Of a stretch of DNA of 64,000 bases, positions 1 through 64,000 are shown one piece after another; within the stretch, counting starts at the first letter, position 1; every line of letters starts with the position of its first letter. Under the pieces are notes generated by a model. That model was not told the origin of the DNA. It ran no database searches and saw only the letters and a program-made list of their open reading frames with translations. The stretch comes from Hydrocarboniphaga sp. (GTDB lineage: Bacteria; Pseudomonadota; Gammaproteobacteria; Nevskiales; Nevskiaceae): NCBI RefSeq assembly GCF_028291725.1, contig NZ_JAQGNT010000007.1:1-64000 (forward strand), in the 5' to 3' direction. Position numbers and translations under genes: made by a program.

Positions 1-132
1 CTGCAAGCCGCCCAGACCGCACTCCAAGCCAAGAACTACGCCGAAGCCAAAACCCAGATCGGCGCCGCCGAAGCGGTCGGCAAGCTGACGCCGTACGAGA
101 GCTACATCGTCGCGCGCCTGAAGTCCTTGTAG
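1..132 (+). pseudogene. 3' fragment of a TPR-like protein gene, cut by IS66
   Basis: The reading frame is open from the window edge to a TAG at 130-132 and encodes 43 residues rich in Ala, Lys and Glu with a helix-turn-helix repeat pattern (AKNYAEAKTQIGAAEAVGKL), as in tetratricopeptide repeats. The last codons overlap the reverse complement of an IS66 motif (DGWASYKD), so the natural C-terminus was probably replaced when IS66 sequence joined near 123. The N-terminus lies outside the window. TPR is a judgement from pattern, not a confirmed family. Confidence 0.45.
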
Positions 133-1013
133 GAGGCCCAGCCGTCGTGCACAGCGATCCCCGAGAAGCCCGGCAAGATGCCGAAGGCGTCCATCGCTTG
201 GCGCCCGTGCTTGGCGTGTGCGCCCGTACCAAGAGAGGGTGGCGGTGCTGGCCGCGCGTGCAGCCAGTGCAGGCGTCCGGCCACGCGCTGTCCGGTTTCA
301 TCGAAGTGCGCCACCGGCGCGGCCGTCACGGCCGCGGCGATCTGATCCCCCGCGGGGGCGAACGTGCGCTGAGCCGCCGCGATGCACACCTGGATCGTCC
401 CCGGCGACATCGCCCATCCGCACAGATCGCCCAGCACCGCACGGTTGCGCTCGATCGGCAGCAACTGATACTGGGTTAGATACACCGCCGCCGCCTTGAT
501 CGTCGGCCCGCATTGCACCGGCTGGTCTACACCTTCCGGAAACGTGCCGCGATGCGTCCGGCCTCAAGCACAGCGCACGGACGACACCTGATGCTCGGTG
601 ACCTCCAAACGCAGCGGCGGCAGATCAAACACCTGACGTCGATCCGGGCTCAACACCGCGTCCGCCAGCGCCAGTGTCTGGCCGCATCGATCACAGGACG
701 CCGGCGGGTCATGCCGAACCACGCGGTCCGGGACGGCAACCCGCTTGAGCGTTGTCCCTTTGTGGCCCGGCTGGCCGCCGGGCCGCTGACCGCTGGCTTG
801 CCGCAAACTCTGGAGCTTCTTCGCCAGCCCATCCGACGACGGCGGCTTGCTGGAGTTGTGACTGTCCTTGGACAATCGGGCTTCCAACTCCGCCACCCGA
901 GCGCCCAACGTCAGCACCTGCTGCTGCAAGACGGCTATGTGATGCCACAGCGCCACAATCAGAGCGTCTTTCTGCTCGTGCGTCAGCTGACCCAGCTCCG
1001 GAAACTCCTTCAT
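123..1013 (-). pseudogene. IS66-family transposase (TnpC), N-terminal part, decayed
   Basis: The minus-strand frame starts at ATG 1011-1013 and shows a coiled-coil region followed by SKDSHNSSKPPSSDG and a GGQPGHKGTTL segment, hallmarks of the IS66 TnpC N-terminus. A zinc-finger-like Cys pair follows (CDRCG). The frame is interrupted by TGA at 564-566, where IS66 proteins have the second Cys of a CxCG motif (TGC to TGA). It then resumes in the same frame (VQCGPTIKAAAVYLTQYQ) through HFDETG, decays near 260-330, and ends at DGWASYKD near 123. The C-terminal catalytic part is missing. This cannot encode an active transposase. Confidence 0.85.
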
Positions 1014-1111
1014 ACATTAGCTATGCATCGCAACTTCATGTAGTACAATAGCTTTGAAGAACATCTGAATAGTTACATCGCACCTTTTATGGCTGCGCCA
1101 GATCCAGTCCG

Positions 1112-1411
1112 TCAGAAAAGGGACTGCAATTTCATCGCGGCACTCATATTGCCGGTTACCTTTAGCTTGCCAGTCATCATCGCGCGAATTGGACTCAAGC
1201 TTCCATCACGCAGGCTTGCAAAGTCGGCGATGTCTACATTTACCGTGCAGTCGGCTGCCTGGTCCTCATTCGTGACCTGGATGGGTGTGACGGCGGCATT
1301 GATAAAAAGAACACCACCTTCATTGAAAAGGATCTTGATGGTCACCCCCGGCCCGGGTTCGTCACCAAGATGCGTCCGAAAGTCATCCGTGATTGCTTGC
1401 AGGTCCGACAT
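1112..1411 (-). CDS. SCP2 sterol-binding domain protein
   Basis: The product has 99 residues, the size of a single SCP2 domain, and shows the family's features: a charged N-terminal helix, the strand PGVTIKILFNEGG, then VNVDIADFASLRDGSLSP and the C-terminal GKLKVTGNMSAAMKLQSLF that closes the hydrophobic tunnel. SCP2 domains bind sterols, fatty acyl chains or acyl-CoAs in the cytoplasm. It is divergent from the TetR gene at 1719 and is the first gene of the catabolic block after the IS66 remnant. In this setting it may carry the hydrophobic substrate or its CoA thioester between enzymes. The ligand is unknown. Confidence 0.85.
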   Translation of the reverse strand: MSDLQAITDDFRTHLGDEPGPGVTIKILFNEGGVLFINAAVTPIQVTNEDQAADCTVNVDIADFASLRDGSLSPIRAMMTGKLKVTGNMSAAMKLQSLF

Positions 1412-1718
1412 TCTCAGGGCTCCAGGTATTGTTATTCCTACCGGTCTATTCCGTGCCGGCAGAGAGAAGAAACCGACCCATCAGGTCCGGTATGAAAGCG
1501 CGGACACGGGCCGCTTCGCAACACTGCGTTGCTGACAATAACATCCAATCTTTGTTTGGTTCAAGGAAGAGAGCCCCGGGTTCAAACCATCGGCACCCTC
1601 GACGACACCGCGCGCCTTGTGGAGCAGACTGGAAGCGAGGCGCCCGAGTATCCGGAGTCGCGCTTTCTGACGCCCGCTCAACGCTTTCAATTATAGTGGC
1701 GGCTACCTCCACCTTAGC
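1412..1718. promoter_or_regulatory. Divergent intergenic region between SCP2 and TetR genes
   Basis: These 307 bases separate two divergently read genes and should hold both promoters. I see no clear copy of the CAAAC-N3-GTTTG palindrome found elsewhere in the island; the nearest resemblance is a CAAACCATCGG half-like stretch near 1583. Short open frames on both strands here have no recognisable content and are not called as genes. Confidence 0.4.
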
Positions 1719-2477
1719 GTGTCAAAAATCATGGGCCGACCTCTCAAACCACTGATCGAATTTAATAAGGTCATTCAGATCGCGCTTAAGCTGGTCGAGA
1801 AGAATGGCCCCGACGGTCTTAACATGCGAGCTTTGGGAAAAGAACTCGGCGTCAACCCCGCTTCCCTGTACCATCATTTCAAGGACAAGAACGAAATTCT
1901 CGATGCCGTCGCCGATCACGTGATGCGTTCGGCGAAGCTTCCGAAGAAGAAAACGATCGCTACTTGGGACGATATCGCAATTGACCTTGCTACTGCTTAC
2001 CGCTCGCTTATCGTAGCGCAGCCAAATGTCACCTTGCTGGTGGTAGGCCGTCGGGCAGGACACAGACCTGCCGTGGCGCATCAGAACTACGAGGAGCTCC
2101 TCTCGAAGCTCTGTGACGCTGGCTTCCCTCCTGAGCGCGCACTACTGGCCATGATCTCTCTGGAAATGCTAGCCACCGGCAGCGCCATCGAGGAAGCGAC
2201 AATGGGCCCAGAAACTCAGTTTGCGCCGGTTGATCCCAATAAATATCCGATTCTTTACAAGATTTCCCAGGGCCCAAAGCTGCAACTTCGCTCTGCCTTT
2301 AAGGAAATGTGCTACCTGATGATGTTGGGCCTTAAGGTTGACCAGGACCAGACGGCGCTGCGATCAAAATCGATGTCCAGACGGCAGTCGGCCGTTACTG
2401 AGATCGCCAATCCCGCGAAGAGCAGAGTCCAGTCACGGCGATCGGCGAAGGCTGATAGCAAGCGAAAGAAGACCTGA
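1719..2477 (+). CDS. TetR-family transcriptional regulator
   Basis: This is a 252-residue DNA-binding repressor-type protein. The N-terminal TetR helix-turn-helix is clear (LNMRALGKELGVNPASLYHH, residues about 35-54), preceded by the helix FNKVIQIALKLVEKNGPDG. The C-terminal ligand domain has no recognisable specificity, and the last 40 residues are a basic Ser/Lys/Arg-rich tail, which is unusual. The start is GTG at 1719 or, equally possible, ATG at 1731 (MGRPLKP); neither has a strong ribosome-binding site. It is the only transcription factor seen in 1-41.9 kb, so it is the best candidate to bind the nine CAAAC-N3-GTTTG palindromes in the block. That link is inference. Confidence 0.9.
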   Translation: MSKIMGRPLKPLIEFNKVIQIALKLVEKNGPDGLNMRALGKELGVNPASLYHHFKDKNEILDAVADHVMRSAKLPKKKTIATWDDIAIDLATAYRSLIVAQPNVTLLVVGRRAGHRPAVAHQNYEELLSKLCDAGFPPERALLAMISLEMLATGSAIEEATMGPETQFAPVDPNKYPILYKISQGPKLQLRSAFKEMCYLMMLGLKVDQDQTALRSKSMSRRQSAVTEIANPAKSRVQSRRSAKADSKRKKT

Positions 2478-2609
2478 GCTGTTGCGTCCCCGGAGCACCC
2501 CTTCCGGCGCGGGCCCGAGCCGCCCTCAACCGGACGAGAAAGCGGCGGCGCCACGCAATCTGGTTTGAGCTATACGTACTAAGCTTTTGATGATTGCATC
2601 ACCAGATGA

Positions 2610-3905
2610 CTACGCCGCCACATCCCATCTCACCGGCAGTGAGAGTACGCCGCGTATCGTCCAGCCGGTGATTTTGGGAGTTGGGACTGATGGATCCCAC
2701 CGCAAGTTTGGCAGATCGTCAAGCATCCGCTCTAAGAAGCGCGCTATCTCCAAGCGAGCCAAGTGCATACCAATACAGGTATGTGCTCCATTGCCAAACG
2801 CCATATGGGCCATCGGTCTCTGGCGGGTAATATTGAAGACATGAGGATCCAGCCAACGAGAAGGATCTCGATTGATGACCGCGTGAAGGACATAGACGAT
2901 CGATCCCTTCGGGATTGGCACCCCCAGAAGTTCGCTGTCACGGGTAGCGATACGGGGCATCATCGAAGCGACGCCCTCGTAACGTAGGGCCTCTTCGATC
3001 GCGGCCGGGATCAGCCCACGGTCCGCCTTGAGCTTTTCGAACTCGACTGGATGCGCCAATAGCAACTGAACAATGTTGCTCGACATTTTATAAACGGTAT
3101 CGATACCGCCCTGCATGAGGTGCGTGATCATTGCGACGAAGTTTTCGATCGGAATCGGCTCACCGTTGACTTCGGCTTGAGTCATTGCAGACACCAAATC
3201 GTCTTTGGGTGCTCGTCGGCGCTCTTCGATCAGGCGCAAGGAATACGCTTTCATTCCCTGCCCTGCTTCAAAGGCCCCCATTGGATCAAGATTGAATTGC
3301 TGAATCTTCTTGAAGCACTGCGCCACATAGACAATGTCGGACGGATCGAAACCGACTACCGCACCCACGATGTCGTATGGAAAATACGGGGTCAGTTCCC
3401 GGACCAAATCGGCGCGGCCTTTCTGCTTGAGGTTAGCGAACCGTCGAGCCAAGCATGGCCGAATAATCTTTTCATCCCAGGAGGCAACGAGCTTGGGCAC
3501 AAAGCCGAGTTGCATATGAGAGCGAAACTTCGTGTGCTCAGGCGGATCCATCATAAAGATGCCTGGCCCCCAAAATTGTCCGGTGGTCTCCCCGAAGACG
3601 CTGGAAGAAAAGACTTCCGGATTCATATAGACCACCCGGCCGGCCTCCCACGTCGTCGCTGCGAACGAAGACTTCGAGTCGTGCGCTGGGCTCACCATGA
3701 TGCTAGGCAGGACAAAGCGCCCAAAAGCTGTCCCTACTCCTTTGACGACGGGTCCGATCTGCTGCAATGATGACAGCTCGCGCACTGTATCGTCGAGGCG
3801 ATCAAGCTCGGCAGTATCGTCAGGATGGCACTGAAGCGCTTCGCCATCAGGGTCCATCGTTGATGACAGTTCGGAATAAGCCGGAAAAGAGTCGGTAGCG
3901 CTCAT
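2610..3905 (-). CDS. Cytochrome P450 (first)
   Basis: The product is a 431-residue soluble bacterial-type P450. Seen directly: the I-helix oxygen-binding segment LMQGGIDTV, the ExxR motif in EEALRYEG, and the heme loop FGNGAHTCIG with the proximal ligand Cys377. P450s of this class take electrons from a 2Fe-2S ferredoxin; a suitable one is encoded at 18189. No ferredoxin reductase gene is seen. It reads toward the TetR gene. The substrate is unknown, and the close resemblance in plan to the second P450 at 34652 suggests related substrates. An inverted repeat, CGTTCG-N-CGAACG, lies 40-70 bases upstream (about 3949-3976). Confidence 0.93.
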   Translation of the reverse strand: MSATDSFPAYSELSSTMDPDGEALQCHPDDTAELDRLDDTVRELSSLQQIGPVVKGVGTAFGRFVLPSIMVSPAHDSKSSFAATTWEAGRVVYMNPEVFSSSVFGETTGQFWGPGIFMMDPPEHTKFRSHMQLGFVPKLVASWDEKIIRPCLARRFANLKQKGRADLVRELTPYFPYDIVGAVVGFDPSDIVYVAQCFKKIQQFNLDPMGAFEAGQGMKAYSLRLIEERRRAPKDDLVSAMTQAEVNGEPIPIENFVAMITHLMQGGIDTVYKMSSNIVQLLLAHPVEFEKLKADRGLIPAAIEEALRYEGVASMMPRIATRDSELLGVPIPKGSIVYVLHAVINRDPSRWLDPHVFNITRQRPMAHMAFGNGAHTCIGMHLARLEIARFLERMLDDLPNLRWDPSVPTPKITGWTIRGVLSLPVRWDVAA

Positions 3906-4074
3906 GTGTGGGCCTTCGCTAGCTTGCAGGATGGCGTATGGATTTACTGCTCGTTCGCCTTTTTACAAACGAACGTCAAAAGACAATTCAGCAAATCTCG
4001 TAGCACCAGACTTGCGGCATCCATCGGATCTCACGTCGAGCGGTAAAGTGATGATGGCGTCCATCATTTACGGC

Positions 4075-4389
4075 TTCTTATTTCTCTCTGCCGCGGCGAC
4101 CACTTCCAATCGAGCATCATCAGGACCGCGCCCCAGCCCACGCTCCGGGCATCGGGCTTGGCGATCGAGCGCCCGGCCCGACGACACTCACCGCAGCGCA
4201 GCTGCGCCGTGTGCGAGGTGTGTAATCCATGGTCCCTGGGTTATTGCGCCCCAACTCGCGGCTGATCGTCGAAGCCGAGCGTCCCAGCAACCGACCCATC
4301 GCCCTCATGTTGGAGCCTTGCAACTCCGTACTCGCCATCATCATCCGTTCATCGGGCTGACGCTGTTCGCACCGCGTTCGCTCTTGCAT
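4075..4389 (-). pseudogene. IS30-family transposase remnant
   Basis: The minus strand encodes the IS30 N-terminal helix-turn-helix (STELQGSNMRAMGRLLGRSA then STISREL). After about residue 56 the frame shifts: the continuation in another frame reads LRCGECRRAGRSIAKPD and ends in LDWKWSPRQRE, matching the following IS30 segment. The DDE catalytic domain is absent. This is a decayed fragment without coding capacity. Confidence 0.75.
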
Positions 4390-4490
4390 GCAATCACCTT
4401 AAACTAGAAGGTGTTGCACTTCAGATTTGAGGCCGCCCTGCTTATCGGTCGCCAACAAGCACAGGAAGAGCCTCCAAGCTTGCCACATAA

Positions 4491-4503
4491 CAAACATTGT
4501 TTG
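4491..4503. promoter_or_regulatory. Palindromic operator copy 1 (CAAACATTGTTTG)
   Basis: This is a perfect 13-base palindrome around a central T, of the form CAAAC-N3-GTTTG shared by nine intergenic sites in the island. It lies about 380 bases before the E1-alpha gene at 4882, in a 490-base gap (4390-4881) in which I see no gene. Binding by the island's TetR protein is inferred. Confidence 0.65.
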
Positions 4504-4881
4504 ATATGATGCTCTGGACAGGCCTCGATTGCAATAGTGTAACAATGTCAAATCATGCGGGCAGGCTCTACTGCAAGTTCTTCATTTCGAGCATCAGGTG
4601 TCCATGCCGCTGCATGCATTAGCACTAGTGCGACCTGTCAGCGTGATGTTTTTTTTCTTGTATCGACTGCTGTCCAGTGACTACAGCCAGATGTGGCGTG
4701 ACGCAGGCGATGACCATGAATAGTCGCGATGAAAGACATGACCAGATTCGGCTTATCGAGTTGACGATCACTGAGCATAGCGGCGCCAGACCCATATAGC
4801 GGCCCACACTTCAGACGTAGTTGTTGTGGGGTCGACGATCAACGACTACATTTTTTTATTGACATCAATCGAGGTGCGGCG

Positions 4882-5862
4882 ATGAACACCTATCAACCTG
4901 ACAGTGAGACGCTGGTGGACATTTATAGAAAGATGACGCTGATCAAACAAAGTGATGATCGAGTGATCGGCGCGATGAAGGCGGGACGCATGCGCATGCC
5001 GTATTACTCGGCGCGCGGGCAGGAATGCATACCGGCGGCGATCAGCGTACTGCTGACCGATGAGGACTATCTCGTGACGATTTATCGCGGCGTTCACGAC
5101 ATGCTCGCCAAGGGTTTGCCAGCCAAGCTCTTGTGGGCCGAGCTGGCCGGTAAGGCCACCGGTAGTTGCAAGGGCAAGGGCGGCCCGATGCATCTGACCT
5201 ACCCCTCCAAGGGCTGCATGGTGACCACCGGCATCGTCGGCTCCAGCATGCCCATCGCCTGCGGCCTGGGGCTGGCGTCGCAGCTCCGCGGCGAGAAGCG
5301 CGTGACCATCGCGAACTTCGGTGACGGAGCCAGCAATATCGGGGCGTTTCACGAATCGTTGAATCTCGCTGCCGTGTGGAAGCTGCCGGTGATCTTCGTT
5401 TGTCAGAACAATCAGTACGCCGAGCACACGTCCTATTCGAAGGGCACGTCGGTGGCGAAGATCTCCGACCGTGCCGTCAGTTATTGCATCCCTGGTCTGC
5501 ATGTCGATGGAAACGATCCCATCGCCATGTATAGCGCCGCGAAGACCGCGATTGAACGGGCTCGTTCCGGTGAGGGCCCGACCCTGATAGAGGCGATGAC
5601 GTTCCGCTTCAACGGACATCTGATTGGCGACATGGGCGAGTACATTCCGAAAGCCGAGTACGCTGCTGCGGTCGCTGCCGACCCCTATCCGAAGTACCGC
5701 AGTTGGTTGCTCGAGACCAAGCAGGCCAGCGAGGCCGATCTGGATGCGATCGATCTGGCGATCAGGGCCGAAATCGATGAAGCCGAAGCCTTCGCGATGA
5801 GCAGCCCGCCGCCGGACGCGATTGAAGTCAAGCGCGACGTTTACGCCTACGAAATCGCCTGA
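4882..5862 (+). CDS. 2-oxoacid dehydrogenase E1 component, alpha subunit
   Basis: The product (326 residues) is a thiamine-diphosphate enzyme subunit of the pyruvate/acetoin/branched-chain dehydrogenase type. The ThDP motif runs from GDGAS (residue 147) to NN (176-177), and the substrate-side segment GKGGPMHLTYPSKG is typical of acetoin and pyruvate E1-alpha. It decarboxylates a 2-oxo acid (or acetoin-like compound) and passes the acyl group to a lipoyl domain together with the beta subunit encoded 13 bases downstream. It heads a four-gene operon: E1-alpha, E1-beta, lipoyl protein, E2 catalytic protein. The true substrate cannot be read from sequence. ATG 4882 is preceded by GAGGTGCGGCG. Confidence 0.92.
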   Translation: MNTYQPDSETLVDIYRKMTLIKQSDDRVIGAMKAGRMRMPYYSARGQECIPAAISVLLTDEDYLVTIYRGVHDMLAKGLPAKLLWAELAGKATGSCKGKGGPMHLTYPSKGCMVTTGIVGSSMPIACGLGLASQLRGEKRVTIANFGDGASNIGAFHESLNLAAVWKLPVIFVCQNNQYAEHTSYSKGTSVAKISDRAVSYCIPGLHVDGNDPIAMYSAAKTAIERARSGEGPTLIEAMTFRFNGHLIGDMGEYIPKAEYAAAVAADPYPKYRSWLLETKQASEADLDAIDLAIRAEIDEAEAFAMSSPPPDAIEVKRDVYAYEIA

Positions 5863-5875
5863 GGAGGCCCAGAGC

Positions 5876-6874
5876 ATGAGTACCGAAACCAAGGCTCCGG
5901 CCAACATCAACTTGATTCAGGCTCTGAACTGGGCGCTGCATGACGCGATGGAGGCCGATGAGAACGTGATCGTCTTTGGCGAAGAAGTCGCTGATCCAGA
6001 AGGCGGTGGCGTGGTGAAGATCAGCTCCGGCCTGTCGACCAAGTACGGCAGTCGCGTGCGCTCCACGCCGATTTCAGAGATGGGCTTCATGGGCGCTGCG
6101 GTCGGCGCCGCGGTCGTCGGGATGAAGCCGGTGGTGGAGATCATGCTGATGAACTTCGTCGCGGTGTGCATGGACCAGATCACGAACCATGCTGCGAAGT
6201 TGCGCTTCATGTCCGGTGGCCAAACGCATGTGCCGATGGTCATCCGCACAATGACCGGCTCGGGCATCCAGAATGGTGGCCAGCACTCGGACTTCCTCGA
6301 AGCCTGGTTCTGCCATACGCCGGGCATCAAGGTCGTGATGCCCAGCAACCCGGTCGATGGCTATGGTCTGCTGCGGTCAGCCATCGATGATCCGGACCCT
6401 GTTCTGTTCGTCGAGCATCTGAAAAGCTATTTCGCGCCGGGCATCGCACCGGAGCGCGGCTCCAAGATCCCGCTAGGCAAAGCACGTATTCACAAGGCTG
6501 GTACCGACGTTACCGTGATTGGATACAGCCGCTCGATGCTCGATATCCCGCCGGTAGCAGCGAAACTGCAAGCCGAAGGCATCAGCTGCGAAGTCATCGA
6601 TCTGCGCACGGTGTCCCCGCTGGACATGGAGACCATTCTCACCTCGGTCAAGAAGACGGGTCGCGTCGTGGTGGTGCACGAGGCGGTGAAGTCCTTTGGT
6701 GTGGGGGCGGAGATTTCCGCGCGCATTCACGAGGCCTTGTTCAAGGAGCTGAAGGCACCCGTGCAGCGCGTGGCCAGCAACGACAGCCCGGTGCCGTATG
6801 CGCCGCCGCTGGAAGCCGCCTTTCTTTATAGCCACGCGGACATCGAAGCCGCAATCCGCAGGACCCTCGCCTGA
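5876..6874 (+). CDS. 2-oxoacid dehydrogenase E1 component, beta subunit
   Basis: The 332-residue transketolase-type beta subunit shows the N-terminal FGEEVADPEGG segment, the ISEMGFMGAAVGAA region and the C-terminal transketolase domain ending in VPYAPPLEAAFLYSHADIEA. The start is ATG 5876 because GAGGAGG at 5861-5867 is well placed and the family begins here; a longer in-frame extension upstream overlaps the E1-alpha gene. With the alpha subunit it forms the alpha2beta2 E1 that binds ThDP and reductively acylates the lipoyl group. It is the second gene of the operon. Confidence 0.92.
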   Translation: MSTETKAPANINLIQALNWALHDAMEADENVIVFGEEVADPEGGGVVKISSGLSTKYGSRVRSTPISEMGFMGAAVGAAVVGMKPVVEIMLMNFVAVCMDQITNHAAKLRFMSGGQTHVPMVIRTMTGSGIQNGGQHSDFLEAWFCHTPGIKVVMPSNPVDGYGLLRSAIDDPDPVLFVEHLKSYFAPGIAPERGSKIPLGKARIHKAGTDVTVIGYSRSMLDIPPVAAKLQAEGISCEVIDLRTVSPLDMETILTSVKKTGRVVVVHEAVKSFGVGAEISARIHEALFKELKAPVQRVASNDSPVPYAPPLEAAFLYSHADIEAAIRRTLA

Positions 6875-6905
6875 ATTCCACTCCCCAGACTGCAGAGACG
6901 CAAGC

Positions 6906-7136
6906 ATGAGCACTGAAATTATCCTGCCCAAAATCGGCTTCTCGATGGACGAAGGCACTATCGCTGAATGGATGGCGGCCGACGGCGCGAGCGTCGAAAA
7001 AGGCCAGCCGCTCTATTCGCTGGAATCCGAGAAGTCCGTGCAGGAGATCGAAGCCCCTGTTTCCGGCACGCTGAAGATCCTCAAGGGAACCGGCGAGAGT
7101 TATCCGGTCGGTACCGTCATAGGGGAGATCGCTTGA
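6906..7136 (+). CDS. Stand-alone lipoyl-domain protein
   Basis: The product is only 76 residues and is exactly one biotinyl/lipoyl hammerhead domain: LPKIGFSMDEGTIAEWM at the N-terminus, the exposed hairpin LESEKSVQE with the predicted lipoyl Lys43, and a closing VGTVIGEIA strand. In usual E2 proteins this domain is the N-terminus of the acyltransferase; here it is a separate gene. Its stop overlaps the next start (TTGA at 7133-7136), so the two should be translationally coupled. It probably acts as a free swinging arm between E1 and the catalytic E2 protein. An in-frame extension upstream of ATG 6906 lies inside E1-beta and is rejected. Confidence 0.88.
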   Translation: MSTEIILPKIGFSMDEGTIAEWMAADGASVEKGQPLYSLESEKSVQEIEAPVSGTLKILKGTGESYPVGTVIGEIA

Positions 7137-7876
7137 GCGAAGCGCCCAATCCGCCGGCCGGGTTGGAGCTTGCGCCATGGCCGCAGGTGGACTTCGCCGC
7201 GTTTGGCGAAGTCCAGGTCAGGCCACTGTCGCGCATCCAAAAGCTTGTCGGCAGTTTCCTGTCGCGCAACTGGGTGATGATTCCGCATGTCACGCATCAG
7301 GACGAGGCCGACATCGGCGCGATGGAGATCGCACGCAAAGCGCTCACTGCCGGCAGCGGGATCAAGATCACGCCACTGGCGTTCATGGTGAAGGCGGCGG
7401 TCGCAGCGTTGAAGGCTTATCCGCAGTTCAACGCCTCGATCGACGGCAGCGGCAAAAATCTCGTCTTCAAGAAATACTTCCATATCGGCATCGCGGTCGA
7501 CACGCCCGGTGGCTTGCTGGTGCCGGTAATTCGCGATGCGGATCGCAAGAGCCTGCCGGAAATCGCGCAGGAGATTTCGGAGGTCTCCGCGATGGCGCGA
7601 ACCAAGGGCTTACCGATGGATCGGATGTCCGGCGGCTGCTTTAGCATCAGCTCGCTGGGCTCCATTGGCGGCACCAGCTTCACGCCGATCATCAACGCAC
7701 CGGAAGTGGCGATCATGGGGATCACCAAGGCATTTCTTAAACCGGTCAACGTCGACGGCCAGCTGGTCTGGAAGAACACGGTGCCGCTGTCGCTTTCCTA
7801 CGATCATCGCGTGATCAACGGTGCCGATGCTGCACGATTCTGCATCCGTTTTGGGCAGGCTCTTTCCGAGCCATGA
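7133..7876 (+). CDS. 2-oxoacid dehydrogenase E2, catalytic domain only
   Basis: The 247-residue product is the chloramphenicol-acetyltransferase-like catalytic domain of an E2 acyltransferase. The active-site motif is SYDHRVINGADAARF with His225; most family members have Asp where this has Asn (DHRVVDG). It has no lipoyl domain and no clear peripheral-subunit-binding domain; only about 35 residues precede the catalytic fold. The start is taken as TTG 7133, overlapping the stop of the lipoyl gene and preceded by AGGGGAG at 7121-7127; no ATG or GTG lies before the catalytic domain in this frame. The E3 dihydrolipoamide dehydrogenase is not in the window and may be supplied by the host. Confidence 0.85.
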   Translation: MSEAPNPPAGLELAPWPQVDFAAFGEVQVRPLSRIQKLVGSFLSRNWVMIPHVTHQDEADIGAMEIARKALTAGSGIKITPLAFMVKAAVAALKAYPQFNASIDGSGKNLVFKKYFHIGIAVDTPGGLLVPVIRDADRKSLPEIAQEISEVSAMARTKGLPMDRMSGGCFSISSLGSIGGTSFTPIINAPEVAIMGITKAFLKPVNVDGQLVWKNTVPLSLSYDHRVINGADAARFCIRFGQALSEP

Positions 7877-8055
7877 TCTGATCTGATCCTCGAGTGATGC
7901 GACGACCGGAAACGGAGCTAACCGCGCCCCCGCGGGCATTGGCGCCCGATTGGGTTATACGTGAGGCGATAAGTTAAGACGGGCGGTCTCAAGCGGGAGA
8001 AGAATGTAAATCGCGCGCCAAACCATATTGCCGTTTCACATTTTTCGCGGATCCG

Positions 8056-8350
8056 TTGCTTGCGACCGCCGCACTCGCTGCGCTATCCGTGAGCGATGCC
8101 GTGAAGTCGCGTCGGAGTATCCGGTCCTCCTTTCTGGCCACGCGCGCTGATCCCCCACTGCTACGAAAACTGATCGAACTGGCGGCTCGGGCGCCATCTG
8201 GCGGCAACCCGAAGCCGTGGCGCATCACCGTTCTGGGCGGACAAGAAGTTGGATCAGCTCCGGGCTGAGATCGCGGCACGGCTTCAGAAAAGGCCTGCCA
8301 ACGATTCTCTGGAGTATGAAATCCATCCATCCGAACTGGCGCAATCTCGG
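8056..8350 (+). pseudogene. Nitroreductase-family N-terminal fragment, frameshifted
   Basis: The frame from 8056 encodes SVSDAVKSRRSIRS and ELAARAPSGGNPKPWR, the FMN-phosphate-binding start of nitroreductases. Near 8245 the sense continues one frame over (LDQLRAEIAARLQKRPANDS, then LEYEIHPSELAQ) and stops resembling the family near 8350. About two thirds of the protein is missing. It lies between the E2 gene and the convergent GST gene and looks like debris of an earlier gene order. Confidence 0.7.
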
Positions 8351-8379
8351 GATCGAGGGCGGGATTTGATTCACCATCA

Positions 8380-9015
8380 TCAAGCGCTCAAAATCTCTTG
8401 CGTTCGTATGAACGCCGCCCGATGCTGCAATTTTCCTAGGTAGGCTTGAATCCCTGGCATTTTCTCAACCGGGGAACGCATCTTGCCGCCAGGAACTGCA
8501 GTGCCAGCGCCCAACCGCAATGTATAGCCGACCATGATGTCAGCTGCAGTAAATTCTGGACCAGCAATATAGTCGTGACGTTGAAGCGTCTGCTCCACAT
8601 AACCAAACATAGTGGAGTACTCACGCGTCATAAAGAAGTCCATCGCCGCCGAAGAGATTTGTGCCATTCCTGTCATCATATCTAACAGCACAGGCAGCAT
8701 CAGCGTTGACTCGGAACAATGTAGCCAGTATCGGTACTGATCAAGCTCTGCGGTGCCCGGCTGAGGGCGAAGCCGACCCTTCCCGTAGGCGTCCAGAAGA
8801 TATTCGACGATCACTGCTGATTCGTGAATGACCCTATTGCCATCCTCAATCGCAGGAGATTTTCCTACCGGCGATACGGCCTTCAGGGTTTCAGTGGCAA
8901 GAAACGTTTTCGGGTCGCGAGCATGCCGCACCAGCTCATATTGGAGTCCAAGCTCCTCTGCGAGCCAGACGATGCGATCGGAGCGGGACATGGCCAAGTG
9001 GTGAATTTTCAGCAT
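8380..9015 (-). CDS. Glutathione S-transferase
   Basis: The product of about 211 residues has the thioredoxin-like N-terminal domain (SRSDRIVWLAEELGLQYELV, the cis-Pro loop SPVGKSPAIEDG and the glutathione-contacting VIHESAVIVEYL) and an all-helical C-terminal domain with FTAADIMVGYTL. It acts in the cytoplasm on electrophilic or isomerisable substrates. Start ATG 9015 has AAGGATGG upstream; a TTG at 9021 is possible but poorer. It stands alone and has an operator-like palindrome about 170 bases upstream. In a catabolic island it may open an epoxide or isomerise an intermediate; the reaction is not known. Confidence 0.88.
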   Translation of the reverse strand: MLKIHHLAMSRSDRIVWLAEELGLQYELVRHARDPKTFLATETLKAVSPVGKSPAIEDGNRVIHESAVIVEYLLDAYGKGRLRPQPGTAELDQYRYWLHCSESTLMLPVLLDMMTGMAQISSAAMDFFMTREYSTMFGYVEQTLQRHDYIAGPEFTAADIMVGYTLRLGAGTAVPGGKMRSPVEKMPGIQAYLGKLQHRAAFIRTQEILSA

Positions 9016-9186
9016 TAGCAACCATCCTTTCTAAACGGATGCAGCATAAGTGGCTAGCGCCAGCCTCGCTGCCAAATGAAAATGAGTGGAAGCGTCCAAT
9101 CATATTCCCAAAACCAGCACTTGCCCACTGAGATTTCCTGCAAGAATGTTGAGCGGCGCGGTGTAGCGCAAGAAAAGGCAGGTCAC

Positions 9187-9199
9187 CAAACCTTGTTTT
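9187..9199. promoter_or_regulatory. Palindromic operator copy 2 (CAAACCTTGTTTT)
   Basis: This site matches CAAAC-N3-GTTTG except for the last base, with CCAAAC and TTTTACC flanks. It sits in the 250-base gap between the GST start (9015, minus strand) and the end of the TonB receptor gene, so it would serve the GST promoter. It is one of the weaker of the nine copies. Confidence 0.5.
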
Positions 9200-9268
9200 A
9201 CCGGGACCTGCCGGGTGTGGCTATCCCACTTCAACAGGGATTTCGACCTCAGACGACTTTAGAAGAGC

Positions 9269-11806
9269 CTAAAAATCGACGTTCACACGCAAACCATAGG
9301 TCCTAGGAGCCGCCAAATGATCAAGCCGCCCAAAATCGGTGAACAGGGGCCCCAGCGAGTATTCGGCATTGGCCAGGTTTTGCCCGAACAAGGTAAGACG
9401 TGTATTCCACCGCTGATACAAATAGCTCACGTGAGCATTGAATAATCGATAACTGTCTTGCTGGGAGATTGGTGAGTTCTGTGAAAGAAAGAAATAGCGT
9501 GATGTGAAGTAGACGTCGGTGGCTAACTCTAAAGACCCAGAATCCAGATTGAATGTTTTGCTGATGCCGACATTACCGGAATAAGTAGGGCTACGGACAA
9601 TCTGATTGCCATCGAAGTTTCCGTTCCTGTTATAGATTCCCGTCGTTGGCGAGAACTGGCTGGCACCGGTGTAGTCGGTGTATCGAGCGTGCAGATACTC
9701 AGCGCTTGCGGTAATAACAACGTCATCTAACAGGTCCGGAAACAACTGAACCACCGCGTCTGCGTCAATACCGTATATCTTGGCTGCCGCAGCATTTTCG
9801 AACGATACCGCACCCTTGTTAAGAAGCGAAACAAACTGTACTTGCAGGTTCCTGTCGTCATAGTAGAAGCTCGCCGCATTGAAGCGTACGAGGCCATTGA
9901 GCAAGGTCGTCTTCGCTCCTACCTCATAAGCTTTGACGGTCTCCGGCTTGACCTCCGAAGGTGGTGTGTACAGTGTCAGCACATTAAACGTGCCGTTCTT
10001 GACCGCCTTTTGCCAAGACGCATAGAACAGGATGTCTGTTGCAGGACGGACTTCGACAGAAACCTTAGGCGCGAACGATCGAGTCGACACAGACGCGGTC
10101 GGAAACGTCAATAGCGGGTCCGGCGGAAGACCGGCTAACGTGACTTGATTGTAGGAATATTCGACCGAACGAGTCTCATCGGAATATCGTCCGCCCAAGG
10201 TCAACGAGAGCCAATCGGTGAAACTCACCGTCGTCTGGACAAATCCAGCGTAGGCGTTGGTTTTGAGGGCGCCGTAAATATCGATATTTGCCGCAGTAGA
10301 GGGTAGCGAAATATTCAGCTGCTGCAGAATAGCTGGATCCGACACCAATGCACTGAGATTGCCTATGTCAAACGTAGCAGGACTCTGAGCCCCGATGTTA
10401 TGAAAGTAATAGAGACCGCCGATCCACTTTAGCCAACTCGAACTCCAGCTATTCGCATTGGACGTTACCTGTAGCTCGCCGCTTCTGGCCCGCGTATAGA
10501 GATTGTTGATGTCGTTTGAAAAGTTGGCAATCGGTCTTGGCGAGCCGTCAAAGTCAAACAAGCCGCCGGTCGTCACATACTCATAGCTGCCGAGAAGTTT
10601 GAGATCGAACTCTTCAAACCGACTTTCGAGTCGCCCGTAATAAGCTCGGTCAAATAACGTGCTGAACACTCCGCCATCTAGGTCGGCATGATATGGCTTC
10701 TGCGGCGTGATACCCAACGCGGTTCCCAGCGGGAAGCTCTCGTTATTGACCTCGAGCATGGTTCCGGTGCCGCTACCCTCGGTAATCTGACCGGAAAGGA
10801 CAAGATCAACATTGTCAGCCGGACTCCATTTGAGTTTTAGACGGACACCTTTCGATTCCTCGCGAGGCAGGGGTTGCCCGTTATTAATCGAGCCACTGTA
10901 ATAGTTCTCCTCGGTGTTGTAGTAGGCCGAGAGACTCACCGCCACGCTATCTAGAACCGGGATACTGGTGTATATGCGGCTATAGCTCTGATCGTACTTT
11001 CCGTAACTGGTCTGAATCGACGTCTCGGCCACAGGTCCCGGATCCTTGGTGATGACGTTGATGGCACCACCCACCGCGTTGCGTCCGAACAAGGTTCCCT
11101 GCGGCCCCTTAAGAACCTCTACTCGCTCAACAGCTCCGAAGGACTGGGCCGTCCCGCGCGAAAACGGGAAATAGACGCCATCAACATACAGGGCGACACT
11201 CGGATCTGCGAACAGGAAGGCATCTGTTCCGAGTCCACGGATAAAGACCACGGCATATCCGCCAGTGCCGCCATAATTGAGTCCCGGTACGACTTTTTGC
11301 AAGTCCTGCACATTGCCCACTCCAGCCGCGTCCAGACTGTCGGCGCTGAATGCCGTAACCGACAGCGGAACGTCTTGGATGTTCTCAACACGTTTTTGAG
11401 CCGTTACCACGATTTCTTCTATGAATCGGTTATTCGATCGGTGACTACTTGCCGCTTCTTCACTGGTTGCTGGCTCGTTGCCGCCAACCGGAATAACAGG
11501 AAGGTCTTGACTCTGCTCTGGCGAGGCGTCTATTTGGAGGGCTGTTTCCGCTGCTACTTGATCCGCCGCTCGCCCAATCTGCTCGTTTGCTGAATTGAAA
11601 ACTCCAGAAGCTTGCGGCTCGGCGGCAGGCTGAGCAACGCTGACCAAAACCGTTTGGAGCACGGATGGCTGAGAGTCGTCAGCGTCGGCAGCTTGCGCGG
11701 CACTATCGAGCAACATAGCGCATATTATCGCCACGCGGGTTATAATTTTTGATGAGTAATTTTGGGCCGGCGTGACTTCCCCGTGCTGTCGCATCCTGGC
11801 AATCAT
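9269..11806 (-). CDS. TonB-dependent outer-membrane receptor (first)
   Basis: The 845-residue protein has a signal peptide (IITRVAIICAMLLDSAAQA), a long Ala/Gln/Glu-rich spacer of roughly 90 residues, a TonB box (EEIVVTAQKR), a plug domain (VPLSVTAFSADSLDAAGV, FIRGLG, VERVEVLKGPQGTLFGRNA then VGGAINVITK) and a beta-barrel ending in Phe (YGLRVNVDF). It belongs to the group common in sphingomonads and related degraders that import hydrophobic carbon sources rather than siderophores; that role is inferred. The start ATG 11806 has GAGGAGAG upstream. Energy comes from TonB/ExbBD elsewhere in the genome. It probably imports the island's substrate. Confidence 0.93.
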   Translation of the reverse strand: MIARMRQHGEVTPAQNYSSKIITRVAIICAMLLDSAAQAADADDSQPSVLQTVLVSVAQPAAEPQASGVFNSANEQIGRAADQVAAETALQIDASPEQSQDLPVIPVGGNEPATSEEAASSHRSNNRFIEEIVVTAQKRVENIQDVPLSVTAFSADSLDAAGVGNVQDLQKVVPGLNYGGTGGYAVVFIRGLGTDAFLFADPSVALYVDGVYFPFSRGTAQSFGAVERVEVLKGPQGTLFGRNAVGGAINVITKDPGPVAETSIQTSYGKYDQSYSRIYTSIPVLDSVAVSLSAYYNTEENYYSGSINNGQPLPREESKGVRLKLKWSPADNVDLVLSGQITEGSGTGTMLEVNNESFPLGTALGITPQKPYHADLDGGVFSTLFDRAYYGRLESRFEEFDLKLLGSYEYVTTGGLFDFDGSPRPIANFSNDINNLYTRARSGELQVTSNANSWSSSWLKWIGGLYYFHNIGAQSPATFDIGNLSALVSDPAILQQLNISLPSTAANIDIYGALKTNAYAGFVQTTVSFTDWLSLTLGGRYSDETRSVEYSYNQVTLAGLPPDPLLTFPTASVSTRSFAPKVSVEVRPATDILFYASWQKAVKNGTFNVLTLYTPPSEVKPETVKAYEVGAKTTLLNGLVRFNAASFYYDDRNLQVQFVSLLNKGAVSFENAAAAKIYGIDADAVVQLFPDLLDDVVITASAEYLHARYTDYTGASQFSPTTGIYNRNGNFDGNQIVRSPTYSGNVGISKTFNLDSGSLELATDVYFTSRYFFLSQNSPISQQDSYRLFNAHVSYLYQRWNTRLTLFGQNLANAEYSLGPLFTDFGRLDHLAAPRTYGLRVNVDF

Positions 11807-11999
11807 TTACTCTCCTCAACAATTGGTGGACAAGCATCTTTTGGCCTGTCTCGTTGTACAAGTTGCGGCAGCATCACGACTGCACGAACCTTCAAAAGGC
11901 GCTCAGAAAGCAATCTTTCTTGTAGCCGTCGGCAACTTTATAAAGCAATGCTGGGTTAGCCGTCATGGAGGTCCTGGCGGCTATTGCGACCACTTCGTG

Positions 12000-12886
12000 C
12001 TACTGGTATATCGCTTCGCTCCACCAAGGAAAGAAGTCCGGCATGTCTTGCGAGACTCGGTCAGGAAACTTGGCAGACCGCTTCTTAAGGAACGAGTCAA
12101 CACCTTCGGCCGCGTCCCGGCTCCGGCTCCGGGACAGCACCGCACGGCTGTCGATACGGTGGGCCTGCATGGGATGGTCCATGGTCAGCCCCCGCCACAT
12201 CATCTGGCGCGTCAAAGCGATGGATACCGGTGCCGAGTGCTCCACCAGTTCCCTCGCTATTTCATACGCCGTTGGCAACAGCAGACTCGGTTCGACGATG
12301 GCTTGGACCAAGCCCCCTTTCAAAGCTTCTGGAGCATCGAACACGCGGCCGCTGTAGCACCACTGCAAGGCTTGTGAGATCCCAACAATTTTCGGAAGAA
12401 AGAAGGACGATGCCGCCTCGGGCACGATCCCGCGACGAGAGAACACGAATCCAAACCGTGCCTGATCGCTGCAGATTCTCACGTCCATTGGCAGGGTCAT
12501 CGTTGCGCCGAGGCCGGTTGCCGGGCCGTTGATGGCTGCGATGACAGGCTTCAAGCACTCGAAAATGCGTAGTGTTACGCGACCGCCGCCATCACGAATC
12601 TTTGGGTTTGAATAGCCAAGCCCCCCTCATCGTGATGGAGCTGCCCCCCACCGGGTTCGACGAGGAACCCATCGATTCCAGTTGATATGTCGGCACCAGC
12701 ACAGAAGGCTCGACCAGCACCGGTCACGACGAGCGCCCGAACGGCATCGTCGTGATCAACACGGTCAAATACGTCTAGAAGCTCAAGCATCATCGGCACC
12801 GTGAACGCATTGAGTCGATCCGGACGACTCAGCGTAAGCGTGGCGATTCCGTCGGATATTTCATACGTGAGCGCTCTGTATGACAC
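12000..12886 (-). pseudogene. Enoyl-CoA hydratase/isomerase, frameshifted in a homopolymer
   Basis: Two frames together make one crotonase. The first part (from 12886) has LTLSRPDRLNAFTVPMM and AFCAGADIST, the oxyanion-hole segment. After a run of six C on the plus strand (12621-12626) the sense moves to another frame: RDGGGRVTLRIFECLKPV, then NGPATGLGATMTLPMD, the second oxyanion segment, and GIVPEAASSFFLPKIVG with the acidic catalytic region. One additional base in the run would restore a single frame of about 296 residues. So this is either a true one-base deletion or a sequencing error in a homopolymer. It is divergent from the acyl-CoA dehydrogenase gene at 13048. Confidence 0.85.
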
Positions 12887-12977
12887 TTTCGTCCCCTCTC
12901 ACAACCTCGGACTCGCGCCGATTCACGTGATTGTCGGGATGTCGGTTGAAGCAGGACAGGCCCGTGTATATTATTAT

Positions 12978-12990
12978 CAAACATAAGTTG
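12978..12990. promoter_or_regulatory. Palindromic operator copy 3 (CAAACATAAGTTG)
   Basis: A diverged copy of the island palindrome, with the shared flanks TAT before and ATTA after. It lies midway between the divergent enoyl-CoA hydratase (start 12886, minus) and acyl-CoA dehydrogenase (start 13048, plus), so one site could control both. Confidence 0.55.
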
Positions 12991-13047
12991 ATTAACCGCA
13001 ACGTGCAAATATACAGCCGCGCTCCCTAACGATTGCGAGGTAAAAAT

Positions 13048-14271
13048 GTGAATCTACAATGGACCGATGCCGAGCTCGCTTTCCGAAATGAAGTTCGCGC
13101 ATTTTTTAGTGGAGCGTTGACCGACGACATGCGTCATGCCGCGCGCTACATGACCAGTGTCTACTCCGATCATGGGGCGTCCCTCGCTTTTCAAAAGCAG
13201 CTTGCCTTGAGAGGCTGGGGCGCGCCGTCATGGGACAGGGTCTTCGGCGGATGTGACTGGAATGCCGTGCAGCGCTACATCTTCGCTCAAGAACGCTTGG
13301 CTGCAGGCGCACCGCCACCGCCGCTTGGAATTAATCTTGTTGGCCCGGCCATCATCGCGTTCGGCACGTCATCGCAAAAGAAGCTCTTCCTGCCGGGCAC
13401 GCTTTCCGGCGATATTTACTGGTGTCAAGGCTATTCGGAGCCGCAGTCCGGTTCCGATCTCGCCTCCTTGAAGACCAGCGCGATGGATGATGGTAGCGAT
13501 CTGGTCTGTACGGGTTCCAAGATCTGGACGTCTCACGCTCATGTAGCAAATTGGATGTTCGCTTTGGTTCGCTCTTCACGCGAGCAGAAGAAGCAACAGG
13601 GGCTTACATTCGTGCTGATCGACATGAGTAGTCCGGGCATTAGTGTGCGGCCGATCGTGATGTCTTCCGGTGAACATATCCAGAACGAGGTCTTCTTTGA
13701 CGGCGTCCGCGTCCCCAAGGAGAATGTTCTGGGCGAGATCGGTGGTGGCTGGTCGGTGGCGAAATTTCAGCTTGAGTTTGAACGCAGTAATCTTGCATCC
13801 GCACCTGAGCTGCATCTGCACATCAATCACTTGCGGTCATTCGCCGCGAACATACCGGGTGATACTTGCAGCAGCCTGCTGGATGAACCTGCATTTTCCC
13901 GAAAGCTCGCTGCCGCGCGCGCCCGTGCCTCGGCGCTCGAACTATACGAACTGCGGACGCTCTCCGCACTCTCGTCGGGTGGGTCGCCAGGACTCGCTGC
14001 CTCGGTCCTAAAAATTCTCGGAACCGAACTGAGCCAGCATGTCACCGAGCTGGCTCTGGAGGCGGCAGGACACTATGGGCGTGCGTATCAACCTCAGGAG
14101 CTGCGTCCGGGCGGAGATATTCACCTGCCGCATGCCTCGACGGCAACCATCGGCCCGCTGGACGCGGCGCTGGCTCCGTTGCGGTATCTGAACGATCGTT
14201 CCGGATCTATCTTTGCCGGTTCAAATGAGATCCAGAGAAATATTCTCGCCAAGGCAGCATTGGGAGTCTGA
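13048..14271 (+). CDS. Acyl-CoA dehydrogenase (large-type subunit)
   Basis: The 407-residue flavoprotein has the acyl-CoA dehydrogenase layout: helical N-terminus, the FAD segment YWCQGYSEPQSGSDLASLKT, the beta domain with KIWTSHAHVANWMFALVR, and the C-terminal helical domain ending in IFAGSNEIQRNILAK. The usual YEGT catalytic-Glu position reads FAGS here, so the base must be elsewhere or in a partner. It introduces a 2,3 double bond in an acyl-CoA. GTG 13048 is chosen for CGAGG seven bases upstream and for the family N-terminus. It converges with a second dehydrogenase at 14349; such about-400 plus about-370 residue pairs form alpha2beta2 enzymes in steroid side-chain breakdown. Confidence 0.9.
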   Translation: MNLQWTDAELAFRNEVRAFFSGALTDDMRHAARYMTSVYSDHGASLAFQKQLALRGWGAPSWDRVFGGCDWNAVQRYIFAQERLAAGAPPPPLGINLVGPAIIAFGTSSQKKLFLPGTLSGDIYWCQGYSEPQSGSDLASLKTSAMDDGSDLVCTGSKIWTSHAHVANWMFALVRSSREQKKQQGLTFVLIDMSSPGISVRPIVMSSGEHIQNEVFFDGVRVPKENVLGEIGGGWSVAKFQLEFERSNLASAPELHLHINHLRSFAANIPGDTCSSLLDEPAFSRKLAAARARASALELYELRTLSALSSGGSPGLAASVLKILGTELSQHVTELALEAAGHYGRAYQPQELRPGGDIHLPHASTATIGPLDAALAPLRYLNDRSGSIFAGSNEIQRNILAKAALGV

Positions 14272-14348
14272 GGTCCGATCCTTTGCTCGTTGGGAGGATA
14301 TTGGTATTAGCCTGAGGCCCCGCCAGGCCGTAAGCGTTCACCGTCTGA

Positions 14349-15473
14349 TTATGCGAGGGTCCGTTCAAGTCGAGCGTGACGTGCCAGGTGATAGTCGATA
14401 CTCCCGAATTCGGACTCGATCACGGTTGCGCGCTTGAAGTAACTGCCCAGCGGCAACTCCTCGGTCATACCGATGCCGCCGTGGAGCTGTACCGCATTCT
14501 GACCGACGAAGCGACAGGCTCCAGCGGTCGAAAACTTGGCGGCCGACACGGCCATCGCTCGCGCGGTATCAGCGTCCTCAAGTGAGAGCGTTGCCAGATG
14601 ACTGGCAGATTCCGCTATTTCAATTTGGAGGTACATATCGACGAGGCGATGTTGAATTACCTGAAAACTCGATAGAGTTTGCCCAAATTGGCTGCGCTGC
14701 CGCGTGTAGTCCGTCGTATCTTGATGCATGCGCCGGAGAAGTCCGACCGCCTCCGAAGATTGAGCTGCGACCGCATCATCGCCAAGCCTCTCCATCAAAG
14801 GCAGGGCAAGCTCCGCATCGGCTATAAGGCCCCTGCCCGCCAGGAAAACGTTGTCCAGATGCAAGTCAGCGGCGTAACGGCCGTCGATGGTCGGGTAGTC
14901 AAAAGTACGGAGCCCATCCACTTGCTTGTCGACGATGAACAAGGCGGGACCACTCCCTTTGATCGTCGCGCTCACCAACAGTACGGATGCCCAGGGAGCG
15001 CCAACCACCATTGACTTGACACCGTTGAGATACCAGCCCCCCTTTGCCGGGGTTGCTGTAGTCGCAACCCTAGAGAAGCCATAACGTGAAGAGGGTTCGC
15101 TCCAGGCGAAAGCTGCCAGAGATTCACCAGCGATGATTTCTGCGGCCAGGCGATCTGCCAGCTCACTGCCAACTCGCGCCAGCAGGCCCGCAACGCAGAC
15201 CATTGATTCCATAAAGGGCTCGATCACCAGGGCGCGGCCAAATTCCTCCATGATTATCATGGTTTCAACGGCACCGCCACCACTCCCGCCGATGCGCTCG
15301 GGCAGGGCGGCACCGAGCAGGCCGAGTTTACTGAATTGCCGCCAAATCTCAGGCCTCCAGCCGCTCGCCGAGCGTATAGCCGCCGCGCGGTCTTCAAAGC
15401 GATAGTTTCGCAGCAGGAGGGAGCGCAGGTTGTCGCGCAGAAGGTTCTGCTCGGTGGTCAGATCGAAGTCCAT
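14349..15473 (-). CDS. Acyl-CoA dehydrogenase (small-type subunit)
   Basis: The 374-residue product starts MDFDLTTEQNLLRDNLRSLL and has SKLGLLGAALPERIGGSGGG, AAEIIAGESLAAFAWSEPSS for FAD contact, and the C-terminal QLHGGIGMTEELPLGSYFKR then IESEFGSIDYHLARHARL. This tail resembles the smaller partner of heteromeric acyl-CoA dehydrogenases in steroid and terpenoid pathways. CTGGAGCG precedes ATG 15473. It is tail-to-tail with the dehydrogenase at 13048 with a 77-base gap, and the two may form one enzyme; that pairing is inference. The FAD-linked electrons would pass to the host's electron-transfer flavoprotein. Confidence 0.9.
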   Translation of the reverse strand: MDFDLTTEQNLLRDNLRSLLLRNYRFEDRAAAIRSASGWRPEIWRQFSKLGLLGAALPERIGGSGGGAVETMIIMEEFGRALVIEPFMESMVCVAGLLARVGSELADRLAAEIIAGESLAAFAWSEPSSRYGFSRVATTATPAKGGWYLNGVKSMVVGAPWASVLLVSATIKGSGPALFIVDKQVDGLRTFDYPTIDGRYAADLHLDNVFLAGRGLIADAELALPLMERLGDDAVAAQSSEAVGLLRRMHQDTTDYTRQRSQFGQTLSSFQVIQHRLVDMYLQIEIAESASHLATLSLEDADTARAMAVSAAKFSTAGACRFVGQNAVQLHGGIGMTEELPLGSYFKRATVIESEFGSIDYHLARHARLERTLA

Positions 15474-15631
15474 GCGGAACGCTCCAGAACACAGTATCGC
15501 GTCAGTGAGAACATCGGTTGTCGTACGGCAGACGATCGCAACATAGGAAGCGCACAGCTACCTGCCATTGCACGTCTCTGACGTTGATGGATCAAGCTGG
15601 TCACCTCTAACGCCCGGCCCATCGGACGGCC

Positions 15632-15883
15632 CTAAGAGCACGGCCGCAGCGAGATGAAACTCGCCACGGACGTGACATTTACGATCGTACCGCGAGAGCG
15701 TTTTAACGAGAGATGAAACCGGAAGCTCGATAGATCGCGGGCGCAATCGTGGCTGGCGGCGCGAGTACCAGTTACGTGAACGTCTGCGCCAGCATCGGCG
15801 AACGCCGTCGCAATCGCGTAACCAATGCCGCTCCCCCCGCCGGCAACCAGCACGCGCTTGTCGCGGTAGTCGAAATACATCAT
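15632..15883 (-). pseudogene. Short-chain dehydrogenase remnant with internal deletion
   Basis: The 83-codon frame begins as an SDR (YFDYRDKRVLVAGGGSGIGY with the GGGSGIG nucleotide motif and GADVHVTGT) but jumps from about residue 50 directly to the later strand GTIVNVTSVASF. The NNAG region is thus deleted, and the frame stops before the YxxxK active site. Downstream sequence to 15560 shows no recovery. It is a broken gene next to an intact SDR at 16069. Confidence 0.75.
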
Positions 15884-15979
15884 GGAATTGGGATAGGACC
15901 CCGCGCCTATACGTCGGCTTGCTGGCGGAAACGGCGCGCTGACTGCTTTCGAGCGCAGCTTGGCGACTTAATCTATAAT

Positions 15980-15992
15980 CAAACACTGGTCG
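15980..15992. promoter_or_regulatory. Palindromic operator copy 4 (CAAACACTGGTCG)
   Basis: A diverged copy with AAT before and GTTAA after, matching the extended consensus flanks. It lies between the SDR remnant (minus) and the intact SDR gene starting at 16069, which begins 77 bases downstream. Confidence 0.5.
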
Positions 15993-16068
15993 GTTAATTG
16001 CAATGCTTTGTGGCGAGGACGACAAGCATTGCCATCCAAATTACAAAGGCGGACAACAGGAGAAGCTT

Positions 16069-16827
16069 ATGAAGGGTAAAGTCGCCATTGTTACCGGCGC
16101 GGCGCATGGCATCGGCCGGGCCACCGCGCAGCAGTTGGTGAAGCTTGGAGCATCCGTGGTAGTCGCCGATATCGATTGTCCATCTGGTGCGCAAACGGCC
16201 TCTGAAATCGGCGAAGGCGCGCACTTCTGGCGCCTGGACACCGGCGATGAGGCGAGCTGGGTGGAGCTGATGGCGCAGGTCAGATCTCAATTCGGTCGGC
16301 TCGACATTGTCGTGAATAATGCGGCGGTTTCACTGTTGAAGCCAATCGATCAGACCAGCATGAGCGAGTGGCTCCATGTTTTCCGGGTCAACGCAGGCGG
16401 GGTTTTTCTCGGCTGCAAATACGCCATCCTTGAAATGCAATCTAAAGGTGGCGCTATCGTGAACGTGTCATCCAATTCTTCGGTAGTGGGCATGCGTGGT
16501 GTGCCGGTGTACGGCTCTTCGAAAGGTGCGGTCAATTCTTTAACACGAGCGGTCGCGGCTCACTGCAAGCTCGGCAATATTCCTATTCGCTGCAATACCG
16601 TTATACCGGGCGGAACCCGCTCGAAAATGGCCCGTGAGGCTTTTCTTCAGATGGCAAACATTGACATCAACTCCGATTCGCCGGAAGGCCGAGCCGCTGC
16701 CAGCCAGCTCGCCGAGCCGGAGACCGTCGCGGCCGCCATCGTTTTCCTGGCATCGGATGAGGCCAAGCGCATCAATGGCGCAGAACTGCTGGCCGACGGC
16801 GCTGACACCCTGACGTTCCCGCAGTAA
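16069..16827 (+). CDS. Short-chain dehydrogenase/reductase (SDR)
   Basis: This 252-residue classical SDR oxidises or reduces a hydroxyl/keto group with NAD(P). Visible features: the nucleotide motif TGAAHGIG (9-16), VVADID with an acidic residue after the second strand favouring NAD(H), NNAAV, the Ser-containing NVSSNSS, and the catalytic YGSSK (Tyr148, Lys152). ATG 16069 follows CAGGAGAAG. It is followed 21 bases later by the thiolase-like gene, so the two form an operon. A beta-hydroxyacyl-CoA or steroid/terpene alcohol dehydrogenase role fits the neighbours but is not proven. Confidence 0.92.
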   Translation: MKGKVAIVTGAAHGIGRATAQQLVKLGASVVVADIDCPSGAQTASEIGEGAHFWRLDTGDEASWVELMAQVRSQFGRLDIVVNNAAVSLLKPIDQTSMSEWLHVFRVNAGGVFLGCKYAILEMQSKGGAIVNVSSNSSVVGMRGVPVYGSSKGAVNSLTRAVAAHCKLGNIPIRCNTVIPGGTRSKMAREAFLQMANIDINSDSPEGRAAASQLAEPETVAAAIVFLASDEAKRINGAELLADGADTLTFPQ

Positions 16828-16848
16828 GCGAATCGGGCACCGGATCAG

Positions 16849-18039
16849 ATGAGTTCCTTGAGCCCTGTTCTGCGTCCTCGTAGTGCTGCCATTACCGGAA
16901 TCGGTCTTTCGGAAATCGGGCGCCGCGTCGAACGAGAGGGCGTGGACCTTGCACTGCAGGCATCGCTTGCGGCTATTGCCGATGCGGGACTTGTCCCAGC
17001 CGAAATCGACGGTCTCGCATGCTGGCCCGGACGAGTAGTCGAGATGCCCGGTGCTTCGCCGGTATCGGCGTGGGAGATCAAGGATGCGCTGGGGCTGAAT
17101 TTGACTTGGTACGGCGGCGGAGCGGAGGGCCCCGCCCAGCTATCGTCGCTATTGAATGCCTGCGCGGCTATTGCAGCCGGATATGCGCGCCACGTGCTTT
17201 GTTTCCGTGCCACAACCGAAGCCCCATCTTCGAACCGCCACGCCGGGGTAAGGAATGAGGCCGTTCCCCGCGTGAATGGCTGGCAGCAATGGCTCTTGCC
17301 GTTCGATGCTTTGTCGACCGCAAATTGGGTGGCCCTCAGCGCACAGCGCCACTTCTTCGACTATGGCACCACACGAGAGCAGCTGGCATGGGTCGCAATC
17401 AATGCTCGTCGCAATGCGGCCCTCAACCCCATCGCGGTTTACAAAGACCCCTTAACGCTGGATGCCTATCTGGCGGCGCGGTTCGTATCCTCGCCGCTTT
17501 GCCTCTACGACTGCGACGTTCCAGTAAACGGCGCAGTGGCGTTTGTCGTCAGCGCTGCCGCGCCGGCGCGGGACCGGCCCCGGCCACCGATTTGGGTTGA
17601 AGCCATCAGTGGCGCCCTGCAGCGAAGCAGCCTCTGGGACCAAGGCGACTTGACGGCCCCCGCGGCTTTTGACGCTGCAAAGCATTTGTGGAATATGACC
17701 GACCTCAAGCCGGGCAACGTGGATGTGGCACAGCTCTATGATGGTTTCAGTATCGTCACCCTGAACTGGCTCGAGGCGCTGGGCTTCTGTGGGCGAGGAG
17801 AATCGGGTACGTTCGTCGAGGGCGGGCGACGAATTGCCCTTGACGGCGCACTACCTCTCAACACCAGCGGCGGGCAGTTATCCGGTGGTCGACTGCACGG
17901 CCTGGGGCTTCTACACGAGGCGGTCACTCAACTGAGGGGTGATGCGGGAGCGCGCCAGATCGCGCGTCCGGCCCGCGTTGCGGCGGTCGCAAACGGCGCC
18001 GGCCCGCTTGCAAGCTGCGCCCTGCTCGTGCGTGATTGA
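16849..18039 (+). CDS. Thiolase-like protein (Ltp2/SCP-x type, possible retro-aldolase)
   Basis: The 396-residue protein has the two-lobed thiolase fold: ITGIGLSEIGRR at the start, YDCDVPVNGAVAFVV mid-way, AQLYDGFSIVTLNWLEALGF and NTSGGQLSGGRLHGLGLLHE. Where true thiolases carry the nucleophilic Cys, this protein reads TWYGGGAEGPAQLSS, with no Cys, as in Ltp2-type proteins that cleave steroid or other side chains by retro-aldol chemistry rather than thiolysis. Such aldolases need a DUF35 OB-fold partner, and one is encoded at 25344. The assignment to aldolase rather than thiolase is inference from the missing Cys and the partner. Confidence 0.85.
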   Translation: MSSLSPVLRPRSAAITGIGLSEIGRRVEREGVDLALQASLAAIADAGLVPAEIDGLACWPGRVVEMPGASPVSAWEIKDALGLNLTWYGGGAEGPAQLSSLLNACAAIAAGYARHVLCFRATTEAPSSNRHAGVRNEAVPRVNGWQQWLLPFDALSTANWVALSAQRHFFDYGTTREQLAWVAINARRNAALNPIAVYKDPLTLDAYLAARFVSSPLCLYDCDVPVNGAVAFVVSAAAPARDRPRPPIWVEAISGALQRSSLWDQGDLTAPAAFDAAKHLWNMTDLKPGNVDVAQLYDGFSIVTLNWLEALGFCGRGESGTFVEGGRRIALDGALPLNTSGGQLSGGRLHGLGLLHEAVTQLRGDAGARQIARPARVAAVANGAGPLASCALLVRD

Positions 18040-18150
18040 TGCGAGGCCAGCGAGCGGGGCGTGCTAGCCGCGTACGTAGGATTCAAGGCTTATTATCTGG
18101 GAGCGATCCGGCTTGACGGGTATTTTCGCAGCGAGTAAATTCTCATGAAT

Positions 18151-18163
18151 CAAACACGGTTTG
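18151..18163. promoter_or_regulatory. Palindromic operator copy 5 (CAAACACGGTTTG)
   Basis: Good match to CAAAC-N3-GTTTG, with AAT before and GTTA after. It ends 26 bases before the ferredoxin ATG, so it probably overlaps the promoter or transcript start. This placement would give direct repression. Confidence 0.68.
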
Positions 18164-18188
18164 GTTATTAGGAAATCTGATTATTACA

Positions 18189-18512
18189 ATGGCACGAATC
18201 ACTTATGTTGAATTCAGCGGGACCGAACACGTGGTTGAAGTAACGTCGGGCCTGTCGGTGATGGAGGGGGCGATACAGAACGTCATCCGTGGCGTCGACG
18301 CGGACTGCGGCGGGGCTTGCTCCTGCGCCACATGTCACGTCTACGTTGATCACCAGTGGGTGTCGAAGACCGGCGCCCCGGGGCCTCTGGAGGCTTCCCT
18401 TCTCGAATTTGCCAGTGGCGTTCAACCGAATTCGCGCCTCTCCTGCCAGATTGCTGTGACGGACGACCTGGACGGTCTGGTCGTTCGTATTCCGGCCAGC
18501 CAGCAGAGTTAG
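18189..18512 (+). CDS. 2Fe-2S ferredoxin, adrenodoxin/putidaredoxin type
   Basis: The 107-residue protein carries the cluster ligands in the vertebrate-type spacing: Cys40, Cys46, Cys49 ([14 protein letters not shown]) and Cys86 (LSCQIAV). Such ferredoxins pass single electrons from a flavoprotein reductase to P450s. It is the only ferredoxin in the window and could serve both P450s (2610 and 34652) and possibly the Rieske oxygenase (27978). It is a single-gene unit with an operator 26 bases upstream; the ribosome-binding site is weak (AGGAAA, far upstream). The 170 bases after it hold no gene. Confidence 0.93.
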
Positions 18513-18681
18513 CACCTATTACCCGCTATCTGTTCAGCAAGCACCAACACAAACTGCCTCGCTTCATCGGACGAGCCTCCGCGCAATCCGGACTTCCCCT
18601 GCGGCAGTAGGTATTCCGGACCTATGATGCGTACTGGCATTGAATGCAGTCATCCGGACCACCTGAATCAGGGCAATATTC

Positions 18682-20901
18682 TTAGGCTGCGACTGATTCA
18701 GCGGTGGGCGCAGATTCGGTCGCGTTCATCTCTGTAGCCGAGGCCTTTTCAAGCGCAACCTCAATTCCATCGATCAGAGTAGTCCCCGAAACGAATTCAA
18801 TAGATTGCAGTCCGAGACCCAGCAAACGATTGATGTTCACCCCGTTGGTATTGTTGGCCCGTCGCCAACTGCCGCCGCTGTGACCCCAACCATGCGGATA
18901 GGCGACCGCGCCACGCACAACTTCGTTGGAGAGCCGAACAGGGACCTTCAAGCGATCTGCCGAGGTGCGGATGTACACGAAATCTCCATCGGCTACGTCA
19001 AGTTCGGCAGCGTCGTGAGGGTGGATCGTGAGCGCAGGCTTTTGCGAGCGCACGAGTCGATCGACGTTGTGCATCCAGGAATTGAGCGAGCCGATTCTGC
19101 GTACGCTCAATAGACGGAAACGCGGCTGTGGCCTCCGCTCTGCAAATAGACGTGCCAACTCAGATTCCACCGCTGGTTGCCAAAGGTGAATTTTTTGATC
19201 CGGATAGGCAATTCGTTTTCTCCAGGTGAGATAAGTGTGCGGCACATCAACCATCACACCATGCGGGTACTGGCGCAGCTTCTTCACAGACCAGCCGTTT
19301 TTGCGCAGTCCGAAGCGGTCACCGACCGGGCCCAGGCGGAGCCCAATATCGAACATCGTCATCGGGCGCAGCGCGAGACCCAGTTTGCCAATGAAGCGCT
19401 TGAGCTTTGAAGCGGATGGTGCGCCGAGGCCCATCCGGCGCACGATCGCCAGATAAATGTCGAATCCATCACGCGCTTCGCCCAAGGGATGGATCACGGC
19501 GTCGGTGAACTGGATGAATGGACGGATCATGAAACCCAGTCCGACGATCGGAAGATCCGGTCGCTCTAGAAAAGTGGTACCCGGCAAAATGTAATGCGCG
19601 TGCCGGTTGGTTTCATTGACATACAGATCGAAGGACACCATGAAGTCCAGGGCCTTCAGAGCCTCTTCCAGCCGAGCGCCGCCCGGCGCACTGAGCAGCG
19701 GATTGCCACAGCTCACAAGCAGCGCGCGGACCTTGCCCGGCCCGTCGATGAGGATATCGTCGGGCATCATGGCACTCGGAAGAAAGCCGGCAACGGAGGG
19801 CGAATCGCCATGGCGGCTCCTGGATTCGCCATAGCCACCCACGGTGGATTTTTGAGACGGAAACACCTCGCGGCCGAACATGGTCCCGCCTTCGAGGTTA
19901 TAGGTGCCAGTGGCCGCGTTGAATGCTGTGACGAGGAAATTGGTCAGCGTCGCGTATGGCCCGCGGCAGATGCCGATTCGGCTATAGATGGTCGAGCGCT
20001 TGGCGCGTACGAAACCGCGGGCAACATCGCGAATGGTTTCTGCAGCCACTCCACACCCGCGCGCGCAAGCTCCCACGTCGTTTCGCAGCACCTGGAGGCG
20101 CAATGAATCCCAACCGACGACGTCACGAGACAGAACGTCCGGGTCGATCAGGTTCTCGTCCTGCAGGACTCGGAACATGCCGAGCAGCATCCAGACATCT
20201 CCGTTAGGAAGAATGGGCAGGTGCTCATAGCGCGCCGCAGTTTCCGAGCGCCGCGGGTCCACGACCAGTACTCGCCCCCGCTCGGCGATTTCATCGAAAT
20301 CATGCCGTATACGCGGCGCCCACATAAGAGAGCCGTTGGAGATCATGGGATTCCCGCCCATCACGATCAGGTAATCGCAACTCGGCAGATCGGGAATTCC
20401 GGTCGTCCACGGTGCGCCGTAAGCCACGTAGTTAGCGAGCAAGCGGGCATTGGTATCTTGGGAACTCGCGCCGTGCTGCCGAGTGCTGCCCATCGACGCC
20501 AGCAGTTCCAACTGGACCACGAAGTTTTCGCTGGCGAACGCCGTCGGATTGCCAAGATAGGAGGCGATGGCGTCCGGGCCATGCTGCTTGCGGATTGTCT
20601 TGAGCCTGGAGCCAATGTCATCGAGCGCCTCGTCCCAGCTCACCGGCGCAAACTCGCCGGGCCCGCCAACTCGCTTGAGCGGCCGGAGGACGCGATCGGG
20701 GTCATAGGTGATCTCTGCCGCCGACGTACCTTTAAGGCAGACATGGCCCAACGAATGCGGGTTGCGCTTATCAGGAGTGAGTTTGACCACTCGCCCTTCG
20801 CGAACAGAGGCAACAATTCCGCAATGTGCTTCACAAAGCCGACAAAATGTAGCGTGGTTGCCATCGGTGCCGATAGGAGGATTTGGCTTCTGGGTCGTCA
20901 T
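18682..20901 (-). CDS. Molybdopterin oxidoreductase, single subunit (first)
   Basis: The product (739 residues) belongs to the DMSO-reductase/formate-dehydrogenase superfamily. Seen: the N-terminal 4Fe-4S ligands Cys20, Cys23, Cys27, Cys55 (CRLCEAHC and VCLKG), the cofactor regions PVSWDEALDDI, VMGGNPMISNGSLMW and VVDPRRSETAARYEHLP, and a C-terminal molydopterin-binding domain (LTIHPHDAAELDVADGDFVY, then AYPHGWGH). No selenocysteine TGA is present. No Tat signal or partner subunit is encoded nearby, so it probably works in the cytoplasm with a diffusible electron carrier. ATG 20901 follows GAGGAGAG. A paralogue is at 36709. The substrate is unknown. Confidence 0.9.
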   Translation of the reverse strand: MTTQKPNPPIGTDGNHATFCRLCEAHCGIVASVREGRVVKLTPDKRNPHSLGHVCLKGTSAAEITYDPDRVLRPLKRVGGPGEFAPVSWDEALDDIGSRLKTIRKQHGPDAIASYLGNPTAFASENFVVQLELLASMGSTRQHGASSQDTNARLLANYVAYGAPWTTGIPDLPSCDYLIVMGGNPMISNGSLMWAPRIRHDFDEIAERGRVLVVDPRRSETAARYEHLPILPNGDVWMLLGMFRVLQDENLIDPDVLSRDVVGWDSLRLQVLRNDVGACARGCGVAAETIRDVARGFVRAKRSTIYSRIGICRGPYATLTNFLVTAFNAATGTYNLEGGTMFGREVFPSQKSTVGGYGESRSRHGDSPSVAGFLPSAMMPDDILIDGPGKVRALLVSCGNPLLSAPGGARLEEALKALDFMVSFDLYVNETNRHAHYILPGTTFLERPDLPIVGLGFMIRPFIQFTDAVIHPLGEARDGFDIYLAIVRRMGLGAPSASKLKRFIGKLGLALRPMTMFDIGLRLGPVGDRFGLRKNGWSVKKLRQYPHGVMVDVPHTYLTWRKRIAYPDQKIHLWQPAVESELARLFAERRPQPRFRLLSVRRIGSLNSWMHNVDRLVRSQKPALTIHPHDAAELDVADGDFVYIRTSADRLKVPVRLSNEVVRGAVAYPHGWGHSGGSWRRANNTNGVNINRLLGLGLQSIEFVSGTTLIDGIEVALEKASATEMNATESAPTAESVAA

Positions 20902-21069
20902 TTGACTCTCCTCGTCACTGATGCCCACCCCTCTAGTGCTCAGCCATTTCGTGGTACCGGGGTAGCGGTCCGGCGCTACTGATCAGAGTGCTGCTGACGA
21001 CGCTGGTCATTTTGGCTGGCCGCTCAGGATCACGTAATCGAGAGCGCTACACAGCGACACTTCGACGGT

Positions 21070-21861
21070 TTACTGGCCCTTCCATTGCGGGCGTCGTTTC
21101 TGGGCGAACGCACGCGGCCCTTCAATAAAGTCCTCAGACTTAAACATTTCTCGCAGAGCCGGGTAGCGCAGTTGATTTTGCAGGGCCGCCTCAAGGCTGG
21201 GCTCATTGAGGCCCTTGCTGACAGCCTCCTTAGAGGCGCGCACCGACATAGGGCTGGCACTCAGAATTTGATTCGCCCATCGCCGCGCTGCAGCCAGCAG
21301 ATCCGTCGCCGCCACGACCTCGTTGACGAAGCCCAGGCTGCAGCCTTCCTGAGCGGAAACGGTACGGCCGGTCAAGATGATACCCATGGCCGGCTTAACG
21401 CCAATTTGTCGAGGCAAACGTTGCAGGCCACCCGCGACCGCAGCCAGGCCCACTCGGACCTCGGGTAGCGCAAAACTCGCATGTTCGGCCGCGACGACAA
21501 GGTCGCAAGCCAGAGCGATTTCGAAGCCGCCACCCATGCAAACCCCATTCACGGCAGCGATGATCGGTTTGTTCAGGTCCAGACGTGAGGTGAGACCGGC
21601 GAAGCCGGTGGATGGCCACCCCAAGCCGCCACCCGATGCCTGATATTTTAAATCGTTCCCTGCGCAAAAGGCCTTGTCGCCTGCGCCGGTGATGATCGCC
21701 ACCCATTGGTCCGGGTCCTTGGAAAACTCGTCAAATGCGGCGCCCAGTTCCTCGTGCGCCGGCGCGTGCAGTGCGTTCATGCGCTCGGGCCGGTTCAAGG
21801 TCACCAGGGTCAGTGGCCCGTCGCGCTCCACCTGGATGAATTCGTAGCCCATCATCGACAT
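21070..21861 (-). CDS. Enoyl-CoA hydratase/isomerase
   Basis: A complete 263-residue crotonase. It shows VTLNRPERMNALHAPAHEEL, the first oxyanion segment AFCAGNDLKY, the second NGVCMGGGFEIALACDLVVA, and the acidic region FALPEVRVGLAAVAGGLQRL, where Glu fits the usual catalytic position. It hydrates or isomerises an enoyl-CoA in beta-oxidation. It ends the minus-strand run AMP-ligase, thiolase-like, hydratase (25076 to 21070), with gaps of 52 and 31 bases, so these three are probably one operon. This intact copy could cover for the frameshifted hydratase at 12000. Confidence 0.92.
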   Translation of the reverse strand: MSMMGYEFIQVERDGPLTLVTLNRPERMNALHAPAHEELGAAFDEFSKDPDQWVAIITGAGDKAFCAGNDLKYQASGGGLGWPSTGFAGLTSRLDLNKPIIAAVNGVCMGGGFEIALACDLVVAAEHASFALPEVRVGLAAVAGGLQRLPRQIGVKPAMGIILTGRTVSAQEGCSLGFVNEVVAATDLLAAARRWANQILSASPMSVRASKEAVSKGLNEPSLEAALQNQLRYPALREMFKSEDFIEGPRAFAQKRRPQWKGQ

Positions 21862-21892
21862 CCTGTCCGTAGCTGCTGCAGTTTATTGGAGG

Positions 21893-23428
21893 TCAATCAG
21901 TGAAGCGGAAGCTGTTGAATTTCTCGCCGGCGTCGACGATGACTTGGCGGCCGATCGGCTCCCCCGTCAACAGCCCCGCCAAGGTGTCGTTATCGCCGCG
22001 GGAAACCTGCGCTATGAAGCGTTGATCAGCGTCGTGAAGGCGGCCCAGCGCCCAGCCAATCGCTGGCTTGCCGTTTTGGAAATCGACCGTGAAGGTCTCG
22101 ATGATGCCGTGCCCGCTGGATATTGCTGCGACGCTGACGGCGTCACGCCGAAGCTGTTGCGTCAAGTCCTCGCCTTCGACCCGCTGCCAAAGGCGGCTTG
22201 GTGCTGTCGTCCCATAGATGCCGACTGATTGCTTGGACAGATAGCCTCCATTGGCGGATACCACGCCCTGGCTGCCACGGTCCCGTCGCAGGGTTGTCAC
22301 CATCTCGGCTATCGCGAAGAGGCTGTAGGAGTTGCCAGCACCGCCAAAGAACGGCAGACCACCCGTGACGGTCAGTGGTCTTCCTGGGCTGGCTTCGACC
22401 TCGAAGGCCTCGCAGGCGGCCGATACCGCGCAGGGAAAGCAACTGTAAAAGTCGAAGTGTCGAGTCTTGGCTGCGCTTGCTTGAGCGGCCTCGAACGCTT
22501 TGCGGGCAGCCCATTTCAGAGCCCGTGATTCACCAATAGAGGGGCGCTCGGAAACGCAGACATCGTCAGCGTCGGCATAGCCATGCAGGTACACGCGGCG
22601 ATCAGACGCGACGCCAAGCTGGTCGGCCATCGCCTGGCTGGTGATTAGCACCGCTGCCCCTTGATTTACCGCATCCTGAGCAACCAACCATTTTGTAAAC
22701 GGATCGCTGACCAGGTAGTTGTCCGCTGACACGGTCGACAAAAACGTCTGGTCGCGCACTGTTGGAAACTGAGCGTAGGGATTTCCCGAAGCCACAGCCG
22801 AGAATCCTGAAAACAGCGCGGCCATCACGCGCTGATGCTCGGCGCGACTTCGGCCGTAGCGGACACGCTGCGCATGCTCAATCAGGGCGTAAACATTAAC
22901 CGGCGCAAACAGGCGATGCCGAGCTTCGGCCCTATTGACCAGTGGCTTTCCAAGCCCGCGGTCCTCCATCTCGCCATCGGTCTCGTCGCTCCAATCCAGC
23001 ACCAGGCCGCTACGTCGGGCCGCCTTGAGAAGCCCCGTGGCTTCGGCACCGACCACCAGCGCCATATCGTGAGTACCTTCGGCGATGGCATCGCACAACT
23101 CGTTCACCAGCCGTTGCGGTGTATGTCCTCCGACTTCACCGTAAATCGTTCGCACCGGCTTGGCCCCGATTCGGGCCGCCACGGCGCGCGGAAATTTGCT
23201 CGCCCGTCCAAAGGGATGTTCGCCGCCCACATAGGAATCGGAAAACAGGCGCACAGCGGCGATCACATCGATGATGGCGGCGCTTTCCGGCGGAAGACCG
23301 GCATCCACGATTGCTCTCATCGCGGCTTGTGCAGCGAGCGTAACCGGGGACAGTCCATGCGCTTGACTTGCCTCGCCGCGATAGACGAGCTGCCCGCTAC
23401 CAATCATCACCGGGGTGCGCATGCTCAT
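21893..23428 (-). CDS. Thiolase-like protein with extra C-terminal domain (TLP1 type)
   Basis: The 511-residue protein is longer than ordinary thiolases (about 390). Its thiolase part includes VMIGSGQLVYRGEA, VGAEATGLLKAARRSG, DFYSCFPCAVSAACEAFEV and TVTGGLPFFGGAGNSYSLFA. The last 100 or so residues (from VAAISSGHGIIETFTVDF) form an added beta-rich domain as in the thiolase-like protein type 1 group. Catalytic residues are not those of a standard biosynthetic or degradative thiolase, so the reaction is uncertain. Start ATG 23428 (MSMRTPVM) is preferred; a TTG at 23464 would add 12 residues. It is the middle gene of the operon with the ligase and the hydratase. Confidence 0.83.
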   Translation of the reverse strand: MSMRTPVMIGSGQLVYRGEASQAHGLSPVTLAAQAAMRAIVDAGLPPESAAIIDVIAAVRLFSDSYVGGEHPFGRASKFPRAVAARIGAKPVRTIYGEVGGHTPQRLVNELCDAIAEGTHDMALVVGAEATGLLKAARRSGLVLDWSDETDGEMEDRGLGKPLVNRAEARHRLFAPVNVYALIEHAQRVRYGRSRAEHQRVMAALFSGFSAVASGNPYAQFPTVRDQTFLSTVSADNYLVSDPFTKWLVAQDAVNQGAAVLITSQAMADQLGVASDRRVYLHGYADADDVCVSERPSIGESRALKWAARKAFEAAQASAAKTRHFDFYSCFPCAVSAACEAFEVEASPGRPLTVTGGLPFFGGAGNSYSLFAIAEMVTTLRRDRGSQGVVSANGGYLSKQSVGIYGTTAPSRLWQRVEGEDLTQQLRRDAVSVAAISSGHGIIETFTVDFQNGKPAIGWALGRLHDADQRFIAQVSRGDNDTLAGLLTGEPIGRQVIVDAGEKFNSFRFTD

Positions 23429-23480
23429 TTTCACAGCGCCAGAAACGTGCAGCCGATCCGGCAAGCCAATCGGTGCGACA

Positions 23481-25076
23481 TCACCCCGCTCCGCTTTGGT
23501 CGAGCCACTCTTTCTTCAGAGCGGGCTTTCGAATTTTTCCTGACTCGGTCGAGGGCAGCGGCTCCGTGCGGATCCACCACTGACTCGGGACCTGAAAGTG
23601 CGCCAGGCGCTGGCGACAATGCGCTTCGAGCGCCTCTGTGCTTAGCGATACGCCTTGCTTAAATACCACGGCGGCCGCAACCTCCTCGCCCCAAATTGGC
23701 GAGTCGAGGCCGATGACGGCCACTTCATGCACTTCGCGGAGTTCCAGCAGGCAGGTCTCAACGTGTGCGGCAGAGATATTCTCTCCGCCCCGGATGATCA
23801 CTTCCTTCTTGCGCCCGGTGACGTGCAGGTATCCCTCGTCGTCGATACGTCCCAGATCGCCGGTGTGAAGCCAACCGTCACTGTCGACGGTGTGGTCGTC
23901 GGGCAGCCCAAGGTAGCCCGTCATGTTGGTCGGAGAACGCGCCAGAATTTCGCCGCAGCCTTCGCCGTCAGCGTGGTCGATGCGCAGTTCTACGGTGGGA
24001 AACGGTCTGCCGGCCGCTGTCGGCCGCTGAGCGTATTCCGGCCCACCCAGTTGGCAAAGTGTCCCGCCCGCCTCACTGAGTCCATAGACCACCGCGGCAT
24101 TTCCCTTGATCGAGGGAAATGCTTCGCGCATACGGTTCACCAGGTCCGTTGAAATGAAGGTGCCTCCAGTGCTGAGAAACTGCAGGCTGCTCGTATCGAA
24201 GCGCTTCAAGTCAGGCTGATCCAGCACTCGCAACAGCATCGTCGGTGTACCAGCCCATCGAGTGATCTTCTCTCGCTCCAACAATACCAGCACCTGCTGT
24301 GCGTCAAACCGGCCCTCGGTCATGACAATGCAGCCGCCGATCACGGCGAACATCATGACCACCTGGATGCCGGCAATGTGGAACAGGGGCGACGCGAGCA
24401 GGGTTTTAGCTATTGGCGATGTGTCAGACAAGGTATGGGGCAAGCGCCCCGACGACACCAGCAGGTTCTGAAGATTGGCGACTTGTGAGCGATGCGATAG
24501 GACTGCCCCCTTGGGTGCACCCGTGGCGCCAGACGTGAACAGGATGATGGCGGGGTCGTTCTCGTCAGCTGCCGGTCTATCGGGGGCCTGCAGGTCGCTA
24601 TCGGACTCGATAGACCGTTTGATGTCGTTCACGAGCAAGACCGGAACGCTCACTGCAAGCTTTTCTTTCTGACGCGCATCGGCGATCACCAATGCCGGCT
24701 GCGAGAGCGCGATCGCATGCTCGACTTCCGGCTGACTCCACCAGCCATTGGCAGAAACAACAACCCCGCCCACCTGCAGGACCGCCCAGAAAGCGCAGAC
24801 CCATTCGGCGCTGTTAGCGGCCAGCAGCATGACGCGGTCACCGGGACCGATACCTCGGGCATGTAGCAGAGCCGCCAGGCGCGTTACATAGACCTGATGG
24901 TCGCTAAAGGAGATTCTTCGATCACCCTGAACCAGATAGGTGCGGCTACCCCACTTTGCGGCGTCAGTGAGGATCTCGGCGACATGCCGGCGCCGCTGCG
25001 TGTACATCTTGAATCGAAAAGGCCCGGCAGCCTCCACGGCGACGTCCATTCCCCATTCAAAATTGTGTTTCGTCAT
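23481..25076 (-). CDS. AMP-forming acyl-CoA synthetase (first)
   Basis: The 531-residue adenylate-forming enzyme activates a carboxylic acid to its CoA thioester. The P-loop-like motif is LFTSGATGAPKGA, followed by the Tyr-containing YGLSEAGGT, the hinge GWLHTGDLGRIDDEGYLHVT then GRKKEVIIRGGENI, and the C-terminal SGKIRKPALKKEW, whose Lys is the adenylation lysine. ATG 25076 has GGAGGAAGAGC in front; about 29 extra in-frame residues upstream are rejected. It is first in an operon with the thiolase-like protein and the hydratase, and shares its upstream region, with an operator at 25252, with the divergent DUF35 gene. Acyl specificity is unknown. Confidence 0.92.
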   Translation of the reverse strand: MTKHNFEWGMDVAVEAAGPFRFKMYTQRRRHVAEILTDAAKWGSRTYLVQGDRRISFSDHQVYVTRLAALLHARGIGPGDRVMLLAANSAEWVCAFWAVLQVGGVVVSANGWWSQPEVEHAIALSQPALVIADARQKEKLAVSVPVLLVNDIKRSIESDSDLQAPDRPAADENDPAIILFTSGATGAPKGAVLSHRSQVANLQNLLVSSGRLPHTLSDTSPIAKTLLASPLFHIAGIQVVMMFAVIGGCIVMTEGRFDAQQVLVLLEREKITRWAGTPTMLLRVLDQPDLKRFDTSSLQFLSTGGTFISTDLVNRMREAFPSIKGNAAVVYGLSEAGGTLCQLGGPEYAQRPTAAGRPFPTVELRIDHADGEGCGEILARSPTNMTGYLGLPDDHTVDSDGWLHTGDLGRIDDEGYLHVTGRKKEVIIRGGENISAAHVETCLLELREVHEVAVIGLDSPIWGEEVAAAVVFKQGVSLSTEALEAHCRQRLAHFQVPSQWWIRTEPLPSTESGKIRKPALKKEWLDQSGAG

Positions 25077-25251
25077 GCTCTTCCTCCATTTGACAGCCGG
25101 TGTGCCACTTCGCGGCCAGCTACGAAATTCGGCTGGATCCGACTGCAGGATCAGCCACGACACTTCACGCGACGGACATGGATTGACTCGGACGCACCTG
25201 GCGCATGGCTGGCAGCAGCATGTCCGCTGCAGTTCTGCTTCTATATATTTT

Positions 25252-25264
25252 CAAACATCGTTTG
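25252..25264. promoter_or_regulatory. Palindromic operator copy 6 (CAAACATCGTTTG)
   Basis: Full match to CAAAC-N3-GTTTG with TTT before and GTAATA after. It lies between the divergent AMP-ligase operon (start 25076) and the DUF35 gene (start 25344), so one site may govern both directions. Confidence 0.7.
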
Positions 25265-25343
25265 GTAATATCATAACTTCAGAACGGTGATCTATACAAT
25301 TCCGCACCAATCCCGATGACTACTGCTTAACCTTGAGAACAGC

Positions 25344-25763
25344 ATGACTCGCGCGCTACCGCAGCTCACTCCCTTAACCGAGCCGTTCTGGAAAGGCGGC
25401 GCGGACGGCCAGCTGCGCCTCCAGCGCTGCGCCGCCTGCCAGCGCTTCATGCACCCGCCGCGCCCGATCTGCATAAATTGCTATTCACGTGAACTCACTT
25501 GGGAGGTGATCTCAGGTCGCGGTGTCGTGGAAAGTTTTACGATCAACCATCAGCCATGGCGTCCCGATCTCAAGGATCCCTATGTAATTGCGATCGTCTC
25601 ACTGGCTGAGCAGTCCGATCTTCGCCTCACCACCAACATCATCGGGTGCGACGCTGACAAGGTTCATATCGGGTTAGTGGTGCAGGTACGATTTGTGGCG
25701 ATCGAGGATGTCTACCTGCCAATGTTCGAGCCGGCCGTACTCCGATTGCCTATTGCACTGTGA
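25344..25763 (+). CDS. DUF35 OB-fold protein with zinc ribbon
   Basis: The 139-residue product has the rubredoxin-like zinc ribbon (CAACQRFMHPPRPICINC, two CxxC pairs) followed by an OB-fold (GVVESFTINHQPW then PYVIAIVSLAEQ). Such proteins bind acyl-CoA and pair with thiolase-fold or MaoC-type proteins; in ChsH2/Ltp2 systems the DUF35 part is needed for retro-aldol cleavage of the side chain. Here the likely partner is the Ltp2-like protein at 16849 or the longer thiolase-like protein at 21893. It is a single-gene unit. Function is by family and context. Confidence 0.88.
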   Translation: MTRALPQLTPLTEPFWKGGADGQLRLQRCAACQRFMHPPRPICINCYSRELTWEVISGRGVVESFTINHQPWRPDLKDPYVIAIVSLAEQSDLRLTTNIIGCDADKVHIGLVVQVRFVAIEDVYLPMFEPAVLRLPIAL

Positions 25764-25794
25764 CTCTCCTGCGGAGCCACCAATGCCGTCGGCG

Positions 25795-27339
25795 TTAGCT
25801 TAGGGACTGAGTAAAGCGTTCTCGTAGCAGATGCTTGAGAACTTTTCCCGTAGGATTGCGCGGCAGTGCTTCGACGAATTCGATAGCGCGTGGATGTTTA
25901 TAACGAGCCAGATGGAGCCTGCAAAGATCCAGTATCTCTTGCTTTAACACTTCAACGTCCGCTGCAAGGACTTCGGGATCGGCAACCACGACTGCCAATG
26001 GACTCTCGCCCCAGCGCTCGCTTCGCTGTGCAATCACGGCGACATCCAGAACCGCGGGATGACGGATGAGGGCGCTCTCAATCTCGGCAGGATAGATGTT
26101 TTCACCTCCGGAAATGATGACATCTTTCGACCGGTCCTTAATGTAAATGAATCCGTCCTTGTCGATGACGGCGATATCACCAAGATAGAACCAGCCATCC
26201 TTAAACGCCTTCTCAGTCGCCTCCTTCTGATTCCAGTAACCCCTGATCAAATGCGGTCCACGCGTAATGACTTCACCGGGAATACCGGGCTCTACATCTC
26301 GGCCTTCGGAGTCGACGACACGGACCTCCAGTCCGAAGTAGGCCTTCCCCGTTGAGCCCGCCTTGCTGCGCGCGTACTGGGGTTCAATGATGCAGATACC
26401 GCCGTGAGTTTCGGTCGATCCATAAACCTGATGCAGGTCGATCCCGATGCCGGCATATTCTTCGATGATCGACACCGGCAGCGGTGCTGCGCCGACCATG
26501 ATCCAGCGAAGCGAGGCATGATTGCATGACGCTCGGGATGGGTGCCGGTACATCAGGCTCATCATCGCGGGAACGGCGAAGCTGTGATTGATCCGCTCAG
26601 ACTCGATCAGCTGCCAGATCTGTTCGGCATCGAATGCCTTGGCAATGACGCTGGTGCATCCCCGATGGATATAGTTGATGAGAAGGGCCAAGCCGCCAAC
26701 ATGAAATAGCGGCGCGAGAATCAGTCCTCGATCAGCCAGGCGCATCTCAACCGTCGCGAGGGCACACTGGCTCCAATTGATCGTGGATCCGTGTGTATGC
26801 ATTGCACCCTTGGGCTTGCCCGTCGTACCCGAGGTGTAGATCAAGAACGATACATCGTCCCCTTGACCGGAGATCGGCGGTTCGCTGTTCGGCATTGATG
26901 CGGCGACGGCATCCAGTGCAGCCGACGCTTCAGCTCCATGGCGGGTGCTCGGAATGATTGCCAGCCCCGGAATGCGGCACTTGAGCGGCTCTGCCAGCGC
27001 ATGGTGATCAATGCTGTAGAGAAGCATTCCGGTCTGCGAATCCTCAATTTGCGCAGACAGCTCCTCGACGGTAAGGCGCCAATTCAACAAGACAGCAATG
27101 GCTCCGATCTTCAACAGCGCAAAATAAACCTGCACGTAGGCGACGCCGTTCGACATCAATACGCCCACTCGCTCACCGGGCTGGACGCCTAGTGAGACAA
27201 GTGCATGCGCGACCTGGTTGGTCGATCCATTGAGTTCAGAGAATGTTAGACGTAGCCCTGTTTCAGCATCGACCACTGCATCCAGCCCGGGGCTCGTCTT
27301 GGCGCGCTCGATAAGCAGCTGTCCGGCATTAATCAGCAT
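25795..27339 (-). CDS. AMP-forming acyl-CoA synthetase (second)
   Basis: A second adenylate-forming ligase of about 514 residues. Motifs: LIYTSGTTGKPKGAMHTH, YGSTETHGG, GWFYLGDIAVIDKDGFIYIK, DRSKDVIISGGENIYPAEIE and the terminal LPRNPTGKVLKHLLRERF with the catalytic Lys. The start is placed at ATG 27339 (MLINAGQ) because ACGGAGACAGCC precedes it; ATG 27360 is also possible. It differs enough from the ligase at 23481 to suggest another acid intermediate. It converges with the DUF35 gene (32-base gap). Confidence 0.9.
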   Translation of the reverse strand: MLINAGQLLIERAKTSPGLDAVVDAETGLRLTFSELNGSTNQVAHALVSLGVQPGERVGVLMSNGVAYVQVYFALLKIGAIAVLLNWRLTVEELSAQIEDSQTGMLLYSIDHHALAEPLKCRIPGLAIIPSTRHGAEASAALDAVAASMPNSEPPISGQGDDVSFLIYTSGTTGKPKGAMHTHGSTINWSQCALATVEMRLADRGLILAPLFHVGGLALLINYIHRGCTSVIAKAFDAEQIWQLIESERINHSFAVPAMMSLMYRHPSRASCNHASLRWIMVGAAPLPVSIIEEYAGIGIDLHQVYGSTETHGGICIIEPQYARSKAGSTGKAYFGLEVRVVDSEGRDVEPGIPGEVITRGPHLIRGYWNQKEATEKAFKDGWFYLGDIAVIDKDGFIYIKDRSKDVIISGGENIYPAEIESALIRHPAVLDVAVIAQRSERWGESPLAVVVADPEVLAADVEVLKQEILDLCRLHLARYKHPRAIEFVEALPRNPTGKVLKHLLRERFTQSLS

Positions 27340-27364
27340 GGCTGTCTCCGTCTCAGGCATTTAT

Positions 27365-27464
27365 TACGTGGTGATGCAGCGCCTTCCGCTGCCAGTCGCA
27401 ACGCCGTGGCGCGCCCAATACCGTGCTTGCGGGCAGCGCCAGTGATCAACACCACCGAAAATCC
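27365..27464 (-). pseudogene. SDR N-terminal fragment
   Basis: The minus strand reads GFSVVLITGAARKHGIGRAT then ALRLAAEGAASP, which is the first strand, the TGxxxxGIG cofactor loop and the first helix of a short-chain dehydrogenase. It is preceded by an in-frame stop and ends before the second strand. It lies directly upstream of the acyl-CoA ligase gene and is a leftover of a deleted gene. Confidence 0.6.
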
Positions 27465-27487
27465 TTAAATCGCAAGATCGTCGGCTC

Positions 27488-27877
27488 CTACAGCGACTCT
27501 GCCGCATCAGAACCGACGACAACGACTTCGTCGGCAAAAAGGAGCGGCGAGCGCGGCAGATCAATGAATTTGCGCTCGTCTTCCAGCAAGCGTCGGCCGG
27601 CTTTGATGGCGTCGAGATCCGTCGCCGTCGACCTCAGATCGTCAATGCTTTCCCAATACAACTCGGCAACGCCGTCGTAGCCCGCCGCACCGCCCCGTAC
27701 TTTAGAGGCGGTGTAAAGCTTTTCATCGAAGAACGGGTAAGTCTGAATGTAACGGCGAATTTTTAGGATCGGAGCAAGCTCACGCACTAGCGGGGCGTGC
27801 TGGTGCTTCCAGTAATCCTGAAATTGTAGTGCGCTCAGCTCCGGCAGCCGATGTAGACAGAATATCAGCTTGGTCAT
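27488..27877 (-). CDS. EthD-domain protein
   Basis: The 129-residue product is a dimeric alpha-beta barrel (ferredoxin-like) protein: LIFCLHRLPELSALQFQDYW, HAPLVRELAPILKIRRYIQT and the C-terminal FADEVVVVG. EthD-type proteins occur in P450 and polyketide-like clusters; the founder is needed for ether-fuel degradation by an unclear mechanism, and relatives act as small-molecule decarboxylases, isomerases or monooxygenases. GGAGA precedes ATG 27877. It lies between the second AMP-ligase and the Rieske oxygenase and is read with the latter's operon. The activity is unknown. Confidence 0.85.
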   Translation of the reverse strand: MTKLIFCLHRLPELSALQFQDYWKHQHAPLVRELAPILKIRRYIQTYPFFDEKLYTASKVRGGAAGYDGVAELYWESIDDLRSTATDLDAIKAGRRLLEDERKFIDLPRSPLLFADEVVVVGSDAAESL

Positions 27878-27977
27878 GTATTCTCCGGGACACTAACGCG
27901 CGTCTCGAACATCTACGGGTCAACTACGGCACATATTGCGCTTGAGATCGCGGCCGGTCGGCAGAATCGATTAATCG

Positions 27978-29411
27978 TTACTCAGCAGTCGAGGTACGCT
28001 TCCCTTCATCAATGAGACGATCGATCACTTTTGCCATCGTCGCGATGCGTACTTCTTGACGGGACAAGCGAGACGCTTCGAATCCATCGCTGTGTATCCC
28101 GCGTTGGGTCAGCACCACGTTCGCGTAGTCCTGATCCAAGATCATTCCATAGCTGCGCGTGCCTTCGTCCGCGTAAGTGCGCGCAGCCGGAGGCACGAGC
28201 TTGCGTTGTGCCTCACTCATCTTCTGAAAAATCATTGTCTGAATGGTCATTCGATCCGGGTCACTCGCATGCGGCCGCATCGACAGGAGCAAGAAGCCGC
28301 CGGCGGTAATATTGAAGACCAAGCCCGGGAATAAGTAGTAGTGCCAGTCGTCAATGTACTGAGCGCGCGACAATCCGCTCACATTGATTTCGCGATCTTG
28401 GATGATCTTCTCCATTTTGGAGATCAGAAATTCACGACCGTTTTTGTGCTGCTCTGCGATTTCGCCCTTGGTTGGATTGTTGCCCTTTGCCGTGTCCCAG
28501 TCGAAAGCGACTCGGGAAAGATCGATTTCACTCCCGCGCAGGATTCCACCGGAGTGGATAAACTCGCGTACGACATCGTGTTCAGTGTATGAAGCAAGCC
28601 TGGGGCTAGGCACACCGAATGGAATGATCGCCCGGCTATGTCCGAATCGCTTGCTAACCACTTCCATGGCCGTATTGACATCGTCCGAGGCCGCCAGAAA
28701 TTGTGGGTGGACGCCGTTGACGTGATAGATCTCGACAAAGGCCTCGACTGTAGTCTTCCAGTTCGCGGACAGCGGATGGATGACGTTCACCACGAGGTTC
28801 ATGTCCTGAAGCCGATAGGGCTCCAGTTGATCGACGACCGGCCCCAGAAATTCTTTTAGACTGATCGCATTGGCGGAATTGGGATTGATAAAAACAAGCC
28901 CTGCCCAGGTCTCGCATTGCACTGAACGCAACGACAGGTCGCCGTCAAGGGAATCAAAGGTGTGCCGGTCCGGTATGACCTGAAGGGCTCCGTCGAGTTT
29001 CCAGGTCCAGCCATGGAAGGGACACCGAATACTCTTGGCACTCCCACAGCCCTCGGCCAGGCGATTGCCGCGATGCTGACACGTATTGTGGTATGCCTTC
29101 AGGCCACCATCGTTTTGCCGGACGACGAGGTAGCCTTGGTCGGCGATGTCATACGTGACGAAGTCGCCGGGCTTGGCGAGTTCTTGTTCGGTACCGGCGA
29201 ACTGCCAAGTGCGCTTCCAAATATGCTGAAGTTCGTCCTTTAGACGCTCCGGAGCGATATAGTTTTTCTTCGGCAGCCGGCGATACTTTTCATCGATAGC
29301 GAGATCTTCGTAGAAGGCCGTGCCTTTTGGAAACCGAAGCTGATACGGGAGGATGTGCGAGTGATACTTCGTATTGCTTTCGGTAACGAGGTCAACTAGC
29401 TCTTCTGACAT
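27978..29411 (-). CDS. Rieske non-heme iron oxygenase, alpha subunit
   Basis: The 477-residue protein has the Rieske centre with Cys111, His113, Cys130 and His133 (CQHRGN and CPFHGWTWKLDG), and the mononuclear iron site with the His pair in VEIYHVNGVHPQF; the carboxylate ligand is probably in the C-terminal DDWHYYLFPG segment. It would hydroxylate or dihydroxylate a ring or demethylate its substrate. No beta subunit or reductase lies beside it, so it is of the alpha-only type, and the ferredoxin at 18189 or host proteins may feed it. AGGAGAG precedes the ATG. It is probably co-transcribed with the upstream LLM flavin monooxygenase gene (35-base gap). Confidence 0.92.
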   Translation of the reverse strand: MSEELVDLVTESNTKYHSHILPYQLRFPKGTAFYEDLAIDEKYRRLPKKNYIAPERLKDELQHIWKRTWQFAGTEQELAKPGDFVTYDIADQGYLVVRQNDGGLKAYHNTCQHRGNRLAEGCGSAKSIRCPFHGWTWKLDGALQVIPDRHTFDSLDGDLSLRSVQCETWAGLVFINPNSANAISLKEFLGPVVDQLEPYRLQDMNLVVNVIHPLSANWKTTVEAFVEIYHVNGVHPQFLAASDDVNTAMEVVSKRFGHSRAIIPFGVPSPRLASYTEHDVVREFIHSGGILRGSEIDLSRVAFDWDTAKGNNPTKGEIAEQHKNGREFLISKMEKIIQDREINVSGLSRAQYIDDWHYYLFPGLVFNITAGGFLLLSMRPHASDPDRMTIQTMIFQKMSEAQRKLVPPAARTYADEGTRSYGMILDQDYANVVLTQRGIHSDGFEASRLSRQEVRIATMAKVIDRLIDEGKRTSTAE

Positions 29412-29446
29412 GGGGCTCTCCTCTGAAATCTCGTATCGGACCTGTT

Positions 29447-30676
29447 CTACAGGTTTTGGGCGAATGCTTTTTCTGCTGGGTCTTTTTTCACTGACTGATC
29501 GATACTCTGGTCCTCGGCCTGGCGCAGATCACGACCTGTCGTGTCGATATCGCTCAGCACGATCTCGCGCGAAAGAACCTTGCGCTTCCAATCCTGATGC
29601 TTGTCATCGAGATCATGGAATTCGGGCATCACCTCGCGGGCAAAGATCTCCATACTTTCGCAGATCTGCTCGTGTGTGGTCTTTCCGGTTTGTGCGATCA
29701 GTAGTACTTGGTCAACGTGGAGATCATGAAGTTTTTTCACGCGCGGCCTCAACGTCGCTGGCGAACCCACCATCATGTGTTCACGCAGAAATGCCTCTTT
29801 GATCCGTGCCTTATCCGTCTCGCGCCATTTCAGGTATTCGGCCCAGAAATCTGTCTTGCCCGCCTCGAACGGACCGAACTTCTGATAGTAGCCTAGCGAG
29901 AACTCAAAGAATGTCGCGCCCTGCGCTCGCTCAAACGCCAGTTCGTCAGTCGGCGCGCAGAGAAAGTAGTAACTCGAAGTCAGGTTGGCCTGCGGCTGAT
30001 AGTTCGTGATGGGCTGCTGGTGGTTCAGGAACGCATTGTAATACGCATGCACCCAGGCTTCGGCTCCTGTCGGATCCACGAATGCAAAACCCATCGCGCC
30101 CATGCCCCAGGCCCCTGCTTGGCGAATGGTCTCGGTTTGAGAGCAGGCGACCCACAACGGCGGATGGGGCTTTTGCAATGGCTTGGGTAAAACATTCCGA
30201 GGCGGCACCTTGAAACGTTCACTCTCGTACGACCAGCTTTCATTCCACAACATCGGCATGAAGCACTTGACTGCATCTTCAAAATGCTCACGCTTTTCCC
30301 TGAATCTCACTTCGAAGGGGTGCAGCTCCGTCGTGTTGGAGCCTTCTCCCAGCCCCAGTTCCAAACGCCCATTCGAGATGATGTCGAGCGTGCCGACCTG
30401 CTCGGCAATCCGCAGCGGATGGTTGGTTGTTACATGCTTAATGCCGTGTCCGATCCGGATGTTCTTCGTCCTGGCGGCGATGGCGGCAAGCATAAGCTCG
30501 GGCGCCGAGCTGTGGCTGTATTCCTCGAGAAAGTGATGCTCCGCGTGCCAAACGCAATCAAAGCCGAGCTTGTCGGCCAGAACGGCCTGCTCAAGGGCCT
30601 CATGGAACACGCGATGCTCCGATCCTTCGTCCCATGGCTTCGGACACTGGATCTCGAAAAATAGTCCGAACTTCAT
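29447..30676 (-). CDS. LLM-class (luciferase-like) flavin monooxygenase
   Basis: The 409-residue product folds as a bacterial-luciferase TIM barrel: MKFGLFFEIQCPKPW, GFDCVWHAEHHFLEEYSHSS, ISNGRLELGLGEGSN and PLWVACSQTETIRQAGAWGM. It uses reduced FMN from a separate reductase to insert oxygen, for example in Baeyer-Villiger or hydroxylation steps. A Lys/Asp/Glu-rich tail of some 40 residues is extra. AAGGAGAG precedes ATG 30676 and an operator palindrome lies 73 bases upstream. It leads the run LLM, Rieske, EthD. The substrate is unknown. Confidence 0.92.
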   Translation of the reverse strand: MKFGLFFEIQCPKPWDEGSEHRVFHEALEQAVLADKLGFDCVWHAEHHFLEEYSHSSAPELMLAAIAARTKNIRIGHGIKHVTTNHPLRIAEQVGTLDIISNGRLELGLGEGSNTTELHPFEVRFREKREHFEDAVKCFMPMLWNESWSYESERFKVPPRNVLPKPLQKPHPPLWVACSQTETIRQAGAWGMGAMGFAFVDPTGAEAWVHAYYNAFLNHQQPITNYQPQANLTSSYYFLCAPTDELAFERAQGATFFEFSLGYYQKFGPFEAGKTDFWAEYLKWRETDKARIKEAFLREHMMVGSPATLRPRVKKLHDLHVDQVLLIAQTGKTTHEQICESMEIFAREVMPEFHDLDDKHQDWKRKVLSREIVLSDIDTTGRDLRQAEDQSIDQSVKKDPAEKAFAQNL

Positions 30677-30748
30677 TGCAGCTCTCCTTGAGTACTGGTG
30701 GATCCGATCGTCTTACATGCCAACCGTTCAGCGTGTCGATATCTGTAT

Positions 30749-30761
30749 CAAACAATGTTTG
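30749..30761. promoter_or_regulatory. Palindromic operator copy 7 (CAAACAATGTTTG)
   Basis: Full match to CAAAC-N3-GTTTG with TAT before and GTTA after, the best extended copy. It lies 73 bases upstream of the LLM monooxygenase start on the minus strand. The rest of the gap 30762-30949 shows no gene. Confidence 0.72.
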
Positions 30762-30949
30762 GTTATGGAGAATAAGGTTCCACCCTGTTGGCAGTCAAGG
30801 ACAGCGGCGGATTCGTCACACCTGGTTCGATCGGGATCCTGTCCGCTACAGGCCTGCCCTGCGAGTTCGGTCCTTGCGATTGGCTCACCAAGGACGACTT
30901 CGACACATACTTCCCATTGTGGAAAGTATGTTTTGCGGGACGTATCAGA

Positions 30950-33088
30950 TCACGTCCAGACAACAAGACCGTCAAGTGCTTCGACGCCATGATGTGTTGC
31001 CAGCAGCGGATTAACTTCCAATGAAATTAAGTCGGGGCCGAGCGCCAGGGCGGCATCACCGATTCGGACGATGGACTGAGCCAGCGCGCGGCGATCGACT
31101 GCCGGTGCGCCACGGAAGCCGCTCAGCAGCATGGTGCCGCGCAACTCACCGAGCATCTCCAGTACGTCTTCCTCCGCAACGGGCAGCAGACGCAAGCTGG
31201 TGTCCTTTAGCGCTTCGACCCATACACCGCCGAGACCCACGGCGACCACCGCCCCCCATACGGGATCGCGCATCGTGCCGACGAACAGCTCCACCCCGCC
31301 TCGCCGCATTGGCGAGACAATGACACCATCAATGATGGCATCGGGTCGTGCCGAAGCGACCTTTTCAAGCATCGCGTCGTATACCGCTGCTGCGGTCTCT
31401 GCTGTTACGTTAAGAGCAACGCCGCCTACGTCACTCTTGTGAGCAATTTGCGCCGACAGGATCTTGAACGCCAGAGAACCGCCAAGTTTTCGCGCAATCT
31501 CCTCTGCCTGCAATGCCGATGTCGCGATCATCGCCGGAATCACGGGCACACCGTGGCTGGAGAGATAGTCCAACACCTCACGCTCGCCTCCCGGCCGTTG
31601 CGCAGGGGTCGACTCAGCGTTCCTTGCAATCGGCGGGGAACTTCGACCGACTCCGGGATGATGAGCCCACCAATCGCATGCGTTTGCGATCGCCAGGAGA
31701 CCACGATCGACGCCAACCCCGAAATAGGGAGCGCGAAGCCCCTGCGTCATGTCGCGCCCGGCCTTAGCCACGGTAGCCGACACATTGCTCAGTATCAGGA
31801 CGGGCTTCCCGGTTCCGGAGAATCCACGGTCTATCGACTGGAACACTTTCGCCACAAAACCAGTGCGATCCTCCACCTCCGGCGCATCAAAAATACAAGC
31901 AACGACCCCAACTGCTGGGTCGCTCGCCAGCACCTTCAGCATGGCCTCGATCGATTCGGGCTTCAACATTGCCGCGCCGGTGAAGTCGAGCGGGTTGTGG
32001 GGCGTGCCATAGGCAGGCATCACCTGCCGCAGAGCCGTCACGGTCTCTTCCGATAGCGCTGGCATCCTGAGAGCCACGTTTGCAGCACGATCAGCAGCGA
32101 TCTCGCACATGCCGCCTGACATGGCAGCCAAGGCGAAGCCGCCATTGATACGCCCAAGCCGAGCCAGAACGGCTGTTGTGGCGATCAGCTCTTCCGGCGA
32201 CGCCACACGCACCATGCCCAGACGTCGGCAGGCCGCATCGAAAACGCGATCGTCACCGACGAGAGAGCCCGTGTGAGCCCGAGCGGCCTTTGCACTAATC
32301 TCGCTCGATCCCACCTTGAGAACGATGATGGGCTTGCCAGCCGATCGTGCCTTCAATGCGGCTTGCTGAAACCGCTGGCCATCGCGAACCGTCTCCAGAA
32401 AGACCCCTATTACCTTGGTATGAGGCTCGTCGGCCAGATAGTCGATCACGTCCGCGACGTTGACGTCTACTTCGTTGCCCGTGGAAACCAGGTAGCTCAG
32501 CGAAACATTTTGATGAAACGCCACATCCGCCAAAATGGTGCCGACGGCTCCACTTTGAGAGACGATCGCTACCGCCCCGACCTCACGCTGAGCGCGCCTC
32601 TGACTCGTGAATAGCGGCACATGGTCAATGAAATTGATGAAGCCCAGGCAGTTGGGCCCCAACAATCGGATTCCAAGCTGCTGCGCACGCTTTGCAAGCG
32701 CGGCCTGAGCCAGCGCGCCGTCGGCACCCAGTTCGGCAAAGCCGGAGGTCAGCACTACAGCGTTTGCAATGCCCGCTTCGGACAAATCGGAGAAGACCTC
32801 GTCTATCGCACTGCCCGGCACCATCACCAGCGCCAGGTCGATAGGCTCTCCGATCGCCACGCAACTGGTCGCCGCGCTTCGCTCGTAGACCGTTCCGCCG
32901 TTGCGATTGACCAGATGGATCTTGCCTGGAAACGCAAAGCGCGTCAGATTCCCAAACACCATATTGCTCCACAACGAACGTTCGGTGGCCCCCACCAGTA
33001 CGATCGACGCAGGTCGAAACAGGCGCTCCAGCGGATGACGATCCCTCGCTTGCAAAACATCAGTGCTCACGAATTCGACGCCAGTCAC
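30950..33088 (-). CDS. ADP-forming acyl-CoA ligase (NDP-forming, fused alpha-beta)
   Basis: The 712-residue protein joins a CoA-binding domain (LFRPASIVLVGATERSLWSN), a succinyl-CoA-ligase-like domain (GPNCLGFINF, VAIVSQSGAVGTILAD, the phosphohistidine-type ARAHTGSLVGDDRVF), and a C-terminal ATP-grasp half (VLDYLSSHGVPVIPAMIATS, AFKILSAQIAHKSDVGGVAL). It forms or breaks acyl-CoA with ATP/ADP. It starts with GTG 33088, which overlaps the stop of the aldehyde dehydrogenase gene by GTGA, so the two are coupled. Together they would turn an aldehyde into its acid and then the CoA thioester. Confidence 0.9.
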   Translation of the reverse strand: MTGVEFVSTDVLQARDRHPLERLFRPASIVLVGATERSLWSNMVFGNLTRFAFPGKIHLVNRNGGTVYERSAATSCVAIGEPIDLALVMVPGSAIDEVFSDLSEAGIANAVVLTSGFAELGADGALAQAALAKRAQQLGIRLLGPNCLGFINFIDHVPLFTSQRRAQREVGAVAIVSQSGAVGTILADVAFHQNVSLSYLVSTGNEVDVNVADVIDYLADEPHTKVIGVFLETVRDGQRFQQAALKARSAGKPIIVLKVGSSEISAKAARAHTGSLVGDDRVFDAACRRLGMVRVASPEELIATTAVLARLGRINGGFALAAMSGGMCEIAADRAANVALRMPALSEETVTALRQVMPAYGTPHNPLDFTGAAMLKPESIEAMLKVLASDPAVGVVACIFDAPEVEDRTGFVAKVFQSIDRGFSGTGKPVLILSNVSATVAKAGRDMTQGLRAPYFGVGVDRGLLAIANACDWWAHHPGVGRSSPPIARNAESTPAQRPGGEREVLDYLSSHGVPVIPAMIATSALQAEEIARKLGGSLAFKILSAQIAHKSDVGGVALNVTAETAAAVYDAMLEKVASARPDAIIDGVIVSPMRRGGVELFVGTMRDPVWGAVVAVGLGGVWVEALKDTSLRLLPVAEEDVLEMLGELRGTMLLSGFRGAPAVDRRALAQSIVRIGDAALALGPDLISLEVNPLLATHHGVEALDGLVVWT

Positions 33089-34512
33089 AAAATCGACGAG
33101 GTCTTGCGAATATAGATCGTCTGAGCGTTCGTATATTCCAGCAGACCTTCAACGCCGTTTTCGGCACCGATTCCGGACTGCTTGTGGCCGCCAAATGGGA
33201 CGAACGGAGACTGGTAGTGAATTTCGTTGATCCAGACCGTGCCGCAGTGCAGCCGCTGCCCGATTGCATACGCCTGTTCGACGTTGGCAGACCAGATCGA
33301 CGCTCCGAGGCCGTACTCACTGGCATTGGCGCGTTCGACGACCTCGTCGACGGTTTTAAACTTTAGCAGCGGTAGCACCGGGCCGAAGGCTTCCTCGACA
33401 ACCACGCGCGAATCATCTGGAGGATTATCGACCAGGGTCACCGGCACGAAGTAGCCCTTGCCCACCGGGCAATCGCTGGCGATCAGCGTGAGCCCGGACG
33501 ATCGAGCCTCTTCAATGAGCTTCTTGACCCGTTCGAACTGCAATCGATTCTGGATGGGACCAAGCTGGACGCCTTCCTCTGCGCCGTTGCCGATCTTGAC
33601 AGACTGGGCAATCTCCGTGAGCGCCCTCTTCATCGGCTCATAGATGTCTTCGTGAATGAACATCCGCTTGGTCGCCAGGCAAAATTGCGAGTTGTTGCGG
33701 AATGCCGCCCAGAACAGTTCAGGTGCCGCCTTTCCTACGTCCACATCCGGCATGACAATCGCCGGATCGTTGCCGCCCAGTTCAAGCGTCACACGCTTCA
33801 GCGTCGCAGCGGCACTCTGCATCACCTTGCGCCCGGTTTGCGTCGAGCCCGTGAATGATATCTTGTCGATGCCGCCATGCGCGGTCATCGCCGGGCCCAG
33901 TGAATCGCCACCGGAGATCACATTGAGCACGCCGGGCGGAAGCACGTCACGCAGAAGCTCGCCAAGCTTGAGGGCCGTCAGCGGGGTGGTCGGTGCTGGC
34001 TTGAGCACTACCGTGTTGCCCGCCAATAGTGCCGGCGCAATCTTCATTACGGCCAGCAATATCGGAAAGTTCCAGGGGACAATCGCGCCGACAACACCGA
34101 GCGGAACATGATGAACCTCGGCCCTGCGGTCAGCGCTGTCTTCGCGCACCTCGATAGGGATGTCCAGCTGTGCGACCAGGCCAAACCACATCGACGAGTA
34201 CATGACCTCCATGAACGAGTCCGCGTGCGGCTTGCCCTGCTCCAGAGTCAGTAGATTTTTGAATCCCTCAGCATTGGCCTGCAGGCACTCTGCAATCTTG
34301 CCCAGCAAACGCTTGCGCTCAACTAGCGAAGTGCTTGACCACGCTGGAAAAGCGCGTCGAGCCGAGGTTACCGCTGCATCCAGGTGCGCTGCGGAAGCGT
34401 CGGGAGCCTGCGCCACAAGCTGCTCCGTAGCAGGATTCAAAATCGACAGAGAAGATGACACTTCGACCTTGCGCCCATCAATCGTCATCGTGAAATCAGT
34501 ATCAAATTGCAT
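33085..34512 (-). CDS. Aldehyde dehydrogenase
   Basis: The 475-residue NAD(P)-dependent enzyme has the family residues: the oxyanion Asn in VPWNFP, the cofactor loop KPAPTTPLTA, FTGSTQTGR, catalytic Glu244 in LELGGNDP and nucleophile Cys278 in NNSQFCLATKR, plus FVPFGGHKQSGIGAENG at the C-terminus. TGGAGCG precedes ATG 34512. It oxidises an aldehyde, for example one made by P450 or alcohol dehydrogenase action, and its stop overlaps the start of the ADP-forming CoA ligase, so the product acid is probably activated at once. It is downstream of the second P450 gene (139-base gap). Confidence 0.93.
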   Translation of the reverse strand: MQFDTDFTMTIDGRKVEVSSSLSILNPATEQLVAQAPDASAAHLDAAVTSARRAFPAWSSTSLVERKRLLGKIAECLQANAEGFKNLLTLEQGKPHADSFMEVMYSSMWFGLVAQLDIPIEVREDSADRRAEVHHVPLGVVGAIVPWNFPILLAVMKIAPALLAGNTVVLKPAPTTPLTALKLGELLRDVLPPGVLNVISGGDSLGPAMTAHGGIDKISFTGSTQTGRKVMQSAAATLKRVTLELGGNDPAIVMPDVDVGKAAPELFWAAFRNNSQFCLATKRMFIHEDIYEPMKRALTEIAQSVKIGNGAEEGVQLGPIQNRLQFERVKKLIEEARSSGLTLIASDCPVGKGYFVPVTLVDNPPDDSRVVVEEAFGPVLPLLKFKTVDEVVERANASEYGLGASIWSANVEQAYAIGQRLHCGTVWINEIHYQSPFVPFGGHKQSGIGAENGVEGLLEYTNAQTIYIRKTSSIL

Positions 34513-34651
34513 GATCGCTCCATATTCCCGAGTACCGGGTTACTTGCAGAATCACTATTGGATCTAATTGACTCGCAGCACTTCGAGCTGCTTCCACTGG
34601 CTCATTTTTGCGTCGATTCTGGTCGCTCTCGATCCACAGAGTCGTTCGGTC

Positions 34652-35893
34652 TCAGGGGGCATCCCAGACGACAGGCAGCGACAAAGCGGATCGCAGGGTC
34701 CAGCCCAGAATAGGCGGCGGCGTACCGTTTGTTGCAGGATCCCATCGAACACCGGGCAGATGCTCAAGCACCTGCTCCATATAGATCTGCAATTCTTTAC
34801 GGGCTAAGTGAAGTCCGATACAGGCGTGAGCGCCGTAACCAAAACCGAGATGCGCCTTGGACTCGCGCGAGATATCGAATTCGTGCGGCCTGTCCCAGCG
34901 GCTTGGATCACGATTGGCCGCAGCCATCATGACGTAGACCATGGACCCCGCCGGAACTGAAATGCCTCCGACGCTAGTGTCGTGCTTGGCCCGGCGCGGA
35001 AACATTGACGCTGGGCCTTCGAACCGAAGCGTTTCCTCGATGCTGGGACCGATCAATGCAGGATTCGTCCTGAGACGTTCGAGCTGCTCGGGGTGGCTGA
35101 GTAACAAATGCGTCAGGTTAGACGCCCCGCGAAACGTTGTTTCCATTCCGGCCGGGAACAGATGGAAGATGAAGGCTTTGAGGTTCTCATCGCTAAGTCG
35201 TACCCCATCGACTTCGGCGACCATCAGGACCGAAATAAAGTCGTCGCGTGCAATCTTGCGACGCTCGGCAATGTACTTATCGACATAGACGTTCATCTCG
35301 GCCGACGCTTTCATTGCCGCGTCGAAGTCGTAAGTCGCACGCGTCATTTTGGTGATGCGATCGCTAACGTACTGCACATCTTCCGTGGGAAACCCCAGAA
35401 TTCTGCAGATGATTTCGTAAGGAAACAAAAGTGTGACCTCATGTGCCAAGTCTGCACGGCCCTGATGTTTGACGGCGACAATCGTGCGCTCAATCACGGG
35501 ACGAATGATCTCGGCATCCCATGCCGCGACGATGCGAGGATTGAACCCCATCTGAAGCAGCGCCCGATAGCGCGAATGCTCTGGGGGGTCCATGCCGAAC
35601 AAGCCGCGTCCCACGGCTCTTTCCAGCGTCTCCCGATACAAGTCGGATGAGAAGTTCTCGGTATCGATCAACACCTGCCGTGCTGCGTCAAAGGACAGCG
35701 CCGCAAACGATGGCACGTCGTCGTGATGCCCGAAGAAATTGGGCAGGACCAAAGCCTCAAAGCGAGTTCCCTGGCCTTTGAGCATGGCTCGTCCGTTGGC
35801 GACTCGACAGATCTCCAGAACAGGATGAACGGCCGCCTCCAGATCGGTGACATCGTCAATCGGCTTCATGATCTGGCTAGCAGTAATGGTCAT
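34652..35893 (-). CDS. Cytochrome P450 (second)
   Basis: The 413-residue P450 shows the I-helix segment LFPAGMETTFRG, the ExxR motif in EETLRFEG, and the heme loop FGYGAHACIG with ligand Cys358. Regions around RYRALLQMGFNPRIVAAWD align in plan with the first P450 (2610), so the two are likely paralogues with related substrates. It heads a run with the aldehyde dehydrogenase and ADP-forming ligase and has an operator 47 bases upstream. A P450 that hydroxylates a terminal methyl group to alcohol and aldehyde would fit the enzymes that follow; this is inference. Confidence 0.93.
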   Translation of the reverse strand: MTITASQIMKPIDDVTDLEAAVHPVLEICRVANGRAMLKGQGTRFEALVLPNFFGHHDDVPSFAALSFDAARQVLIDTENFSSDLYRETLERAVGRGLFGMDPPEHSRYRALLQMGFNPRIVAAWDAEIIRPVIERTIVAVKHQGRADLAHEVTLLFPYEIICRILGFPTEDVQYVSDRITKMTRATYDFDAAMKASAEMNVYVDKYIAERRKIARDDFISVLMVAEVDGVRLSDENLKAFIFHLFPAGMETTFRGASNLTHLLLSHPEQLERLRTNPALIGPSIEETLRFEGPASMFPRRAKHDTSVGGISVPAGSMVYVMMAAANRDPSRWDRPHEFDISRESKAHLGFGYGAHACIGLHLARKELQIYMEQVLEHLPGVRWDPATNGTPPPILGWTLRSALSLPVVWDAP

Positions 35894-35939
35894 GGCTTTC
35901 GGTCCTGGTTCGCAAATAGTCTCGTTGGCGCTACATTAT

Positions 35940-35952
35940 CAAACAACGCTTG
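35940..35952. promoter_or_regulatory. Palindromic operator copy 8 (CAAACAACGCTTG)
   Basis: One mismatch from CAAAC-N3-GTTTG, with TAT before and GTTA after. It lies 47 bases before the second P450 start. The remainder of the gap to 36240 holds a 60-codon plus-strand frame without recognisable content and nothing else I can support. Confidence 0.65.
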
Positions 35953-36240
35953 GTTACTCTAGAGGACTGCTGTCTGCCAACCCGTCTTGAGTGGTGAACG
36001 GGCGCTGCAGACAATGTCGGAACATGTTGCGCTTAAGGCAACGGCAACGGCCCTGAGCCAGATTGCCGATCCGGTACAGCGTCTGTGGACTCACAGGCGT
36101 TATGTACTCTTGGACAAGTTCGGCAACCCCTTTCCTTGTCGGCGACCACGCCGCATTCAGTATCCATGAGCGGTGCCACTCAAGCTTGATCGATCAAGGG
36201 ACAGGACGGCTCTCAGGAGAGTCCGATCTGCAATGAATAA

Positions 36241-36684
36241 CTAGAAAAGGCGGGGCGCCGGATAGTGCTTGAGCGGTGCTGAAAGATCCGGCGGACCCAG
36301 GTAGAGCGGATGAAACGTCCTGCTAGAAAATCGCCACACCTTGTCGTCCTTCACGCACTCATCGTGGTAAACGCCGAGCAGATAATAGCCGCCGCCATTC
36401 CGGTTACCCTGCTCTGCGATATAGCTGCGTGCCTTCGCTACGGAGTTGTCGAGCGCAAGCACACGCGTGCCGTGTACAACCTGTAGAACCCAGTCGAAGG
36501 CGTTGCGTTGCTGGGAAAAGGCATCTCGGACCTCTTGACGGCCGATCGCCTTGAAGTATCCAGTCACATCCCAGATTCCGTGCTCTGCGAAGGTATCGGC
36601 AAAGCCCTCGAGATCGTATAGATTGATCATGTCCGCATAGCGAAGGATCAGATCCTTGACATCCTCTACTTCATTTCGATCCAT
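36241..36684 (-). CDS. SnoaL-like/NTF2-fold protein
   Basis: The product of about 147 residues has the cone-shaped NTF2 fold pattern: VEDVKDLILRYADMINLYDL, FADTFAEHGIWDVTGYFKAI, a middle HGTRVLALDNSVAKARSYI strand pair and the final WRFSSRTFHPLYLGP. Members act as small isomerases, dehydratases, cyclases or Rieske-linked small subunits. ATG 36684 follows AGGAG. It is 24 bases after the molybdopterin oxidoreductase gene and probably in its operon. It could serve as a small subunit or isomerase; unknown. Confidence 0.85.
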   Translation of the reverse strand: MDRNEVEDVKDLILRYADMINLYDLEGFADTFAEHGIWDVTGYFKAIGRQEVRDAFSQQRNAFDWVLQVVHGTRVLALDNSVAKARSYIAEQGNRNGGGYYLLGVYHDECVKDDKVWRFSSRTFHPLYLGPPDLSAPLKHYPAPRLF

Positions 36685-36708
36685 TTTTAATCTCCTGACT
36701 GACAAAGC

Positions 36709-38973
36709 CTAAGAAGTTGCGGACTCATGAGGCATGTTCGCACCCAGTAAAGCCGACTCGGTCATCTCTGCGGCTCTTGAAATGCGAATCGGAATTCCGG
36801 TCAGTATTGACATCCCCGCGATCGGCTCGATGTCCTCAAGCGCACCGCTGGCCAGGATGTTGGAATTGACGCCACCGGAGCGGTTGGCAATCTTCCACCC
36901 ACCGCTATGACCCCATCCATGAGGTAGCGCGACGGTGCCAGGAAAAATATCGGCAGTTAGCTTCACTGCGGTACGAATGCTGCCGCTCTTGGAGGTGATC
37001 GTGATGGCATCGTCTGCTGTAATGCCGTGGGCCGTCGCGTCGATCGGATTGAGATGCGCCACGTGCCGTCGCGCTGAAGGCATCACGCGCGGAATGTTGT
37101 GCAACCAGGAGTTCTGTGAGCGAATCTCACGCATGCCGATCAGGCGCAGCGGGAACGCCGGGTCATCCAGATGCCCGCGGAGCCGGTTTAATTCATCTTC
37201 AAGGATCGGCGGACATACATTGATCCGCTTGTCTGGCGTATGCAGCCTTTGCCGGAGTGGACGGGTCGGCAGCTCATGCTTGAGGAGCACACCATCGGGA
37301 TGATGCTCACGCAGCTTTTTCAGGCTGTAGCCTCCTCGCTTCAATCCGAACCAGTCGCCGGCAGGTCCGGTTCGGACCAGCAGGTCTGCGATCATTGATG
37401 GGGTTACATGCAAGCCGATCCGGGCCAGCCAGCGCAGGGCTCGAACACTGTAAGCGCCGCCCAGGCCAGAACGTCGGGCAATTTCCTGCAGAATCTTCCA
37501 CTCCTCGCGAACCTCGCCTCGCGGCGGCACTACGGCCGGACTCCACCAGAGGGCCGGCCGCAGCATCAAGCCGAGCGCCGCTATCGGCAGATCCTCTCGT
37601 TCGTAGAAGCTGGTCACAGGAAGGATGAAATGTGCGTGCTTGTTCGTCTCATTGACATAGAGGTCCAGCGAGAAATGAAGATCAAGCTGCTCCAGAGCAT
37701 CCTCCATCGCCTTACCGCCACCGGCGCTGCTATGCACCGCGTTGGTTCCAACAGTGACAAGAGCGCGGACCTGCCCCGGACCTTCCGTCGTGATATCCGG
37801 AACCAGCGATGTCGACGGCAACATCCCAAATACGTCAGGGTGGCCGAAGACGCGTGTGCGCTGTTTGGAATAGGTCGCGAAGCCTCCGGCTTCGGCAAAC
37901 TTCTCAAGATCCACTGCGGCCCAGCCAAAGACGTAGCCGCCGGGTCGTTCGATGTTGCCTGTCAGTGCGTTGACGAAGTCCTGCAACAAATTATTGAGTG
38001 TACCGAAACGTTGAGTGCAGGTTCCGGTGCGCCCGTAAACAACACCAGATTCGGCAGCCGCAAAGTCCCGGGCAAGCTGTCGCAAGACTGCGGCATCGAC
38101 ACCGCTGCGTATCGCGCATTCTTCGACGGAGAAGGATTGCAACAGCGCTTCCATCCGTTCGGCCCCTGAAACGTGTTTCCGGACAAACTCCCGCGCAACG
38201 AGATCTTCTTCCTGAAGCGTGCGAATCAAGCCAATCAGAAACCAGGTGTCACTGCCGGCGCGAACGGGCAAGTGCTCGAATGCCCGAGCGGTCTCGGAGC
38301 GCCTCGGATCGACGACTACGACACGACCGCCTCGCTCTACGACGCTGTGCAAGGCTTCGCGGACTTTTGGCTCGGAAAACGTAGAGCCGTGTGATACGAA
38401 TGGATTTGCGCCGAGCATCAGAACGAATTTCGTGCGCCATAAATCCGGCTTTAGAAGAATGGCCGGCGACCCGTACAGGAAGAAGTTGGCCACCTGCCGC
38501 GCCGCCGCGTCGTCGGCGTTGACGCCGTATCGCCACTTGATCTGGAACGCATCCTGAAACCCACTCAGAAAAAAAGCGACACCCATTCCGAATGCAGGTG
38601 GGTTGCCCATGAAACTCGCGAAGGCGTGGTTGCCGTATTGTTGGCGCACGCGGCCTAGCCGCTCGACAATCTCATCCAAAGCTTCGTCCCAGCTCACTGC
38701 TTCAAACTGTCCGGGAGCGCCAACCCGTTTCAGTGGCGTAACAACCCGGTCTGGATCCTTGATCACGTCAGCGGCGGCAGCAGCCTTCACGCACAAGTGC
38801 CCCTCGGAAAAGACGTGTTGACGGTTTCCTTCGATCTTGGTGATCTCGCCGCCTTCAACAGTTGCCAGCAAAGCGCACTGTGGCTCGCAAATTCGGCAAT
38901 GCGTCCGCCGCTGCAGGGGCCCATTCAACAGTTCGAGTTGAGGTTTTCTCACAGGTTGAACTCCAACGCCCAC
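36709..38973 (-). CDS. Molybdopterin oxidoreductase, single subunit (second)
   Basis: The 754-residue paralogue of the enzyme at 18682 has 4Fe-4S ligands Cys26, Cys29, Cys33 and Cys61 (CRICEPQC and HLCVKA), then PVxSWDEALD-type cofactor regions (FEAVSWDEALDEIVERLG), LMLGANPFVSHGSTF, VVDPRRSETARAFEHLPV and the C-terminal domain with ALPHGWGHSGGWKI. Both copies share DLYVNETN(K/R)HAH and the pattern of a soluble one-subunit enzyme without Tat signal. No Sec codon is present. The start is GTG at 38973 or 38952; the latter has GGAG upstream. It forms an operon with the SnoaL-like gene. Substrate unknown. Confidence 0.9.
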   Translation of the reverse strand: MGVGVQPVRKPQLELLNGPLQRRTHCRICEPQCALLATVEGGEITKIEGNRQHVFSEGHLCVKAAAAADVIKDPDRVVTPLKRVGAPGQFEAVSWDEALDEIVERLGRVRQQYGNHAFASFMGNPPAFGMGVAFFLSGFQDAFQIKWRYGVNADDAAARQVANFFLYGSPAILLKPDLWRTKFVLMLGANPFVSHGSTFSEPKVREALHSVVERGGRVVVVDPRRSETARAFEHLPVRAGSDTWFLIGLIRTLQEEDLVAREFVRKHVSGAERMEALLQSFSVEECAIRSGVDAAVLRQLARDFAAAESGVVYGRTGTCTQRFGTLNNLLQDFVNALTGNIERPGGYVFGWAAVDLEKFAEAGGFATYSKQRTRVFGHPDVFGMLPSTSLVPDITTEGPGQVRALVTVGTNAVHSSAGGGKAMEDALEQLDLHFSLDLYVNETNKHAHFILPVTSFYEREDLPIAALGLMLRPALWWSPAVVPPRGEVREEWKILQEIARRSGLGGAYSVRALRWLARIGLHVTPSMIADLLVRTGPAGDWFGLKRGGYSLKKLREHHPDGVLLKHELPTRPLRQRLHTPDKRINVCPPILEDELNRLRGHLDDPAFPLRLIGMREIRSQNSWLHNIPRVMPSARRHVAHLNPIDATAHGITADDAITITSKSGSIRTAVKLTADIFPGTVALPHGWGHSGGWKIANRSGGVNSNILASGALEDIEPIAGMSILTGIPIRISRAAEMTESALLGANMPHESATS

Positions 38974-39062
38974 TCAGATGCCAGGCATTCGAGTGATTAG
39001 AGATTTCGATCTCATCGTCAATTGCCGACTCCGCGCCAATCACCTTCGCTCGACCAAGTTCG

Positions 39063-41669
39063 TTAGAAGCCGTTGTAGGTGAAAGTGAGCCCGAAGGTCC
39101 GAGGCATGCCCGTGGTTCTTGCCACGGTGTCGCCAGTCCTGAAGACGCCGATAGTCGAGAACTCGTCGAAGATATTTCGCCCCCATACGGTCGCGTTCCA
39201 TTTGCCATCCTCAGGAGCCAAATGGATCCTGGCATTCACCAAGCCATAGGAGCGCATATCGTAGTCGGGGTTACCTTCAAGGGTTGCGTTGGTTTTCCCG
39301 GTGTACGTGTAATCGGCACCAAATCCAAGATTCAGCGTACTGACAATAGGAAACGTGTAGTCTCCGAGCACGGTGTACTGCCATACCGGCGTGAAGTTGA
39401 ATGGGCGGCCTGCGAAATCTTCTTGCTCGCCTTTGGAGTTCGTCCCCGTATACTCATCGATGCGAGTTTTGATATATGAACCCGCCACTGACAGGAAGAG
39501 TCCTTGCACCGGCGTGTACTGTATGTCAGTTTCGGCGCCATAGACCTTGGACTTTGGGACATTGTCCAAAATTGGCAATACGCCGAAGAGAGGGTCCTTG
39601 AAGAAGGTCAATAGCTGCTTGTTCGTGTAGTCGTAATAGAACGTAGCGGCATTGGCGTGCAGAATGTGATCAATCAGTGAGGATTTCGCTCCGATCTCCC
39701 AAGCCTGCAGTTTTTCCTGCGTCGTAGGCGCTAGTTGACTCTGCGATATGGAATTGACAACGGGAAACCCGCCCGCTTTGAAGCCGCGAGAATAGGAGGT
39801 GTAGAGAAGTGTGCGCTCGATCGGTGTCCAGTCCAGTGACGCCCGGCCAGATATATTGGCCTCGTGCAGCTCGCCAGAATATTCGCCCGCTTTTCCATTA
39901 TCATCGAGTATGAAGCACTCCCCTCGACGCACATCGTTGATCGCTCCGTATTGTATCAATGCGACGAGGTCGATAATTGGACCAAAACTGATGCCTTGAG
40001 AATCCTCGGGCTCAATCGTGCATCCGTGGTACGTTCTCCTGTCATCACCATAGCGGGCGCCGAGGGTTGCCTTGAGCGTATCGGTGAAGCTCCAGTCAGC
40101 GTTCGCAAAGACTCCGAGCGAGGTCGCTTTGGTAGCCCCGAACGTGATGGCCTTGTTGGCGATCAGTGCTTGTCCGGTTAAGGGATTCGGGAACACTGCG
40201 CTGTTGGTATCCGTGCGGACGTGGTGATTCTCGACGCCGTCGTCATGCGCAGCACTGATGCCTGTCAAGTAATGAATCGAATCGCCGATCGTGTCGCTAA
40301 AGCGAAGCTCTGCGTTGTAGGTCGCAATGTGCGCGTAAATTTGTTGCTCAACGTTATAAACGTTCAGGCCGGTATTGGGTATGCCCGAGCCATCGGACTG
40401 GACGTAACCGTATGACAGGATGCCGGTCAACTGTTTGGTATCAGTCAATGACCAGTTCGTGCGCAGCGACGTGCCATAGAAACTGTCATTGAGTTGCCAA
40501 GGGCCGCCTTCCGGCCAGTCGGCAACACGAGTGTTGTCGGAATTCTGAGGAATCAACGGGTAGTTTCGAACTTGAGGCGCCAGGATCGGGTTTACACCGA
40601 TAATCGGGCCGAGGATCGGAAACTGTGCGCCGAAGGGTGTGTTGGGAATAAAAGGATTCTGAGGCGAGAAAGCGATGGCTTGAGCAGCCTGCGCATCGCT
40701 TTTGTCCAGCCATCCGTCAACAGAAAGGCGGAAGACGAGGTCCGCGTCGGGGGACCATTCCAGAAGACCTCGCCCGGACATTTTCCTTTTCTTACCCAGT
40801 GTGTCGTCTGGGCGTGTCTGGCTATATTGCCAACCGTCCTGGGACAAAATGCCCTTCAGGGCTACCCGTCCCTTCAGTGAGTCGGAAATGGGACCGCTGA
40901 CGAAACCTTCGGCCTCTTCCGTGCTGTAGCTGCCGTACCCCGCCGTGACACCATACTGGAAGTCATCAGTCGGCTTGTTGGCGATGTAGTTAATTGCGCC
41001 GCCGGTGGTATTTCTACCGTAAAGAGTTCCCTGCGGGCCCTTCAACACCTCGACACGCTTAATGTCCAGGTTTGCCCCTTTTGTCATAATCGCGTAGGGA
41101 AGGCTCACTTCATCTACGTAGACACCGACTGTCGATGTGGCCGTATAGGTCGTGTCGGCATAGCCGATACCCCGCAGCGTGTAAACTGGAGTGTTATATC
41201 CATTGTCCGCAGCCGTAAAGCCGGGGACAATGCTTGACAAGTTGCGAGTGTCAGTGACGCCGAGCGCTTGCAACTGCTCTCCAGTAAAAGCACTTATCGC
41301 CACTGGAACGCTGTTGGCGTTCTCTTCTCGTTTTTGCGCTGTGACAATGATTTCTTCGATGCCGATACCACCACTGTTTCGTTCTCGAGACGGTACCTCG
41401 GCAGCAGTAGTCGGGGCTTCTGCCACTGGAATGACCGCCAGATCTCCACTTGCGGAAGGCGCCACATCGGAGGTTGGAGCGGGCGTAGTCGCTCCATCCG
41501 GGGCGGCGGCAGGTAGTTCTTGTGGCGCTTCAGAGTCGGCGCCTGATGCAGGCTCCGGTTCAATCGATGGCACAGGTTGACTGGGTTGGGCTACAGATAT
41601 TTGCTCTTGCGCAAGTGCCGCTCCGCTCACAAGAAACAGATACAAGGCCGCAAGCTGCTTTCGCGTCAC
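39063..41669 (-). CDS. TonB-dependent outer-membrane receptor (second)
   Basis: The mature layout matches the first receptor: signal peptide (VTRKQLAALYLFLVSGAALA), a Pro/Ala/Glu-rich spacer, TonB box (EEIIVTAQKREENANSV), plug (VPVAISAFTGEQLQALGVTD, VYTLRGIGYAD, IKRVEVLKGPQGTLYGRNT then TGGAINYI) and a barrel ending in Phe (FGLTFTYNGF). The start is taken as GTG 41669 since GAGGAGAG lies just upstream and the signal peptide begins there; an in-frame extension to 41813 adds 48 unlikely residues. An operator lies about 140 bases upstream. Length is about 868 residues. It probably imports the same or a related hydrophobic substrate. Confidence 0.92.
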   Translation of the reverse strand: MTRKQLAALYLFLVSGAALAQEQISVAQPSQPVPSIEPEPASGADSEAPQELPAAAPDGATTPAPTSDVAPSASGDLAVIPVAEAPTTAAEVPSRERNSGGIGIEEIIVTAQKREENANSVPVAISAFTGEQLQALGVTDTRNLSSIVPGFTAADNGYNTPVYTLRGIGYADTTYTATSTVGVYVDEVSLPYAIMTKGANLDIKRVEVLKGPQGTLYGRNTTGGAINYIANKPTDDFQYGVTAGYGSYSTEEAEGFVSGPISDSLKGRVALKGILSQDGWQYSQTRPDDTLGKKRKMSGRGLLEWSPDADLVFRLSVDGWLDKSDAQAAQAIAFSPQNPFIPNTPFGAQFPILGPIIGVNPILAPQVRNYPLIPQNSDNTRVADWPEGGPWQLNDSFYGTSLRTNWSLTDTKQLTGILSYGYVQSDGSGIPNTGLNVYNVEQQIYAHIATYNAELRFSDTIGDSIHYLTGISAAHDDGVENHHVRTDTNSAVFPNPLTGQALIANKAITFGATKATSLGVFANADWSFTDTLKATLGARYGDDRRTYHGCTIEPEDSQGISFGPIIDLVALIQYGAINDVRRGECFILDDNGKAGEYSGELHEANISGRASLDWTPIERTLLYTSYSRGFKAGGFPVVNSISQSQLAPTTQEKLQAWEIGAKSSLIDHILHANAATFYYDYTNKQLLTFFKDPLFGVLPILDNVPKSKVYGAETDIQYTPVQGLFLSVAGSYIKTRIDEYTGTNSKGEQEDFAGRPFNFTPVWQYTVLGDYTFPIVSTLNLGFGADYTYTGKTNATLEGNPDYDMRSYGLVNARIHLAPEDGKWNATVWGRNIFDEFSTIGVFRTGDTVARTTGMPRTFGLTFTYNGF

Positions 41670-41810
41670 CGCGCTCTCCTCACGTTGATGGCCAGATTTA
41701 GGAATCTGGATTCGCGCTTGCGCATTCCAGACTTTCCCGGCTCGATATTCAATCGGTCGCTTGTCGATAATTATCCAGACCCACAGGAGCCGACTGCGGT
41801 AGCACGTTAT

Positions 41811-41823
41811 CAAACGGTGATTG
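41811..41823. promoter_or_regulatory. Palindromic operator copy 9 (CAAACGGTGATTG)
   Basis: A diverged copy with TAT before and GTAAT after, about 140 bases before the second TonB receptor start. The remaining part of the gap 41670-41984 shows no gene. Confidence 0.5.
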
Positions 41824-41984
41824 GTAATGCAACTCCTCCCCTTTGCGTGGAGTTACTGGCGGCTATCTCGCTTCGAATTTCTGAGTTAAAGCAGCTTTCT
41901 TTTGAATCCTTCGACGGAAAGTTTCGAGACGATCACACTCCTGGCTCTGCTCCGAAGCAATGAGTTGCTGTCCTTGTTAGAAAA

Positions 41985-42280
41985 TTAATCTTCGATTTTG
42001 TTAAGCGTGCGCCTTTCCACTTCTGGGGTAAGCGTGCGGCCACGCCACCTTGACACCGTCCTGCGTTGATCAGCAGGCGGCAGCCAGCGATGCGGGAGCA
42101 GTTGCCCGATGTCGCGATTGAACGTAGTCGGCAGCCGGGTGAGCACATCGAGCAGCCAAGCGTGTGGCTCATGACCGTTGGCTTTGGCCGTCGCGAGCAG
42201 ACTCATGATCGCGGCGGCGCGCCGCCCCGCCGATTCTGATCCGACGAAGAGCCAGTTCCGGCGTCCGAGCGCAAGCGCAT
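41985..42280 (-). pseudogene. IS66 transposase C-terminal fragment
   Basis: The minus strand reads ALGRRNWLFVGSESAGRRAA then PHAWLLDVLTRLPTTFNRDI, the C-terminal end of IS66 TnpC, with a divergent tail ending in TLNKIED. The preceding part of the same transposase (ending DNNRFENAIRPIA) is found at 44866-45080. The canonical protein reads these two pieces without interruption, so a 2.6-kb element has been inserted exactly between them. Confidence 0.82.
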
Positions 42281-42769
42281 GGTCATTCTGCCCATATCGG
42301 GCGAGAGATTGAAGTTCACTACCGTTGGCACCCGCTTTATGGGCATCGATTGCGCCTTCAGTACAGCGAGCAGCGTCGTGGCGGCGGTGTGTATCACGTC
42401 GAAAGTGCTCCTGGGGTCGTAACGACAGTGCCGGATTGGATGGCCGATGCCAGCATATGCGCCGGCATGACACTCGGCGCACCGCGCGCCTCAATCGATG
42501 CGTTGACGGACTTGCACAGGTTACTTGCGGAGCGCGGATTTCGACGAAGCTCCGAGGGCGATATCGACATCGTCCAGGAGGAGCAAGATGATCAAACCCA
42601 AAAGGATCCTGCCGAAGGCGGGACTTCAATCGATGCAGCAGTTCCGCATCGCGTTCGAGTCGCGGTGGCTTCAGGGGCTGAGTGCGACGGAGCGCAAGAA
42701 GGCTCTCACGCATTTCGCCACTCTACTGCTAGAGGCCGCCGGCGTTGCGACCCAGGAGCGCCACGATGA
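42281..42769 (+). CDS. Hypothetical WHPLYG-domain protein of the recombinase element
   Basis: The frame reads IEVHYRWHPLYGHRLRLQYS then GVVTTVPDWMADASICAGMT and DALTDLHRLLAERGFRRS, then DIVQEEQDD. It resembles the small DUF5372-like proteins often found just before large serine recombinases. No ATG or GTG start occurs near the element's left end, so the start is unresolved; it may be a TTG at 42350 or a rare start, or the gene may be 5'-truncated. After EEQDD the frame overlaps the next gene for some 180 bases and is probably a non-conserved extension. Function unknown. Confidence 0.45.
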   Translation, partial: GHSAHIGREIEVHYRWHPLYGHRLRLQYSEQRRGGGVYHVESAPGVVTTVPDWMADASICAGMTLGAPRASIDALTDLHRLLAERGFRRSSEGDIDIVQEEQDDQTQKDPAEGGTSIDAAVPHRVRVAVASGAECDGAQEGSHAFRHSTARGRRRCDPGAPR

Positions 42770-42779
42770 CGAGCGCTGA
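42588..42779 (+). CDS. Small hypothetical protein preceding the recombinase (63 aa)
   Basis: The protein is basic and helical (MIKPKRILPKAGLQSMQQFR then LQGLSATERKKALTHFATLL) with no enzymatic motif. CCAGGAGGAGC precedes ATG 42588 and its end overlaps the recombinase start (ATG 42766) by 14 bases, pointing to coupled translation. It is likely a conserved accessory of this element type, perhaps a recombination factor; that is inference. Confidence 0.7.
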   Translation: MIKPKRILPKAGLQSMQQFRIAFESRWLQGLSATERKKALTHFATLLLEAAGVATQERHDDER

Positions 42780-44838
42780 TTCGCTGCCGGCGACCGTTCT
42801 TAGCCGGAAAGCCGTCGTCTATGTTCGACAGTCGACCCAATCGCAGGTGCAGATGAATCTGGAAAGCCGGCGGCGGCAATACGATCTGGTCGAAGAAGCG
42901 CGCCGCCGCGGCTTCACTAAAGTTGAGGTGATTGACGATGATCTTGGACGCTCGGCCAGCGGCACCGTGGCCCGGCCAGGATTTGATCGTTTGGTTGCGT
43001 GGCTGTGTGCAGGTGAGGTCGGAGCCGTGCTTTGCTTCGACGCGTCGCGGCTCGCTCGCAATGGCCGCGATTGGCATCATCTGCTCGAGCTGTGTGGCCT
43101 GGTCGAGGCTCGCGTGATCGACATGGACGGTATCTATAATCCGTGCCGGCCGAACGATCGATTGCTGCTCGGCATGAAGGGCAGTATCAGCGAGTTCGAG
43201 TTGGGCATCCTGAGTTCTCGAATGCTCGATGCGGCCCGTGCAAAAGCGCGTCGCGGCGAGCTGCGCATCAGCGTACCGATCGGATATCTCTGGCACCGCG
43301 AAGTTGGGCTTGGGTTCGATCCGGATCTGCGCCTTCAGGAGGCGATCCGTCTGATTTTTGCCCGCTTTCGCAAAGTGGGCAGTGCGCGCCAGGTGTTGCT
43401 GTCGATGGCTGCCGAAAAGTTTTTCTTTCCGCGGCCGTCCGACGGAAAGAAGATGGTGAGCTTTGATTGGACGCCGATCCGCTACCGCAACGTCATCTCG
43501 GTACTGAAAAATCCGTTCTATGCGGGGGCTTACATTTATGGCAAGAGCGAAAAGCGTTCGACCATTACTGACGGTCGTGTTCGCAAGACCTACGGACATG
43601 GAAAAACATTCGATCAATGGGAGGTTATGATCAAGGATCACCACGCCGGATATATCGAGTGGGAAGAGTTCGAGCGCAATCAAAAACTGCTCGCGGCCAA
43701 TGCCTACGGTCAGGCCGGCGGGCTCAAATCGGGGCGCGGCGGACGCGCGCTGTTGCCACGGCTTTTGCGGTGTGGTCAGTGCGGGAGGCGCTTGATGGTC
43801 AGCTACTCGGGGCGCGGACCCGGCCAGCCCGTTTATCGTTGCGACCGACCCAATCTGACATTTGGCAGCCGGCGGTGCATGACGTTCGGTGCTGTGCGCC
43901 TCGACGCGGCTATCGCCCGCGAGTTGCTGCGCGCGGTCGAGCCGATGGCAATCGAAGCGGCCCAGCAAGCCGCGCATAGATACATGGAAATTCAAGGCGA
44001 AGAACGACGGATCGCGGAGCTGGATTTGCAGCAGGCATGATACGAATCCTCGCTCGCTGAGCGCCGTTACGCGGCATGCGATCCAGAGAATCGACTGATC
44101 GCCGCACAGCTTGAAAAAAGCTGGGAAGCAGCACTGCAGCGCGTCCAGGCCTGCGAGGCAAGGCTGACCACTGCAAAGAAACCCAGCCCTACCATTGATA
44201 CTCCCGATTTCACAGGGATCGCCGACGACTTGATGGCTGCTTGGAGCGCGCCGGGTGTCACGATGCGAGCACGCCAGCAATTGCTGCGCGCGCTGATCGT
44301 CGACATCGGCGCTGACTACGATGAGACCAATCGCGACATCACTCTGACAATCCACTGGCGTGGAGGCCAGCACTCCCAGCTCCAAGTCAAAAAACCAAAG
44401 ACTGGGGAGCACGGTTGCCGCACGCCCGATGAGGCGCTCGCAGTGATGCGTCGCATGGCAGGGCGATGGTGCGATACGGATATCGCGGCCTCGTTGAATC
44501 GAATGGGCATCCCCACCGGACAAGGAAAAACTTGGAATGCGACCCGTGTCGGGTCGCTCCGGACCGTGCACGGAATCCATGCCTATCGTTCGGCTGAAAA
44601 AGATGGCGAATGGCTCACCATGTCCGAGGCCGCAGTAAAGCTTGGCGTCACCAATCACAAAATCCGCCGCCTCATAAAAGAGGGCGTCTTACCGGCGGAG
44701 CAGGTCGTGTTTGACGCGCCGTACCAAATCCGCGCCAGCGATCTCCAAAGTGAGCAAGTCACGGCTGCGCTCTCCCGCAAAGGTCGCCCGTGTCGGGTCG
44801 TGAGCGAAAATCAAACCGCTTTGTTTCCAGCCACTTGA
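42766..44838 (+). pseudogene. Large serine recombinase, one nonsense codon
   Basis: The full frame spans 690 codons. The N-terminal resolvase domain has the nucleophile Ser23 in VVYVRQSTQSQ, and the Arg-rich LCFDASRLARNGRDW and GSISEFELGILSSRML motifs. The recombinase domain follows (PIGYLWHREVGLGF, ISVLKNPFYAGAYIYGKSEK), then a zinc ribbon (LRCGQCGRRLMVSYSGRG) and a coiled region. Codon 425 is TGA (44038-44040), with the family sense continuing in the same frame (YESSLAERRYAACDPENRL), so an Arg CGA to TGA change is likely. The C-terminal 265 residues include a helix-turn-helix-like WLTMSEAAVKLGVTNHKIRR. A 424-residue product would lack them. Confidence 0.85.
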
Positions 44839-44865
44839 AAATGAGGTGCACAATGAAAGAGGTTC

Positions 44866-45080
44866 GGCGATCGGCCGGATCGCGTTTTCAAACCGGTTGT
44901 TATCAATCGGATAGTGCCCATCATCCAGGTAGCGCGTCAGCGCGCTCCAGAGCTTGAGGCTGTAGTCGACTGCTTTGGCCAGGCCGCTCCCGCCGAGGAC
45001 GGTTTATCGCGGTGCCACCAGCCAGCGGTGGAAGTCATCGACTCGGGGCTTGGCGTGCTGCAGACGGTAGGGCCGTCGTG
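44866..45080 (-). pseudogene. IS66 transposase middle fragment
   Basis: The minus strand reads RLQHAKPRVDDFHRWLVAPR, a TAA stop where IS66 has Gln, then TVLGGSGLAKAVDYSLKLWS and LDDGHYPIDNNRFENAIRPI ending in A at the insertion point. It is the upstream neighbour of the C-terminal fragment at 41985-42280. The N-terminal half is absent here; sequence above about 45080 is unrelated. Confidence 0.8.
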
Positions 45081-45128
45081 CCTCAACTGAACTACAGCGG
45101 GCTCTTGGGCCAGGCTAAGATCGACATC

Positions 45129-45380
45129 TCACGCGACAACGTCATCCGGCCGCGGCAACTCGCCGCCCGGGCGGCGCATCATCAAATCGAAAGCTGCGAA
45201 ATTCGCCCGCCCGCGACGCTCCGCGAAAAACGCCTCGGTATTCATCGCGGAAAGCTTTTCAGCAACCGCCGTTGCCACAAACTGATTGACGCTCGTGCCG
45301 TCTTCCTTGGCGCGGCGCTCAACCTCTGCCTTGACCGAACGCGGCAGACGAAGCGGGTAGGTACTCTGCGGGCTTTTCAT
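45129..45380 (-). CDS. Ribbon-helix-helix antitoxin
   Basis: The 83-residue protein has a ribbon-helix-helix start (YPLRLPRSVKAEVERRAKED then GTSVNQFVATAVAEKLSA) and an acidic/aromatic tail that would wrap the toxin (AFFAERRGRANFAAFDLM). Its ATG overlaps the end of the PIN toxin gene by four bases, so the order is toxin first. It would neutralise the PIN nuclease and repress the operon. Confidence 0.85.
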   Translation of the reverse strand: MKSPQSTYPLRLPRSVKAEVERRAKEDGTSVNQFVATAVAEKLSAMNTEAFFAERRGRANFAAFDLMMRRPGGELPRPDDVVA

Positions 45381-45799
45381 ACTCTGATCCTCCTTAAGGC
45401 CGTGCCTGGGTTCAAAACTTCGATCCCAAATCGCTGCGGGATGTTGCCGTAATCTCGTAGGTTAAACGTCACAATCGCCGCGGCCCGCCCGTTGGCTGCA
45501 GCTTCAAGAACAAGCTCGTCGCCCGGATCCCGCAACTGCGGTCGCCATAGGAAGTGGCTTTTCACCGGTTCCGCCATACCGATTACAGCATCAAGAAAGG
45601 TCGTGACCTCGCTTTGGCTGAGGCCGGCGGCAACGCCATGCTCCAGCCGTTTGCACGTTGCTTCGTATTCCAGTGCCAAGGCGACACTGGCCAGCATCGT
45701 TACACGACCCTCGCGCGCCGCCACGAGCAACGCTGCCGACGCTCCAAGAGGACTGCGCATCGCGGCGACTATGACGTCCGTGTCCAGAACAAATCTCAT
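45377..45799 (-). CDS. PIN-domain toxin
   Basis: The 140-residue product starts MRFVLDTDVIVAAMRSPLGA with the first acidic residue of the PIN active site, followed by EYEATCKRLE, RDPGDELVLEAAANGRAAAI and TFNLRDYGNIPQRFGIEVL, which supply the others. PIN toxins are metal-dependent RNases. ATG 45799 is chosen because the family begins MRFVLDT; a 15-residue extension upstream is not typical. It lies upstream of and overlaps the RHH antitoxin gene. Confidence 0.85.
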   Translation of the reverse strand: MRFVLDTDVIVAAMRSPLGASAALLVAAREGRVTMLASVALALEYEATCKRLEHGVAAGLSQSEVTTFLDAVIGMAEPVKSHFLWRPQLRDPGDELVLEAAANGRAAAIVTFNLRDYGNIPQRFGIEVLNPGTALRRIRV

Positions 45800-46114
45800 A
45801 TCGCCAGTAATATCACATTGCCGACGATGTTTAAATGGACTCATCGCGGCTCGCCCAAACCTCTGACATCCGCCAATCTCTTACGAGCTTGTGACCTCTT
45901 TCCTGACGAAATAGCGCTGTAAGCTATTGATCCGAAACGTACCGAAATGCTGTTCAGCCGAAGCGTGAATCAAGGATAGTGTGTTGTTTAAGAAAGACTT
46001 AATGAGATTTCGATTCATAATTCGTAATCAGTAGGTCGGAGCGTTGCTGCTTACGTTGGATTGACCAGCGTACCCACCGAGGGACCGACCAGCATTTGCG
46101 GAGAAGGCCCGCTG

Positions 46115-46142
46115 TGTGCGCATTTTGTGCTTATAATGTGCG
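46115..46142 (+). promoter_or_regulatory. Promoter with three phased TGTGC repeats before xre-res
   Basis: TGTGC occurs at 46115, 46126 and 46137, exactly 11 bases apart, that is one helical turn. A perfect -10 hexamer TATAAT is at 46132-46137, inside the repeat array; the -35 region is poor. The antitoxin gene starts at 46163. This looks like an autoregulatory operator covering the promoter. The rest of the gap 45800-46114 shows no gene. Confidence 0.6.
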
Positions 46143-46162
46143 AACAGCGAACAGAGCTGAGC

Positions 46163-46558
46163 ATGAGCGAAGCGACACTACAGGTGGATTCCACGTCTTT
46201 TGACGCTTTGTTGAGCAAGCTCAAGGACGATGCCCGGCCAGCGAATATTTCCCCGGCCAAGTTTGCGGCGGCTCTGGATTACCCCCTTCAGATCGTCGCC
46301 GAATTGGCCCATGTTCACAGGAACACGGTGCGCAACAATCCGTACTCGGCCGACTTGCAGGGCTACATGCGCGACGCAGTTCGGGTTCTGCAAGCTGCGA
46401 CCGATTTACGAGGGGATGTCGACGATGCGTTGTTTTGGTTCAAGAACCATCCGATCCGGGACTTTGATCGCAAGACAGCAGACCGACTGGTTGCCGAAGG
46501 AAAATCAGACGCGGTTCTGCGTTATCTGCGCACCCTGGAAGCGGGTGCCACCGGTTGA
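46163..46558 (+). CDS. Xre/MbcA/ParS-type antitoxin
   Basis: The product of about 131 residues has an N-terminal DNA-binding-like helical region (LDYPLQIVAELAHVHRNTVR) and the C-terminal toxin-binding domain typical of RES partners (DALFWFKNHPIRDFDRKTAD then GKSDAVLRYLRTLEAGATG). The start at ATG 46163 is preferred since a -10 TATAAT and repeats lie just upstream; an extension to 46061 would run through the promoter. Its stop overlaps the toxin start (TTGA). Confidence 0.88.
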   Translation: MSEATLQVDSTSFDALLSKLKDDARPANISPAKFAAALDYPLQIVAELAHVHRNTVRNNPYSADLQGYMRDAVRVLQAATDLRGDVDDALFWFKNHPIRDFDRKTADRLVAEGKSDAVLRYLRTLEAGATG

Positions 46559-47088
46559 AGTTAGTCCAGCTGCTGCCGGAGCGAATTTTCTGTCGGGTGA
46601 ACACCCCAAAGTGGGCCTCGATGCCTACTAGCGGTGCCGGCGCTGCGATTGAGGGCGGACGCTTCAATCGGGCCAACATCGAAGCGCTGTACTTGTCATC
46701 CGATGAGACGACGGCGCTTCGGGAATACCAGCAGGACGAGGCGATCATGCCGCCGGGCACCATCGCCGCCTACCATGTCGCTCTGGATCAGGTGGTCGAT
46801 TTCAGCGCGGGTTTTGCGCCGGATGAATGGGCACCGATCTGGGAGGATTGGAACTGCAACTGGCGCGGACTGCGGTTTCTCAGCGGGATCACGCCGCCCA
46901 GCTGGGATATCGGCGACTTGGTGCTGGAGGCCGGAAGTCCGGGCCTGCTGTTCCCATCAACGCGCAATCCTGGCGGCCTTAATCTGGTCGTCTACACAGG
47001 GCTGTTGGATGGAAGCGAAAAGCGTCGCGTGCGGGTTTACGATCCAGACAACAAACTCCCGAAAACACAGGCGTCATGGAAACCGTAG
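46555..47088 (+). CDS. RES-domain toxin
   Basis: The 177-residue product is a RES-family toxin: ERIFCRVNTPKWASMPTSG then GGRFNRANIEALYLSSDETT with the key Arg, ALREYQQ with the Glu, and LLFPSTRNPGGLNLVVYTG with the Ser. RES toxins degrade NAD+ (or ADP-ribosylate a target) and halt growth. It starts with TTG 46555 overlapping the antitoxin stop, which would give low, coupled translation. Together with the gene before it this is a Res-Xre toxin-antitoxin module that may stabilise the island. Confidence 0.9.
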   Translation: MKLVQLLPERIFCRVNTPKWASMPTSGAGAAIEGGRFNRANIEALYLSSDETTALREYQQDEAIMPPGTIAAYHVALDQVVDFSAGFAPDEWAPIWEDWNCNWRGLRFLSGITPPSWDIGDLVLEAGSPGLLFPSTRNPGGLNLVVYTGLLDGSEKRRVRVYDPDNKLPKTQASWKP

Positions 47089-47108
47089 GCACTGCGACAG
47101 CGAAGAAA

Positions 47109-47184
47109 TGGTGCCCCGAGCAGGAATCGAACCTGCGACCCTCTTCTTAGGAGGAAGATGCTCTATCCACTGAGCTACCGAGGC
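47109..47184 (-). tRNA. tRNA-Arg (anticodon CCT), complete
   Basis: On the minus strand the gene folds fully: acceptor GCCTCGG with TCGGGGC, D arm, anticodon stem TCTTC/GAAGA with loop CTCCTAA (anticodon CCT), T arm GCAGG-TTCGATT-CCTGC, discriminator A and encoded CCA ending at 47109. It begins 8 bases after the end of the integrase gene, on the same strand. Its 3' half matches the displaced tRNA half at 48442-48487, but in the opposite orientation. It is likely island-borne and may replace the host tRNA damaged by integration. Confidence 0.93.
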
Positions 47185-47192
47185 GAAACGAA

Positions 47193-48347
47193 CTAGGCAG
47201 TACGCCGGAGCATCTGCACTTCTTGCAACAGCGCCGTGATCTGGACGCCGAGATCACCCTGTTGGGTTGCGGCCTGAGTCAGGACATCCATGCGCTTGGC
47301 GATCTGTTCCGCGCGGAGCTGAGTGTATCGTTTGAGCATATCGAGTGTCTTGTGCCCGGTGATCGCGGCGACCTCCATCATCGACAGGCCCAGCTCGAAA
47401 AGCCGGGACGTGCCTTCGTGCCGTAGGTCGTGAAATCGCAGCCCGGAAATGCCGGCGCGCGCACAGGCCCTTTCGAAGGCGCTGCTGAGGGCATCCGGAG
47501 TGAGACCAATAATGCGCCCGCCCGTCGCCGGCCGGCGCATTTTCTGCAAGGTTTCAACCGCCAAAAGACTGAGAGGAACAACACGGGCAATGCCCGTTTT
47601 CATGGCTCCCAGTTCTTCAGCACGGATCGTTGCCGTCCTCGCCTCGTAATCGATATCCCGCCAGTCCATCGCGCATAGCTCGCCGCGCCGGGCCGCGGTT
47701 TCGATAGCCAGAGTGATCACGTTGCTGACGATGTGGTTTGCGGCGGTCGCTCCCAGCAGTCGCCTGGCTTCGTCCCCAACCAGCCGCCGATCTCGGCCCG
47801 GACCTTCAGGCGGACGATCGACGCCACGAGCAGGATTCCCGAACGGCAGCCGGTAGCCCCAGTTCTTTGTGGCGAAATCGACGATGCGAGCCAGGAACGC
47901 CATCTCTTTTTTGATGGTTGAAGTGCTGACAAGACGATTCAGCACAATGGAATTCTGCCCTTTACGCCCGCCGCCGCGCAGAGCTCGCTGTTTGAGTCGG
48001 TCCTCTCGATATTGCACGACCCGTTCCGGCGTCAGCCGCCCGATCGCGATCCGTCCCAGATCACGGGTTAGCGGCATCGAGCAAGAACGGGCGTGCTGTG
48101 GCGAACCGAGCTTGATGACCTCCTCCCGAAGGTAGCGCTCGATGATCGTCTCAAGGGGGTCATTTTTTGCGCGCTCAATGCCGGCAACATCCGCGCCCTG
48201 ATCGATAAAGCGCTCCTGCTCGGTAGCCCACCGGTCAGCGATACCCCGCGTCGCAAATGTCCTGGTCTGCCGGGGGACACCTTGCTTCGTGACGGTTACG
48301 TCCCAGCGTGCTTTTCCGTTTACCATCCGCTTACGAAATGAAGCCAT
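47193..48347 (-). CDS. Tyrosine-recombinase integrase
   Basis: The 384-residue phage/island-type integrase has an N-terminal AP2-like arm-binding region (GKARWDVTVTKQGVPRQTRT), a SAM-like core-binding domain and the catalytic domain with Arg220 (AARRGEL), His306-x-x-Arg309 (FHDLRH), His332 (ITGHKT) and Tyr341 (LKRYTQ). All catalytic residues are intact. A coiled tail of about 40 residues follows. It lies 95 bases from the attachment site at 48442-48487 and is read away from it. It should insert the island into tRNA-Arg(CCT). Confidence 0.93.
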   Translation of the reverse strand: MASFRKRMVNGKARWDVTVTKQGVPRQTRTFATRGIADRWATEQERFIDQGADVAGIERAKNDPLETIIERYLREEVIKLGSPQHARSCSMPLTRDLGRIAIGRLTPERVVQYREDRLKQRALRGGGRKGQNSIVLNRLVSTSTIKKEMAFLARIVDFATKNWGYRLPFGNPARGVDRPPEGPGRDRRLVGDEARRLLGATAANHIVSNVITLAIETAARRGELCAMDWRDIDYEARTATIRAEELGAMKTGIARVVPLSLLAVETLQKMRRPATGGRIIGLTPDALSSAFERACARAGISGLRFHDLRHEGTSRLFELGLSMMEVAAITGHKTLDMLKRYTQLRAEQIAKRMDVLTQAATQQGDLGVQITALLQEVQMLRRTA

Positions 48348-48441
48348 AATCGCCTCCGTGCAGATTAAGTGCAGATCGGAGTCCGGTTCACTTCGTAAAA
48401 CACTTTATTTTTCAAGGACTCCAGCGGCCCTTAGTCTATGC

Positions 48442-48487
48442 CCTCCTAAGCGGAGGGTCGCAGGTTCGATTCCTGCCAGGGGCACCA
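48442..48487 (+). other. Right attachment site: displaced 3' half of tRNA-Arg(CCT)
   Basis: The sequence starts at the anticodon loop (CCTCCTAAG), continues through the variable loop and T arm (GCAGG-TTCGATT-CCTGC) and ends GGGGCACCA. The bases before 48442 do not pair as a tRNA 5' half, so this is not a functional gene. It differs at four positions from the 3' half of the complete tRNA-Arg at 47109-47184, which lies in inverted orientation. The break at the anticodon loop is typical for tyrosine integrases. It marks the island/chromosome boundary. Confidence 0.85.
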
Positions 48488-48673
48488 CTCCATCTCAGGC
48501 TGCACCCTTCATTTACTCACCGCGCCAGTCATAGCCTCGCGGATGCCGGCGGCATATGTGTCGAACTGCGGACGAGCGGCGCCGAGCGGGGCCGCTACCG
48601 GTCGCGCATTCGGGCAAGGCGGCATCCGGGTGCTAGGCTGGGGGCTGCCGGCGACACCCACCACAGAACACCC

Positions 48674-48946
48674 ATGAGCAAAATCGTTTCGCAGACTTTC
48701 AAGGGCAGCAAAGTCAAACTCGATGGCACGCTGTTCGAGGGCTGCGTGTTCGAGGGCTGCACTCTGGTCTATGCCGGCGGCGAGCTGCCGCAGTTCACCG
48801 GCTGCTCGTTCAGCAACATCCAGTTCGTGCTCGACGGCGCGGCCGCGCGCAGCGCCGCGTATATCCGCATGACCTACAAGGCCGGCGCCGCCAACGTGGT
48901 CCGCGACTGGCTGCCGGAGCTGTTCCTGTCCAAGACGCAGCACTGA
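48674..48946 (+). CDS. Small conserved-type hypothetical protein
   Basis: The 90-residue product is beta-rich, with repeated short strands around FEGCVFEGCTLVYAGG and FTGCSFSNIQFVLDG, similar in rhythm to pentapeptide-repeat proteins but too short to call. No signal peptide or catalytic motif. It is 10 bases before the RDD gene and probably in its operon. It is the first host gene to the right of the island. Confidence 0.7.
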   Translation: MSKIVSQTFKGSKVKLDGTLFEGCVFEGCTLVYAGGELPQFTGCSFSNIQFVLDGAAARSAAYIRMTYKAGAANVVRDWLPELFLSKTQH

Positions 48947-48956
48947 GGCGCTGGCC

Positions 48957-49454
<498 letters not shown>

Positions 49455-49462
49455 CGCCCGCG

Positions 49463-49532
49463 CTGTAGGAGCGGTCCTTGACCGCGATTGAGTCGGTGCA
49501 GCCTCAATCGCGGTCAAGGACCGCTCCTACAG
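49463..49532. repeat. REP-like palindrome 1
   Basis: Two arms, CTGTAGGAGCGGTCCTTGAC and its reverse complement, enclose a short loop. The arms continue with CGCGATTGAG. Similar palindromes at 53522, 57766 and 58801 lie between host genes; none is found in the island. It may act as a transcript end for the RDD gene or the convergent ABC gene. Confidence 0.85.
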
Positions 49533-49601
49533 GTTGTGTACCGAGGCCGTAGTAAGGCCCGATGCGCAATGGAGGCCGCACGGCGGCAAGGGATTGCCGC
49601 C

Positions 49602-50345
49602 CTACTTCAGCACCTGGCCCAGGAACAGCTTCAGGCGCTCGCTTTCCGGCGCGTCGAAGAACGCCTGCGGCGCGTTCTGGTACTGGATCAGGCCGGCATC
49701 CATGAAGATCACGCGGTTGGCTACCGCGCGGGCAAAGCCCATTTCGTGCGTGACCACGCACATGGTCATGCCCTCGCGAGCGAGGTTCTTCATCACCTCC
49801 AGCACTTCACCGACCATCTCGGGATCGAGCGCGCTGGTGGGTTCGTCGAACAGCATGATGCTCGGCTGCATCGCCAGAGCGCGGGCGATCGCAACGCGCT
49901 GCTGCTGGCCGCCGGACAGCTGGCCCGGATGCACGTTGGCCTTGTCGGCGAGGCCGACTTTGGCCAGCAGCTTTTCGGCGCGCGAGCGCGCTTCCTCCGG
50001 CGGGCGCTTCAGCACGCGCGTCGGCGCCAGCATTACGTTCTCCAGCGCGGTCATGTGCGGGAACAGGTTGAACTGCTGGAACACCATGCCGACGTGCGTG
50101 CGCAGCTTGTTCAGATCGGTGCCGCGGGCGTGCACCGAAATACCGTCGACGACGACCTCGCCGCCGGTAATCGTCTCCATCGCGTTGAGCGCGCGCAGCA
50201 AGGTCGACTTGCCCGAGCCGCTAGGCCCGATGATGCAGACGACTTCACCCCTCGCCACCTTCAGATCGACGCCCTTCAGCGCCTGGGTGCCGTTGGGATA
50301 ACACTTCTCGACGCCGGTGGCGTGGATCAGCGGGGCATCAGTCAT
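49602..50345 (-). CDS. Polar amino-acid ABC transporter, ATP-binding protein
   Basis: The 247-residue ATPase has Walker [10 protein letters not shown], signature [15 protein letters not shown], Walker [15 protein letters not shown] and the switch His in [11 protein letters not shown]. It closely follows the GlnQ/HisP plan. Its ATG overlaps the end of the permease gene (50338-50345). It powers uptake with the permease and the binding protein encoded just upstream. The nearby ast genes make arginine or a related amino acid a plausible substrate, by inference. Confidence 0.95.
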
Positions 50346-51285
50346 GGGCCAGTCTCTTTTCCAGGCGACGCACCAGGTACGACAGCGTCCCGGTCAGCAA
50401 CAGGTACATCAGCGCGATCGTGAACCAGACTTCAAACGGCCGGAAATTGGAGCTGATGATTTCGCGGCCGGCCTTGGTCAGGTCGGTCAGCGCCATCACC
50501 GATACCAATGACGAGTCCTTGATCAGGTTGATGAACTGGCCCGCCAGCGACGGCAGCGTCTTCTTCAGCGCCTGCGGCAGGATCACGTAGCGCATGGTCT
50601 GCGTGTAGTTCATGCCGAGGCTGCGCGCGGCCTCCATCTGGCCTTTGGGCACCGACTCGATACCGCTGCGGATGATCTCGGCGATATAGGCGCCGGTGAA
50701 CACCGCCAGCGCGACCACGCCGGCCGTGAAGGCCGACAGCTGCAGCACCGTGCCGATGAAGAAATAGACGATGAAGATCTGCACCAGCAGCGGCGTGCCG
50801 CGGATCAGCTCGACATAGTTGCTCGACAGCTGCTTGGCGGCCGGATTGTCGGCGACGCGGCCTAGGCCGGCGACCAGGCCGAGAAGCAGCGCGAACACCA
50901 GCGACACCGCCGACAGCTTCAGCGTCATCCACAAACCGACCAGCAGAATGCCGGGCTTCAAACCGGCCTGGTAGGCGAGCAAATCATCGCGGAACACCAG
51001 GTCGCCGCTTTCCGCATAGGCCTGGGCGAAGTCGGTGTAGGAGGCGCTGCGCTCGCCGCCGTACTCCTTCAGCGACAGCGTCTTGCCGTCCGGCGTGATC
51101 GACACGTAGGCGTCGAACGGCGCCAGCAGCTCCTGGCCACTGGTGCTGACCAGATAGCGCGGGACGTCTTTCCAGTTCCAGTCGTAGTGCACGCGTGCCG
51201 ACATGCCCCAGATGCCGGCGACCAGAGCCAGCAGCACCAGCGCATAGACGCCGTACCAGAAGCCGCGCGATTTCTGTTGTCTCAT
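50338..51285 (-). CDS. Polar amino-acid ABC transporter, permease
   Basis: The 315-residue inner-membrane protein has an N-terminal helix ([20 protein letters not shown]), a periplasmic stretch of some 90 residues, then the HisM-type core with [20 protein letters not shown] and the EAA loop [20 protein letters not shown] that contacts the ATPase. It is the only permease gene, so it would work as a homodimer. It lies 10 bases after the binding-protein gene and overlaps the ATPase gene by 8 bases. Confidence 0.93.
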
Positions 51286-51295
51286 CGCATCGTCC

Positions 51296-52114
51296 TCAAT
51301 TGATCAGCTTCAGCCAGGCGGTGCGCTCGAACCACTTGCCGTAGAGCGCATCGTAGGCCTTGTCCTGGCGCACGCCGGCCAGGAACTCGTTGAGCCAGGC
51401 GCGCCACTCCGGATCGCCCTTGCGGATTGCCCAGCCGAGTTCTTCGCGCGTGAAGGGTTTGGGCAGCAGCACCAGCTGGCCCGGGTTGCGTGCTGCGTAA
51501 ACCGCGTTGTACGGCAGGTCGTAGACGAACGCGGCCGCCCGCCCGCTGCGCACCTGCAGCAGCGCTTCGGCCTCGGTCTCGAACTTCATCAGCTGCGCCT
51601 TGGGCAGATATTCGGCCGCCGCCATGTCGCCGGTGGTGCCGAGCTTGGTCGCGATGATGTACTTCGGATCGTTCAGATCCGCATAGCTCTTGACGCTCGC
51701 CGCGAGCTTGGGCTGCATGATGATGCTCTGGCCGATCACGATGTAGGGCTCGGAGAAGTCCACCTGCTGGGCGCGCTCCTCGGTGATCGTCATGCCCGAC
51801 ATCAGCACGTCGAATTTGCTGGTCAGCAGTGCCGGGATGATGCCGTCCCACTGCGTGTTGACCAGGGTGACTTTCACGCCGAGCTTGCGCGCCATCAGCT
51901 TGGCCATGTCGACGTCGAAGCCGATGATGCCGCCGCGCTTGTCGCGCATCTCGAACGGCATGTAGCCGGCCTCGAGGCCGACGCGCAGTTCACCGCGTTC
52001 GCGGATCTGCTTGAGCAGGCTTTCGGGGGCGTCGGCGGCCTGCGCCGGTATCGTACACAAGGCAAGTACGCCCGCCAGCCCAAGCTTCCGCAACCATCCG
52101 CTCGATACGCCCAT
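51296..52114 (-). CDS. Polar amino-acid ABC transporter, periplasmic binding protein
   Basis: The 272-residue protein has a signal peptide (KLGLAGVLALCTIPAQA) and the family-3 solute-binding pattern: GELRVGLEAGYMPFEMRDKR, GFDVDMAKLMARKLGVKVTL, SKFDVLMSGMTITEERAQQV and DPEWRAWLNEFLAGVR. ATG 52114 is chosen for the signal peptide; the long open frame that runs on upstream to 53392 is antisense to the M20 gene and is rejected. It leads the operon binding protein, permease, ATPase. Confidence 0.93.
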   Translation of the reverse strand: MGVSSGWLRKLGLAGVLALCTIPAQAADAPESLLKQIRERGELRVGLEAGYMPFEMRDKRGGIIGFDVDMAKLMARKLGVKVTLVNTQWDGIIPALLTSKFDVLMSGMTITEERAQQVDFSEPYIVIGQSIIMQPKLAASVKSYADLNDPKYIIATKLGTTGDMAAAEYLPKAQLMKFETEAEALLQVRSGRAAAFVYDLPYNAVYAARNPGQLVLLPKPFTREELGWAIRKGDPEWRAWLNEFLAGVRQDKAYDALYGKWFERTAWLKLIN

Positions 52115-52187
52115 GCAGCCCCCGTCTAGTCCGTTCAACAGCCTAGCATCGGCCGTGCCGTATCGGCATGAGGGGCTGCCCCAACTT

Positions 52188-52235
52188 TGGTTGGCGCGAT
52201 GTTGGGGTTCGCTTTGCTCACCCCAACCTACGGGG
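52188..52235. repeat. Dispersed inverted repeat of the GTTGGGG type
   Basis: Contains CCCCAAC, then GTTGGGGT (52201-52208) and ACCCCAAC (52220-52227) around a TTCGCTTTGCTC loop, an arrangement common as a dispersed intergenic repeat in proteobacteria. It lies between the ABC transporter promoter and the M20 gene, and argues against starting that gene at 52187. Confidence 0.6.
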
Positions 52236-52279
52236 TCTACGATGGGGCCCTGATCACCTTTGTGAAGAAGACGCTGCCG

Positions 52280-53494
52280 ATGGCGGACCACCGTCCCGAG
52301 CTGCTGTGGATCGAGAGCCAGTTGCCGGCGATGCGCGGCGAACTGCTGCAGCTGGCGCAGATCAATTCCGGCAGCTTCAATGCTGCCGGCGTCGACGCGG
52401 TCGCCGCACGACTCGACACGCTGTTTGCTCCGCTGGGCGCGGCCTCCGAGCGCATTGCGCTGGAGCCGTTCCGCTCGACGGCCGACGACGGCACGGTCAA
52501 AGAACGCTCGCTCGGCTCGGCGCTGCGCCTGCGCCAGCGGCCGGACGCGCCGCTGCAGATCTTCTTCTGCGGCCACATGGACACCGTCTACGCGATCGAC
52601 AGCCCGTTCCAGCAAGTGCGCGAACTCGACGCCGACCGGCTCAACGGCCCCGGCGTCGCCGACCTGAAGGGCGGGCTGCTGGTGATGTGGCTGGCGCTGT
52701 CGGCGCTGGAGCGCTCTGCGCATCGCGAGCGCATCGGATGGGAAGTGCTGTTCAATCCCGATGAGGAGATCGGCAGCCGCGGCTCGGCGCAGCTGCTGGC
52801 CGAAGCCGCCGGGCGCAACCACCTCGGGCTGATCTACGAGCCCGCCTACGCCGACGGCAACCTGGCGTCCGCACGCAAAGGCAGCGGCAACTTCGACCTG
52901 GTAATCAAGGGCCGCGCCGCGCATGCCGGGCGCAATCCCGAAGACGGCCGCAATGCGATTGCCGCGGCCTCGGAACTGATCAGCGCGCTGAACGCGCTCA
53001 ACGGCCGGCGCGAGGGGCTGACGCTGAATCCCGGCTACGTCCGCGGCGGCGGCGCGCTGAACATCGTGCCGGATCTGTGCGTGTTCAAGTTCAACGTGCG
53101 CACCTCGCAGCCTGCAGACGAAGGCTGGCTGCATGATCAGCTCGACTTGCTGCTGGCGCGCGTCAATGCGCGGGACGGCTACGCGGTGGAACTGCGCGGC
53201 GGCTTCACCCGGCCGCCGAAGCTGTTCGACGAGAAGCACCAGCGCCTCGCCGCGATGATCGGCGACTGCGGCCGCGCGTTGGATCTGGATCTGCAGTTCA
53301 AGCCCACCGGCGGCTGCTGCGACGGCAACAACCTCGCCGCGCACGGCCTGGCCAATGTCGACAACCTCGGCGTGGTCGGCAGCGAGATTCATTCCGAGCG
53401 CGAGTGGATGCGCGTAAGCAGCCTGGCCGAGCGCGGCAAGCTGTCGGCGCTGCTGCTGCTGCGTCTGGCGAGCGGCGAGCTGAGCTGGCCGTGA
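52280..53494 (+). CDS. M20-family metallohydrolase
   Basis: The product of about 404 residues is a two-zinc hydrolase of the carboxypeptidase G2/ArgE group. Metal and catalytic residues: His99 and Asp101 (FCGHMDTVY), Asp128 (GPGVADLKGG), Glu162/Glu163 (NPDEEIGS), then a dimerisation domain (KGRAAHAGRNPEDGRNAIAA) and the final His in GSEIHSEREWM. It hydrolyses an N-acyl amino acid or small peptide. Start ATG 52280 avoids the repeat upstream. Since astA and astD follow and no astE is seen, it might release succinate from N-succinylglutamate; that is a guess. Confidence 0.88.
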   Translation: MADHRPELLWIESQLPAMRGELLQLAQINSGSFNAAGVDAVAARLDTLFAPLGAASERIALEPFRSTADDGTVKERSLGSALRLRQRPDAPLQIFFCGHMDTVYAIDSPFQQVRELDADRLNGPGVADLKGGLLVMWLALSALERSAHRERIGWEVLFNPDEEIGSRGSAQLLAEAAGRNHLGLIYEPAYADGNLASARKGSGNFDLVIKGRAAHAGRNPEDGRNAIAAASELISALNALNGRREGLTLNPGYVRGGGALNIVPDLCVFKFNVRTSQPADEGWLHDQLDLLLARVNARDGYAVELRGGFTRPPKLFDEKHQRLAAMIGDCGRALDLDLQFKPTGGCCDGNNLAAHGLANVDNLGVVGSEIHSEREWMRVSSLAERGKLSALLLLRLASGELSWP

Positions 53495-53521
53495 AGTTCA
53501 CGAGCGCTCCCGCTACCCCAA

Positions 53522-53591
53522 CTGTAGGAGCGGTCCTTGACCGCGATGGCGCCGATGCAGACTCAATCGCGGTCAAGGACCGCTCCTACAG
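53522..53591. repeat. REP-like palindrome 2
   Basis: Same arms as palindrome 1 (CTGTAGGAGCGGTCCTTGAC and complement), with a different loop. It separates the M20 gene from the acetyltransferase gene. Confidence 0.85.
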
Positions 53592-53627
53592 TGGCGGCAT
53601 CAAGCTCAGCTCTCCGTGGATTACCCG

Positions 53628-54194
53628 ATGATCCGCATCGCCTCCCCCGGCGACGCCGCCGCGATTCACGCGATCTATGCGCCGCTCGTGGCATCCACCG
53701 GCATCAGTTTCGAGACGCGCGCGCCCAGCATTGAGGAAATGCAAAAGCGCATCGCCACCACGCTAGCCCACTATCCCTGGCTCGTCGCCATTGATGACCG
53801 GGATCAGCTGCTTGGCTATGCCTACGCCGGTGCCCATCGCGCCCGCGAGGCTTATCAATGGAGCGTCGACGTCAGCGTCTACGTCGCTGCCGGCGCGCAC
53901 CGGCTCGGCACCGGCCGCCGGCTGTATCGGGCGCTGTTCGGTATCCTGCGCGTGCAGGGTTTCGTCAATGCCTACGCCGGCATCGCGCTGCCGAATCAGG
54001 CGAGCATCGCACTGCATGAAGCGCTGGGTTTCAAGCCGATCGGCGTTTACCGGAATGTCGGCTTCAAGCTCGGCGCCTGGCGCGACGTCGGCTGGTATCA
54101 ACTTGCACTTGGAAGTCTGCCGGCGCAACCGTCACCGATACTCGCCTTCTCAAGCCTCAGCTACGAAACCGTCGATCCGCAGCTCGATCAATAG
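53628..54194 (+). CDS. GNAT acetyltransferase, phosphinothricin-acetyltransferase type
   Basis: The 188-residue product has the GNAT fold with MIRIASPGDAAAIHAIYAPL, SVDVSVYVAAGAHRLGTGRR as the acetyl-CoA-binding loop, and ALPNQASIALHEALGFKPIG. It resembles enzymes that acetylate phosphinothricin, methionine sulfoximine or related amino-acid analogues. ATG 53628 fits the family; GTG 53616 would add four residues. It is six bases before astA. Confidence 0.88.
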   Translation: MIRIASPGDAAAIHAIYAPLVASTGISFETRAPSIEEMQKRIATTLAHYPWLVAIDDRDQLLGYAYAGAHRAREAYQWSVDVSVYVAAGAHRLGTGRRLYRALFGILRVQGFVNAYAGIALPNQASIALHEALGFKPIGVYRNVGFKLGAWRDVGWYQLALGSLPAQPSPILAFSSLSYETVDPQLDQ

Positions 54195-54200
54195 AGACTC

Positions 54201-56686
<2,486 letters not shown>

Positions 56687-56691
56687 GCGGC

Positions 56692-57627
56692 TTAACCGCG
56701 CTTGGCTGACTTTGCCGGCGATGCCTTCGGCGTCGCCAGGAAGCTGCGGACCAGGCCGTCGCCGTTGATGTACCAGCCGACGATCCGTCCGTCAGCGGTG
56801 ACGCGATAAGGGTAGGAGCCGTACACCGCATCCGGTGGCGTGATCAGTTGAAACTCGCCCGCGCGGTACAGGAAGCCCTTCATGCTGTAGTCCACCGGGT
56901 CCTGGTAGAAGCCGACGATGTCACCGCCGTCGTTGATACCCATCAGCTGCGTATAGGGCGAGCCCGGATAATCCAGCGTGACGATGCTGCCGTCGCCGTG
57001 CCGCACGAAGCCGTGGTAGACGTAGTCCGCATCCGCATAAACACCCACCGTATCCTGCGCGCTGTTCAGACCCCAGGCCACGGTCAGCCCCGCCGCGCCG
57101 GGCGCATCGAAGCCGGTGTAACCGGTAGACGCATCCCACAGATAGCCCGAGGTCGTCAGGATGCCGAGTTCGTTGGGATCGTGGTTGTAGGCGCCCGCTA
57201 CGCGATCCGAATCGTCGAGTGCGTAGGCGTAGGTCGTCACGGCGCCCGGCACCGCGAGCGTGATTTTCTTCGAGCCCTTAACCAGCGAAGCGACCTCGGT
57301 CATATTGCGATGCGTAACGTTGGTGACGACATGCCCTGCATCGTTGATGTCGTCGAACGTGAACACGGCCGGCTCGGCCGGCGTGTAGGTCTGGTAGACG
57401 CCGTCCTTGTAGACGAAGGGGCGGAGCAGCACGCTCTTGCCCTGCGGCTGCTGGTAACTGCCGACGATGGCGCCCGCTTCGTTGATGCCCGTCGCCTGAG
57501 TCGACAGGCCGCCTTCGACATGCAGGCTCAGGTAGTCGTAGTCCACCGCCTGTGCGGTAGACGCGAACAGGCAGAGCGCGCTGCAGATTACGAAAGATTT
57601 TGCCGGGTTTTTGAAACAGGCCTGCAT
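56692..57627 (-). CDS. Secreted HAF-repeat-like protein
   Basis: The 311-residue product has a signal peptide (SFVICSALCLFASTAQA) and at least six degenerate repeats with the core N/D-x-G/D-x-IVG-x-Y: INEAGAIVGSY, INDAGHVVTNV, LDDSDRVAGAY, LNSAQDTVGVY, INDGGDIVGFY and VTADGRIVGWY. Such repeats form beta structures in the extracellular HAF family of unknown function. The C-terminus is basic (SPAKSAKRG). It interrupts the ast genes on the opposite strand. Confidence 0.75.
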   Translation of the reverse strand: MQACFKNPAKSFVICSALCLFASTAQAVDYDYLSLHVEGGLSTQATGINEAGAIVGSYQQPQGKSVLLRPFVYKDGVYQTYTPAEPAVFTFDDINDAGHVVTNVTHRNMTEVASLVKGSKKITLAVPGAVTTYAYALDDSDRVAGAYNHDPNELGILTTSGYLWDASTGYTGFDAPGAAGLTVAWGLNSAQDTVGVYADADYVYHGFVRHGDGSIVTLDYPGSPYTQLMGINDGGDIVGFYQDPVDYSMKGFLYRAGEFQLITPPDAVYGSYPYRVTADGRIVGWYINGDGLVRSFLATPKASPAKSAKRG

Positions 57628-57765
57628 GTCGTGCCCCCGATGTCGGCGGCTCGATGACCGCAGCGCAGTTTATTCGCTGCAGCCCGGCATGGCCCCCCGA
57701 TTTCTCCTCATGCCGGCGCTGGTATTCCACCCAGATTCCGATCACGACAGAACTTCAAACCGCAA

Positions 57766-57834
57766 CTGTAGGAGCGGGTCATACCCGCGACTGTGCCCTT
57801 CAAGGCCTGAGTCGCGGGTATGACCCGCTCCTAC
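57766..57834. repeat. REP-like palindrome 3 (variant)
   Basis: Arms CTGTAGGAGCGGGTCATACC and complement; the core differs from palindromes 1, 2 and 4 (GGTCATACCCGCGA rather than GGTCCTTGACCGCGA), so two sub-types coexist. It lies in the 315-base gap between the HAF-like gene and the DNA ligase gene, which otherwise holds nothing I can name. Confidence 0.82.
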
Positions 57835-57942
57835 CGCTCCATCGACAGGACGTTTCTCGCGAGTGCGCAGCGAGACCTGCGTCGCAGACTCGGCGAGCAG
57901 CACAGGCTTCACTGCGCACAGGCTCCCCACTCGTAGAACACC

Positions 57943-58782
57943 ATGTCCCGATCCCTTGTATTGGCTGTCGCACTGCTGGCGATTTCAAGCTCCACATCGC
58001 CGGCAAGTGAACCCCCACCCGTCCAGCTCGCCAAGGTCTATCACCTTGGCGAGACAATCGACCTGGACGCCTACCTGGTCAGCGAAAAATACGACGGCGT
58101 CCGCGCCTGGTGGGACGGCAAACAACTGCTCACCCGCAGCGGGCAGATCATCGCATCACCACGCTGGTTCACCGCGCATCTGCCTTCGACGACGCTGGAA
58201 GGCGAACTCTGGGCAGGCCGCGGCCAGTTCGAAGCGACATCCGGCACCGTCCGCAAAAACAGTCCCGACGATGCCGAGTGGCGGAAACTGCGATACATGG
58301 TCTTCGATCTGCCCCAGCATCCGGGCCGCTTTGCCGAACGGGCCGAGGCAATAAAAACACTGGTCGGCAGCGCCGGCGATCCCTGGCTGCAAGCGGTGCC
58401 ACAAACGCCAGTCGCCACGATGGACGAGCTGCGCCGACGCCTCGACGCGATCGTCGCCGCCGGCGGTGAAGGCCTGATGCTGCATCGCCGCGACTCGCTG
58501 TACGCCGCCGGCCGCGGCAGCGATCTGCTCAAGCTCAAGCCCTACGACGATGCCGAGGCGGTGGTCGTGGAGCACCTGCCCGGCCAGGGCAAGTACACCG
58601 GCATGCTCGGCGCGCTGCGCGTGCAACGCCCCGACGGACTGCGCTTCGCCATCGGTAGCGGCCTGAGCGACGAGCAACGCCGCCATCCGCCCGCCATCGG
58701 CAGCACGATCACCTACGCTTATACCGGCACCACCGAAGATGGCGTTCCGAGATTCGCAAGGTTTCTGCGCATACGCGAGTGA
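57943..58782 (+). CDS. ATP-dependent DNA ligase, secreted Lig E type
   Basis: The 279-residue protein has a signal peptide (LVLAVALLAISSSTSPA) and the minimal ligase fold: adenylated Lys49 in the KYDG motif (SEKYDGVRAWWDG), LTRSGQIIASPRWFT, LEGELWAGRGQF, the MVFDLP strand, EGLMLHR and LLKLKPYDDAEAVVV, then an OB-fold domain with GMLGALRV. It seals nicks in double-stranded DNA in the periplasm, a role proposed for natural transformation or damage in incoming DNA. It stands alone between two REP palindromes. Confidence 0.93.
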   Translation: MSRSLVLAVALLAISSSTSPASEPPPVQLAKVYHLGETIDLDAYLVSEKYDGVRAWWDGKQLLTRSGQIIASPRWFTAHLPSTTLEGELWAGRGQFEATSGTVRKNSPDDAEWRKLRYMVFDLPQHPGRFAERAEAIKTLVGSAGDPWLQAVPQTPVATMDELRRRLDAIVAAGGEGLMLHRRDSLYAAGRGSDLLKLKPYDDAEAVVVEHLPGQGKYTGMLGALRVQRPDGLRFAIGSGLSDEQRRHPPAIGSTITYAYTGTTEDGVPRFARFLRIRE

Positions 58783-58800
58783 TATGGGGGCTGGCTGCAC

Positions 58801-58870
58801 CTGTAGGAGCGGTCCTTGACCGCGATTGTGCTGTTGAAGCCTCAATCGCGGTCAAGGACCGCTCCTACAG
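58801..58870. repeat. REP-like palindrome 4
   Basis: Arms as in palindromes 1 and 2 (CTGTAGGAGCGGTCCTTGAC and complement). It lies just after the DNA ligase gene and before astB. Confidence 0.85.
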
Positions 58871-58946
58871 TGCGGCGATGGCGCATTCAAAGCCTGGTGA
58901 CGAACCGCATTAGACTAGCGCCACGAAATGAAGGAGCGTTTTACTA

Positions 58947-60281
58947 GTGAACCTGGAGTCGAATTTCGACGGGCTGGTAGGTCCGACTCACAACTATTCC
59001 GGCCTGGCGCGGGGCAACCTGGCGGCGGCGAAGAATGCCGATCTGCCGTCCAATCCCCGTGCCGCGGCCCTGCAGGGCCTTGCCAAGATGCGCGCGCTGC
59101 ACGACATCGGCCTGCCGCAGGGCGTGCTGCCGCCGCAGGAGCGGCCCAACGTTCATGCGCTGCGGCGCCTGGGTTACAGCGGGCATGATCGCGCGGTGCT
59201 GGACAAAGTCTCGCGCGAAGCGCCGGGCCTGCTGGCCGCGGTCAGTTCCGCTTCGAGCATGTGGACCGCGAATGCCGGCACGGTCTCGCCCAGCGCCGAC
59301 ACGCTCGATGGCCGCGTGCATTTCACGCCGGCCAATCTGTGCAGCAATCTTCACCGCTCCTTCGAGCCCGAAACCAGCGGCCGCGTATTGGCCGCGACGT
59401 TCCGCGATCCCCAATATTTCGCTCATCACGAGGCCCTGCCGGCCACGCCGGCGATGAGCGACGAAGGCGCGGCGAACCACACGCGCCTGTGCAGCGAATA
59501 CGGTGAGGCGGGCCTGGAGCTGTTCGTCTACGGCCGCGGCGGCCCCGACGAGCCGACGCCGACCACATTTCCCGCGCGCCAGACGCGAGCCGCCTGCGAA
59601 GCCCTGGCGCGGCTGCACGAGCTTGCACCCGAGCGCACACGCCACCAGTTGCAGAATCCGGCGGTGATCGACGCCGGCGTGTTTCACAACGACGTGATCG
59701 CCGTCGGCAACCGCGAGGTGCTGCTCTATCACCAGGACGCATTCGCCGACACCGACGGCCTGCGGCTCTGGATACAGACGCAGTGGCGCGGCAGCCGCGC
59801 GCCGGTATTTCTGGAGGTGCCGCGCGAGCGCGTCAGCGTCGAAGAAGCGGTGAGTTCCTACCTGTTCAACAGCCAGCTGATCTGCCCGCCGGGCGGCGGC
59901 ATGCATCTGGTGGTGTCCAGCGAATGCCAGGAGCAGCCGCGGGTCTGGGCCGAGATTCAGCAGTTGCTGGCGGACGAGCGCAATCCTCTGACCCAGGTGC
60001 AGGTGTTCGATCTGCGCCAGTCGATGCGCAACGGCGGCGGCCCGGCCTGCCTGCGGCTGCGCGTGGTGCTGACCGAAGCCGAGCGGGCGGCGGTCAATCC
60101 GCAGAGCTGGCTGACACCGGAGCGGCACGGCGAGCTGGTGGCCTGGGTCAAACAGCATTACCGGGATCGGCTGGTACTGAAGGATCTGGCCGATCCGCAG
60201 CTGCTGGACGAAAGCCGCACCGCGCTGGACCGTCTGACGCAGATCCTGGGTTTGGGCAGCGTTTACCAGTTTCAACGATGA
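58947..60281 (+). CDS. astB: N-succinylarginine dihydrolase
   Basis: The 444-residue protein has the AstB pattern: [30 protein letters not shown]-like [32 protein letters not shown]-like [31 protein letters not shown] and the end [18 protein letters not shown], with the Cys/His/Glu residues of this amidinotransferase-like fold. It removes two ammonia and CO2 from N2-succinylarginine to give N2-succinylornithine. It starts with GTG 58947 after AAGGAG. It is separated from astAD by 2.2 kb. astC and astE are not seen in the window. Confidence 0.95.
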
Positions 60282-60327
60282 GTGCGCGCGTGAAAAAAGA
60301 ACCCGTCGCGCCGGCCTCGGTGAATTG

Positions 60328-60804
60328 ATGGACACCCTCTACACCTGGCATCGCTGGGCGGAACTGACGCCGGATCGGCTCTACGCCTTCCTGAAGCTGC
60401 GCTCCGACATTTTCGTCGTCGAGCAGAACTGCGTGTTCCCGGAGATGGACGGGATCGACCCGCTCTGCGAGCACCTGAGCGCCAGCAGCCCGGACGGACA
60501 GCTGATGGCGTATCTGCGCCTGGTACCGCCCGGCGTCAAACGGCCGCACAGCGAATCGCCGGCGGCGGCCGGTCCGGCCGTAGGGCGAGTGGTGGTCGCA
60601 AGTCAATGGCGCGGAACCGGCCTGGGGCGGCAGCTGATGGTCCGCGCGCTGGAATATTGCGGCGAGCATTACCCGGGCCAGCCGGTCGCGCTGTCGGGGC
60701 AGCAGCACCTTGAGCGCTTCTACGCCTCACTGGGTTTTGTAACGCAAAGTCCGCCGTATCTGGAAGACGGCATCTGGCACGTGGACATGAGCCGACACGC
60801 CTGA
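60328..60804 (+). CDS. ElaA-type GNAT acetyltransferase
   Basis: The 158-residue product matches the ElaA group: LTPDRLYAFLKLRSDIFVVE, QNCVFPEMDGIDPLCEHLSA, AVGRVVVASQWRGTGLGRQL as the acetyl-CoA loop, and LERFYASLGFVTQSPPYLED. Substrate unknown. ATG 60328 is used. It follows astB by 46 bases and may be read with it. Confidence 0.9.
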   Translation: MDTLYTWHRWAELTPDRLYAFLKLRSDIFVVEQNCVFPEMDGIDPLCEHLSASSPDGQLMAYLRLVPPGVKRPHSESPAAAGPAVGRVVVASQWRGTGLGRQLMVRALEYCGEHYPGQPVALSGQQHLERFYASLGFVTQSPPYLEDGIWHVDMSRHA

Positions 60805-60866
60805 TGCTTGTGCTGTAGCCGCTACCGACTGAAAATGGACTTACTTTTTGTCTTACGGAGCCGCCG

Positions 60867-61118
60867 GTGCCCGCCTACACGATCAGGCTTTCCAGTAAGG
60901 GGCAGCTGGTAATCCCGCGCGATATCCGCGAGGAGCTGCACTGGGAGGCCGGCGAGGAATTGACGCTGATCAAGCATGCCTCCGGTGTGACGATCCAATC
61001 CAAGCCGCCAAGACGGGTTCGCAAGCTTGTCGATCTGATCGGCTATCTCAAATCCGACGGCGCGCCGCCGGTAATGACACCGAGATCGGGAGCAGCGACA
61101 ATGTTCTGCATGCGTTGA
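60867..61118 (+). CDS. AbrB/MazE-type antitoxin
   Basis: The 83-residue frame has a swapped-hairpin DNA-binding domain (MPAYTIRLSSKGQLVIPRDI then REELHWEAGEELTLIKHASG). It starts with GTG 60867. Its last residues (from about TPRSGAATMF) look abnormal and run over the remnant of the toxin gene, so the normal C-terminus was probably altered by the deletion that removed most of the toxin. Confidence 0.82.
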   Translation: MPAYTIRLSSKGQLVIPRDIREELHWEAGEELTLIKHASGVTIQSKPPRRVRKLVDLIGYLKSDGAPPVMTPRSGAATMFCMR

Positions 61119-61279
61119 ACTGGTATGCGTTGGGCGCGGACTTTGCCGACGCTTTGCACCTGTCGGTATGCGGCACCGCCATGATGTACAGCTTCGACCG
61201 TGGCTTCTGCAAGGCGGCTCGCGATGCAGGCGTGGCACCGCCCATGCGGATCGTGACGGCCGACGCCGGGGAGAACTGA
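61090..61279 (+). pseudogene. PIN toxin, C-terminal remnant
   Basis: The plus strand reads LHALNWYALGADFADALHLS then MYSFDRGFCKAARDAGVAPP and stops at TGA 61277-61279. These are the last two acidic motifs of a VapC-like PIN toxin (GADFADALHL and TFDRGF). The N-terminal half with the first Asp and the start is missing, so no active toxin is made while the antitoxin gene persists. Confidence 0.72.
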
Positions 61280-61350
61280 GAAACCCGCTTTGTCCGCCGA
61301 CACCCTTCTCATACCGTGCATGGCGGATAAAGATTATTGCGGTTGCCTGC

Positions 61351-63297
61351 ATGCCCCGTTTTTATCCGGTCCTGGTAAGTCCCAACTTGTACGCACAGTT
61401 CTTCAATCTCCGGGAGATGCCCTTCACCATCACCCCGGACCCGTCCTATCTGTACCTGTCGCCACGGCACCAGGAGGCACTCGGGCACCTGCTGTATGGC
61501 ACCGGCCAGTACGGCGGCTTCGTCCAGCTGACCGGCGAAGTCGGCACCGGCAAGACCACTGTCGTGCGCACGCTGCTCGAGCAGAAGCTGGTCGACGTGG
61601 ACGTGGCGATGATCCACAACCCCAGCCAGAACGAGCTGCAGTTCGTGCAATCGATCTGCGACGAGCTGGGCGTGGTCTACGAGCGTGCCAATCTCACGCT
61701 GAAAACCCTGGTCGACGCGCTCAATGCGCATCTGCTCAAGGTGCATGCCGCGGGCCGGCGCACGGTGCTGATCATCGACGAGGCGCAGAACCTGCCGCGC
61801 GACGTGCTCGAGCAGGTGCGCCTGCTCACCAACCTCGAGACGCACAAGGAAAAACTGCTGCGCATCATGCTGATCGGCCAGCCCGAGCTCGCCGAGCTGC
61901 TGGCGCGGCCGGATCTGCGCCAGCTCGCCAGCCGCATCACTGCGCGCTATCACCTGATGCCGCTGTCCGAGCCCGAGACCGGCGAATACATCCGCCACCG
62001 CCTGCGTGTCGCCGGCTCCAATGAGGACGTGTTCGCGCCGGCCGCGATCCGCGAGATCCACCGCGCCGCACGCGGTGTACCGCGCCTGATCAACATCCTC
62101 TGCGACCGCTCGCTGCTCGGCGCCTACGCGCAGGGCACGCGCCGCGTGACACCGGAGATCGTGCGCAAGGCGGCGGTCGAATCGATCGGCACGGCCAGCG
62201 CTGAAACCGGCAGCACGCAAGCGCCGCGCAGGCTGCCGGCGTGGCTGACGTGGCGGCCGACACTGGCGCAGCTGGAGGCAACGCTGGCCGTGGTCGCGCT
62301 GATCATCGCGGGATTGCTGCTGTACGAAACCTTCTTCCCGCGCGACGCGAACCCGCCAGCCGTTCAGGTCGCGGCCGCCGAGCCGCAGAAAGCACCCGAA
62401 CCAAAGCAAGCCGCAGTACCGCCGCCGGCAGAAGCGGCCAACGCCGCAACCCACAGCCCGGCACCCGCGGAACCCAAGAAGCAGGAAGCCGCGCCACCTG
62501 CAGCGCCGCCGGCTGCCACCGTCGCAGGCAGCCCCTCGCCGAAGGCCGAGAAACCGAAAGCCGCGGCGACGCCGCCACCGGCGAAGCCGAACAGCAAGAC
62601 CACGCCGCCGGCCACAGCGGCGGCGACAACGCCGGCGGCCGCCACGGACATCGAGACCGCCGCGCCACTGCCGCCACTGCCCGCGAACGCCGATCTGACC
62701 ACGCTGCTGCAATCGACGCAGCCGCTGCCGACCGTCGTTAGCCGACTGATCCGGCTGTGGAATCGCGACATCGTCATCGACAAGGGCGCCAACGTTTGCC
62801 GCGAGCTGTCGGCGCGTGGGCTCGAGTGCTACAAATCCAATGGCGAATGGGCCGATCTGCGCAACATGAACCGCCCGGCCGTGCTGTCGCTCACCACCGG
62901 GCGCGGCGAAGTCCAGCATGTGCTGCTGCGCGGGCTGACCGCCACGTTCGCGACGCTGGACACCGCGCGCGGCACGATCGGCGTCCCGCTCGACCAGCTC
63001 GACGCGCTGTGGAGCGGTGAATTCCTGCTGCTGTGGAAGCGCGAAACCGCAGAGACCTACCTGACACCCGGAGCGCACGGCAGCTCGGTGACCTGGGTGC
63101 GCCGCCGGCTCGCCGAGTTCAACAATGAGCCGGCCTCCGAGCCGGTCTCCGATCACTACGATCAGTCGCTGGTCGATCAGATCAAGCACTTCCAGACTCA
63201 GCGCGGGCTCGACTCCGATGGCGTGATCGGCACGCGCACGCTGATCGCGCTGGGTGAGCGCAGCAGCGGCACGCCGACCCTGGCGGCGCCGCGATGA
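61351..63297 (+). CDS. gspA: General secretion pathway protein A (GspA/ExeA-like ATPase)
   Basis: The 648-residue inner-membrane protein has an AAA+ ATPase domain with Walker A (GEVGTGKTT, about residues 62-70) and Walker B (IIDEAQNL, 141-148), one membrane helix (LAVVALIIAGLLLYETFF), a long Pro/Ala/Lys-rich periplasmic stretch, a C39-like region (GEVQHVLLRGLTATFATL) and a C-terminal peptidoglycan-binding domain (FQTQRGLDSDGVIGTRTLIA). With GspB it helps place the type II secretin through the cell wall. ATG 61351 is used; TTG 61387, where the family homology starts (YAQFFNLREMPF), is an alternative. Confidence 0.9.
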   Translation: MPRFYPVLVSPNLYAQFFNLREMPFTITPDPSYLYLSPRHQEALGHLLYGTGQYGGFVQLTGEVGTGKTTVVRTLLEQKLVDVDVAMIHNPSQNELQFVQSICDELGVVYERANLTLKTLVDALNAHLLKVHAAGRRTVLIIDEAQNLPRDVLEQVRLLTNLETHKEKLLRIMLIGQPELAELLARPDLRQLASRITARYHLMPLSEPETGEYIRHRLRVAGSNEDVFAPAAIREIHRAARGVPRLINILCDRSLLGAYAQGTRRVTPEIVRKAAVESIGTASAETGSTQAPRRLPAWLTWRPTLAQLEATLAVVALIIAGLLLYETFFPRDANPPAVQVAAAEPQKAPEPKQAAVPPPAEAANAATHSPAPAEPKKQEAAPPAAPPAATVAGSPSPKAEKPKAAATPPPAKPNSKTTPPATAAATTPAAATDIETAAPLPPLPANADLTTLLQSTQPLPTVVSRLIRLWNRDIVIDKGANVCRELSARGLECYKSNGEWADLRNMNRPAVLSLTTGRGEVQHVLLRGLTATFATLDTARGTIGVPLDQLDALWSGEFLLLWKRETAETYLTPGAHGSSVTWVRRRLAEFNNEPASEPVSDHYDQSLVDQIKHFQTQRGLDSDGVIGTRTLIALGERSSGTPTLAAPR

Positions 63298-64000
63298 GCT
63301 TCATTCTCGACGCGCTGCGCAAGGCCGAACGCGACCGCAATCTCGGCCAGGCGCCGCGTATCGAAGACGTGGCGCTGGCGCAGGAACGCGGCGCACCGAA
63401 CGCGGGCACCGGATCGCGGCGCTGGCTGCGGATCGTCGGCCTGGTGTTGCTGGTGTCGATCGCGGCGCTGCTGACGATGCTGCTGCTGCGCAGGCCCAAG
63501 CCCGCGGCGACTATTGCGCAGGCGCCGGTCGGCGTCGTCAACGCCACCGTGCGCGGCCCGGCGCGCGTCGAAGCGCCGCCTCCCGCGGCGGCGGCCGAAC
63601 CCGAAGATACCGCCCCGCCGGCTCTGGCTGCCGACGAGGACCTGAGTTCGCTGGACGACCTGTCACAGACCCCGCGCGGCAAGCAGCCGGCTGCCACAGA
63701 CGAAAGCAGCCACATCGTCCGCGAGCAGGATTTCATCGCGCGGCCGGCGACCGCGGAATCCAGCAGCGAGATCGATCCGGTGGTGGTGCCACGGCCCCTG
63801 CCCTCGACGCCGGCGCCGACGCGGCTTTCCTCGTTGACCGAAGGGTCGTCGGACTCCGGCGCGACCCCGCTATTGGAAATGCCGCCCGCTTATCGCGCCG
63901 ATTTCCCGGCGCTGACGGTGGAGGTGCACGTATGGGACAGCGATCCGGCCAAGCGCTTCGTGCTGGTCAACGGCCGGCGCTATTCGGAAGGCGAAACGCT
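63294..64000 (+). CDS. gspB: General secretion pathway protein B (partial)
   Basis: The frame starts at ATG 63294, overlapping gspA by four bases, and runs off the window. It begins MSFILDALRKAERDR, typical of GspB, then has a membrane helix (WLRIVGLVLLVSIAALLTML), a Pro/Ala-rich linker, and the start of the C-terminal GspB domain (TVEVHVWDSDPAKRFVLVNG). It forms the GspA-GspB complex. Confidence 0.9.
   Translation, partial: MSFILDALRKAERDRNLGQAPRIEDVALAQERGAPNAGTGSRRWLRIVGLVLLVSIAALLTMLLLRRPKPAATIAQAPVGVVNATVRGPARVEAPPPAAAAEPEDTAPPALAADEDLSSLDDLSQTPRGKQPAATDESSHIVREQDFIARPATAESSSEIDPVVVPRPLPSTPAPTRLSSLTEGSSDSGATPLLEMPPAYRADFPALTVEVHVWDSDPAKRFVLVNGRRYSEGET

Follow-up and report, generated by a model that had tools for sequence, protein, structure and literature searches.

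A 2-oxoacid dehydrogenase-type E2 split into a free lipoyl protein and a catalytic-only protein in Hydrocarboniphaga sp. and its conservation in other genomes

Textbook substrate channelling relies on a lipoyl arm that swings on a single E2 chain. The usual partner of an AceF-type E2 is the homodimeric AceE, and in acetoin dehydrogenase the AcoC protein is made of a lipoyl domain and an alpha/beta hydrolase. Proteins that consist of a lipoyl domain only are also on record, as an archaeal class of them has already been catalogued (PMC3904984). With respect to oligomeric state, a short C-terminal helix is described as the trimer-joining knob of E. coli E2p (PMC8421416), and the actinobacterial E2p is described as staying a trimer owing to a C-terminal insertion (PMC10415282).

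Here we describe a locus of Hydrocarboniphaga sp. in which the lipoyl domain and the acyltransferase are encoded by separate genes; "the window" denotes the whole stretch of DNA that was analysed, 64,000 nucleotides in length. Annotators label such parts by domain only, i.e. as 'lipoyl domain-containing protein' and '2-oxo acid dehydrogenase subunit E2', and a split E2 of this kind is not described among the matches listed in the open-access literature (titles and beginnings of abstracts).

The split operon and its proteins

The genes and the junction between the two E2 pieces are the following:

4882-5862, plus strand: E1alpha gene, 326 aa, alpha2beta2-type E1; PF00676 E=2.2e-77; GDG...NN ThDP motif
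5876-6874, plus strand: E1beta gene, 332 aa; PF02779 and PF02780; NF006667 334 bits, cut-off 321; GGQHS motif
6906-7136, plus strand: lipoyl protein gene, 76 aa, ATG 6906-6908, stop 7134-7136; PF00364 E=5.8e-15
7133-7136, plus strand: TTGA shared by the end of the lipoyl gene and the start of the E2 gene, as read in the window
7133-7876, plus strand: catalytic-only E2 gene, 247 aa, TTG 7133-7135, stop 7874-7876; PF00198 E=5.3e-72

The initial annotation had proposed that an E2 is divided here into a 76-residue lipoyl protein and a catalytic-only protein, that the two genes share a TTGA overlap and that the catalytic part lacks a subunit-binding domain. Open reading frames and Pfam matches bear out the coordinates and sizes, the overlap is present at 7133-7136, and the catalytic part has no PF02817 match at E<=1. 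The TTG at 7133 is a predicted start, and a stretch AGGGGAG, spotted by eye, lies ahead of it at 7121-7127. PF00198 is the sole Pfam match of the E2 protein at E<=1 and of its stop-to-stop frame at E<=0.1, so that the single chain with lipoyl, subunit-binding and catalytic domains that marks a 2-oxoacid dehydrogenase is not found in this operon, which has two ORFs in its place. The AceF model TIGR01348 gives the E2 332 bits, under its cut-off of 552, as is expected for a protein that corresponds to one domain of a longer model.

Two other hallmarks of a 2-oxoacid dehydrogenase are found at the sequence level. A ThDP-dependent E1 is indicated by PF00676, PF02779, PF02780 and the GDG...NN motif; a simple pattern recovers this motif in 12 of 14 full-length E1alpha relatives and misses it in L098 and L105, and the best NCBIfam model of E1alpha, TIGR03182, scores 290 bits, under its cut-off of 394. 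A lipoyl domain with an acceptor lysine is indicated by PF00364 and Lys43 (7032-7034), the predicted lipoylation site, which is invariant in 19 out of 19 aligned relatives. The family model closest to the lipoyl protein is the lipoyl part of acetoin-dehydrogenase E2, PRK14875 (71 bits, under the cut-off of 307), and the GcvH family PF01597 (GCV_H) also stays under its cut-off (20.9 bits, cut-off 22.2).

For comparison, 124 distinct E2 domain sequences were collected from loci, 24 of them split and 100 located in ORFs with a subunit-binding domain. The 100 one-chain sequences represent 99 genes, as L135 is a cut copy of the genome's own AceF (L127), and the 99 include two from the genome under study, the SucB-like and the BCKDH-like E2. 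Across the full stop-to-stop frames, PF00198 occurs in 24/24 split E2s, while PF00364 and PF02817 occur in 0/24 (Pfam, E<=0.1; two further families match one split E2 each, weakly). The subunit-binding domain is kept in all 99 one-chain genes compared. We base the statement that split E2s have no lipoyl domain on the Pfam scan, because 23 of the 100 canonical sequences escaped a small custom lipoyl profile.

The catalytic residues are in place. His225 (7805-7807) and Asn229 (7817-7819) belong to the loop DHRVINGA, and the active site expected of an E2 is recognisable, the catalytic histidine being invariant in 17/17 sequences. The residue four positions past this histidine is Asn in 21/24 and Asp in 3/24 split E2s, as against Asp in 98/98 AceF-type rows. 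The initial annotation had singled out DHRVINGA as an oddity, but the loop turns out to be ordinary, given how common the Asn is among split E2s and given that the E2p of Azotobacter vinelandii natively has Asn614, four after His610 (PDB titles 1dpb, 1dpc, 1dpd). On the same grounds the idea that DHRVINGA signals altered catalysis was rejected. In E. coli E2o the Asp379Ala variant is reported to have kept 9.5% activity, Asp379 lying four past His375 just as Asn229 lies past His225, yet the variant has no direct bearing on Asn229 since the substitution is Ala and not Asn (PMC5986005).

In a tree of 24 split, 45 AceF-type and two outgroup sequences, one branch (97/88) sets the split E2s apart, and the AceF-type E2s (92/83) are their neighbours. 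AceF-type E2p cores are also the best PDB sequence matches. The E2 is thus AceF-type, yet its E1 is of the alpha2beta2 type. The predicted structure model (mean pLDDT 82, low confidence at 1-12 and 177-189) has the E2 core fold; in the structure comparison E. coli E2p 7b9k heads the list (Z 26.1, rmsd 2.4 over 204 residues, 43% identity) and shares this rank with other matches within 1 Z, and the identity to AceF-type cores is 43-48% over about 200 residues.

A conspicuous difference is found at the C-terminus. The ending RRxx[LV] occurs in 93 of 99 canonical one-chain genes and in 0/24 split E2s, whose tails are variable and extend 22 to 49 residues past DHR. This missing ending bears indirectly on whether a 24- or 60-meric core is formed. 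It leads us to predict that the split E2 is a bare trimer; the prediction draws on the tail and not on the structure model, which adds the fold only. As the tails vary, some of them may make another contact.

The lack of an E3 gene nearby, pointed out in the initial annotation, holds for the window: no ORF of at least 80 aa is related to E3 (phmmer searches with two of the genome's own flavoprotein disulfide reductases, E<=1e-5). Nor is there an E3 above 41 bits at 20 split loci, as against 71/79 AceF loci with one above 130 bits. However, the absence constitutes weak evidence of an oddity, because the 19 kb searched around its own canonical AceF locus contain no E3 either. For the same reason a special electron acceptor, suggested by the missing E3, is unsupported. 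Across the genome PF02852 was found at three places: at C26:17434 (about 12 kb from the SucB-like E2 on the same contig), on C40 and on C74, the last in a short frame. Judging from motifs, the C26 protein presumably is a dihydrolipoyl dehydrogenase and the C40 protein presumably resembles glutathione reductase, which makes one shared E3 likely.

Paralogs, relatives and co-occurrence

Seven E2 catalytic domains are encoded in the genome (6.47 Mb in 120 contigs). Four are split, namely the one in the window (C9) and those on C6 (87% identity), at C9:147085 (62%) and on C102 (55%), and three are canonical (C111, C26, C116); all three PF02817 domains of the genome lie inside the canonical E2s. The order E1alpha-E1beta-lipoyl-E2 recurs on plasmids of Paraburkholderia sprentiae WSM5005, Paraburkholderia sp. 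PGU19 and Diaphorobacter sp. HDW4B, as well as in a genome of the same class (G203). Other arrangements exist. Azospirillum sp. B510 has a lipoyl-E2 pair near transposases and an E1alpha relative elsewhere on the plasmid, and on plasmids of Sphingobium sp. RAC03 and Streptomyces sp. NBC_00564 the genes for E1 and the lipoyl protein have no E2 adjoining, the lipoyl gene of Streptomyces being followed by a patatin-like gene. On C102 and in G044 the order is E2, fused E1alpha-E1beta ORF (723 or 730 aa), lipoyl protein; the fused ORFs of this C102-type split system are:

L099, 15352-17520: fused E1alpha-E1beta ORF
L109, 10579-12768: fused E1alpha-E1beta ORF

Among the best 40 of 248 plasmid records, 17 have an E1alpha 56-66% identical to that of the window, and the next reach at most 43%. 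Among the Sphingobium relatives, some bear the annotation acetoin oxidoreductase; Sphingobium Tom plasmids have a free lipoyl protein (L125, AP027328.1, 9001-9231) about 18 kb from an E1alpha annotated in this way. Pfam left 12 of 30 naively picked proteins near paralogs and relatives unmatched at E<=1e-8, probably wrong frames, and we have made little use of these neighbourhoods.

We conclude that the split is real and conserved, as the break recurs in paralogs and in independently sequenced named plasmids. The initial annotation, which had recommended a search for the same split elsewhere, was right in seeing a genuine one; what it missed is the conserved family with several paralogs, the pairing of an AceF-like catalytic part with an alpha/beta E1, and the absence of the trimer-joining tail. 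Of 12 adjacent lipoyl-then-E2 pairs inspected at the junction, seven could have a 4-base overlap (GTGA at five, ATGA at one and, in the window, TTGA), and a gap is present at the other five.

Free lipoyl proteins number six in the genome: four are found in clusters that include a split E2, the one on C82 is accompanied by E1beta and a broken E1alpha, and the one on C43 stands alone. At the C82 locus (L141, 9910-11502, minus strand) the E1beta and lipoyl frames are whole, E1alpha is reduced to its last quarter and no E2 adjoins; a transposase-like ORF, identified by eye, lies near this fifth E1/lipoyl locus. Orphan lipoyl proteins are L142 (C43, 10032-10259, minus strand), L198 (8328-8594), L199 (6486-6749) and L200 (7018-7281), and the stretches of 9-15 kb around them contain no E1 or E2 relatives. 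The C43 gene shares its neighbours with G005, a genome of the same genus, and therefore looks like a settled chromosomal gene. A search of viral contigs with the lipoyl profile gave one relative, weak and partial.

In the order, the free lipoyl protein was detected in 18 of 85 genomes (E<=1e-20) and the split-type E2 in 16 of 85 (above 400 bits, other E2s reaching at most 352, a gap that is partly built in as the profile was made from split sequences). Both parts occur in 14 genomes, E2 only in two (G036, where it lies near a contig end, and G458), the lipoyl protein only in four (G005, G006, G007, G026) and neither in 65 (Fisher p=8.7e-11, kinship ignored). The E2 lies outside the E1/lipoyl cluster in eight of the 14 (G004, G023, G038, G047, G048, G049, G056, G459), at a distance of about 3 kb in G048 and at least 16 kb away or on another contig in the remaining seven. 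Across 14 loci, the more the E2s differ, the more the E1beta proteins (r 0.77) and the lipoyl proteins (r 0.74) tend to differ as well (permutation p 0.0001 each, shared ancestry ignored), which is as expected of partners and also fits common descent.

Surroundings, possible mechanism and alternatives

The window contains several genes of a catabolic character, among them:

2610-3905 and 34652-35893: P450 relatives, under the cut-offs of named models
27978-29411: Rieske-type oxygenase, under cut-offs

It also encodes acyl-CoA dehydrogenases, thiolase-like proteins, enoyl-CoA hydratases, a CoA ligase, an aldehyde dehydrogenase and a TonB receptor. Split operons elsewhere are often near genes for the breakdown of complex molecules, and the relative in Paraburkholderia sprentiae adjoins a 3-ketosteroid-delta-1-dehydrogenase (924 bits, cut-off 789) and a ring-hydroxylating (Rieske-type) oxygenase. 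These neighbourhoods suggest that the system could provide an acyl-CoA-forming step in ring-compound breakdown, with a 2-oxoacid or an acyloin/diketone as candidate substrate. A term search for 'acetoin' and 'lipoyl' in the main text of PMC10653915 found neither.

There are a few further points about the window. A tRNA-Arg (CCT) adjoins a phage-type integrase (47109-48347), and GC content is 0.53-0.61 up to 48 kb and 0.64-0.67 beyond (4-kb steps, 1-64000); from these two signs together the catabolic stretch may be a genomic island. A short nitroreductase fragment downstream of the operon (8056-8268, the first 45 of 167 profile positions) is probably a truncated gene, and a nitroreductase is also found near the Paraburkholderia sp. 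PGU19 relative. Upstream, the ORF at 4120-4389 has HTH_38 only, and we take it to be perhaps a remnant of an IS30-like transposase. A serine recombinase with resolvase, recombinase and zinc-ribbon domains is located at 42745-44040. On the minus strand there are two molybdopterin oxidoreductase-like ORFs, one at 18682-20928 (PhsA and formate dehydrogenase models far under cut-off) and one at 36709-38973 (named by eye only).

The reading that we favour, with a probability of roughly two in three, is a dismantled 2-oxoacid (or acyloin) dehydrogenase, in which a free GcvH-like carrier serves between an alpha/beta E1, a small E2 and a shared E3. The substrate would be decarboxylated or cleaved on ThDP by the alpha/beta E1, followed by reductive acylation of the lipoyl group presumed on Lys43. 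The untethered 76-aa protein would then diffuse, like GcvH in glycine cleavage, to the catalytic-only AceF-type E2, which, as the predicted bare trimer, would hand the acyl group to CoA; the carrier would finally be reoxidised by a dihydrolipoyl dehydrogenase encoded elsewhere. As far as sequences can tell, action in trans is likely, and the split pieces may still assemble non-covalently. With the E2 split, its subunit-binding domain missing and no E3 nearby, the classical picture of a tethered swinging arm cannot hold in its usual form, and we infer, in agreement with the initial annotation, that substrate channelling would have to work differently. A bolder version is that a fully untethered acyl-CoA-forming dehydrogenase (diffusible carrier, bare E2 trimer, alpha/beta E1, shared E3) has undergone several rounds of duplication and adaptation within one genome and now cleaves alpha-diketones or acyloins derived from rings, in the manner of acetoin dehydrogenase, during steroid or terpenoid breakdown; this is possible, and we put it forward tentatively. 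Such a system would show in nature how far channelling depends on tethering.

Three other explanations have to be weighed against the dismantled dehydrogenase. The pieces could be accessories of canonical complexes, with E1 and E2 borrowing the AceF core, its subunit-binding domain and E3 in an OdhA/PDH-like supercomplex. OdhA is a precedent for using a lipoyl domain in trans (PMC10415282), the genome has one canonical AceF (C111), the catalytic part of the split E2 is itself AceF-like, and none of the 20 split loci has an E3 of its own at the 41-bit level. Unlike OdhA, however, the split system has its own lipoyl protein, which co-occurs and co-diverges with the E2, and the trimer-joining C-terminal ending of AceF-type cores is missing, so we consider this explanation unlikely. 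It is also conceivable that E1 works as a pair with the free lipoyl protein, for which the split E2 would be just one of several possible acyl acceptors, with no dehydrogenase complex of the usual kind. The plasmids of Sphingobium RAC03 and Streptomyces with no E2 next to E1 and lipoyl protein point this way, as do the patatin-like gene of the latter, the non-adjacent E2 in 8/14 genomes and its absence, at the cut used, from 4/18 genomes with the lipoyl protein. Still, the other 14 of these 18 genomes have a split E2, and the lipoyl and E2 genes can overlap at 7/12 adjacent pairs; we rate such a pair as quite improbable.

The last explanation is a sequencing error or pseudogene, i.e. a continuous E2 broken by a frameshift near 7133, which the initial annotation had named as the possible weak point. 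Rarity alone speaks for it, as the lipoyl protein was found in 3 of 398 genomes of the phylum at the strict cut (E<=1e-22), the genome under study included. It is contradicted by the recurrence of the same break in paralogs and independently sequenced plasmids, by PF00198 standing alone in the whole frames of all 24 split E2s and by the intact catalytic residues. Joining the frames at 7133 would still yield no subunit-binding domain, so the frameshift test fails, and we regard an artefact as hardly credible.

If the dismantled dehydrogenase is real, arm, acyltransferase and docking domain are apart in a natural, conserved system, and what tethering is worth could be measured directly, with the genome's own one-chain E2s serving as controls. 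The system would also assign a function to proteins that are annotated only by a lipoyl or E2 domain, and it may supply a carbon-carbon cleavage step in catabolic clusters such as that of the Paraburkholderia sprentiae relative.

Comparison with known systems

It is instructive to compare the split system with its closest described counterparts. The split E2 shares the catalytic domain and the DHRVI loop with the AceF-type E2p of E. coli and Azotobacter vinelandii, but unlike AceF it has no lipoyl domain, no subunit-binding domain and no C-terminal RRxxL/V, and its E1 partner is of the alpha/beta type. Like GcvH and the LbpA of the sHdr system (as described in PMC6067878), the lipoyl protein is a small, free, single-domain carrier; unlike them, it is of the E2/acetoin type and is placed with E1 and E2 genes. 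The archaeal single-domain lipoyl proteins are lipoyl-only like that of the window, and the part of PMC3904984 consulted draws no operon link to a catalytic-only E2.

The actinobacterial OdhA (PMC10415282) offers a functional parallel, as it has E2 activity with no lipoyl domain of its own and uses one in trans, a mode of action that in the split system would be analogous. The same source describes the actinobacterial E2p as a trimer via its C-terminus, and for the split E2 a trimer is predicted only. The underlying architectures are different, since OdhA is an E1-E2 fusion using the lipoyl domain of E2p while the split system consists of separate pieces with a dedicated carrier.

The similarity to acetoin dehydrogenase is of another kind. 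It lies in the alpha/beta E1 and in the nearest lipoyl family model. What sets the two apart is, for E1alpha, the group of 17 plasmid records at 56-66% identity to the window's protein, with nothing above 43% after it among the best 40 of 248, and, for the E2, the domain content: unlike AcoC, in which the lipoyl domain is joined to a hydrolase, the split E2 consists of PF00198 only.
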